NCBI GenBank assembly: GCA_020848935.1
Contig: JADLHF010000011.1
Coordinates: forward strand, 1 to 41,297
From: Acetobacteraceae bacterium
GTDB taxonomy: Bacteria > Pseudomonadota > Alphaproteobacteria > Acetobacterales > Acetobacteraceae
Direction of reading: 5' to 3'
DNA length: 41,297 nucleotides
Under the pieces are notes generated by a model. That model did not search any database and was not told where the DNA came from. It worked only from the letters and a program-made list of their open reading frames with translations. Below, one piece after another: positions 1 to 41,297 of the stretch. Every line of letters starts with the position of its first letter. Within the stretch, counting starts at the first letter, position 1. Position numbers and translations under genes: made by a program.

Positions 1-319
1 GGATCGGCCCCTTGCCCACCCGCAGCTTCGGGTCCTCCATCTGCTCGCCCACCGCCACCCGGAACCCCCGCCGGATCAGCCGCGCCAGATACGCCTCCGC
101 CGCATGCACCGGCACCCCGCACATCGCGATCGGCTTGCCCTCATGCGTCCCCCGCGCCGTCAGCGCGATATCCAGCGCCGCCGCCGCCGCCTCGGCATCG
201 CCAAAGAACATCTCGTAGAAATCGCCCATCCGGAAGAACAGCAGCGCATCGGGATGCTCCGCCTTCAACGCAAACCACTGCGCCATCGCCGGCGTGGCGT
301 CCTTGGGGATCGGGCTCAT
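1..319 (-). CDS. mutS: DNA mismatch repair protein MutS, N-terminal part (partial)
   Basis: The 106 visible residues are the mismatch-recognition domain I of MutS, which binds mispaired DNA at the start of methyl-directed mismatch repair. The family hallmark [11 protein letters not shown] is present, followed by a GVPxHA-type stretch ([11 protein letters not shown]) and VGEQMEDP. The Phe of the mismatch-wedging motif is therefore inside this fragment. The gene runs off the left edge of the window, so most of the protein, including the ATPase domain, is not seen. The ATG at 317-319 is the natural start, with [16 protein letters not shown] just ahead of the conserved domain. It diverges from maeB across a repeat-rich spacer. 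Codons end mainly in G. Confidence 0.95.
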
Positions 320-352
320 GGCGGTGATCTAGCAGTCGAAGCAGAAGCAAGG

Positions 353-432
353 CGAGGGCCCTGCCCTCGACCCGCTGGGGGCAGCGGCCCCCAGACCCCA
401 TGAATGGGGGTCCAGGGGGCTTGGCCCCCTGG
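353..432. repeat. GC-rich modular palindrome cluster (copy 1)
   Basis: Four consecutive short palindromes lie back to back: 353-369 (GAGGGC/GCCCTC arms), 375-394 (CTGGGGGC/GCCCCCAG), 395-411 (ACCCC/GGGGT) and 412-432 (CCAGGGGGC/GCCCCCTGG). The same modules in the same order recur at 15188-15286, and a shorter two-module version at 2811-2852. It sits between the divergent mutS and maeB starts. The function is unknown. Confidence 0.8.
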
Positions 433-505
433 TCTTTCCTTTGCTTCCCCTAGCCCCCAGGCGCCCAACCGGTCCATGATGCAAAAAACGACGGGGACTC
501 ACCAC

Positions 506-2791
<2,286 letters not shown>

Positions 2792-2810
2792 GGCTCAGGG
2801 CAGGGGAAGC

Positions 2811-2852
2811 GCGGGGCTCTGCCCCGCACCCCGCCAGGGGCCGAGCCCCTGG
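2811..2852. repeat. GC-rich palindrome pair (copy 2), possible terminator of maeB
   Basis: Two strong hairpins lie 20 nt after the maeB stop: GCGGGGC/GCCCCGC at 2811-2827 and CCAGGGGC/GCCCCTGG at 2834-2852. Neither is followed by a T run. They match the modules of the clusters at 353-432 and 15188-15286. They probably mark the maeB transcript end or protect it. The rest of the 2853-3003 stretch shows no recognisable gene. Confidence 0.65.
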
Positions 2853-3003
2853 ACCTCACCCGTGGTGACAGCTTCGCGTTTGCGCCAGTTCACTGAGAGG
2901 CGCGTCAGGCGCGCACGAAACTGGAAGTCAAATTCCATGCCTCCCGAGAGCCTCTCGTTCCCAAAGCGCCGACCTAATTCCGGTTGGATCACTGCGCGCT
3001 TCA

Positions 3004-3032
3004 TTGCGAACTCCGGCAGAACGTGCTATAAT
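3004..3032 (+). promoter_or_regulatory. Sigma70-type promoter for the orphan membrane protein gene
   Basis: TTGCGA at 3004-3009 and a perfect TATAAT at 3027-3032 are separated by exactly 17 nt, about 100 nt ahead of the ATG at 3131. It is among the best housekeeping promoter matches I noticed in the window. It lies where the base composition turns AT-rich, so it probably came in with the gene it serves. Confidence 0.7.
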
Positions 3033-3130
3033 ATCAAACTTAATGGCCTTTCGTTATCGATGCCTATCCCCGAGAATGTACTGACATCATAGCGCAGTAT
3101 GACGGACGGTTTGGCGAAGAGAGGGGCGTT

Positions 3131-4126
3131 ATGTCGAGTGTCTTGAATGCTATTGCGACTGGCAGAACGTTTGTATTCCGAGGTGTGTCCGGAATATTGC
3201 TTCTTTGTTGGATTGTTGCTTTATTATATACTGCATTGTTGACATTTAATACGGGGTTTCGCATAGGATTTGTCAATGGGCTCGGAGTCTACTTGCCACG
3301 TGACGCGGGGGCGCCGACTCCTCCGACGCAAGTCACAGGACAAGGCAGGCTCGACAACAGCTGCCCATCTTCCCAAGATTTGCTTGGGGAGTTTGTATTC
3401 CGCTTTAGAGAGATGCCCAATCATACTGATAACTACCCCCTGATCCACACAATTCTCGATACGGCAATACCAAATTGGGATAAAGTTAAGCGGCCGTCAA
3501 ATCGATTTACCTGCAATCAAAATGAATATGAAGATATTATGGAGCAATATCAATCTCTATTTTCAAAAATATCCTGGAGATTAATATCTATTGTAGAAGC
3601 AAAAGACATAGATCCAAAAAATATTGTTATTGATTCTAGTTTTATATCAAGTAATTTTTTTCAGCACGCGAAATTGGATCCCAAGACAATGTTGCCCACA
3701 GAAATAGTGTATTGGATTAATAAGGAGCGTCAAGCAATCATAAATCAGGAAAAAGAAAACCGACTTTGGGACGCGTTCGTTCGAATGGGTGTTCTCGGTG
3801 CATTTGGTTCTCTATTATTTTTGATTCGAGAATATGTGGCAAGCACGGGTGTCAAAATAAGGGAGTGCGTGTTTCGCCCTATTCTAGGAATTATGTTAGC
3901 GATGGCTGTTTTGGTTGTGGATATTATGACGCATACTGTAATTTCTACATCTGGCATCCTAGAAATGCGCCTTGAACCGCTATACATATTGGGATTGGGG
4001 GCGGGCTTGGCGTCGGAAGTTGCGTATTCGTGGGTCCAAGAGCGGACAAGGACTGCTTGGTCGAAGGCAGAAGAAAGCGGAAAGGCCGATGGCGCTGCTT
4101 TGGGAAAGGCAGAAGAGAAAAGCTGA
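3131..4126 (+). CDS. Orphan AT-rich membrane protein of unknown function
   Basis: I do not recognise this 331-residue protein. It has one transmembrane segment near residues 20-42, then a hydrophilic stretch of about 160 residues with two cysteines (SCPSS and FTCNQ), then three predicted membrane segments near 213-230, 243-265 and 279-297. The tail is short, charged and rich in Ala, Gly and Lys. The small-residue pattern GVLGAFGSLLFLIRE and GLGAGLASEVAYSW resembles C-terminal three-helix membrane modules seen in uncharacterised bacterial proteins; that is a weak impression only. AGAGAGGGG at 3118-3126 is a good ribosome-binding site. The gene is far more AT-rich than its neighbours and uses codons such as AAT, ATA and TTA, a sign of recent transfer. 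An IS element starts 21 bp after its stop without damaging it. Confidence 0.8.
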   Translation: MSSVLNAIATGRTFVFRGVSGILLLCWIVALLYTALLTFNTGFRIGFVNGLGVYLPRDAGAPTPPTQVTGQGRLDNSCPSSQDLLGEFVFRFREMPNHTDNYPLIHTILDTAIPNWDKVKRPSNRFTCNQNEYEDIMEQYQSLFSKISWRLISIVEAKDIDPKNIVIDSSFISSNFFQHAKLDPKTMLPTEIVYWINKERQAIINQEKENRLWDAFVRMGVLGAFGSLLFLIREYVASTGVKIRECVFRPILGIMLAMAVLVVDIMTHTVISTSGILEMRLEPLYILGLGAGLASEVAYSWVQERTRTAWSKAEESGKADGAALGKAEEKS

Positions 4127-4147
4127 TTTTGTCACCAGCGTAGCTAG

Positions 4148-4984
4148 GCTGAGGACTCATTTCAACCAGAGGATGACAGTCGCGGCGATGACGATGGCAG
4201 CGAGGAATATGTCGGCGCAACGGTCGTAGCGTGTTGCGATGCGACGCCAGTCCTTGAGTTTGGCGAACAAGTTCTCGATGAGGTGGCGGTGGCGGTAAGT
4301 TGCCGTGTCGTAGGGATGGAGAACCTTTCGGTTCCTTCGCGGCGGGATGCAGGGCGCGATGCCGCGACCTTGCAGGGCGATACGAAAGTCGTCGCTGTCG
4401 TAACCGCGATCGGCGATCAGTTCTCGGGCTGGCGGCAACACGTCAAGCAGCAGGCCTGCGCCCTTGTGGTCGTTCATCTGGCCTTCGGACAGCAGCAGGA
4501 CGAGCGGTCGACCGCGGCCGTCGCAGACGGCATGCAGCTTCGAGTTCAGTCCGCCTTTGGTGCGACCGATCCGGCGGGCGCCCCCTTTTTCTGCAGAAGG
4601 CTCGCCGATGTGCGATGCGCCTTCAGATGGCTGGAATCGATCATGATCCGCTCTGGTTCGCCTGCCTGGGCGGCCAGATCGGCGAAGATGCGTTTGAAGA
4701 CACCCATCCGCGTCCAGCGGACGTAGCGGTTGTAAAGCGTCTTCGACGGCCCGTAGATTGCGGGTGCGTCGCGCCAGCGCAACCCGTTGCGGATGACATG
4801 GATGATCTCGCTCAGCACGCGCCGATCATCTACCCGCGGCTTCCCGCGAGATCGTGGAAAGTAAGGCGAAATCACCGCAATCTGCGCCGTGGACAGCCAA
4901 AACTGATCACTCATGGCGAGACCCTCCCGCCAATCTCAGAATCATCCAGCGCCGAGCCGGGTCAAGCCTTTATGGGTCCTGAGC
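4148..4984 (-). mobile_element. IS5-family insertion sequence (IS427-like), complete
   Basis: The 837-bp element is bounded by imperfect 13-bp inverted repeats: GCTGAGGACTCAT at 4148-4160 and its partner ATGGGTCCTGAGC at 4972-4984, with 11 of 13 positions matching. It is flanked on both sides by the tetranucleotide CTAG (4144-4147 and 4985-4988), which fits the YTAR-type target duplication of this family. It carries one transposase gene split over two frames. The intact ends, the duplication and the lack of stop codons other than the expected frameshift suggest a recent, possibly still active insertion. Family assignment rests on the transposase; the subgroup is from memory. Confidence 0.9.
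4157..4914 (-). CDS. IS5-family transposase, two frames joined by a -1 frameshift
   Basis: The DDE transposase would cut and join the ends of the surrounding IS. The first frame (4914 down to its stop at 4546-4548) gives 122 residues with MSDQFWLSTAQ, an N-terminal DNA-binding region and the first catalytic Asp in MIDSSHLKAHR. The second frame continues with RIGRTKGGLNSKLHAVCDG, carries the second Asp in LIADRGYDSDD and the Glu in HLIENLFAKLKDWRR, and stops at 4157. The frames meet at an A5G5 run on the minus strand (4581-4590). A -1 slip there gives one continuous protein of about 252 residues, the normal length. Such programmed frameshifting is known in this IS group. A sequencing or mutational frameshift is the alternative, but the run sits exactly where slippage is expected. 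Confidence 0.88.
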
Positions 4985-5092
4985 CTAGTGTCAGAGTAGG
5001 GATGCCACCCCCGACCACCAAATGCCTGGACCTCAGCGACCGTAGGATGCAGTTCGCCTTGGAACCGCACCACCCAAGATCAACCACATCCC

Positions 5093-5127
5093 TTGACATC
5101 CGCTTTGTAGCTACATAAATAGCTACA
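5093..5127 (+). promoter_or_regulatory. brnTA promoter with tandem operator-like repeats
   Basis: A consensus TTGACA at 5093-5098 is followed at 17 nt by an AT-rich -10 region (TAAATA at 5116-5121). The octamer TAGCTACA occurs twice in direct orientation, at 5108-5115 and 5120-5127, 12 bp apart, and each contains the palindrome TAGCTA. The copies straddle the -10, and the second runs into the brnT ATG at 5127. This arrangement suits autorepression by a ribbon-helix-helix antitoxin such as BrnA. The transcript would be nearly leaderless. Confidence 0.6.
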
Positions 5128-5402
5128 TGTCGCCCGAATTCGAGTGGGACGAAGCCAAACGCCTCGCCAACGTCGCCAAGCACGGTATCGACTTCCTCGA
5201 TGCGGCCGCGATCTTCGCCCTGCCGCATCTTGAGGTCGAAGCCACGCTCACCGGCGGCGAGTCCCGCCACCTTGCCATCGGCCCGCTGGACGGTCGGCTC
5301 ATCACTGTCGTCTTCACCCAACGCGGCGGCGCAATCCGCCTCATCTCGGCAAGGAGGTCCCGCCGTGTCGAACGAACCCGATATCAAGCGCTATTCCATT
5401 GA
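5127..5402 (+). CDS. brnT: BrnT family toxin (RelE-like ribonuclease)
   Basis: BrnT toxins are small RelE/ParE-fold ribonucleases that stop translation and are neutralised by BrnA. The 91-residue protein has the family signature: FEWDEAKRLANVAKHGIDF at the N-terminus, the GESRHLAIGPLDGRLITVVF core and the RLISARRSRRVER C-terminal stretch with the basic residues implicated in RNA cleavage. Its start lies on the second operator-like repeat and no ribosome-binding site can be seen. The toxin gene precedes the antitoxin gene, which is the normal order for this system and the reverse of most type II pairs. It overlaps brnA by 38 nt. Confidence 0.9.
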   Translation: MSPEFEWDEAKRLANVAKHGIDFLDAAAIFALPHLEVEATLTGGESRHLAIGPLDGRLITVVFTQRGGAIRLISARRSRRVERTRYQALFH

Positions 5403-5691
5403 GCAGATTCGTGCCCTGCGGGCAGCCGGCGCCAGCCGCACCGACTGGGACCGCCTCGACCGCATGACCGAGGCCGAACTCGAAGCCGCCATCGCCACCG
5501 ACCCCGATTGGAAGGATATCCCCAAGGACTGGTACAAGAACGCCATCCCCGTCCCCCCCGCCCCCAAGCAACTTCTCTCCCTGCGCCTCGACGCCGACAT
5601 CATCGCCTGGTTCCGCGCCCAAGGCCCCGGCTACCAGACCCGCATGAACGCCGTCCTGCGCACCTACATGGCCGCAATTACCCGGCGCTGA
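5365..5691 (+). CDS. brnA: BrnA antitoxin
   Basis: The 108-residue partner of BrnT. The C-terminal part (KQLLSLRLDADIIAWFRAQ, then GYQTRMNAVLRTYM) is the ribbon-helix-helix-like DNA-binding domain of the BrnA family, which also represses its own operon. The N-terminal half would wrap the toxin. The start is GTG at 5365, chosen because a perfect AAGGAGGT (5351-5358) sits 6 nt upstream, inside the end of brnT. This strong site, set against the missing one for brnT, would favour antitoxin synthesis. The stop at 5689-5691 follows the last RHH helix directly. Base composition is like the chromosome, unlike the AT-rich gene at 3131. Confidence 0.88.
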   Translation: MSNEPDIKRYSIEQIRALRAAGASRTDWDRLDRMTEAELEAAIATDPDWKDIPKDWYKNAIPVPPAPKQLLSLRLDADIIAWFRAQGPGYQTRMNAVLRTYMAAITRR

Positions 5692-5898
5692 CCGCAAGTC
5701 CAGCCGGCACCCTACCGCATCGCCGCACGCCGCAACGGTGCGGCAATCAAAGGAACGAGCCACCCTAATTTCCCCCCTCCCCACCCCATCCATGCTAACC
5801 TCCCCCCACGCACCGTCGCCGCGCCAGGGTCCCCCAGCCGTCACGCGCCGTCAAAACCCCGGTCCGACCCCTTGAAAACACCTTCGGGAGGATGCCGC

Positions 5899-6638
5899 AT
5901 GACCATCCTGTCCCCGTCTGGCTGGCTCTATGACCGCCTGGCCCACCTCGCCCCCGCCCCGCCGCGCGACGATGCCCCCGCCGCCGATGCCCCTCCCTGC
6001 GCATCCGCACCCTCGCCCCGCACGACCTGCTGGACCCCCTCGCGCTCGGCTGGCGCGACTTCTCCGCCAGCCGCACCGACGTGATCTTCCTTTGCGCCAT
6101 CTACCCGGCCATCGGCCTGCTCCTGGCCCAGGTCGCCGCCGGCCGCGAGCTGATCCCCCTCATCTTCCCGCTGGCCGCCGGCTTCGCCCTGCTCGGCCCG
6201 CTCGCCGCCCTCGGCCTGATGGAACTCAGCCGCCGCCGCGAACGCGGCCAACCCGCCGCCTGGCACCACATGTTCGCCGTCCTCGCCGCCCCCAGCATCG
6301 GCCACATCGCCCTGATGGCCGCAATCCTCGTCGGGCTGTTCCTGCTCTGGCTGGTCACCGCCATGCTGATCTACAACAACACAATCGGCCCCGCCGGCCC
6401 CGCCTCCATCACCGCCTTCGCGCGCGACGTGCCGACCACCCCGGCCGGCCACAACCTGATCATCCCAGGCGTATCCGCCGGCTTCCTCTTCGCCCTCCTG
6501 GTCCTGGCGATCGGCTTCACCACCTTCCCCATGTTGCTCGACCGTCGCTCCACAATCTCGGCCGCCATCGCCACATCCATCCAGATGACCGCCCACACCC
6601 CCGCCGCCATGGCCGCCGGCAACTGGGTCGCCGCCTAG
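5899..6638 (+). pseudogene. DUF2189-type membrane protein gene, frameshifted and shortened
   Basis: The ATG at 5899 has a GGGAGG upstream and opens a frame reading MTILSPSGWLYDRLAHL. The conserved DUF2189-like sequence (IRTLAPHDLLDPLALGWRDF, then FLCAIYPAIGL, then FPMLLDRRS) is in a different frame from about 6000. No start other than a GTG at 6081, inside the conserved region, exists in that frame after a stop at 5931. A single-base change between about 5970 and 6003 would explain this. The protein also stops at NWVAA, where I recall family members having one more membrane helix. Four membrane segments remain. Family naming is from memory of the motif pattern. It could still be expressed as a shortened protein from 6081. 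Confidence 0.6.
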
Positions 6639-6909
6639 ATCGACGAACGTGCCACCGAGGCCCAGACCGCCGCCCTCGGCGCCATGCACCCCAGCGGCGA
6701 AATCTGGGGCACCCTCGGCCATCCGGCCGCCCCGGCAGCACCTGTACGGACCACCGCATGCGCTGGGACAAGTCCGGCAGGAACGGTCAGCACGCGCCCA
6801 TCGCCTGGTCGAACTGATCCCGCCCGGTCCGCGCCGGCCCCGAAATGGCCTCTTAGACTCCGCGAAACCTTTTGCCGCGACACTGGGCCGCCCCGGGAGC
6901 ACCCAGACG

Positions 6910-8796
6910 ATGCCGCAGAATGCCGCCTCGCCCACTGCAATCGACCTGCTGGCCGCCGGCCTGGCCGAGCACCGCGCCGGCGACCACGCGGCGGCCGAGC
7001 GGCAGTACCGCGCCGCCCTGGACCTCGCCCCGCTGCTGCCGCAGGCGCTGCACCTGCTGGGGGTGCTGCTGACCGAGACCGGACGGGCGCAGGCGGCCTG
7101 CCTGGTGCTGCGCCAGGCCGCGCTGCTGCGGCCGGGGGATGCCGATATCCGCCTCGCCCTGGCCCGCGCCTGCGCCGAATGCGGCGAATTGCCGGTGGCG
7201 ATCGCCCTGTTGCGGGTGGTGCTGGCCGAGCGGCCCGGCGATATCGGGCTGCTGCTGGGCCTGGCCCACCTGCATGCCCGCGCCGGTGACGAGCTGGCGG
7301 CGCTGGCAGCCTGCCGCGACGCCGCCCAGGCCGCACCGGCCAACCCGCAGGCCCGCGCCGCCCTGGCCGGTGCCCTGGCCGCGCGCGGCGAGTCCGAGGC
7401 GGCACTGGCCGAGGCGGCGGCGTGCCTGGCGCTCGATCCGCGGCAGGGCGATGCCTGGCTGGCACGCGGGGTTGCATTGCGCGCGCTGGGCCGGCCGGCC
7501 GAGGCGGTGGCGGTGCTGGAGCACGCCTTGACCCTGGTGCCCGGCCATCCCGCGGTGCTGCTGGCGCTGGGCAATGCCCGTGCCGATTGCGGCCATGCCG
7601 ACATGGCGCTGGCGCTGTTGCGCGAAGCCGCGGCGCGTGGGCCGGCGATGGCGCAGACCCATGCCAGCCTGTCCGCGGTGCTGGCCGCCGAGGGCTTCCT
7701 GCCGGAGGCGATCGCCGCCGCCGATGCCGCAATCGCCTGCGACCCCGGCTTCGCGCCGGGCTGGTGGAGCCGCGCGGTGGCCCGCCTGCTGTCCGGCGAC
7801 CTGGAACGCGGATTCGCCGATGCCGAGTGGCGCAAGCGCCATCCGCGCTTCGCCGACGACTTTGCCGCGCTGACCGGGCCGGAATGGGACGGCAGCCCGC
7901 TGGCCGGGCGCGACCTGCTGGTGCATGCCGGCCAGGGCATGGGCGATACCATCCAGTTCGCGCGCTATCTGCCGGCGCTTGCCGCCGCCGGCGCGCGGGT
8001 GACCCTGGCCTGTGCCGGGGCGCTGGTTCCGCTGCTGTCGCAGATCGCGGGGATCACCGTGGTCCGCCGCGCGGAGGGACTGCCGCGCGATGCGCTGTGG
8101 ATCGACCAGATGAGCCTGCCGCACCGGCTGGGCACCGCCACCATCCCGCATCCGCAGGGCTACCTGACCGCCGATCCCGACGCGGTCGCGGCGTGGCGGG
8201 CGCGGCTGGGGTCGGGCCTGCGCGTGGGGCTGGTCTGGGCCGGCAATCCGGCGCATGCCAATGACGCCGCGCGCTCCCTGCCGCCCGGCGCCGCCGCACA
8301 GGTGCTGCGGCCATTGCTGCTGCTGGCCGGCACGGTGGCGCGGCTGCGCTTCGTGCCGATGCAGCTTGGCCCGCGCGGCGGCGAGCTTGCCGGGGCCGAG
8401 GGGCTGGCCGGGCCGGGCGGCGACCTGCCCGACATGGCCGCCACCGCGGCGCTGCTGGCGGCGCTGGACCTGGTGATCACGGTGGATACCGCCACTGCCC
8501 ACCTGGCCGGGGCGCTGGGGGTGCCGGTCTGGGTGATGCTGCCCTATGCGCCGGACTGGCGCTGGCAGTTGGGGCGGGCGGATTCGCCCTGGTACGCTTC
8601 GATGCGGCTGTTCCGCCAGCCAGTCGCCGGCGACTGGGACGCGGTGCTGCGTGCTGTGGCCGCGGCGTTGCGGGTGCGCTGTGCGGCGCGCGACGGCCTG
8701 GCCGCGGCGGGCATGCCGAAGGGAGCGGCCGCGGCGCCGCGATCGCCGGTTCGCGCCGATCTGCCGCCCAGCGTGGCCGGGTTCGCCGGGCCGTAG
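6910..8796 (+). CDS. TPR protein with GT9/O-GlcNAc-transferase-like C-terminal domain
   Basis: A 628-residue protein. Residues 10 to about 330 are successive tetratricopeptide-like repeats (AGDHAAAERQYRAALDLAP and similar), very rich in Ala and Leu. From about 335 there is a glycosyltransferase-B-like domain: LLVHAGQGMGDTIQFARYLP, then RVGLVWAGNPAHANDAARS, then VITVDTATAHLAGALGVPVW. The TDTA-like VDTATAHLAGA segment is where this family binds the nucleotide sugar. Such TPR-plus-GT proteins are common in Alphaproteobacteria, but their acceptors are mostly unknown. The start at 6910 follows a 271-nt stretch (6639-6909) in which I see no gene. The membrane-protein gene 94 bp downstream is probably co-transcribed. 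Confidence 0.85.
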   Translation: MPQNAASPTAIDLLAAGLAEHRAGDHAAAERQYRAALDLAPLLPQALHLLGVLLTETGRAQAACLVLRQAALLRPGDADIRLALARACAECGELPVAIALLRVVLAERPGDIGLLLGLAHLHARAGDELAALAACRDAAQAAPANPQARAALAGALAARGESEAALAEAAACLALDPRQGDAWLARGVALRALGRPAEAVAVLEHALTLVPGHPAVLLALGNARADCGHADMALALLREAAARGPAMAQTHASLSAVLAAEGFLPEAIAAADAAIACDPGFAPGWWSRAVARLLSGDLERGFADAEWRKRHPRFADDFAALTGPEWDGSPLAGRDLLVHAGQGMGDTIQFARYLPALAAAGARVTLACAGALVPLLSQIAGITVVRRAEGLPRDALWIDQMSLPHRLGTATIPHPQGYLTADPDAVAAWRARLGSGLRVGLVWAGNPAHANDAARSLPPGAAAQVLRPLLLLAGTVARLRFVPMQLGPRGGELAGAEGLAGPGGDLPDMAATAALLAALDLVITVDTATAHLAGALGVPVWVMLPYAPDWRWQLGRADSPWYASMRLFRQPVAGDWDAVLRAVAAALRVRCAARDGLAAAGMPKGAAAAPRSPVRADLPPSVAGFAGP

Positions 8797-8890
8797 ACGG
8801 GGTCTTGCCTTCACGGCCCGCCTGCGGCTCGATGGCGCGATGGAGGGCGGGATGGCGAAGACGTTGGAAGCGATCGCGAGCGTCCGCTAG

Positions 8891-10186
8891 GTGCGGCCGC
8901 TGGCCATTGCCGCGGGGGCCGTGCTGCTGGCCTGGCCGGCGCTGGTCAATGGGTATCCGATCGTGTTCAGCGACACCCACGCCTTCCTGGTGATGGGCGG
9001 CGAGCCGCGGATGGTGTGGGACAAGCCGTTCGTCTATGGGCCGGTGCTGCGGTTGCTGCATTGGCGCATCTCGCTGTGGCTGCCGCTGGCGGCGCAGGTG
9101 GTGCTTCTGTCCTGGCTGCTGTGGCGGGTGCGGGCGGCGTTCGCGGTGCCGACGGCGGGGTTCCATCTTGGGCTCTGCGCGGTGCTGGCGGCGGGGTCGG
9201 CGGCGCCGTGGTTCGCGTCGCTGCTGATGCCGGACATCCTGGCGCCGGTGGCGGTGCTGTGCCTGTTCCTGATCGGGTTCTCGCCCAAGCGGCACGGGGG
9301 GCGGCATTGGGGGTTGCTGGTATTGGCCAGCGTGGCGATTGCCAGCCATCTGTCGTACCTGCCGCTGGCGGCCGTGGTCGGCGTGCTGGCGGTGGCGTTG
9401 GGCGGGCGGCGGGTGGTACTGGTGCCGTTGGTTGCGGCGGTCGGGCTGCTGGTGGCGGGCAATGCGATCGGGCATGGGCGGTTCGGCCTGTCCCCCTATG
9501 GCTCGGTGTTCGCGCTGGCGCGGCTGGTGACCGATGGGCCGGCGCAGGCGGTGCTGGCGCGGGAATGTCCGGCTTCGGGCTGGCGGATGTGCGAGTGGCA
9601 GGGGCGGTTTCCGGCGGATAGCGACCTGTTCCTGTGGGACGGCAAGGGTCCGGTGTGGTCCGATCCCGGCGGGCCGCAGGCGCTGGCGCCGGAGGCTTCG
9701 GCGATCGTGCGGGCGACGCTGCTGGGCGAGCCGCTGTGGGTGCTGCGGACCGCGCTGGGCAATGCCGGGGAGCAGCTTCTGCGGGTGCGGCTGGGCGATA
9801 CGCTGGGGGATGACTGGCTGGAATCGTCGATCACCGGCAGCCTGCGGGCGTATTTCCCGGCCGCCGAGATGGCGCGGTTTCGGGCGGGATTGCAGGCGCA
9901 AGACCGGTTGCGGGCGGTGGCCGCGCCCTTGAACCCGTTCCACGAAGTGCTGCTGCTGGCGGGGGCGGGCGCTTGTGTTGTCCTTGCGTGGCGGCGGCGG
10001 AGCGTTCTGGCGATGCTGGTGCTGGCCGCCGTGCTGACCAATGCGGCGGCGGCGGGGGCGCTGTCGCGGCCGCATGACCGGTACCAGGCGCGGATCGCCT
10101 GGCTGGTGCTGCTGGCGCCGCTGGTCATGCTTCCGGGGGTTCGCCCTGGATCGGGGTTACGCCACATTCGATCATCAGGGCGGTGA
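8891..10186 (+). CDS. Polytopic membrane protein, function unknown
   Basis: A 431-residue protein with roughly nine to eleven hydrophobic segments and one extracytoplasmic-looking loop around residues 205-310 that contains two cysteine-bearing motifs (ARECPASGW and RMCEWQ). Near the N-terminus, GYPIVFSDTHAFLVMG and a PDILAP motif recall membrane glycosyltransferase-like proteins. I cannot assign a reaction. The GTG at 8891 directly follows an in-frame TAG at 8888-8890; upstream of that stop the same frame encodes a short MAKTLEAIASVR. Either the start is this GTG or the gene has lost a slightly longer N-terminus. It follows the TPR/glycosyltransferase gene, so a shared role in surface glycans is plausible. 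Its last 62 nt overlap the convergent gene at 10125. Confidence 0.75.
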   Translation: MRPLAIAAGAVLLAWPALVNGYPIVFSDTHAFLVMGGEPRMVWDKPFVYGPVLRLLHWRISLWLPLAAQVVLLSWLLWRVRAAFAVPTAGFHLGLCAVLAAGSAAPWFASLLMPDILAPVAVLCLFLIGFSPKRHGGRHWGLLVLASVAIASHLSYLPLAAVVGVLAVALGGRRVVLVPLVAAVGLLVAGNAIGHGRFGLSPYGSVFALARLVTDGPAQAVLARECPASGWRMCEWQGRFPADSDLFLWDGKGPVWSDPGGPQALAPEASAIVRATLLGEPLWVLRTALGNAGEQLLRVRLGDTLGDDWLESSITGSLRAYFPAAEMARFRAGLQAQDRLRAVAAPLNPFHEVLLLAGAGACVVLAWRRRSVLAMLVLAAVLTNAAAAGALSRPHDRYQARIAWLVLLAPLVMLPGVRPGSGLRHIRSSGR

Positions 10187-10886
10187 CCTCGGCGATCGCG
10201 GCCTCGGCGGCGGCGGGGTCGTTGCCCTTGGCGACGATGGCGACGCCGTTGCCGCTGGGGCGGTAATACGGGTAGCTGCCGAGGTCGAGCGTGGGGTAGC
10301 GGGCCTGGATGTCCTTCAGCCCCAGGGCGATGACGCCTTCGGCCAGGCGCAGGGCATGGACGCTGCGCGCGATGATCGGCGGGCCGCCGGCCAGGGTGGG
10401 GGCGAGGTGGCGGAACATCGACTGCATGATGCGCGGCACGCCGGCCATGACGTGGACGTTGCCGATGGTGAAGCCGGGGGCCACGGAAATCTCGTTGTCG
10501 ATCAGCGTGGCGCCGCGCGGCATGGTGGCCATGCGCTGGCGGGCGGCATTGAAGTCGCCGGTCCTGTAGGTGGCCTCCATCCGCGCCCAGGCGACGGGAT
10601 GCGGCTCCCACGGCACGCCGAAGGCGGCGGCGATGCACTCGCTGGTGATGTCGTCATGGGTGGGGCCGATGCCGCCGGTGGTGAAGACGTGGTCGAAGCG
10701 GGCGCGGCACTCGTTGACGGTGGCGATGATGGTCTCGGCCACGTCGGGGATGACGCGGACCTCGCGCAGCGGAATGCCGATCTCGCCGAGGCCGAGGGCG
10801 AGGAAGCGGATGTTGGCGTCCTGGGTGCGGCCCGAGAGGACCTCGTTGCCGATCACCAGGAGGCAGGCGGTGGGGTTGTCGGGCAT
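10125..10886 (-). CDS. CinA-type molybdopterin-binding domain protein
   Basis: A 253-residue stand-alone MoCF-biosynthesis-type domain (COG1058), the N-terminal half of CinA proteins. Motifs: LLVIGNEVLSGRTQDANIRF at the N-terminus and FTTGGIGPTHDDITSECIA, the GGxGPT(H)DD nucleotide-binding loop, near residue 70. In related CinA proteins this half hydrolyses ADP-ribose or NAD-derived compounds; that activity is not certain here. The PncC-like amidase half is absent, which is usual for this subfamily. The frame extends upstream to 10976, but those 30 residues are translation of an AT-rich repeat, so ATG at 10884-10886 is the better start. The 3' end overlaps the convergent membrane-protein gene. 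Confidence 0.88.
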   Translation of the reverse strand: MPDNPTACLLVIGNEVLSGRTQDANIRFLALGLGEIGIPLREVRVIPDVAETIIATVNECRARFDHVFTTGGIGPTHDDITSECIAAAFGVPWEPHPVAWARMEATYRTGDFNAARQRMATMPRGATLIDNEISVAPGFTIGNVHVMAGVPRIMQSMFRHLAPTLAGGPPIIARSVHALRLAEGVIALGLKDIQARYPTLDLGSYPYYRPSGNGVAIVAKGNDPAAAEAAIAEVTALMIECGVTPIQGEPPEA

Positions 10887-10930
10887 GGTGGTCACCGGGG
10901 GCAAGAGGGAGGAGGCAAGCAAGCGAGCAG

Positions 10931-10976
10931 GATCTTCTTTTTCTGAAGGAAAAGAAGCAAAAAGACGTTCATTCAT
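10931..10976. repeat. AT-rich hairpin unit, single copy
   Basis: The stem CTTCTTTTT with its pairing arm lies at 10934-10957, followed by the CAAAAAGACGTTCATTCAT tail. It sits between the stop of the GNAT-Nudix gene and the start of the CinA-type gene (both minus). In that transcript the unit reads in the reverse orientation, tail first. Confidence 0.8.
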
Positions 10977-11000
10977 CAGATGATTTCTGGTTCTTTCTGC

Positions 11001-11999
11001 CTACAGGAAGTCCCGCAGCATCGGGACCAGGGGGCGGTCGGCGGCGGGCATAGGATACTCCGCCAGCCGGTCCTTGTGCACCCAGGCCAGCGCCTGGCCT
11101 TCCTGTCCGGTGGCGGTGCCGCTCCAGCGGCGGCAGACATAGAGCGGCATCAGCAGGTGGAAACGCTCGTAGCTGTGCGAGGTGAAGAACAGCGGGGCGA
11201 GGCAGGCGGCGGTGACGTCGATGCCGAGCTCCTCGCGCAGTTCGCGGATCAGGGCGGCCTCCGGCGTCTCGTTCGCGTTGAGCTTGCCGCCGGGGAATTC
11301 CCACAACCCGGCCATCTTCTTGCCCTCCGGCCGGCGGGCCAGAAGGACGCGGCCGTCGAGATCGACCAGGGCGCAGGCGGCCACCAGCAGGATGGGCTTC
11401 TCCGCGCCCTCCTCACGCTCCGGCGCGGCGTGGCCGAACAGGTCTTCGCGCGTGGCCTCGAAGCGCAGGACCTTGTGTTCGCCGCCGCGGGCCTGGAATG
11501 CCTCCACCCCCTCGCCGACATGGCGGAAGCCGATGCGGCGCAGCACGGCAATGGAGCCGGGATTGTCGGTGGCGACGGTGGCCTCCAGCCGTTCGAGGTC
11601 GAGATTGGCCAGGCCCCAGCGGGCAAGGCGGCCGGCGGCCTCGCTGGCCACGCCGTGGCCCCAGAAACGGCGGCCGACCCAATAGCCCAGCCTGGCGGTG
11701 CGGGCGGCGGCGTCGATGCGCAGGCCGGCGCCGCCGATGACAACGTCGCGGTCGGCCTCCTGGCCGGTGATGGCGACGTGGTAGGCGCGGCCCTCGGCGA
11801 TGGAGGCGCGGGTGGAGGCGATCCACTCCTCGGCAAGCTGGCGGGAATAGGGGAACGGAACCGCGGCCAGGGTGCGGCAAACCTCCCAGTCGTTGATCAG
11901 GCGATGCAGCTCGGCGGCATCGTCGGCGTGGAACGGGCGCAAGGTCAGGCGCTCGGTGGTGAGCGGGATGAAATCCGACGGGGCAAGAGCGTCGGTCAT
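11001..11999 (-). CDS. Fused GNAT acetyltransferase / Nudix (MutT-type) hydrolase
   Basis: A 332-residue two-domain protein. Residues 10-175 are a RimJ/RimL-like GNAT domain (LTTERLTLRPFHADDAAEL; YWVGRRFWGHGVASEAAGRL, the acetyl-CoA loop; RIGFRHVGEG). Residues 195-325 are a Nudix domain with a complete box: G-x5-E-x7-REL-REE-LGI in FPGGKLNANETPEAALIREL and the residues after it. The Nudix part resembles MutT, which removes 8-oxo-dGTP from the nucleotide pool. The GNAT substrate is unknown, but RimJ-like enzymes acetylate protein N-termini. No stop or restart separates the domains, so it is a true fusion. The ATG at 11997-11999 begins MTDALAPSDFIPLTTERLTL; the frame continues upstream only through repeat sequence and a shadow of the next gene. 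Confidence 0.9.
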   Translation of the reverse strand: MTDALAPSDFIPLTTERLTLRPFHADDAAELHRLINDWEVCRTLAAVPFPYSRQLAEEWIASTRASIAEGRAYHVAITGQEADRDVVIGGAGLRIDAAARTARLGYWVGRRFWGHGVASEAAGRLARWGLANLDLERLEATVATDNPGSIAVLRRIGFRHVGEGVEAFQARGGEHKVLRFEATREDLFGHAAPEREEGAEKPILLVAACALVDLDGRVLLARRPEGKKMAGLWEFPGGKLNANETPEAALIRELREELGIDVTAACLAPLFFTSHSYERFHLLMPLYVCRRWSGTATGQEGQALAWVHKDRLAEYPMPAADRPLVPMLRDFL

Positions 12000-12097
12000 G
12001 TGGCGGCCGAATGCGGCATGAAGAAGGAAGTGCCGAAATGTGGCGCCCGGCGCAAGGGGGAGGGGAAGGAAGGGAAGGTCAAGGCAAGGGGAAGGAA

Positions 12098-12140
12098 GCG
12101 GTTCTTTTTTGGAAAAAAGAACCAAAAAACTTTTCAATAT
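12098..12140. repeat. AT-rich hairpin unit, single copy
   Basis: Eleven-bp perfect stem GGTTCTTTTTT/AAAAAAGAACC at 12100-12123 with a 2-nt loop, then an AAAAAACTTTTCAATAT tail. It is the GTTC/GAAC variant of the family. It lies just after the stop of the hypothetical gene at 12181 (minus) and about 100 nt before the GNAT-Nudix start. The rest of 12000-12180 shows nothing else recognisable. Confidence 0.8.
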
Positions 12141-12180
12141 CAGATAAGACGGATTGCGGAACGATTCGCGTGTCGGCGGG

Positions 12181-12783
12181 TCAGGGGGTGGTGGCGGCGA
12201 ATTTCGGCATTCGGCCGGGGCGGTAGCGGCGGATCTGGGCCGGGGTGTACTTGCCGTGGCGCGGGGCGGTGGGCGTTTCGCCGGGGGGCGGCCTGGACGC
12301 GTGGGGCTGGGGCGCTTGGGGCTGGGGTGCTTGCGGCTGGGGCCGGATGGGCAGGGCCAGCATTGCGGGCGGGGTGAGGCCGAGCATCCGGCACAGCGGG
12401 CGCAGGATGCGGCCGGCCTGCGGGGCGGCGGCGAGGAAATCGGCAAGGTCGGGGCGGGCCAGGAAATGCTGGAGCTGGCTGGCATGGCCGGCGGCCTGGT
12501 ATCCGACCGCCGCGACAAGCCAGGCGCGGCCGGTGGGGAAATGGGGCTTTTCGCGCTTCGTGCCGGGCCGGCCAGCCCGGGAGGGGCGGGGGCGGGGCAA
12601 GGCGCCGGCCTGCCAACGGTCGAACAGGCGCTGGAACCGCTGCGCGGCCCGGCCAATGCGGGCCCAGGCCAGCATGAACAGGTCGGCGCGCGTGCGATCG
12701 CGGCCGAGATGCGCGCCAATCGCGGCGCGCAGCCCGGTCAGGATATTGGCGAAGAGGGTGGCGAGTGATGACATTGCCGTCAT
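12181..12783 (-). CDS. Conserved-looking hypothetical protein
   Basis: A 200-residue protein I cannot assign. The N-terminal 60 residues look helical (ANILTGLRAAIGAHLGRDR, AWARIGRAAQRFQRLFDRW). A basic linker follows, then another helical segment (GYQAAGHASQLQHFLARPD, LADFLAAAPQAGRILRPL), and a Pro/Gln-rich low-complexity tail with a PQAPQPQAPQP repeat. Codon use and base composition match the neighbours, and the frame is open for 603 nt, which supports a real gene. No signal peptide or membrane helix is evident, so it is probably cytoplasmic. The start could be 12783 or the ATG nine nt further in; neither has a clear ribosome-binding site. Confidence 0.65.
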   Translation of the reverse strand: MTAMSSLATLFANILTGLRAAIGAHLGRDRTRADLFMLAWARIGRAAQRFQRLFDRWQAGALPRPRPSRAGRPGTKREKPHFPTGRAWLVAAVGYQAAGHASQLQHFLARPDLADFLAAAPQAGRILRPLCRMLGLTPPAMLALPIRPQPQAPQPQAPQPHASRPPPGETPTAPRHGKYTPAQIRRYRPGRMPKFAATTP

Positions 12784-12904
12784 TCTACATAACGAAAAAA
12801 CCGCGCCAAGGGGAATCGGCGGATGGGGCGGCAGGCGGGGCGGCTTGCGGGACGGCCTGCCGCATCCGTGCCGGGAGCATTATTTCCATTCATGTGGCCA
12901 GAAT

Positions 12905-12919
12905 TTAACGGTCCATTAA
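12905..12919 (+). promoter_or_regulatory. CtrA-box-like site TTAA-N7-TTAA
   Basis: TTAA at 12905-12908 and TTAA at 12916-12919 are separated by exactly 7 nt, which is the consensus for the alphaproteobacterial cell-cycle regulator CtrA. The site stands in a short AT-rich intergenic segment about 60 nt before the start of the small membrane protein gene at 12981 and 120 nt from the divergent gene at 12783. Binding is inferred only from the motif. Confidence 0.45.
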
Positions 12920-12980
12920 CGAGTTTATTTCTTGTTGATGCCCTTATTGCGCAGGACGGGCTCTCCTGGAGATTGCGGCA

Positions 12981-13193
12981 ATGTCGCTCTTTGGCACGCA
13001 GCTTTTGCGTTACGGCGGACCGACCCCATTGCCGTTCGGGCAGGGGGAGTGGCGGTGGCGGCCGGACTCGGCGATCACGGAACTCGATGGCCAGGACGAG
13101 CTGGCGCCGGCGCAGGGGATCCTGCTGTCAATGCTGATCGGCATTGTCATCTGGGGCAATGTGGCGGTTGGCGGCTATTTTCTGCTGGGCTGA
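12981..13193 (+). CDS. Small single-pass membrane protein, unknown
   Basis: A 70-residue protein with a polar N-terminal half (MSLFGTQLLRYGGPTPLPFG, then Trp- and Asp-rich sequence) and one C-terminal membrane helix (ILLSMLIGIVIWGNVAVGGY). GGAG at 12968-12971 stands 9 nt before the ATG. I do not recognise the family. Gene status rests on the ribosome-binding site, the clean hydrophobic helix, the dedicated intergenic region with a CtrA-like box, and a paired hairpin repeat beginning about 90 nt after its stop. Confidence 0.6.
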   Translation: MSLFGTQLLRYGGPTPLPFGQGEWRWRPDSAITELDGQDELAPAQGILLSMLIGIVIWGNVAVGGYFLLG

Positions 13194-13279
13194 GGCTTCA
13201 CCCGGCACGCGCGGGCCGGCGCGGCGGGGACGGGAATTCCGGCTTCGTCCCGGCTTGGCGCGAAGAGGAATTCAAGAAG

Positions 13280-13408
13280 AAAGAAGTTCTTTTTTATAAA
13301 AAAGAACCAAAAAATTTCATTCTCTCGCCTGTGGCGCATGGCGGTGCCACGCAATGGATCATGAATGAAGTTTTTTTGCTTCTTTTTGTTCACAAAAAGA
13401 AGAGTCTT
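13280..13408. repeat. Facing pair of AT-rich hairpin units
   Basis: Unit 1 has its stem at 13286-13307 (GTTCTTTTTT/AAAAAAGAAC) with tail to 13320. Unit 2 is inverted: tail ATGAATGAAGTTTTTTT from 13361 and stem at 13379-13402. The 40-nt spacer holds a GTGGC/GCCAC hairpin. The pair lies between two convergent genes (13193 and 13428), where it could stop transcription from both sides. Confidence 0.8.
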
Positions 13409-13427
13409 GTTCCTGCCTTCACCTGCC

Positions 13428-13916
13428 CTATGACTGCGGTTGCAGATCCTTGACCATTTCCAGCGCATAGCTCCGATATCCCGCGCGGCGATAGGCGCGT
13501 TCGGCGCCGGTGTTGCCGTGGACGACGCCCAGCGTGATGCGGGGCACGCCGCGGGCGATGGCGCGGCGTTCGGCTTCGGCCATCAGGGCGGCGCCGATCC
13601 CCTGGCCGCGCAGGGCGGCGCGGACGAAGAGGTCGGCGACGTGGGCGTGGTGGCGCAGTTCTTCGCGGATGAAGGGGCCCATGCGTTCGAAGGTGAGCAC
13701 GAGGTGGCCGACGACGGCGCCGTTGAGTTCGGCGACCAGGACGGTGCCGCCGGTGTCGGCGGCGCGCTGGATCAGGCGGTCCATGGCGGCGGTGGCGCCG
13801 GCGCGGGTCCATTGCCGGTCGCCCAGCAACTGGTTCTCGAACAGGTTCAGGCCTTGTTCCTGTTCGTCCAGAGCGACCCGGTCGGCGTCGGTGGCGGGGC
13901 GGATGACGAGCGGCAT
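13428..13916 (-). CDS. GNAT family N-acetyltransferase
   Basis: A 162-residue single-domain acetyltransferase. The acetyl-CoA binding motif is clear: HVADLFVRAALRGQGIGAAL (the V-x-x-x-x-R-G-x-G-I/A signature) near residue 93, followed by ITLGVVHGNTGAERAYRRAG, the typical last helix and beta-bulge. The N-terminus (MPLVIRPATDADRVALDEQE) is the standard GNAT opening. The substrate cannot be read from the sequence. Its ATG overlaps the argJ stop by one base (TGATG), so translation is coupled to argJ and both belong to one minus-strand operon. It is followed by a paired hairpin repeat, the likely end of the transcript. Confidence 0.88.
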   Translation of the reverse strand: MPLVIRPATDADRVALDEQEQGLNLFENQLLGDRQWTRAGATAAMDRLIQRAADTGGTVLVAELNGAVVGHLVLTFERMGPFIREELRHHAHVADLFVRAALRGQGIGAALMAEAERRAIARGVPRITLGVVHGNTGAERAYRRAGYRSYALEMVKDLQPQS

Positions 13917-15151
13917 CAGCTTCGGTAGCTGCCGTTGATGTCGATGTAGCCGTGGGTGAGGTCGCAGGTCCAGACGGTGGCCTTGCCGCGGCCGAGGCCC
14001 ATGTCGATGGCGATATCGACTTCGCGGCCCTTCATGTGGGCGACGACGGGGGTTTCGTCGTAGCCGGGGATGACGGCGCCGTCTTTCGCCATCCAGGTGC
14101 CGCCGACGCCGATGCTGAGGCGGTCGCGGTCGGCGGGTTCGCCGGCCTTGCCGACGGCCATGACGATGCGGCCCCAGTTGGCGTCCTCGCCGGCGATGGC
14201 GGTCTTGACCAGGGGGGAGTTGGCGACCGCCATGCCGATGCGCTTGGCGGACTTGGCGTTCACCGCGCCGGTGACGTCGATGCGGATGAGTTTCTGCGCA
14301 CCCTCGCCGTCGCGGGTGACCATCAGGGCGAGGTCGAGCAGGACTTCGTTCAGGGCGCGGGCGAAATCCTTCAGCATCTTCGGCGCGTCCTCGGCGGTGA
14401 CGCGGGGGTGTTTGGTGGCGCCGGTGGCGAAGACCATCACGGTGTCGGAGGTGGAGGTGTCGCTGTCCACCGTGGTGCAGTTGAAGCTGGTGGCCACGCC
14501 CTTGGACAGGATGGGCTGGAGCAGGTCGGCGGGGATCTTGGCGTCGGTGAAGATGAAGCAGAGCATCGTCGCCATGTCCGGCGCGATCATGCCGCTGCCC
14601 TTGGCGATGCCGTTGATGCGGATTTCGGTGCCGCCGATGGTGGCGGTGCGGGTGGAGCCCTTGGGGAAGGTGTCGGTGGTCATGATGCCGCGGGCGGCGG
14701 CTTCCCAGCCATCGGGGGAGAGGGATTCGTGCAGCTTGGGCAGGGCGGCGGTGAGCCTGGCGTGCGGCAGGACTTCGCCGATGACGCCGGTGGAGGCGAG
14801 GAAGACCTGTTTGGCGGGGCAGCCGACCAGCTTGGCGGCGGCGGCGGCGGAGGCCTTGGTGGTCTCGACGCCCGCCTTGCCGGTGAAGACGTTGGCGTTG
14901 CCGGCGTTGATCACCACGGCGCGGGCCTTTCCGCCCTTCATGGCGTCGCGGCACCAGTCGATCGGGGCGCCGGGGCATTTGCTGGAGGTGAAGACGGCGG
15001 CGAGGGTGGTGCCGGGGTCCATCTCGGCCATCACCAGGTCGGTGCGCCCGGTGGTGTAGCGGATGCCGGCGACGGCGGCGCCGAGGCGGACGCCGGGGAG
15101 CGGCGGCAGGGCGGGGAGGGGGAGGGCGAGGGGCGAGGGGGCGATGGCCAT
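13916..15151 (-). CDS. argJ: Bifunctional glutamate N-acetyltransferase / ornithine acetyltransferase
   Basis: ArgJ recycles the acetyl group in arginine biosynthesis, moving it from N-acetylornithine to glutamate; some forms also use acetyl-CoA. The 411-residue length is normal. The self-cleavage site is intact: KGSGMIAPDMATML, in which Thr195 becomes the N-terminal nucleophile of the beta chain. Other conserved parts are SSKCPGAPIDWCRDA, VINAGNANVFTG and NWGRIVMAVGKAGE, and the C-terminus is GYIDINGSYRS. The chosen start (ATG at 15149-15151) has AGGAG a few nt upstream; the frame extends to 15235 only through a palindrome repeat. It is coupled to the downstream GNAT gene by TGATG. The upstream PpiC gene is separated by the GC-rich repeat cluster. 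Confidence 0.96.
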   Translation of the reverse strand: MAIAPSPLALPLPALPPLPGVRLGAAVAGIRYTTGRTDLVMAEMDPGTTLAAVFTSSKCPGAPIDWCRDAMKGGKARAVVINAGNANVFTGKAGVETTKASAAAAAKLVGCPAKQVFLASTGVIGEVLPHARLTAALPKLHESLSPDGWEAAARGIMTTDTFPKGSTRTATIGGTEIRINGIAKGSGMIAPDMATMLCFIFTDAKIPADLLQPILSKGVATSFNCTTVDSDTSTSDTVMVFATGATKHPRVTAEDAPKMLKDFARALNEVLLDLALMVTRDGEGAQKLIRIDVTGAVNAKSAKRIGMAVANSPLVKTAIAGEDANWGRIVMAVGKAGEPADRDRLSIGVGGTWMAKDGAVIPGYDETPVVAHMKGREVDIAIDMGLGRGKATVWTCDLTHGYIDINGSYRS

Positions 15152-15187
15152 TCGGAATCTCCTGGGGGCGTCGGATTCAGGCAAGGT

Positions 15188-15286
15188 GAGGGCTCTGCCC
15201 TCAACCCGCTGGGGGCAGCGGCCCCCAGACCCCATGAATGGGGGTCTGGGGCCCTCGGCCCCAGCGGGTCCAGGGCGGAGCCCTGG
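15188..15286. repeat. GC-rich modular palindrome cluster (copy 3)
   Basis: Five palindromes in a row: 15188-15202, 15209-15228, 15229-15245, 15246-15264 and 15270-15286. The first three match the order and near-identical sequence of 353-411, including the ACCCCATGAATGGGGGT module. It fills the gap between the PpiC stop and the argJ start, both on the minus strand. Confidence 0.8.
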
Positions 15287-15290
15287 CCTT

Positions 15291-16226
15291 CTATCGCTTT
15301 GGCGGCGCCGGCGGCGGCTCGGCGGAGTCGGTGGCTTTGCGCGCCGAGCCGTCCATGTTGAATTTTTCCACGGTGAGGCCGGTGCGGGCTTCGGCGAGGA
15401 GTTTTTCCACGCCTTCCTGGATGATCTTGGCGCGCAGGCCTTCGTAGGATTCCTCGAAGGTTGGCGGGGGGGCGCTGCGGCGGGCTTCGACGCGGATGAC
15501 GTGCCAGCCGAACTGCGACTTGACCGGGGTTTCGCTGACCTGGCCGGGCTTGAGGGCGAAGGCGGCGGCGGCGAATTCGGGCACCATGTCGCCTTTCTTG
15601 AAGAAGCCGAGGTCGCCGTCGCCGGAGGCTTTGTCGGTGCTGCGGGCTTTCGCGATGGTCGCGAAGTCGGCGCCTTTCCTGAGTTCGGCGGTGACGGTTT
15701 TGGCTTCGGCTTCGGTGGCGAGCAGGATGTGGCGGGCGTGGACCTCCTCCTCGCCGGGTTTGCCGGCGATGTCGCGGGCGTAGCGGGCGCGCAGCTCGGG
15801 TTCGCCGACCAGGGGGCCGACGTCGCGGCTGATCAGGGCGGTTTGCAGGGCCTGGTCCTGGGCGCGGGCCATCTGGCGGGCGACGGCGGGCTCCTTGTCC
15901 ATGCCGCGGCGGCGGGCGAGATCGACGATGGCGGCGCGGTCGATGAGCTGGTCGCGCAGCAGCGGGAAGAGCATGGTGGGCGGCATGGCGCGCATTTCGG
16001 CGGGCAGGGACTGGGCGGCGTCGGCGACGTCGCTGAGGCGGATTTCGGTGGTGTTGACGCGGGCGATCACCGGGTCGGGGGCGGGGGTGGAGGCGGGCGG
16101 GGCGGCGGGCGGGGTTTGGGCGTGCGCCGGCAGGGGGGCGGCGAGGGGGGTGGCGAGGGCGGCGGCCAGCGCCAGGGCGCCGAGCAGGCGGGTCGGCACG
16201 CAAGGCAAGGGGCCGGATTGCGGCAT
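15291..16226 (-). CDS. Exported PpiC-type peptidyl-prolyl isomerase
   Basis: A parvulin-family foldase that would help fold exported proteins in the periplasm. The 311-residue product has a signal peptide (MPQSGPLPCVPTRLLGALAL..., likely cut after AHA near residue 36), an N-terminal helical SurA/PrsA-like region, and a parvulin domain at about 175-265. The domain motifs are HARHILLATEAEAKTV, DFATIAKARSTDKASGDGDL, GFFKKGDMVPEF and SQFGWHVIRVE. The ATG at 16224-16226 is the one that places the signal peptide at the N-terminus; the upstream extension to 16454 runs back over secA and is not real. It diverges from secA, and pairing of a foldase with the export motor makes functional sense, although co-regulation is only inferred. 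Confidence 0.9.
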   Translation of the reverse strand: MPQSGPLPCVPTRLLGALALAAALATPLAAPLPAHAQTPPAAPPASTPAPDPVIARVNTTEIRLSDVADAAQSLPAEMRAMPPTMLFPLLRDQLIDRAAIVDLARRRGMDKEPAVARQMARAQDQALQTALISRDVGPLVGEPELRARYARDIAGKPGEEEVHARHILLATEAEAKTVTAELRKGADFATIAKARSTDKASGDGDLGFFKKGDMVPEFAAAAFALKPGQVSETPVKSQFGWHVIRVEARRSAPPPTFEESYEGLRAKIIQEGVEKLLAEARTGLTVEKFNMDGSARKATDSAEPPPAPPKR

Positions 16227-16413
16227 GGCAGGGATTCCCAACTTGATGGCGCGATCATGGCCGAAGCGGCGAATCCCGACAAGCAAGCCGGGTGGGGCAT
16301 GGCGGGGTGTCTTGGCGCGGTCGTTGACCCGGCCCTTTCCCGGTCCTATCTGACCGGCTTGGCTGTTCGGCATTTGCCGGCCGGCTGCTGATGCCTGTCC
16401 CGAAAGGGTATTC

Positions 16414-19131
<2,718 letters not shown>

Positions 19132-19315
19132 GTGCGGCTGCCTGCGCCTTTGTTGCCGGTGATGTGATCCGGCCGCACGCGGGCGGGTTCGGCAATCATT
19201 CGTTCACTGTTTGACGCCAGATTGGCCGCGAGGCGCCGTCGCCTGGGTGTGGGGTCCGCCCCGCCCCGAAGGCCTCGGCACCCGGCGATGCGGTATGGCG
19301 GAGGATGTGACGGAT

Positions 19316-20746
19316 ATGACGGTGTCGCTTGAGTTCAATGGCACGCAGGTGGCGACGAATCCGTCGCGGTACAATGCGAGCGTCAATACCGGGAGCGTTG
19401 TCTCGGTTACCTTCAGCGATGGTGCGCGGATCGCGATCACCAATTTCGATGACAAGGAAGCGCAGGATCCCGTCTACGGCGTTCCGGCTGCGAGCAGTGG
19501 CGTGGAAATCGCCAATCTGTATATGTACGGGATGAACATGCTCGATAGTGGCGCGACATTCAGGGTGTATGATTATTCGAGCGGCAGCCTTGGAACGTTG
19601 CTGTATACGTTTTCCAGCGACTGGGATAGCGATGCAACCATCCAATTCCGTTATGACACCTCGGGCAAGACAATCTCCATCCTTACTTCAAGCGACGCGC
19701 ATTATCCTGCCACGGACGGGTCGATCACCGGCTTCTCGGGGTCGCAGGTGATGTCGGGGCCGGTGTGCTTCCTGCGCGGCACGCGGATTTTGACCGATCG
19801 TGGCGAGATCGCGGTGGAGGCGCTGCGGGCGGGGGATCGGGTGGCGACGCGGTTCGGCGGGTTGCAGGCGGTGAAGTGGATCGGCACGCAGTGTTTCGAG
19901 GGGCGTTTTGCCGGGCGTGGCGGCACGCCGGTGTGCATCAAGGCCGGCGCGATCGGGCCGAACCGGCCGCACAGCGATCTGTGGGTCAGCCCGGGCCACG
20001 CGGTGCTGGTGGGCGAGCTTCTGGTGCATGCCGGGGCGCTGGTGAACGGGGCGACCATCACCCAGCCGCCCTGCGCGGGGGAGATCGCCTATTTCCACCT
20101 GGAGCTGGCGGCGCATGACTGCGTGCTGGCCGAGGGGATGTGGGCGGAGAGCTATTTCGAGGACCACAACCGCGACGATTTCCACAATGCCGCCAGTTTC
20201 CACGCCGCCTTCCCCGGCCAGGCGGCGCGGCGCGAGGCGACCTGCCTGCCGATCGTCACTGCGGATGACCCGCGCGTGCCGGCGATGCGCGCGGCATTGG
20301 TGCCGCCGGCGGTGGCGGAACCGCAGGCGGCGGACGCGGATATCCATTTCGTGATCGACGGACGCCGGGTGGAGGCGGCCAGCCATGGCAACGCGGCCTG
20401 GCAGGTGCAGGTGCCGGCGGGGGCCAGCGAGCTGCGGCTGCGCAGCCTGGCCACGCGGCCCAGCGTGGCGGGCGGCTCCGGCGACGACCGGGCGCTGGGG
20501 GTGCTGCTGTGGTCGATCGAGGCGGCCGGCGAGGACGAGACGCGGATCATCCCGGTTGACCATCCCGGGCTGGGGGTGGGGCTGCATGCTGTGGAGCGCC
20601 GCGACGGGCAGACCTGGCGCTGGACGGACGGCGACGCGGCAATACCCGTTGGCTTGCTGGGCGTGACCGCCGCACCGGTGTCGGTCACCGTGCGCGGCTA
20701 CCACCCGAAGCTGGATCGCGGCGCGGCGGTGCGGGACGCGGCGTGA
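19316..20746 (+). CDS. Hint-domain (Hedgehog/intein-like) protein
   Basis: The 476-residue product has an N-terminal beta-rich region of about 140 residues (TVSLEFNGTQVATNPSRYN), then a Hint domain beginning at CFLRGTRILTDRGEIAVEAL. A cysteine sits at the splice-junction-like position and WVSPGHAVLVGELLVHAG follows as the block containing the catalytic His. The remainder is a further beta-rich region. Proteins of this kind are numerous in Acetobacteraceae, often large secreted or surface proteins; whether they self-process is not established. It is not an intein inserted in a host protein, because no conserved extein flanks it. GGAGGA at 19300-19305 is 10 nt before ATG 19316; ATG 19295 is an alternative start. 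The N-terminal 450 nt use less biased codons than the Hint part, hinting at different origins. Confidence 0.82.
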   Translation: MTVSLEFNGTQVATNPSRYNASVNTGSVVSVTFSDGARIAITNFDDKEAQDPVYGVPAASSGVEIANLYMYGMNMLDSGATFRVYDYSSGSLGTLLYTFSSDWDSDATIQFRYDTSGKTISILTSSDAHYPATDGSITGFSGSQVMSGPVCFLRGTRILTDRGEIAVEALRAGDRVATRFGGLQAVKWIGTQCFEGRFAGRGGTPVCIKAGAIGPNRPHSDLWVSPGHAVLVGELLVHAGALVNGATITQPPCAGEIAYFHLELAAHDCVLAEGMWAESYFEDHNRDDFHNAASFHAAFPGQAARREATCLPIVTADDPRVPAMRAALVPPAVAEPQAADADIHFVIDGRRVEAASHGNAAWQVQVPAGASELRLRSLATRPSVAGGSGDDRALGVLLWSIEAAGEDETRIIPVDHPGLGVGLHAVERRDGQTWRWTDGDAAIPVGLLGVTAAPVSVTVRGYHPKLDRGAAVRDAA

Positions 20747-20803
20747 TGGATTGACTCCGGCCGCGGCGCGCGCTCCGCTTGGGGCAGCACCGGGAGCAAC
20801 GCC

Positions 20804-21874
20804 ATGACCACACGCCACCCCCTTGCCGGCCGCAGCGCCTGGACCGGCAGCGAGCTTGCCGAGGCCGGCGATTGGGTGCGCCGGTTCGACGACGGCCACC
20901 TGGGCGAGATCGACGCGGCGCTGGCCGGGGTGAAGCGGCTGGGCGGGCCGGCGATCGGGTTTGCCCGCGAGGCGTTTGCGCTGCAGCGGACCGCGGCCCT
21001 GCTGGCCGATGTGTCCGAGGAGCTGGAGAACGGGCGCGGGGCGGTGCGGCTGCGGGGGTTGCCGGTGGGACGCTACGGCACCGACGACCTTCGGCGCATC
21101 TTCTGGGGCATCGGCCGCCATCTGGGCACCGCGCTGTTCCAGAATGCGCGCGGCGAGGCGATGGGCGAGGTGCGCGACGAGACCAAGCTGGCCGAGAAGA
21201 CCTTCGACGCCACCGAGGAAGGCCGCGTCGCCTCGGCGCGGGCGCGGTCGCGCTCCACCGGGCCATTGCGCTGGCATACCGACCGCTGCGACGTGATCGC
21301 GCTGCTTTGCGTGCGCAATGCCATGGAGGGCGGGGTGTCCAAGCTGGCCTCGATCCCGGCGATCCACAACACCATGCTGGCGCGGCGGCCGGACCTTCTG
21401 GAGCTGCTGTGCCAGGACTACTGGCGCTCCCGCCCCGCCGACGAGGACGGCATGCCGGGCGGCAACGTGTTCGCCATGCCGGTGTTCGGCTTTGCCGACG
21501 GCAAGATCACCAGCCAGTACTCGCGCACCTATGTCGAGCAGGCGCAGGAGGTGGCGGGCGTGCCGAAGCTGACCGCGGCGCAGAACGAGGCGCTGGACAT
21601 GCTGGCCGCGGTGGCCGAGGAGCAATGCCTGCACTCGGCGTTCGAGGATGGCGATATCCAACTGCTGAACAACCACTTGATCTACCACGGGCGCACCGCC
21701 TATGCCGACGATGCGCCGTCGGGGCGGGACCGGCTGTTGCTGCGGCTGTGGCTGGCGACGCCGAACAGCCGGCGGCTGCCGGACGGGTTCGAGAACCTGT
21801 GGGGCAGTACCGCGGCCGGGGCGGTGCGCGGGGGCGTGGTGCAGCCGCGGGGCGGGACGCGGATCGCGGCGTAG
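20804..21874 (+). CDS. TauD/TfdA-family Fe(II)/2-oxoglutarate dioxygenase
   Basis: A 356-residue protein with the iron-binding facial triad visible: RWHTDRCD gives His158 and Asp160, and NNHLIYHGRTAY gives the distal His295 followed by the Arg that binds 2-oxoglutarate. The family oxidises small organic molecules such as taurine and gamma-butyrobetaine; the substrate cannot be told here. It differs from TauD in having a long N-terminal region of about 100 residues, more like the carnitine-pathway or TfdA-like outer members. The ATG at 20804 is reasonable, with a weak GGGAGCAACGCC upstream. It stands 57 nt after the Hint-domain gene and is followed by a facing pair of hairpin repeats. Confidence 0.85.
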   Translation: MTTRHPLAGRSAWTGSELAEAGDWVRRFDDGHLGEIDAALAGVKRLGGPAIGFAREAFALQRTAALLADVSEELENGRGAVRLRGLPVGRYGTDDLRRIFWGIGRHLGTALFQNARGEAMGEVRDETKLAEKTFDATEEGRVASARARSRSTGPLRWHTDRCDVIALLCVRNAMEGGVSKLASIPAIHNTMLARRPDLLELLCQDYWRSRPADEDGMPGGNVFAMPVFGFADGKITSQYSRTYVEQAQEVAGVPKLTAAQNEALDMLAAVAEEQCLHSAFEDGDIQLLNNHLIYHGRTAYADDAPSGRDRLLLRLWLATPNSRRLPDGFENLWGSTAAGAVRGGVVQPRGGTRIAA

Positions 21875-21880
21875 GGAAGG

Positions 21881-22008
21881 AAGGTCTTCTTTTTCTGAAG
21901 AAAAAGAAGCAAAAAGACTTTTGTTCATTGTTCTTCGGCGGGCGCCAATGTGCCTCCATTTGATAGTGAATAAAGTTTTTTGGTTCTTTTTTTCAAAAAA
22001 GAACAACG
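21881..22008. repeat. Facing pair of AT-rich hairpin units
   Basis: Unit 1 has its stem at 21886-21909 (CTTCTTTTTC arm) with tail to about 21929. The inverted unit 2 has tail GTGAATAAAGTTTTTTG from 21966 and stem at 21983-22004. The pair lies between two plus-strand genes, right after the TauD-like stop. The two units are of different subtype (CTTC/GAAG against GTTC/GAAC). Confidence 0.8.
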
Positions 22009-22060
22009 CTTGCGCTTCGACGCCATAATGGCCGGTCAGAGTCGATAAGGGATTTTCGAA

Positions 22061-23533
22061 ATGAGCATGGCATCGCGGCTTGGTGGCGTGGCATTGGCGC
22101 TTGGCTTGCTGGCGCCGCTGCCGGTTGGGGCGCAGTCGGCCGCCCTGGCGACCGAGGAGGGCGCCAGGGCGATTGCGGGTGCGGTGCGCGACTGGCTGGC
22201 GCGGCAGGCTGGCGATGCGGTGGATTTGTCGGGCCTGGCGCTGGAGGTGAAGCCGGAGGGCGACAGCTATCGCGTGGCGCTGCCGTTCGGCGGCAGCTAT
22301 TTCGACGGCGGCCTGGCGCTGGGCGATGGCGCCGTGGTGGCGACGGTGAAGCCGCTGGATGGCGGGCGGTGGGAGGTGGTGAATGCCGCGCTGCCGTCGC
22401 AACTGCGCGCCGAGATGCGCCAGGGCCCGGGTGGGGAGCCGTCGGTGATGGCCATTGCCATCGAGAGCCAGCAGACCACGGGCACCTACGACCCCTCGTT
22501 GGCGGGACCGTCGGCGTTTGTCACGAGGCTGGTCGGCTACAGTTCCGAGATGCGCGCGGCGGCGGGGGTGCAGACGTCGCGCATCGGCAAGCTGGAGGGG
22601 CGGACGGAGTGGCTGCCGACCGGGACGGGCCGGGTGACGATCCAGGGCGACAGCACGCTGGAGGATTACAGCAGCGTCCAGCCGCTGCCGGACGGGACGC
22701 AGGTGCAGGTGAGCATCGAGCGGATGGGCGGGGCGACGCGGATCGAGAATTTCGATGCGGACGGGTTCGGCGCGCTGCTGCGCACCGCCTTCGAGATCGG
22801 CGCGGCGGCGAAGGCGCAGGCCAAGGACGGCAACGGGGCGCGGCCGGAGGACAAGGCGCTGGCGACGCGGCTGCTGGGCCAGGTGTTCGCGATGATGGAC
22901 GCGCTGGAGACCGACTACAGCTACGAGAACCTGCGGGTGGAGGGCGGGCCGATGTTTTCCGGCAGTCTGCGGCGCATGGGGTTCGGGCTGTCGGCGGGGG
23001 CGCCGGATGGCAAGATGCAGATGAAGCTGCGGCTGGCGCTGGAGGGGCTGGAGTCGCCGCTGATTCCGCCGGGGCCGTGGGTGGAGTTCATCCCGCACAA
23101 GGTGGCGCTGACGCCGCGGCTGGGCGGCGTGCCGAAGGAGGCGTTGCTGGTGCTGCTGCGGCGGGCGATCGAGACCGAGGGCCAGGGCATGGAAGACGAT
23201 GCGATGGCGATGATCGCGGCCAATCCGGTGGCGCTGGGGATCGACAGCCTGGTGATGGATGTGGGCCCGCTGCGGCTGACCGGCGAAGGCAGCCTGGAGG
23301 TGGTCAGCCCGGACGATGCCAGCGGTGAGGCGGAGCTGCGCGCCACCGGGCTGGACGCGCTGATCCGGCGTGCCAACGCGGTGCCGGAACTGAAGATGGC
23401 CGCCCCGGTTCTGATCTTCCTGAAAGGGATCGGCAGGCAGGAAGGCAAGGAAACCATCTGGCACATCACCTATTCCGACCGGAAGGTGATGGTGAACGAT
23501 ACCGACCTGTCGGACATGATGCCGTTGAAGTAA
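22061..23533 (+). CDS. Exported protein of unknown function
   Basis: The 490-residue product starts with a good signal peptide (MSMASRLGGVALALGLLAPL, cleavage likely after GAQSA near residue 27). The rest is a long beta-rich region with repeating hydrophobic/polar alternation (GDSYRVALPFGGSYFDGGLA, then GKLEGRTEWLPTGTGRVTIQ, then LVMDVGPLRLTGEGSLEVVS). The style is that of AsmA-like or DUF2125-type periplasmic proteins. I cannot confirm either assignment. It probably acts in the periplasm or on the inner face of the outer membrane. AAGGGA about 10 nt upstream supports the start. It stands alone between two hairpin-repeat loci, so it is probably transcribed by itself. Confidence 0.75.
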   Translation: MSMASRLGGVALALGLLAPLPVGAQSAALATEEGARAIAGAVRDWLARQAGDAVDLSGLALEVKPEGDSYRVALPFGGSYFDGGLALGDGAVVATVKPLDGGRWEVVNAALPSQLRAEMRQGPGGEPSVMAIAIESQQTTGTYDPSLAGPSAFVTRLVGYSSEMRAAAGVQTSRIGKLEGRTEWLPTGTGRVTIQGDSTLEDYSSVQPLPDGTQVQVSIERMGGATRIENFDADGFGALLRTAFEIGAAAKAQAKDGNGARPEDKALATRLLGQVFAMMDALETDYSYENLRVEGGPMFSGSLRRMGFGLSAGAPDGKMQMKLRLALEGLESPLIPPGPWVEFIPHKVALTPRLGGVPKEALLVLLRRAIETEGQGMEDDAMAMIAANPVALGIDSLVMDVGPLRLTGEGSLEVVSPDDASGEAELRATGLDALIRRANAVPELKMAAPVLIFLKGIGRQEGKETIWHITYSDRKVMVNDTDLSDMMPLK

Positions 23534-23540
23534 AACTCTT

Positions 23541-23619
23541 ATGGAATGAAAGTTTTTTGGTTCTTTTTTTCAAAAAAGAACAGGCCTTCTCTTTGAAAAA
23601 GGAAGCAAAAACCTTCATC
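23541..23619. repeat. Back-to-back pair of AT-rich hairpin units
   Basis: Unit 1 (inverted) has tail ATGAAAGTTTTTTG and stem at 23560-23581. Unit 2 follows directly, with a degenerate stem at 23586-23605 and tail CAAAAACCTTCATCC. This is the opposite arrangement to the other pairs: the stems are adjacent and the tails point outward. It lies between the convergent stops at 23533 and 23629. Confidence 0.75.
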
Positions 23620-23628
23620 CACTAAGGT

Positions 23629-24639
23629 CTATGCGCCGGCGAGTTCCAGTTGGTCGGCGAAGTGGCAGCGGGCCTGGTGGCCGGGGGTGATTTCGCGCAG
23701 CGTGGGGGCTTCGGTGGTGCAGATGGGTTGGGCGAAGCGGCAGCGGGGGTGGAAGTAGCAGCCGCCGGGCGGGTTGGCCGGGCTGGGCACTTCGCCGCGC
23801 AGCACGCCGTCGCCGGGCGGCACGCGGGGGTCGGGCACCGGCACGGCGCGCATCAGGGCGGCGGTGTAGGGGTGGCGCGGGCGGGCGAACAGGGCGGCGG
23901 TGGGGGCGATTTCCACCAGCTGGCCGACATACATCACGGCCACGCGGTCGGAGATGTGGCGCACCACGCTGAGGTCGTGGGCGACGAAGAGGAAGGTGAG
24001 GCGCAGGCGGGCTTGGAGTTCCAGCAGCAGGTTCAGCACCTGGGCCTGGACGGAGACGTCCAGCGCGGAGACCGGCTCGTCGGCCACCACCAGGCGCGGA
24101 TTGGTGGAGAGCGCGCGGGCGATGCCGATGCGCTGGCGCTGGCCGCCGGAGAAGGCGTGCGGGAAGCGGTGCATGAACTCCGGGCGCAGGCCGACCAGGG
24201 CGAGCAGTTCGGCGACGCGGTCGGTGCGCGCGCGGCGGCTGGACATGCCGCCGACCAGCAGCGGCTCGCCGACATTGTCCAGCAGGGTCATGCGCGGGTT
24301 GAGCGAGCCGAACGGGTCCTGGAAGATCATCTGGATCTCGGCGCGGAACGGGGCGAGTTCGCGGGGCGGGAGCGGGGCGAGATCGACGGTGGCCCCGGCG
24401 CGGGTGCGGTAGAGGATCTCGCCGCCGGTGGGGTCGATGGCGCGCAGGATGCAGCGCGAGGCGGTGGTCTTGCCGCAGCCGGATTCGCCGACCAGGCCGA
24501 GGGTTTCGCCCTCGTGCAGGGTGAAGTCGACGCCATCGACGGCGCGGACATGGCCGGTGACGCGGCGCATGAAGCCCTTGGCGATCGGGAAGAATTTCCG
24601 GAGGTTGCGCACCTCCAGCAAGGGGGCTTGTGCCGTCAT
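23629..24639 (-). CDS. Peptide/oligosaccharide ABC transporter ATPase 2 (DppF-like)
   Basis: The 336-residue second ATPase of the importer encoded between 23629 and 29918. Walker A is [12 protein letters not shown], the signature is [15 protein letters not shown], and Walker B is [20 protein letters not shown]. The C-terminal oligopeptide-transporter extension with a cysteine cluster ([20 protein letters not shown]) is present; in DppD/DppF relatives it holds an iron-sulfur cluster of unclear role. It would pair with the ATPase at 24636. Its ATG overlaps the preceding stop in an ATGA arrangement (24636-24639), so translation is coupled. It ends the operon, facing the exported-protein gene across a repeat pair. 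Confidence 0.93.
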
Positions 24640-25676
24640 GCCTCGGCCTCGGCGTGGTGCAGGAAGCAGGCGGCGGCCTGGTTGTCGGCAACAGGCAGCA
24701 GCTTGGGGGTGGCGGTGGCGCAGACTTCCATGGCGTCGGGGCAGCGCGGGTGGAACGGGCAGCCGGCGGGGCGGTTGAACGGATGCGGCAGGGAGCCGGC
24801 GATCACCGGCAAGGCGGTGCGGGTTTCGCCGTACAGGCTGGGGATGGAGCGCAGCAGGGCGCGGGTATAGGGGTGCTGGGGGTTGTGGAAGATCTGGTCC
24901 ACCGGGCCCTGTTCCATGACGCGGCCGAGATACATCACCACCACGTAGCTGGTCATCTGGGCGATCACGCCGAGGTCGTGGGTGATGAAGATGATGGCGG
25001 TGTTGTACTTGGCGCGCAGGTCGCGCAGGAGTTCGAGCACCTGGGCCTGGGTGGTGACGTCGATCGCGGTGGTGGGTTCGTCGGCGATCAGCAGGCGGGG
25101 CCGGCAGGAAAGGGCCATGGCGATCATGGCGCGCTGGCGCAGGCCGCCGGAGAGCTGCCAGGAATAGGCATCGACGCGCTGTTCGGGGATGGAGATGCCG
25201 ACGTCGCGGAACAGGGCGATGGTGGTGTCGCGGGCTTCGGCGCGGGAGACCGGCCGGCCGGACTGGGTGGCGTGCAGGCGGATCGCCTCGATGATCTGGG
25301 CGCCGACGGTGTGGACCGGGCTGAAGGCGGCCATCGGTTCCTGCGGGATCAGGGCGATCTCGGCGCCGCGGATGGCGCGCATCCGCGGGCCGCGCGGGGG
25401 CAGGCGGGTGAGGTCGATCTCGGCGCCGTGGCTGTCGCGGTAGAGGATGGTGCCGCTGGCGATGCGGCCGGGGCGATCGACCAGTTGCAGCACGGCGCGC
25501 ATGGTCACGCTCTTGCCGCAGCCGCTTTCGCCGACGATGCCGACGACCTGGCCCGGCGCGACATCGAAGCTGGTGCCATCGACGGCGCGCACGGTGCCTT
25601 CGTCCAGCGCGAAGGTGACGCGCAGGTCGCGGACGCTGAGCAGGGGGGGGTCAGTTGCTATAGGGGTCGGAGGCAT
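24636..25676 (-). CDS. Peptide/oligosaccharide ABC transporter ATPase 1 (DppD-like)
   Basis: A 346-residue ATPase with Walker [14 protein letters not shown], signature [15 protein letters not shown] (a Gly-Leu variant of LSGGQ), and Walker [20 protein letters not shown]. The C-terminal cysteine-containing extension [20 protein letters not shown] matches the dipeptide/oligopeptide class. It forms a heterodimer with the next ATPase to power the two permeases. The start at 25676 makes it overlap the permease stop at 25651 by 26 nt; no better start is visible. Overlaps at both ends make this a tightly packed operon. Confidence 0.93.
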
Positions 25677-26772
25677 CGCGCAGCCCGTCGCCGACGAGGT
25701 TGAAGGCCAGCACGGCCAGGATCACGACCAGCCCGGGGATCAGCAGCCACGGCGCCAGCGCCAGGGACTGGATGTTCTGCGCCTCCTGCAGCAGCACGCC
25801 CCAGGAGATGGCGGGCGGGCGGATGCCGAGGCCGAGGAAGGAGAGCGAGGTTTCGTTGATGATCATCACCGGGATCGCCAGCGAGGCGGTGGCGATGATG
25901 TGGCTGGCGAAGGTGGGCACCATGTGGCGCAGGATGATGCGCATGCGCGAGCAGCCGGCCAGCCGGGCGGCGAGCACGAAATCCTCCTCGCGCAGCGCCA
26001 GGAAGCGGCCGCGGACCTCGCGGCCCAGCGTGGTCCAGCCGATCAGGGAGAGGATGACGGTGATGGCGAAGAAGACCTGGATCGGGGTCCAGTCGCGCGG
26101 CAGGGCGGCGGAGAGCGCCAGCCAGATCGGGATGGTGGGCACGGATTGCAGCAGCTCGATCACGCGCTGGATGACGCTGTCGGTCTTGCCGCCGACATAG
26201 CCGGACAGGCCGCCGAGCACGACGCCGAGGATGGTGGACAGGGCGACGGCGACCAGGCCGACGGTCATCGAGGTCTGGGTGCCGTGCATGATGCGCGACC
26301 ACTGGTCGCGGCCCAGCCGGTCGGAGCCGAGCAGGAAGATGCGCTGGCGCGGGTCGTCGGCGGTGAGCAGATGCAGGTTGGTTTCGAACAGGCCGAGAAA
26401 GCGCCAGGAATAACCGCGGCCGAGGAAGCTTACCGGAACGCGCCGGGCGGGGTCGATGCCCCATTCCATGCGCAGGGTGACCGGGTTGCGCTTGCCGGCG
26501 ATGGCGGGGACCCAGGGGGAGAGCGCGCCGTCGTGGAACAGGCGGATGCCCTGGACGGGGATGAAGGCCTGGCGTGCGTCGGTCGCCTCGGGATTCTGGG
26601 TGGAGAAGAAATCGGGGGCCAGGACGACGGCGTACATCAGCACCAGCACCATGGCGCTGACCAGGGCCAGGCGGTGGCGGCGGAAGCGCCACCAGACCAG
26701 TTTCCAGTTGGAGGCGACCGCAATGCGGTCCTCGGCCACGGCGCCTTCGGCCGGGGGGGCGGCGGCGGACAT
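25651..26772 (-). CDS. Peptide/oligosaccharide ABC transporter permease 2 (DppC-like)
   Basis: A 373-residue inner-membrane permease. The first membrane helix is at about 33-55 (LALVSAMVLVLMYAVVLAPD). An unusually long periplasmic insertion of about 110 residues follows (FSTQNPEATDARQAFIPVQG through LFETNLHLLTADDPRQRIFL) before the conserved GSDRLGRDQWSRIMHGTQTS entry motif. The cytoplasmic ATPase-contact loop is VLAARLAGCSRMRIILRHMV. The insertion is larger than in E. coli DppC and typical of a subgroup I associate with oligosaccharide or large-solute uptake; that is an inference. It starts 2 nt after the preceding permease stop. Confidence 0.92.
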   Translation of the reverse strand: MSAAAPPAEGAVAEDRIAVASNWKLVWWRFRRHRLALVSAMVLVLMYAVVLAPDFFSTQNPEATDARQAFIPVQGIRLFHDGALSPWVPAIAGKRNPVTLRMEWGIDPARRVPVSFLGRGYSWRFLGLFETNLHLLTADDPRQRIFLLGSDRLGRDQWSRIMHGTQTSMTVGLVAVALSTILGVVLGGLSGYVGGKTDSVIQRVIELLQSVPTIPIWLALSAALPRDWTPIQVFFAITVILSLIGWTTLGREVRGRFLALREEDFVLAARLAGCSRMRIILRHMVPTFASHIIATASLAIPVMIINETSLSFLGLGIRPPAISWGVLLQEAQNIQSLALAPWLLIPGLVVILAVLAFNLVGDGLRDASDPYSN

Positions 26773-26774
26773 CG

Positions 26775-27761
26775 CTAGCCCTCCATGCGGATGCGCGGGT
26801 CGATCAGGGCCAGCAGGACATCGGACAGCAGGGTGCCGACGATGGTCAGGAACGAGTAGATCAGCAGGATGCCGCCGGCGAGATACATGTCCTGGTTGAT
26901 CAGCGCGCGCAGCAGCAGCGGGCCGATATTGGGCAGGTTCATCACCGTGGCGACGATCAGGCTGCCGGAGAACAGGGCCGGCAGGTACCAGCCGATGGTG
27001 GAGACCAGCGGGTTCAGCGCGAGGCGGACGGGATAGCGCAGCACCAGCCGCCATTCGGCCATGCCCTTGGCCCGCGCGGTGGTGACATAGGGCTTGTTCA
27101 GTTCGTCCAGCAGGTTGGCGCGCATGATGCGGGTGAGGCGGGCGGTGCCGGCAATCGCCAGCACCAGGGCCGGCAGCCAGATATGGGCCAGCAGATCCAT
27201 CACGCGTGCCATGCTCCATGGCGCATCGACGAAATCGGGCGAGAACAGGCCGGTCACGCTGATGTCGAACCAGGCGAAGGCCACCCACATCAGCACCAGC
27301 GCCAGCATGAAGTTCGGCGTCGCCACGCCGACATAGTTGATGACGGTGAGCACATGGTCGATCAGCGAACGCTGGTGCGTGGCGCAGTAGATGCCGGCGG
27401 GGACGGCGATCACCCAGGTCAGCACGAAGGAGAACAGCGCCAGCGCAATGGTCATGCCGAGCTGCTCGGCGATCAGGTCGGCGTTCGGGCGCTGATACTC
27501 CAGCGACAGGCCCATGTTGCCGGCGAACAGGTTCTTCATCCACAGGCCGTACTGGACGATGAACGGCTGATCGAGGCCATAGGTGGCACGCAGCGCCTGC
27601 ATCTGCTCCATGCTGACCGAGGAGCCGGAGGAGGACAGGGTGGCGACGTACGAGGTGAGGAAATCCCCCGGTGGCGCCTGGATGATGACGAAGATGATGA
27701 AGGAATAGACGATCATCAGCGCCGGCAGCAGGGCGAGGCGCTGGAGGATGTAGCGGGTCAT
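26775..27761 (-). CDS. Peptide/oligosaccharide ABC transporter permease 1 (DppB-like)
   Basis: A 328-residue permease with the standard N-terminus (MTRYILQRLALLPALMIVYS), six predicted helices, a periplasmic loop with YGLDQPFIVQYGLWMKNLFA, and the cytoplasmic EAA-like loop YVTTARAKGMAEWRLVLRYP, which contacts the ATPases. It is the first permease of the operon and is separated from the binding-protein gene by 228 nt that contain a facing pair of hairpin repeats. This may set a higher expression level for the binding protein than for the membrane components. Confidence 0.92.
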   Translation of the reverse strand: MTRYILQRLALLPALMIVYSFIIFVIIQAPPGDFLTSYVATLSSSGSSVSMEQMQALRATYGLDQPFIVQYGLWMKNLFAGNMGLSLEYQRPNADLIAEQLGMTIALALFSFVLTWVIAVPAGIYCATHQRSLIDHVLTVINYVGVATPNFMLALVLMWVAFAWFDISVTGLFSPDFVDAPWSMARVMDLLAHIWLPALVLAIAGTARLTRIMRANLLDELNKPYVTTARAKGMAEWRLVLRYPVRLALNPLVSTIGWYLPALFSGSLIVATVMNLPNIGPLLLRALINQDMYLAGGILLIYSFLTIVGTLLSDVLLALIDPRIRMEG

Positions 27762-27778
27762 GCGGCGGTAGCGGAAGG

Positions 27779-27924
27779 AAGAGTCTTCTTTTTGTGAACA
27801 AAAAGAAGCAAAAAAACTTTATTCACTTGCAGTCGGCCTCGTGGCGGACGCTGAGTCTGGCGAGCAATAAAAGCAATTGAACAAAGTTTTTTTGCTTCTT
27901 TTTGTTCACAAAAAGAAGATTCTT
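27779..27924. repeat. Facing pair of AT-rich hairpin units inside the ABC operon
   Basis: Unit 1 has its stem at 27785-27808 (CTTCTTTTTG/CAAAAAGAAG) with tail CAAAAAAACTTTATTCA. The inverted unit 2 has tail TTGAACAAAGTTTTTTTG from 27877 and stem at 27895-27918. The two stems are practically identical, so the pair could also fold as one long hairpin. The pair separates the binding-protein gene from the permease genes, all on the minus strand. Confidence 0.82.
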
Positions 27925-27989
27925 GCTTTGCTGCCCGTCGGCCCGCGCAGGAGAGTGCCGCCCCCCTGCCGGGTCGTCCGGTCATCGGC

Positions 27990-29918
27990 TCAGCGCGCAA
28001 AGAAGAACTGTTCGGTGCGTGCGTTGCCGGGGCTGCGCAGTGGCCAGTCATTGCCCAGCGTGGTGGGCACGTTGCGGAACTTGGTGTTCACCACCACCAC
28101 GCCCTGGACCATCGGCGTCAGCCCGATTGTTCCGATCTCGTAGAGGTTGTCGGCCCAGATGCGATAGATTTCCTTGGCTGCCGCGATCTGCCCTTCGGGG
28201 CCGACGGTGCGCGCGGTGTCAACCAGCTGCATGATGCGCTTGAACTCGGGCGAGGGTTCCATGCCTTCCTTGCCGCCGGAATTGACCCAGGTGCGGATCA
28301 GCGGCCCGGTGGTCAGGATCGGCGCGTTGCGCGGGTCCACCTTGGCATTGCCGGTGAAGGGGAAGGCGGAGGTGTCCTCGTTCCAGATCTCCGACATCAG
28401 CTCGTTGTTCTCGTTCATCTTGAAATGCAGCGCGCGCTCGCGGATCTGCACCACCGTCTTGATGCCGACCTTCTCCCAGTCCTTGGCGATCAGCAGCGCC
28501 ACGTCGGGCCAGGCGCCGAAGGCGGGCACCACCGAAATCTCGATGGTGGCCGGCTTGCCGCCGGGCAGCAGGCGGATGCCGGCGCTGTCCTTTTTCGCCA
28601 GCCCGATGCCGTCCAGCAGCTTGTTGGCTTCGTCCGGCTTGTACTCGGTGTATTTGTGGGCGTATTCGTCGCCGGGGTAGTACGGGTGCCATGGCGCCGG
28701 CACGCCCTGGCGCGCCTCGCCCAGGCCGAGGAAGACGGATTCCTTGATCTCGTCGCGGTTGATGGCCAGACTCAGCGCGATGCGGAAATCGCGCGTGGCC
28801 ATCACCTTTCCCATCTCGGGATCGGCCTTGTAGGTCTGGTTGATGGCCACCACCGCGTCTGCGCCGCCGAAGGTCGGCCAGGTGATGACGCGGTACTTGC
28901 CGGTGCGCTCCTGTTCCTTCAGCACGGGATAGTTGGTCATCTGGATGTGGCGCGCCTGCAGGTCGAAGTTGCCCGCGATGGCGGCGAGGTTCAGCGCCTG
29001 GGAATCGGCGAAATAGGTGAAGCGCACTTCGTCGATATACGGCAACTGGTTGCCGGCGGGATCGACGCCGATGTAGTAGGGGTTGCGGCGCAGGGTGAAG
29101 ACCGGGTCGCTGGCGCGGCTGGTGGGCGCCCAGGCGGCCATGGTGGGGCGGTCGGGATTTTCCGGCGGGGCGTTGCGGTTGGCGAACAGCTCGGTCCAGG
29201 TCTTGAAGCCGGCGGCCTGGGCGGCGCGGTCGATGTCCTGCTTGGCGGCATGGGCGGGGTGGAACTGCTTCAGGTAATGCGCCGGCAGGAACATGGCATA
29301 GGTGCGATCGGCGCCGTCCTGGTTGGCCACCGCGGTCAGGAACAGCGTGGCCGGTGACGTGTAGGTGAAGCGAACCGCGGTGTCGTCGATCTTTTCCACC
29401 AGCGCGGGCGAGCCGTCGGCGTTCCTGATCCAGCCCGGCAGGCTGGGGGTCAGGTCCTTGTTGAGCAGGACGTCCTTGTACCAGAACATGATGTCATCGG
29501 CGCCGAATGGCGCGCCGTCGGACCATTTCGAGCCCTTGCGCAACCGCACCGTCCAGACCTTGAAGTCGGCCGAATGCTCGGCGCCGGCGGCGATCTTCGG
29601 CTCGATCGTGGCGCCGTCGGGCGAGAAGCGGAACAGGCTGTCGTAGACGACGCGGACGTAATTGTTGGCATCGGCCGGGCCGAGGAAGGCGCGGCGCCAG
29701 ACGCCGCCGTACTCGCCGGTGCGCTCCACCACCGGCACCACCAGCGGCTGTTCCGGCAGGCGCTGGCCGACCGGGGGGAGCTTGCCGGCGCGCACCTGTT
29801 CGGCCAGCGCCGGCGCTTCCTTGTACTGCTGCTGGGCGCCGGCCGGTGCCGCGCCGAAGGCGAGGCCGATGGCTGTCGCCAATCCCACAAGCGTGCTTCG
29901 CCGCATGATGTCCTGCAT
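27990..29918 (-). CDS. ABC transporter substrate-binding protein, family 5
   Basis: The 642-residue periplasmic binding protein of the downstream importer. Signal peptide: MQDIMRRSTLVGLATAIGLA, with cleavage likely after AGA near residue 28. The family-5 core is clear: VRVVYDSLFRFSPDGATIEP, KVWTVRLRKGSKWSDGAPFG and ATRDFRIALSLAINRDEIKE. It is about 100 residues longer than E. coli DppA or OppA. Larger members of this family often bind oligosaccharides or opines rather than dipeptides, so the substrate is open. The chosen ATG at 29916-29918 has CAGGAAG just upstream; the frame extends to 30002. It is first in the operon, divergent from the SulP gene. Confidence 0.92.
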   Translation of the reverse strand: MQDIMRRSTLVGLATAIGLAFGAAPAGAQQQYKEAPALAEQVRAGKLPPVGQRLPEQPLVVPVVERTGEYGGVWRRAFLGPADANNYVRVVYDSLFRFSPDGATIEPKIAAGAEHSADFKVWTVRLRKGSKWSDGAPFGADDIMFWYKDVLLNKDLTPSLPGWIRNADGSPALVEKIDDTAVRFTYTSPATLFLTAVANQDGADRTYAMFLPAHYLKQFHPAHAAKQDIDRAAQAAGFKTWTELFANRNAPPENPDRPTMAAWAPTSRASDPVFTLRRNPYYIGVDPAGNQLPYIDEVRFTYFADSQALNLAAIAGNFDLQARHIQMTNYPVLKEQERTGKYRVITWPTFGGADAVVAINQTYKADPEMGKVMATRDFRIALSLAINRDEIKESVFLGLGEARQGVPAPWHPYYPGDEYAHKYTEYKPDEANKLLDGIGLAKKDSAGIRLLPGGKPATIEISVVPAFGAWPDVALLIAKDWEKVGIKTVVQIRERALHFKMNENNELMSEIWNEDTSAFPFTGNAKVDPRNAPILTTGPLIRTWVNSGGKEGMEPSPEFKRIMQLVDTARTVGPEGQIAAAKEIYRIWADNLYEIGTIGLTPMVQGVVVVNTKFRNVPTTLGNDWPLRSPGNARTEQFFFAR

Positions 29919-30104
29919 GGCCGCTTCCTGATCCCCGAGGGTTTGTCGTACCGGCTTGGCGACGGTTTGCACCATCGTCCGGCGGCCGCAGCGGGAAGTC
30001 AATTGCCGAAACGAGATGGCGGTGGCGGCCTGTTATTCGCGCCGCGCCGGGTGCATGCTGCGCCCGCCATGGCGCGCCGAACGGTTCGGCGCGAGGAGAC
30101 CGCG

Positions 30105-31793
30105 ATGCCGCACCGCGCCGCACCCAGCTTCGTCGAGCTGTTCACACCCAAGCTGGTGACGGTGCTGCGCGAGGGGTATGGGCTGCGCCACCTGCGGGCC
30201 GACGTGATCGCCGGGCTGACGGTGGCGATCGTGGCGCTGCCGCTGTCCATGGCGATCGCCATCGCCTCCGGCGTGTCGCCGGATCGGGGATTGTACACCG
30301 CGATCGTCGGCGGATTCGTGGTCTCGGCGCTGGGTGGCAGCCGGCTGCAGGTCGGCGGGCCGGCCGGGGCCTTCATCGTGCTGGTGCTGGCCACGGTGAA
30401 CGAGCATGGCGTTGACGGGCTGATCCTGGCCACCTTCCTGTCCGGGATCATCATGGTGGCGGTTGGGTTCCTGCGGCTTGGCACCTTCATCAAATACATT
30501 CCGTTCCCGGTCACCGTGGGGTTCACCGCGGGGATCGCGGTGATCATCGGCGCCAGCCAGCTGCGCGAGTTGTTCGGCATGACGCTGGCGCATGAGCCGG
30601 GCGACCTGATACCGAAGCTGGTGGCGCTGTGGGGCGTGGTGGACACGATCACGCCGCAGGCAATGGCGGTCTCGGCGGGGACCATGGCGACGATCCTGCT
30701 GGTGCGCCGGCTGCGGCCGCACTGGCCGGGGATGCTGATTGCGGTGGCGCTGGGCTCGCTCGCCGCCTGGGTGCTCGGGCTTCCGGTGGCGACGATCGGC
30801 ACCAAGTTCGGCGGCATTCCGAACGGGCTGCCGGCGCCGAGCCTGCCGCACCTGTCGCTGGATGCGGTGCTGGCGGTGCTGCCGGCGGCGGCGTCGTTCG
30901 CGCTGCTGGGCAGCATCGAGAGCCTGTTGTCCGCCGTGGTGGCCGACAACATGAGCGGGCGGCGGCACCGTTCCAACTGCGAGCTGGTGGCTCAGGGGAT
31001 GGCCAACATGGCCTCGGCGGTGTTCGGCGGGTTCTGCGTGACCGGAACCATCGCGCGCACCGCAACCAACGTGCGCGCCGGCGCCCGCGGCCCCATCGCG
31101 GGCATGCTGCACGCGCTGTTCCTGTTGCTGTTCATGCTGGTGGCGGCCCCGCTGGCCGGCTACATCCCGCTTGCCACGTTGGCCGGGGTGCTGGCGGTGG
31201 TGGCCTGGAACATGTTCGAGAAGCGCGAGTTCGCCGCCCTGATCCGCGCCTCCTGGGGCGATGCCGTGGTGTTGCTGGCGACCTTCCTGCTGGTGATCTT
31301 CCGCGACCTGACCGAGGGCATCCTGGTGGGATTCGGACTGGGCACGCTGCTGTTCCTGCATCGCATGGCGCAGTCCGTGGAGGTGCAGACCGGCCTGCCG
31401 CTGGTGGTGGAGGACGAGGCCGACGAGGTGGCGGGCGAGGTGCGTGTGCCGTACAACCCCGCGCTGGCGAGCGATCCCGATATCGTGGTGCATCGGATCT
31501 CGGGCGCGTTCTTCTTCGGCTCGGCGGCGCATGTGGCCGTGGCACTGGACCATCTGGCGGAACGACCCAAGGCCTTCGTGCTGGATTTCTCCGCGGTGCC
31601 GCTGCTGGATTCGACGGCGGCCAGCATCATCGGGGCCTTCGCGCGCAAGGCCGGGCGCCGACACGCCGCGGTGCACATCGCCGGCGCCATCCCCGGCGTG
31701 CATCGCGTGCTGCAAAGCCACGGGGTGCGGCCGCCGCATGTGCAGTTCGACGCGACCGTTGCTTCGGCACTGGCCGCGGCGCGCGCGGCATAG
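30105..31793 (+). CDS. SulP/SLC26-family anion transporter with STAS domain
   Basis: A 562-residue inner-membrane transporter. The membrane domain (about 30-430) begins with the SulP opening LRADVIAGLTVAIVALPLSMA, then GLYTAIVGGFVVSALGGSRL, PAGAFIVLVL and ADNMSGRRHRSNCELVAQGM, the last being the conserved cytoplasmic loop. The C-terminal STAS domain (about 460-560) has IVVHRISGAFFFGSAAHVAV and FVLDFSAVPLLDSTAASII. SulP proteins carry sulfate, bicarbonate or dicarboxylates; the substrate cannot be assigned. GAGGAG lies about 6 nt before the ATG at 30105; an in-frame ATG at 30069 is a weaker option. The 186-nt gap to the divergent binding-protein gene would hold both promoters, but none is obvious. 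Confidence 0.93.
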   Translation: MPHRAAPSFVELFTPKLVTVLREGYGLRHLRADVIAGLTVAIVALPLSMAIAIASGVSPDRGLYTAIVGGFVVSALGGSRLQVGGPAGAFIVLVLATVNEHGVDGLILATFLSGIIMVAVGFLRLGTFIKYIPFPVTVGFTAGIAVIIGASQLRELFGMTLAHEPGDLIPKLVALWGVVDTITPQAMAVSAGTMATILLVRRLRPHWPGMLIAVALGSLAAWVLGLPVATIGTKFGGIPNGLPAPSLPHLSLDAVLAVLPAAASFALLGSIESLLSAVVADNMSGRRHRSNCELVAQGMANMASAVFGGFCVTGTIARTATNVRAGARGPIAGMLHALFLLLFMLVAAPLAGYIPLATLAGVLAVVAWNMFEKREFAALIRASWGDAVVLLATFLLVIFRDLTEGILVGFGLGTLLFLHRMAQSVEVQTGLPLVVEDEADEVAGEVRVPYNPALASDPDIVVHRISGAFFFGSAAHVAVALDHLAERPKAFVLDFSAVPLLDSTAASIIGAFARKAGRRHAAVHIAGAIPGVHRVLQSHGVRPPHVQFDATVASALAAARAA

Positions 31794-31834
31794 AGCTTCG
31801 GCCCCCGCGAATTCGCGTTACCTGCCTGGTGGAT

Positions 31835-31893
31835 TCATACCAGCCCGCTTAATGGTTGGCCCATGAAGTATGGGTCAACGCGGGCTGGCATGA
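31835..31893. repeat. REP-like hairpin 1
   Basis: A 14-nt arm TCATACCAGCCCGC at 31835-31848 pairs with GCGGGCTGGCATGA at 31880-31893 (one mismatch). An inner stem GTTGGCCCAT/ATGGGTCAAC also pairs with one mismatch. It lies after the SulP stop, between convergent genes. Its ACCAGCCCGC arm recurs in the next hairpin. Confidence 0.75.
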
Positions 31894-31933
31894 GTCTTTG
31901 CTTTGCGCGCGGCCACCGGCCAGCCCCGCGCGC

Positions 31934-31986
31934 GATACCAACCCGCGAAACGGCCGGAAGAGTCGGCCATTTCGCGGGCTGGTATC
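31934..31986. repeat. REP-like hairpin 2
   Basis: A long interrupted stem: GATACCA, CCCGCGAAA and GGCCG on the left pair with CGGCC, TTCGCGGG and TGGTATC on the right, with single mismatches between the segments. It lies 40 nt from hairpin 1 in the convergent gap 31794-32013. It is probably a terminator or REP-type element for one or both flanking genes. Confidence 0.78.
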
Positions 31987-32013
31987 AAGCTCCGCAGCGA
32001 ACGCCCCAGGGCA

Positions 32014-33120
32014 CTATTCAAGCACCGCCTCGGTCTTCGCCTTGATCAGCGCGAAATCGATCCTTGCCCCCAGGCCGGGTCCCGTGGGGGCGGCGAGCAT
32101 CCCGTTCGCGTCTGGCCGGAACTCCGTCTCCAGCCCGTAGCGATGCGCCCCGTCCGGCAGCAGCACCTCGAACCACGTCGTGTTCGGGATCGCCATGCAG
32201 ACATGCAGGTTGGCCAGGTTGTTCAGCGAATTGCCGCTGTGATGCACCTCGTAGTTCATGTGGAACGCCTCGGCCAGGTGCGCCGTCTTCAGCATCGTCG
32301 TCAGCCCGCCCTTGGCCGGAATGTCGCCGCGCAGATAGTCGGTCGCCTGCTGCTGGATCCAGATCGGATAGGTGTCCAGCCCGCCCATCGGATACTCGGT
32401 CGCCATGATCGGGATGTTGAGCTTCTGCCGCAGTTTCACGTACGAAAGAATATCCTCGTCCGCCAGCGGGTCCTCGTACCACTTGAACCCCATCTCCTGA
32501 ATGGCGAGCCCCACCTTCAGCGCGCCGGGATAGTCGTAGCTCCAGGTCGAATCCAGCATGACCGGATAGGCATCGCCCACCGCCTGGCGCACCGCCGCGC
32601 AGACCTTGATGTCGGTGTCCGGATCGGTCGGCGGATGGATCTTGTAGCCCGCCCACCCCTCCTGCTTATGCTGCTGCGCCTGCGCCACATAGGCGCCGGC
32701 ATCCGGCAGCAACTGCGAACTCGCATACGCCCCGATCGCGGTGCGGTGCGTGCCCATCAGCGCATGCACCGGCAGCCCGGCGATCTTGCCCACGAGATCC
32801 CACAGCGCCACATCCGCGGCCCCGATCACCCGCCAGCTCACGTTGCGGCTCAGCTTCAGCATCCGCTGGTGCAGCCGCTCCCGCTCCAGCGGATTGGCCC
32901 CCATCAGCACCGGCTTGATCCAGCGGATCAGGCCGGGCCCGTCCATGCTCCCCGGGTTGCTCGCCGAACCCAGGAAGGCATGCCCCTCATGCCCGTTATC
33001 GGTGCGCACCCGAAGCAACCCCAGATTGCTCACCGGCTGGGTGAAGCTGCCGGCGTGGTAGCTGGTGCGCGGGATGTTGTCCCAGGTGAAGATGGTCAGC
33101 GACACATGGTCGATCTTCAT
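32014..33120 (-). CDS. Enolase-superfamily (mandelate racemase/muconate-lactonizing type) enzyme
   Basis: A 368-residue enzyme of the mandelate-racemase fold. A capping domain (1-130) precedes the barrel. Metal ligands fit Asp190 (VMLDSTWSYDYP), Glu216 (WYEDPLADED) and Glu242 (MATEYPMGG). The acid/base Lys region reads GYKIHPP (Lys160, with His162 where many members have a second Lys), and EVHHSGNS near 291-298 could supply the His of the His-Asp dyad. The family dehydrates sugar acids or racemises alpha-hydroxy acids; this KxH arrangement prevents me from naming the substrate. The start at 33120 is firm, with GGAGGAAACA a few nt upstream. Upstream is a 356-nt gap holding two hairpin repeats. 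Codons end mostly in G, unlike most minus-strand genes between 9 and 27 kb. Confidence 0.88.
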   Translation of the reverse strand: MKIDHVSLTIFTWDNIPRTSYHAGSFTQPVSNLGLLRVRTDNGHEGHAFLGSASNPGSMDGPGLIRWIKPVLMGANPLERERLHQRMLKLSRNVSWRVIGAADVALWDLVGKIAGLPVHALMGTHRTAIGAYASSQLLPDAGAYVAQAQQHKQEGWAGYKIHPPTDPDTDIKVCAAVRQAVGDAYPVMLDSTWSYDYPGALKVGLAIQEMGFKWYEDPLADEDILSYVKLRQKLNIPIMATEYPMGGLDTYPIWIQQQATDYLRGDIPAKGGLTTMLKTAHLAEAFHMNYEVHHSGNSLNNLANLHVCMAIPNTTWFEVLLPDGAHRYGLETEFRPDANGMLAAPTGPGLGARIDFALIKAKTEAVLE

Positions 33121-33289
33121 GGCTGTTTCCTCCGTGGCTTGCCGGCGATGCTGCCCGACCGCCCCGCGCCGCTCAACCCCAGGCGATGGAACTGGACAGC
33201 CTCCACCCGCCTCGCAGGCACCGGCATCCCGCCGGGTCCCGCACATTGAGCGGTTTGCGCATGGGGTGTTTCATGAGCGGGAAGAAGGC

Positions 33290-33470
33290 AGAATCTTCTT
33301 TTTGTGAACAAAAAGAAGCAAGAAAACTTCAATAATTTTCGTTAGGTAGATCTTCATTACCAGAACAATAATCAGAAAAACGTCCAATCACAGGCCATTG
33401 CATGGCGTCACGCGTAGTTATATGGGAAATGAACAAAAGTTTTTTGGTTCTTTTTTCAAAAAAGAACACT
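33290..33470. repeat. Facing pair of AT-rich hairpin units with long AT-rich spacer
   Basis: Unit 1 has its stem at 33295-33318 and tail CAAGAAAACTTCAATAATT. The inverted unit 2 has tail ATGAACAAAAGTTTTTTG from 33428 and stem at 33447-33467. The spacer of about 90 nt is unusually AT-rich and shows no open frame of interest. The locus fills the 356-nt gap between the enolase-superfamily start (33120) and the aminotransferase stop (33477). Confidence 0.8.
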
Positions 33471-33476
33471 TTTTCG

Positions 33477-34637
33477 CTAACTCCAGCGCCCCAACCGCTC
33501 TGCCGCTTCGGCCATGTCGGCTTCCGGCCCGCAATAGCTGAAGCGCACGAAATGGTGGCCGCGCTGGCGGTCGAAATCCATGCCGGGCGAGGCGGCGATA
33601 CCGGCTTCGGCGAGCATGCGGGCGCAGAAGGCCTGCGAGTCGTTGCTGCGGTCCGCGATGTCGGCGTACAGGTAGAATGCGCCTTCGGCCGGGCTGATGC
33701 GGGGGAAGCCGGCGGCGGGCAGGGCGCGCAGCAGCAGGTCGCGCGAGCGGCGGTAGCGGGCCACGTTGGCATCGAGTTCGGCGGTGCAGTCGAAGGCGGC
33801 TTCGGCGGCGATCTGGGCGATGTGGGGCGCGCTGATGAATAGGTTCTGCGCCAGGCATTCCACCGGGCGGACCAGATCTTCGGGCAGCACCAGCCAGCCG
33901 ATGCGCCAGCCGGTCATGGAGAAGTACTTCGAGAACGAGTTCACCACGATGGCGCTGTCGCTGTAGGCGGCGGCGGTGGCGTGGGGCTGGTCGTAGGTCA
34001 GGCCGTGGTAGATCTCGTCGCTGATCAGCCGCACGCCATGGGCGTGGCACCAGCGGGCGATGGCGGCCAGCTCGTCGGGTGCCAGCATGGTGCCGGCGGG
34101 GTTGCAGGGGCTGGCGACGATCAGGCCGTCGGGCGGCGGGTCCATCGCGGCGAGCATGGCCACGGTGGGCTGGAAGCGGGTTTCCGGGCCAGTTTCCAAC
34201 ATCACCGGGGTGATGCCCAGGGCGGTGAGGATGTTGACGTAGGGCGGGTAGAACGGGGTTGCCATCGCCACCCGGTCGCCTGGGTCGAAGGCGGCGAGGA
34301 AGGCCAGCGGGAAGGCGCCGGAGGCCCCGACCGTCACCGCGATGCGGCCGGCGGGGATGTCCACGCCATACGAGGCACGGCCATGGGCGGCGATTCGCGC
34401 GCGCAGGGAGGGCAGGCCGAATGCCTCAGTGTAGCCCATCGGGGCGCCGGCGGCGAGCGCGCGCTGGGCGGCGGCCACCGCGCCGGCGGGCGCCCCGGTG
34501 CCGGGCTGGCCCACCTCCATGCGGATCACGTGCGGCGCGCCGGGCGGCAGTTGGGCCTGGCGGGCATTGGCCGCGGTGATCACGTCCATCACCATGAACG
34601 GCGGTGCGGCGGCGCCGCTGCCGACCTTGAGCGCCAT
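33477..34637 (-). CDS. Class I/II PLP-dependent aminotransferase
   Basis: A 386-residue fold-type I aminotransferase. The PLP lysine is Lys237 in VVNSFSKYFSMTGWRIGW. The cofactor-binding Asn179 (SPCNPAGT) and Asp207 (LISDEIYHG) are present, and VRFSY near the C-terminus supplies the carboxylate-binding Arg. The sequence style is that of aspartate/aromatic aminotransferase subgroup I-gamma, but the amino donor is not certain. The ATG at 34635-34637 overlaps the upstream gene's TGA by one base (TGATG), so it is translationally coupled to the GGT-like lipoprotein gene. The pair forms a minus-strand operon that ends at a hairpin-repeat locus. Confidence 0.92.
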   Translation of the reverse strand: MALKVGSGAAAPPFMVMDVITAANARQAQLPPGAPHVIRMEVGQPGTGAPAGAVAAAQRALAAGAPMGYTEAFGLPSLRARIAAHGRASYGVDIPAGRIAVTVGASGAFPLAFLAAFDPGDRVAMATPFYPPYVNILTALGITPVMLETGPETRFQPTVAMLAAMDPPPDGLIVASPCNPAGTMLAPDELAAIARWCHAHGVRLISDEIYHGLTYDQPHATAAAYSDSAIVVNSFSKYFSMTGWRIGWLVLPEDLVRPVECLAQNLFISAPHIAQIAAEAAFDCTAELDANVARYRRSRDLLLRALPAAGFPRISPAEGAFYLYADIADRSNDSQAFCARMLAEAGIAASPGMDFDRQRGHHFVRFSYCGPEADMAEAAERLGRWS

Positions 34638-36067
34638 CAGTTGCTGCCGGCGGCCAGCCCGTGGCCGCGCGGATCGGCCGCCCAGGTGCATTGGCCGCTG
34701 CTGCCGGGCAGTGCGCCGGGGCACAGCATGGCATTGGCGCGGCCGGGCTCGGGCACAGGGTTGGGCAGGGCGCGGCGGGCGGCGACGCTTTGCTGCAGGG
34801 CCACGGCCACCGCCAGCGGCGCGCCCTCCTGCCCGGTGCCGGTGAAGGCGCCCTTGAATGCCATGCGGTTATGGGTGGCGTACAGGATCGCGGCCGAGAG
34901 CAGTGGCGGCGGCATCCAGTTGGGCGAGGCGGCCAGCAGCACGCCGGTCTGCGGCGCCACGCGGCCGGTGCCGAACAGGTTGTTCATGGTCAGCGCGCAG
35001 GCCACCGCGTTGCCTTCGCGATCCACCGTCAGGAACCCGGTGGAGGCGGGCAGCGGCGGCAGGCTGCCGGAGGGCGAGTCGGTGGCGTCCAGGGCTGCCT
35101 GCGGATTGCCGCCATAGCCGCCGCGGCGCCAGGCAGTGGCCACGCCGGCGGCCCGCGCCGCGGCGGCGGGAACGGCATTGGCGTCGGCTTCCAGCACGCG
35201 CCAGGCGGCACCGGCGGCCAGGCCGCCATCGGTGGGCAGGAAGGCGGCATAGTCGCCGCCGCCCAGCGCCAATTTCGGCGCCGGCTGGTAGCTCGGCAAG
35301 GCAGCGCGCAGGGCAGCCGGGGTGATGCCGCCGCCGGCACGCAGGCTGGCCTCGGCGAAGCGGCGGGCCAGCCCGCCCTGGTACAGGTCACCCACGCCGG
35401 CCACGCGCAGCTGGCCGATGGTGGAAGCCAGGTCGGGTTGCAGCAGCGTGTCGCCCTCGACCGGGCGGCGGCCACCGGGCAGGAAGATGGCGGCGGTATC
35501 GGGGTCGGCGGACAGCGCGCTGGCCACCACGTCGAGGTCGCTTGCGAAGGTGCGGCTGACCGAGGCGCCGAAGCGGGCCAGTTGCTCGGCCGGCACGATC
35601 AGGGATTCGAAGGGCCGGCGGCCATAGCGCGCATGCAGGGCGAACAGGCCGCGCGCCAGCATCGGCACCGCGGCCGGGCGGTCGCCGCCCGCCCCGCCCG
35701 GTGGCGGCAGGAACAGCACCGCCTCGGCCCCCAGCAGCGGCGAGGCCTGGGCAAAGGCCAGGCAGGCGCCGCCGCTGCCCAGACTGGCGCGTGACGGCAG
35801 CGTGACCGCCAGGGTGAAGCCGGCGGCCACTGCCGCATCGGCCGCGGTGCCGCCGGCCGACAGCACGGCGCGCGCCGCCAGGGCTGCCTGCGGCTCGTCG
35901 GCGATGGCCGCGCCGAGGAAGCCGCGCACGAAGCCGGCGGTCCCCTCCTTCGGCCGGTCGGCGCCGGTCAGCCGGTCGGAGACGGATTCCAGCGTGGCGC
36001 AGCCGGTCGTTGCCAAACCGACGGCAAGCAGGACGGCGGCGGTCCGGGCTGCTAAGCTGCGGGGCAT
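34637..36067 (-). CDS. Gamma-glutamyltransferase-like lipoprotein, divergent
   Basis: The 476-residue product begins with a lipoprotein signal (MPRSLAARTAAVLLAVGLAT followed by TGC, Cys23 the likely lipidation site). The body follows the Ntn-hydrolase gamma-glutamyltranspeptidase plan: AGGTAADAAVAAGFTLAVTL near 71-90, SLGSGGACL, and a small-subunit start STGFLTVDREGNAVACALTM near 342-361 with MNNLFGTG. In active enzymes that small-subunit start reads TTH-F/Y, with the first Thr as nucleophile. Here the aligned residues are Ser342-Thr343-Gly344, and the GSPGG-type motif of the active site is not found. The large subunit also looks shortened. It may be an inactive or functionally altered paralogue. 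An AGGAA precedes the ATG, which shares CATG with the divergent gene at 36066. Confidence 0.78.
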   Translation of the reverse strand: MPRSLAARTAAVLLAVGLATTGCATLESVSDRLTGADRPKEGTAGFVRGFLGAAIADEPQAALAARAVLSAGGTAADAAVAAGFTLAVTLPSRASLGSGGACLAFAQASPLLGAEAVLFLPPPGGAGGDRPAAVPMLARGLFALHARYGRRPFESLIVPAEQLARFGASVSRTFASDLDVVASALSADPDTAAIFLPGGRRPVEGDTLLQPDLASTIGQLRVAGVGDLYQGGLARRFAEASLRAGGGITPAALRAALPSYQPAPKLALGGGDYAAFLPTDGGLAAGAAWRVLEADANAVPAAAARAAGVATAWRRGGYGGNPQAALDATDSPSGSLPPLPASTGFLTVDREGNAVACALTMNNLFGTGRVAPQTGVLLAASPNWMPPPLLSAAILYATHNRMAFKGAFTGTGQEGAPLAVAVALQQSVAARRALPNPVPEPGRANAMLCPGALPGSSGQCTWAADPRGHGLAAGSN

Positions 36068-37454
36068 GCGGCGATTCCTGATGTTCGGCGGAAGGTGGCG
36101 ATCGGTGCTGTCGGCAACGGTGTTGGCGCTGGTGCTGGTGCTGGCCCCGGCCGGCCGGGCGGCGGCCCAAGGGGCGGCGCAAACGGTGGTGATCATCCGC
36201 GACGCCGAGACCGAGACGCTGCTGCGCAATTTCGCCACCCCCCTGTTTCGTGCGGCAGGGGTGGAACCTCGCTCGGTCCACATCATCCTGATCCGCGATG
36301 ACGCTCTAAACGCCTTCGTCAGCACCGGCAACCGCCTGTTCATCCACACCGGGATCATCGCGAAGGCGGACTCGGCGCTGGAACTGATCGGCGTGCTGGC
36401 CCATGAGGCCGGGCATATCCGTGGCGGCCACCTGGCCAAGCTGCCGGAAATGGTGCGCCAGGCGATGCTGAAGGCGATCGCCGCCATGCTGATCGGCATC
36501 GCCGCCGGCACGGTCGGGCGCAGCCCGGATGCCGGCATGGGCGCGGCCCTGGGCGGCCAGCAACTGGCGCAGCGCGGCCTGTTCAGCTTCACCCGCGGCA
36601 TGGAGAACGCCGCCGACCAGGCCGCGCTGTCTGCGCTGGACCAGGTGGGCTGGTCGGCGCGCGGGCTGCTGGCGCTGTTCGGCCGGATGCAGGAGCAGGA
36701 CGCGCTGGTGGACGATATGCAGGACCCGTATCTGCGCACCCATCCCCTGACGCGCAGCCGGATCGAGACGGTGCGCGCCCATGTCGCCGCCAGCCCCTAT
36801 TCCGATGCCAAGCTGCCGGCGGGGTTCGACAGTGAATTCCTGATGGTGCGCGCCAAGCTGCGCGGCTTCCTGGAGCCCAGTTCGCTGACCCTGCGCCGCA
36901 TCCGCGCCGACGACACCGCGGCGCCGGCGCGCTATGCCCGCGGCATTGCGCTGTACCGGCTGGGCCGCACCGACGAGGCGCTGGCGGTGATCGACGGGCT
37001 GCTGGCCGAACAGCCGGCCAATCCCTGGCTGCATGAGCTGAAGGGCCAGATCCTGTTCGAGGGCGGGCGGGGTGCCGCCGCGATCGCGCCATACCGCGAG
37101 GCCGCGCGCCTGGCGCCCGACCAGACGCCGATCCGCGCCGCCCTGGCGCGCGCCATGATCGAGACCGGTGAGCCCGCCCAGCTGCGCCAGGCGATCGGCC
37201 ATCTGCAATCCGCCCTGGCGCGCGAACACGACGACGCCGATTCCTGGCGCGCCCTGGGCACCGCCTGGGGCCGGCTGGGCGAGATGGGCCAGGCCGATCT
37301 GGCTTTGGCCGAGGAGGCATTGGTGCTAGGGGACATCCCGCGCGCCCGTGCGCTGGCCCGCCGTGCCGAGAAACAGTTGCCGCCCGGGCCGTCGCGGCTG
37401 CGCGCCGCCGATCTCGGCAATGCCGTCCGCAAAGAGAACCGCGAGGGGTTTTGA
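36066..37454 (+). CDS. M48-family zinc metalloprotease with TPR repeats (BepA-like)
   Basis: The 462-residue product has a signal sequence (MRRFLMFGGRWRSVLSATVL..., likely cut after AAA near residue 34). The zinc motif is VLAHEAGHIRGG (His113, Glu114, His117), and the third ligand is in ENAADQAAL. From about 290 a TPR-like helical domain follows (ARGIALYRLGRTDEALAVID, then EGGRGAAAIAPYREAARLAP). This matches BepA/YfgC, a periplasmic protease and chaperone that removes stalled outer-membrane proteins. The ATG at 36066-36068 overlaps the divergent start at 36065-36067; ATG 36081 is an alternative. It is followed 2 nt later by the DsbA-like gene, so both act together in periplasmic quality control. 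Confidence 0.9.
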   Translation: MRRFLMFGGRWRSVLSATVLALVLVLAPAGRAAAQGAAQTVVIIRDAETETLLRNFATPLFRAAGVEPRSVHIILIRDDALNAFVSTGNRLFIHTGIIAKADSALELIGVLAHEAGHIRGGHLAKLPEMVRQAMLKAIAAMLIGIAAGTVGRSPDAGMGAALGGQQLAQRGLFSFTRGMENAADQAALSALDQVGWSARGLLALFGRMQEQDALVDDMQDPYLRTHPLTRSRIETVRAHVAASPYSDAKLPAGFDSEFLMVRAKLRGFLEPSSLTLRRIRADDTAAPARYARGIALYRLGRTDEALAVIDGLLAEQPANPWLHELKGQILFEGGRGAAAIAPYREAARLAPDQTPIRAALARAMIETGEPAQLRQAIGHLQSALAREHDDADSWRALGTAWGRLGEMGQADLALAEEALVLGDIPRARALARRAEKQLPPGPSRLRAADLGNAVRKENREGF

Positions 37455-37456
37455 CC

Positions 37457-38239
37457 ATGCGCCTTGTCCGAACCCTGTGCCGCATGCTGTGCGGACCGGC
37501 CCTGGTGGCCGCCATGTTGGCCGTCGCCCCGTCGGCCTGGGGCCAAGCGACATCCGCGCCGCCCGCCGGCAGCTTCAGCGCCGGGCAGCGCCAGGAGATC
37601 ATCGCCATCATCCGCGAGGCGCTGCGCAGCGACGCCAGCCTGCTGCGCGACGCGATCGCCGCGTTGCAGGAGGACGAGGCGCGGCAGAAATCCGGCGCCA
37701 CCCGCGGCGTCATCGCCGAGCTGGGCCAGGCGCTGACCCGCACCCCCGGCGACCCCGTGGCCGGAAACCCCAAAGGCGACGTGACCGTGGTGGAGTTCTA
37801 CGACGTGCGCTGCCCGTATTGCCGGCGGATGGTGCCGGTGATCGCCGAGCTGATCCGCCGCGACCCCGGCGTGCGCGTGGTGTACAAGGACTTCCCCATC
37901 CTCGGCCCGGCCAGCACGCTGGGTGCCCGCGCCCTGTTGGCGGCCCACAAGCAGGGCGGCTACCTGAAGCTGCACACGGCACTGATGACGGGTGCACCCA
38001 ACCTGGACCAGGACGCGCTGCGCGGCATGGCCGACCGCGTCGGGCTGGACTGGGACCGGTTGCAGCGCGACATGGGGGACCCCGATATCATGGGCCGCAT
38101 CAATGCCAACCTCGCCTTGGGCCGGCGGTTGGACCTGCAAGGCACGCCGGCCTATGTGATCGGTGAACACGTGCTGCCCGGCGCGGTGGACCTGTCCGAC
38201 CTTTTGGCCGCGGTGGCGGCGGCGCGCAGCGCGCGGTAG
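37457..38239 (+). CDS. DsbA-family thiol:disulfide oxidoreductase
   Basis: The 260-residue exported protein has a signal peptide (MRLVRTLCRMLCGPALVAAM..., cleavage likely after AWG near residue 29), a helical N-terminal segment (about 40-95) and a thioredoxin-fold domain. The active site is CPYC (Cys119 and Cys122 in VEFYDVRCPYCRRM), and the cis-Pro loop is LQGTPAYVIGEH near 230. The CPYC dipeptide and the N-terminal helical segment resemble Com1/ScsC-type DsbA proteins, which may form or shuffle disulfides; some oligomerise through that segment. GAGGGG lies about 8 nt before the ATG. It is co-transcribed with the M48 protease and followed by a hairpin repeat. Confidence 0.9.
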   Translation: MRLVRTLCRMLCGPALVAAMLAVAPSAWGQATSAPPAGSFSAGQRQEIIAIIREALRSDASLLRDAIAALQEDEARQKSGATRGVIAELGQALTRTPGDPVAGNPKGDVTVVEFYDVRCPYCRRMVPVIAELIRRDPGVRVVYKDFPILGPASTLGARALLAAHKQGGYLKLHTALMTGAPNLDQDALRGMADRVGLDWDRLQRDMGDPDIMGRINANLALGRRLDLQGTPAYVIGEHVLPGAVDLSDLLAAVAAARSAR

Positions 38240-38256
38240 GAGAGCGGGCAGGGGAG

Positions 38257-38299
38257 GAAGGTCTTCCTTTTCCGGAGAGAAGGAAGCAAAAAGACCTTC
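38257..38299. repeat. AT-rich hairpin unit, single copy, C/G-enriched variant
   Basis: Stem CTTCCTTTTC/GAGAAGGAAG at 38263-38286 with an outer AAGGTC/GACCTT stem enclosing a GCAAAAA bulge. The compensatory C/G changes preserve pairing, which supports selection on the structure. It is located 17 nt after the DsbA-like stop. Confidence 0.8.
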
Positions 38300-38361
38300 A
38301 CGCGTTGTTCTTCGCTTGGCGGCGTCGTGCCCTTTGGCAGGGGATGTGCATAGGCGAGGCC

Positions 38362-39237
38362 ATGCACCGCTTCATCCTGCTGTTGCCCCTGCTGATCCTG
38401 TTGCTGGCGCCGAACGCGAGAGGAGAAACGCCGCGCCTGCCCGGGCGCGGGATTGCGGCATTCCATAGCCTGTTTCAGGTGCCGCCACCGGCAGTCGCCA
38501 GCCCCTTGCCTGCCCGACCGCCCGGCAGCACTGCACCCGCCAGCACTGCACCAGGCAGCGCTGCACCCGGCATCCTGTGCCGGGCGGCGATTTCTGCCGC
38601 CGAGCGCGCCCATGGCATTCCCGCCGGGCTGCTGCTGGCCATCGGCCTGGTGGAGAGCGGGCGCACCGACCCGGCCACCGGCCAGCGCCACCCCTGGCCC
38701 TGGGCGGTGAATGCCGAAGGTCGCGGCGCGCTGTTCGACACTCGCGAAGGTGCATTGGCCTTCGTGCGCCAATCGGAGGCCGCCGGCACCCGCTCGATCG
38801 ACATCGGCTGCATGCAGGTCAACCGCGTCCATCATCCCGACGCCTTCGCCTCGCTGGAACAGGGCTTCGACCCCGCGGCCAATGCCGATTATGCCGCCCG
38901 TTTCCTGCGCCAGTTGAAGGAGGGGCCGGGTGGCGGCGACTGGATGAAGGCGGCGGGGTTCTACCACTCCCAGACGCCGGAGCGCGCCGAACCCTATCGT
39001 GCCCGCGTGCAGGCGGCGCTGGGCGGCCTGCCGCAAGCCGCGCGCCTGCCGGTTGCCATGCCCGGCGGGGGCGGCCAGGGGCTGGGCAACGGGGCGGAGC
39101 ATGCCAGCATGCTGGCAGCGGCACCGGGGGCGGTCGGGCGGGGACTGGATGCCTATCGCGCCCGGCCGGTGCCGTTGGCGCTGGTGGCTCGTGGCTTGGT
39201 CACCTCGCCGATCCGGCGCGGTGCGCTCAGCCCGTGA
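38362..39237 (+). CDS. Exported lytic transglycosylase (SLT-like)
   Basis: The 291-residue product has a signal peptide (MHRFILLLPLLILLLAPNAR, cut near residue 21), a Pro/Ser/Ala linker with STAPA repeats (about 45-70), and a transglycosylase domain at about 72-200. The catalytic Glu is Glu98 in LLLAIGLVESGRTD. TRSIDIGCMQVNRVHHPDAF supplies the conserved GxMQVN motif, and AAGFYHSQTPERAEPYRARV the C-terminal part. Such enzymes cleave peptidoglycan with anhydromuramic acid formation, often to let an envelope machine through the wall. The ATG at 38362 has AGGCGAGG upstream; 38344 is a possible alternative. A C-terminal tail of about 90 residues is unassigned. It faces the lipoprotein gene at 39286. 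Confidence 0.88.
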   Translation: MHRFILLLPLLILLLAPNARGETPRLPGRGIAAFHSLFQVPPPAVASPLPARPPGSTAPASTAPGSAAPGILCRAAISAAERAHGIPAGLLLAIGLVESGRTDPATGQRHPWPWAVNAEGRGALFDTREGALAFVRQSEAAGTRSIDIGCMQVNRVHHPDAFASLEQGFDPAANADYAARFLRQLKEGPGGGDWMKAAGFYHSQTPERAEPYRARVQAALGGLPQAARLPVAMPGGGGQGLGNGAEHASMLAAAPGAVGRGLDAYRARPVPLALVARGLVTSPIRRGALSP

Positions 39238-39285
39238 TGCTGGCTCCCGCCGGCTTTGCGATGTCGTGGTGCGCCACGGGAACGG

Positions 39286-39732
39286 TCAGCGGACGTAAAC
39301 CCGCACTTCGCGCGCCGGCGCGCCGGCATCGCCGCGCAGGCCGAGATGCAACCGGTCGCTGGATATGCCGGCCGCGCCGATGGTGGTTGCAACCGTGCGG
39401 GCATCCTGTGCCGCCTCGGCCACCCGGCGGTCCTGCTCGGCCGCCGCCTGGGGTGTGCCGGCCTGGAGCGGCACCAGGGCCAGCACGTCGAAGCTGACGT
39501 CAGGCTTGCGCTGCTGCGCCGCCTGCACCGCCTCGGCAAGGACCGCGCGGTAGTCCAGGCCGGGCTGGTCCATGCGGATGCTGACCAACGGCAGCGTCGG
39601 TGCCCGGGTGCGGGCGATCTCGGCCGGACCCGGCACCGGGGCGGCGGACTGGAAGGTGCGCTGGTCCACCAGCGTGCAGCCGGGCAGCGTGCCGGCGGCA
39701 AGCAAGGCAAGGGCGAAGGCGTGGTGGCGCAT
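39286..39732 (-). CDS. Small lipoprotein of unknown function
   Basis: The 148-residue product has a lipoprotein signal (MRHHAFALALLAAGTLPGCT; Cys19 follows the LPG lipobox). The mature part alternates helix-like Ala/Gln/Arg segments (YRAVLAEAVQAAQQRKPD; AEQDRRVAEAAQDARTVATT) with short strands and ends VRVYVR. I do not recognise the family, although the pattern is that of small OmpA-periplasmic-like alpha/beta domains. GGAGG lies about 10 nt before the ATG. It is convergent with the transglycosylase gene (48 nt apart) and divergent from the amidohydrolase gene, so it is probably transcribed alone. Confidence 0.75.
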   Translation of the reverse strand: MRHHAFALALLAAGTLPGCTLVDQRTFQSAAPVPGPAEIARTRAPTLPLVSIRMDQPGLDYRAVLAEAVQAAQQRKPDVSFDVLALVPLQAGTPQAAAEQDRRVAEAAQDARTVATTIGAAGISSDRLHLGLRGDAGAPAREVRVYVR

Positions 39733-39813
39733 CAGGGGGAACCTCCGGGTGGATGAAAACTTGCAGGAAGGTGGCCGGCGGGCAAGATGTCGGCAGCATC
39801 GGGGGATACCGGC

Positions 39814-41061
39814 ATGAGCGGCAGCACCAACCAGCGCATCGACGCCAAGCGCCTGTGGGACAGCCTGATGGAGATGGCCCGCTTCGGCGCCACCCCCAAG
39901 GGCGGGGTGCGGCGCCTGACCCTGAGCGATATCGACCGCCAGGGCCGCGACCATTTTCGCGCCCAGTGCGAGGCCGCCGGGCTGACCGTAAGGGTGGACG
40001 AGATCGGCAACATGTTCGCCCGGCGGCCGGGCCGTGACCCCGCCCGCCTGCCGGTGCTGATGGGCAGCCACCTGGACAGCCAGCCGAGCGGGGGAAAATT
40101 CGACGGTGCGCTGGGCGTGATCGCGGGGCTGGAGGTGATCCGCAGCCTCAACGACCTCGGCATCGCCACCGAGGCGCCGATCGAGCTGGTGAACTGGACG
40201 GACGAGGAGGGCAGCCGCTTCGGGCATTCGCTGATGGGCTCCGGCGTCTGGGCCGGCATCTACACGCGCGACAAGGCTTTCGCGCTCGCGGATACCGAGG
40301 GAGTGACGGTGGAGCAGGCGCTGGACGCCATCGGCTATCGCGGGCCGGAGCCGGCGCAGCCCTTCCCGGCCGATGCCTATTTCGAGCTGCACATCGAGCA
40401 GGGGCCGATCCTGGAGCGCGAGGGCACGCAGATCGGCATCGTCACCGGTGCCCAGGCGCAGGTCTGGTATGACGCGGTGGCAACCGGGCAGGATTCCCAC
40501 GCCGGCACCACCCCGCCCTCGGCCCGGCGGGACGCGCTGGTCTGTGCCGCGCGGATCATCGACCTGGTGGACCGCATGATGCGCGCCCGCGGGGAGGACG
40601 GACGCGGCACCGTGGGCCAGCTTCTGGTGCTGCCGAACAGCCGCAACGTGGTGCCCGGCGAGGTGCGTTTCAGCGTGGAGTTCCGCCACCCGAATGGTGC
40701 GGAAGTGGCCAGGATCGCCGAGGAATTCCCCGCCGCGGCGGCCGCGATCGCCACTGAATGCGGCGTCGGCTGGGAACTGACGGAACTGTTCCGCATCCCG
40801 CCCCAGCCCTTCGATCCCGCCTGCGTGGAGTTGGTGCGCCAGGCGAGCCGGAAGCTGGGCCTGTCCGCGCGCGACATCGTCAGCGGCGCCGGCCACGACG
40901 CGGTGTATGTCGCCCGCCACGTGCCGACGGCGATGATCTTCACCCCCTGCAAGGACGGGCTGAGCCACAACGAGGCCGAAAGCATCGAGCCGGAGGAGGC
41001 CGCCGCCGGCGCCCAGGTGCTGTTCGAAGCCGTGCTGGCCCGCGCCAATCGCACGCTTTGA
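39814..41061 (+). CDS. M20-family Zn-dependent amidohydrolase (carbamoylase/allantoate hydrolase type)
   Basis: The 415-residue enzyme is of the hydantoinase/carbamoylase family, which releases carbamoyl or ureido groups from N-carbamoyl amino acids, allantoate or ureidoglycine. Metal-binding motifs: MGSHLDSQPSGGKFDGALGV (His and bridging Asp), WTDEEGSRFGHSL (the Glu-Glu pair) and ELHIEQGPILE. The dimerisation/substrate part has QDSHAGTTPPSARRDAL, and VSGAGHDAVYVARHVPTAMI is near the C-terminus. The exact substrate is not readable. Nitrogen scavenging fits, but no purine or hydantoin genes are nearby. The ATG at 39814 follows a GGGGGA at good spacing; ATG 39787 in the same frame is the alternative and would add 9 residues. 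Confidence 0.9.
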   Translation: MSGSTNQRIDAKRLWDSLMEMARFGATPKGGVRRLTLSDIDRQGRDHFRAQCEAAGLTVRVDEIGNMFARRPGRDPARLPVLMGSHLDSQPSGGKFDGALGVIAGLEVIRSLNDLGIATEAPIELVNWTDEEGSRFGHSLMGSGVWAGIYTRDKAFALADTEGVTVEQALDAIGYRGPEPAQPFPADAYFELHIEQGPILEREGTQIGIVTGAQAQVWYDAVATGQDSHAGTTPPSARRDALVCAARIIDLVDRMMRARGEDGRGTVGQLLVLPNSRNVVPGEVRFSVEFRHPNGAEVARIAEEFPAAAAAIATECGVGWELTELFRIPPQPFDPACVELVRQASRKLGLSARDIVSGAGHDAVYVARHVPTAMIFTPCKDGLSHNEAESIEPEEAAAGAQVLFEAVLARANRTL

Positions 41062-41072
41062 AGGGAGGGGCC

Positions 41073-41101
41073 TTCACAAGCCCCCCCACCCTTGTTATAC
41101 G
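41073..41101 (+). promoter_or_regulatory. Probable promoter of tRNA-Lys
   Basis: TTCACA at 41073-41078 and TATACG at 41096-41101 are 17 nt apart and about 40 nt before the tRNA. Placement right after the amidohydrolase stop and before a strongly expressed RNA supports it, but the -10 is imperfect. Confidence 0.45.
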
Positions 41102-41139
41102 GCCGCCTCCGCGACAGCCACCGAGCCGCCGCGGAGGGC

Positions 41140-41215
<76 letters not shown>

Positions 41216-41297
41216 ATCTTTTCAACAGCATAGATAGAGATTGGCGGCCCGGGCAGAGTGAGGCGCATTGATGGGGCTTCACGCGTGCTGCGTTACC

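Follow-up and report, generated by a model that had tools for sequence, protein, structure and literature searches.

What is the AT-rich gene of no recognised family that lies directly behind maeB in an Acetobacteraceae genome, and how did it come to be there? The stretch of DNA analysed here, referred to as the window, comprises 41,297 nucleotides of one contig. The original prediction for the gene at position 3131 was a recently acquired orphan membrane protein with its own promoter, perhaps a sensor or effector, in a neighbourhood suited to defence genes. We term the protein P0001.

A foreign-looking gene behind maeB

The features of the locus, in window coordinates, are as follows.

488-2791, plus strand (longest ORF from 404): maeB-type malic enzyme/phosphotransacetylase (Pfam malic, Malic_M and PTA_PTB)
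2807-2858, no strand assigned: GC-rich double palindrome directly 3' of maeB, the left junction
2859-4143, plus strand: AT-rich accessory segment (the cargo), defined by GC profile and unique to the source genome among those searched
3004-3032, plus strand: candidate promoter TTGCGA-17-TATAAT, 10 of 12 positions matching, TG ahead of the second hexamer
3131-4126, plus strand: gene for P0001, a membrane protein of 331 aa (ORF list and translation), ATG start; its parts are TM1, a loop of about 170 residues with C78 and C128, TM2-TM4 and a charged tail
3755-4084, plus strand: putative C-terminal three-helix module, about residues 209-318 (profile scores, shuffles, AlphaFold2)
4144-4988, minus strand: IS5-type insertion sequence including flanking CTAG copies (DUF4096, 71.6 bits)
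5127-5402, plus strand: BrnT toxin gene (Pfam PF04365, 82.3 bits)
5365-5691, plus strand: BrnA antitoxin gene (Pfam PF14384, 67.5 bits)

The P0001 frame is a real ORF: within 2860-4143 up to 360 codons pass without a stop, far above the maximum of 217 in 5000 mononucleotide shuffles. The gene differs as sharply from its surroundings in base and codon use as had been claimed. Its GC content is 0.435, its GC3 is 0.414 as against 0.94 in the adjoining maeB, and its CAI-like value is 0.147, where the rest of the tested genes in the window have 0.41-0.86. In 500-bp windows GC is 0.48 and 0.37 at 3001-4000 and 0.67-0.73 on the left side. Across the window and six other loci of the genus, 4 of 186 such windows fall under 0.55 GC, and two of the four are the P0001 gene; the control loci are syntenic with conserved window genes, so the comparison leans to core DNA. 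The near-consensus promoter of the original prediction is present at 3004-3032 but by itself is weak evidence, since the segment has several such sites (5 promoter-like sites observed, 2.2 +/- 1.6 in shuffles). The purine-rich AGAGAGGGG precedes the ATG at 3131 and is a candidate ribosome-binding site. The stretch 3131-4143 is present in a single copy in its own genome and, as predicted, no partner gene was found in the AT-rich segment 2859-4143.

Acquisition is supported by the distribution of the gene: a search of 147 genomes (9 from the genus plus 138 other relatives) found the protein in the source genome only, leaving 8 genomes of the genus and the 138 relatives with no counterpart, and the DNA at the corresponding place differs from congener to congener (see below). 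The insertion sequence and the toxin-antitoxin pair described beside the gene were both recognised. The IS5 transposase lies in two frames on the minus strand (4546-4914 and 4157-4477) and scores 99.1 bits with the transposase model, under its cutoff of 110; copies of the element, starting at 4144, occur elsewhere in the genus. It sits 17 bases behind the P0001 stop codon and, as far as the order of events can be reconstructed, looks to have arrived later than the cargo.

Further repeats lie elsewhere in the window. Short stretches, mostly of about 35 bases, are found at 10934, 12101, 13277, 13368, 21877, 23546, 27785, 27883 and 33435; they are repeated at least nine times in the window as well as in a congener contig, and those at 33280-33480 are T-rich hairpins. 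Positions 12092-12813 and 13275-13424 show about 70-85% identity to many contigs of the same genome and are probably repeats.

Hydropathy peaks agree with the proposed one-plus-three membrane topology, at 19-37 (TM1), 214-232 (TM2), 247-265 (TM3) and, more weakly, near 284-302 (TM4, mean 1.25). The proposed soluble domain with two cysteines corresponds to a loop of 171 residues (42-212) that holds C78 and C128, but the whole protein has four cysteines, at 26, 78, 128 and 246. Lysine and arginine residues number 2 at the N-terminal end, 2 in the TM2-TM3 loop plus R249 at the helix start, 1 in the TM3-TM4 loop and 6 in the tail. Judged by these positive charges, P0001 would be oriented with both ends inside and the large loop outside. 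The loop of about 170 residues is thus probably periplasmic, and a disulphide between C78 and C128 possibly closes it.

Searches with P0001 turned up neither a universally conserved single-copy homologue nor a known housekeeping family, in agreement with the original prediction. No PADLOC-DB 2.0.0 family matched at E <= 1 and no PHROGs family matched; one NCBIfam match was far under its cutoff. The Pfam family YbjM (PF11045) aligned to residues 210-272 with 22.0 bits, under its gathering cutoff of 25, and was rejected because the score lies below the curated cutoff and the match covers only a stretch of helices. Pattern scans, which reach close relatives only, gave 14 candidate stretches in genome contigs and 3 in viral contigs, none of them confirmed, and tblastn of plasmids and phages (E <= 1) gave nothing. 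A scan of 385 genomes of the class (E <= 0.5) found matches in 51 genomes, the source genome included; 29 weak loci whose frames were read were judged unrelated (other transporters, non-coding DNA, broken frames). The best hit of a PDB sequence search, factor H binding protein (E 0.37), was judged to be chance. No relatives of the TM1-TM2 loop were found in the searches made. An AlphaFold2 model of P0001 alone had a pLDDT of 51.7 and was not used.

The three C-terminal helices

TM2-TM4 of P0001 are reminiscent of a recurrent bacterial three-helix pattern. A 94-residue consensus of this pattern served as the query with which real members were fetched. It matched 3 of 200 genomes of the phylum and one plasmid record; one scan yielded 17 loci from 49 candidate stretches, and another gave matches, weak ones included, in 10 of 385 genomes of the class. 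Members share a plan of TM1, a loop, TM2 (GALGSF), TM3 (RP..G..LA) and TM4 (GLFS..ATDKL).

The score of P0001 rose with the size of the profile. With a 5-row profile it reached E 0.74 among 2170 ORFs, first below the members and scan-derived matches, in a ranking whose test rows held P0001 in duplicate from overlapping loci. A 23-row profile improved this to E 0.015, and a combined profile of 36 rows gave 18.1 bits and E 3.9e-4 among 4723 ORFs, with most of the model aligned. On the C-terminal part the combined profile scored 21.9 bits, a value equalled by none of 4000 shuffles that preserved local composition or hydrophobic pattern. The P0001 score was reached by 1 and 0 of 2000 such shuffles with the 23-row profile, by 9 and 4 with the 5-row profile, and by 38 and 86 with subfamily B alone. 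Under the 5-row profile reversed P0001 beats P0001 itself (12.3 vs 9.3 bits). An aquaporin-like decoy, L077, scored 15.9 bits vs 18.1 for P0001 under the 36-row profile; it is a selected decoy, having come from the 385-genome scan.

When P0001 was included in the profile, a scan of 299 genomes of the family found two further proteins besides P0001. One of these (G677/L086) combines TM1 and the module with a long loop that contains two cysteines; its C-terminal part has matches in 11 of 190 genomes of the class, among them two proteins encoded on other contigs of the source genome. In that genome L130:4681-6153 and L131 (L129), on other contigs, encode proteins of about 500 aa that carry the same module behind different N-terminal parts.

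AlphaFold2 on 18 aligned rows of the module gave a three-helix model (pLDDT 85.9, pTM 0.63) in which P0001 residues 196-331 would form helices at 2-42, 48-76 and 87-135 of the modelled segment. In a fold search with this model the best PDB hit, diacylglycerol kinase, had E 1.4, so nothing passed the threshold of E <= 0.001, and a second fold comparison gave Z of at most 5.3, which is uninformative for helical bundles. No Pfam family scored above cutoff with any of 9 distinct module proteins, and the module was not found in the viral contigs and phages searched.

By hydropathy P0001 shows the order of the family, an N-terminal TM, a loop and three C-terminal helices, with the fourth peak weak (1.25). 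It has this order in common with the one-plus-three TM proteins collected here (L051-L074, L078, L086 and L118-L129), together with RP..G in TM3 and a G[LMY].[SA] motif in TM4. Identity within the module is 15-21%, and the loop has no convincing similarity. Unlike P0001, most of these proteins have a short TM1-TM2 loop or added N- or C-terminal parts; the members from G441 and G677 resemble P0001 in their long loop with two cysteines. Pairwise BLASTP of P0001 with L078 and L075 gave no significant match, and only gapped alignments were obtained. It is thus probable, on these comparisons of sequence, that P0001 is a remote relative of an unnamed three-helix module through TM2-TM4 only. The description as an orphan holds in that P0001 has no close homologue and no named family, but not for its three C-terminal helices, which appear to be a remote member of that module.

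The gene neighbourhoods of relatives had been suggested as a place to look for recurrent phage-defence genes, and none recurred near the module relatives inspected. The neighbours are ordinary chromosomal genes with no recurring partner, such as one resembling recG and one resembling MarR, on inspection of their ORFs by eye; on annotated plasmids, relatives lie near genes for ureidoglycolate lyase or for FHA and kinase proteins. Since its relatives occur in ordinary chromosomal contexts, the module itself is no pointer to defence.

The slot behind maeB in congeners

The gene maeB is the left anchor of a variable, genus-specific accessory slot. It is conserved at 90-93% over nearly its full length in six congeners and partly in a seventh, and occurs in 8 of 9 genomes of the genus; the one in which it is lacking, G006, is 68% complete. 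In all eight (the window and seven congeners), AT-rich DNA begins within about 400 bp of the maeB end, and the content differs in each, SIR2 proteins being present in two. A family survey of maeB comprised 30 loci, fetched from the 72 genomes with a match among 120 searched: at least three 250-bp windows under 0.55 GC lie behind maeB in 3 of 3 loci from the genus and in 0 of 27 other family loci, by a criterion fixed after the data were seen.

The palindrome CCAGGGGCCGAGCCCCTGG is present exactly in the window, G001, G002, G003 and G005, and was not found within 4 substitutions in G004, G007 and G008. In the five genomes that carry it, similarity reaches its end, continues through ACCTC and stops, and the cargo begins. 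In G004 and G008 the cargo begins at the very end of maeB. A role for the palindrome as a two-sided exchange site was considered and is not claimed here, as no second copy (up to 4 substitutions) lies beside the cargos examined; the sole exception to its single occurrence is one overlapping self-complementary match in L016.

On the right, BrnT/BrnA follows the cargo in the window, in G003 and partly in G002 (blastn matches of window positions 5035-5711 to L015, and of 5105-5174 and 5427-5676 to L019), and a ROK-kinase gene, identified by eye, forms the flank in G001 and G004. The right flank is thus not uniform across the genus, falling into two groups, and window DNA from 6.9 kb onward lies on other contigs in relatives. 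Within these groups, maeB and BrnT/BrnA enclose three different cargos, and maeB and the ROK-kinase gene enclose two others. Different cargos between the same two flanks support exchange of cargo within each flank group, but do not establish one two-sided site common to the entire genus. No empty site was seen among the eight maeB-bearing genomes, in which three contigs end inside the slot, and no integrase or phage gene was noticed among the cargo ORFs.

PADLOC models recognise four of the other seven occupants, one of them as a generic kinase. G001 carries a SIR2_2 protein that matches PDC-S25 (159 bits for the larger piece), and the SIR2_2 protein of G003 matches PDC-S60 and, weakly, LmuA. 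In G004 an FAD-type protein matches LmuA with 205 bits and is accompanied by a gene for 270 aa. The Ser/Thr kinase of G005 matches the PD-T4-6, MkoA and mad6 models through domains common to many proteins. The two genes of G002 have no Pfam or PADLOC match, the DUF3466/PEP-CTERM protein of G007 is plainly not of a defence type, and the G008 fragment, which lies at the end of a contig, matches PDC-S10 alone (E 0.038). The cargo runs in the same direction as maeB in the window, G001 and G002, and is convergent with it in G003, G004, G005 and G007.

The strongest single result for the slot is that the nine genomes of the genus together contain just two matches to PF13289 (SIR2_2), G001:C111:11387-11749 and G003:C9:36063-36506, and both are in the slot behind maeB. 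Likewise, the only strong LmuA match in the nine genomes is in the slot (E 1.6e-60); the best of the other 11 matches listed has E 6.3e-6, and nearly all of these cover only profile positions of about 53-90, taken to be a generic nucleotide-binding part. The defence neighbourhood of the original prediction is supported by the other occupants of the same slot, but not by the insertion sequence or the toxin-antitoxin pair.

Some of the cargos deserve separate mention. The SIR2-type genes at L018:6854-8190 and L015:5659-8798 (the G001 and G003 slots) are broken in frame in the assemblies, by decay or by assembly errors; since both are broken, slot content may be decaying. The AT-rich cargo of G002 (L019:1110-3325) consists of two genes, the second with C-terminal hydrophobic stretches and an apparent frame shift near 3011-3093; it is a second candidate for an undescribed system. 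At L020:820-3275 (G004), no SMC-like LmuB was noticed beside the LmuA-type FAD protein and its adjoining 270-aa gene.

Defence hotspots between core genes are well documented in E. coli; in the pan-genome study PMC10121019 their cargo is mostly on mobile elements, and they are mostly empty, with a median occupancy of 8%. The maeB slot is like those hotspots in that a conserved core gene flanks differing defence-type cargo. It differs in being occupied in eight of eight genomes, by one or two bare genes with no integrase noticed, and in a right flank that is not the same in all genomes. Of the attributes of a hotspot, we found a conserved anchor beside which related genomes carry different cargo, and cargo enriched in recognised defence genes (4 of 7 other occupants, the kinase being generic); flanks conserved genus-wide on both sides and an unoccupied site were not found among the eight genomes. 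What is new relative to the E. coli hotspots is an always-filled slot of bare genes together with the orphan P0001; this does not amount to a new category. A literature search found no paper on the maeB slot or on the three-helix module, which is not proof of absence.

Possible roles of P0001

Our preferred reading, put forward tentatively, is that P0001 is a horizontally acquired, stand-alone inner-membrane cargo of an integrase-free slot behind maeB, with a possible part in defence or competition. That function is the leading candidate, unproven and slightly ahead of a general membrane role. The pointer to it is the slot: besides the four occupants that defence models recognise, it holds one that is plainly of another kind and two with no assigned identity. 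Under this reading the N-terminus and the charged tail would be cytoplasmic and the loop of about 170 residues periplasmic. At the membrane, the outward domain would meet a component of an incoming phage or a molecule from a competitor. The helical module would hold and transmit, or act in the membrane. The TM module might then block entry or disturb the membrane of the infected cell. P0001 would then be a sensor or effector at the membrane, as the original prediction suggested.

A serious alternative, also short of probable, would give P0001, as an accessory membrane protein, some general role such as envelope sensing, scaffolding or signalling, its place being a matter of having landed in a permissive slot that takes any AT-rich genes. 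The ordinary neighbours of the module relatives, chromosomal and plasmid-borne, point this way, as does the PEP-CTERM/DUF3466 protein in the G007 slot; against it are the PADLOC matches of four of the seven other occupants and the restriction of the genus's only SIR2_2 genes to this slot. We consider it improbable that some prophage, plasmid or competition island, since lost, left P0001 behind as its protein for superinfection exclusion or immunity. Its membrane topology, lone position and foreign composition would suit such an origin, but P0001 has no phage, plasmid or viral contig relative in the sets searched, the module is absent from the viral contigs and phages, and neither a phage gene nor an integrase was noticed beside the cargo. 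It seems very improbable that chance alone retains P0001 as a transient or functionless foreign gene: although it occurs once in all the data searched, other slot genes look broken and an insertion sequence landed just past its stop codon, its 331-codon frame is intact behind a plausible promoter and ribosome-binding site.

A bolder form of the preferred reading, that P0001 founds a new single-gene type of membrane defence, with a variable outward domain on the widespread three-helix module, and that the genus uses the maeB slot as a cassette site, free of integrase, to swap immune cargo of one or two genes, we regard as unlikely on present data.

Being small, always filled and free of integrase, the slot behind this core metabolic gene would offer a compact target in the search for new defence genes of the genus, with P0001 and the two-gene cargo of G002 as named candidates. 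The three-helix membrane module, which is widespread and matched no Pfam entry in this analysis, also deserves attention, since its outward domains vary, and such variation is the pattern expected of sensors or conflict proteins.
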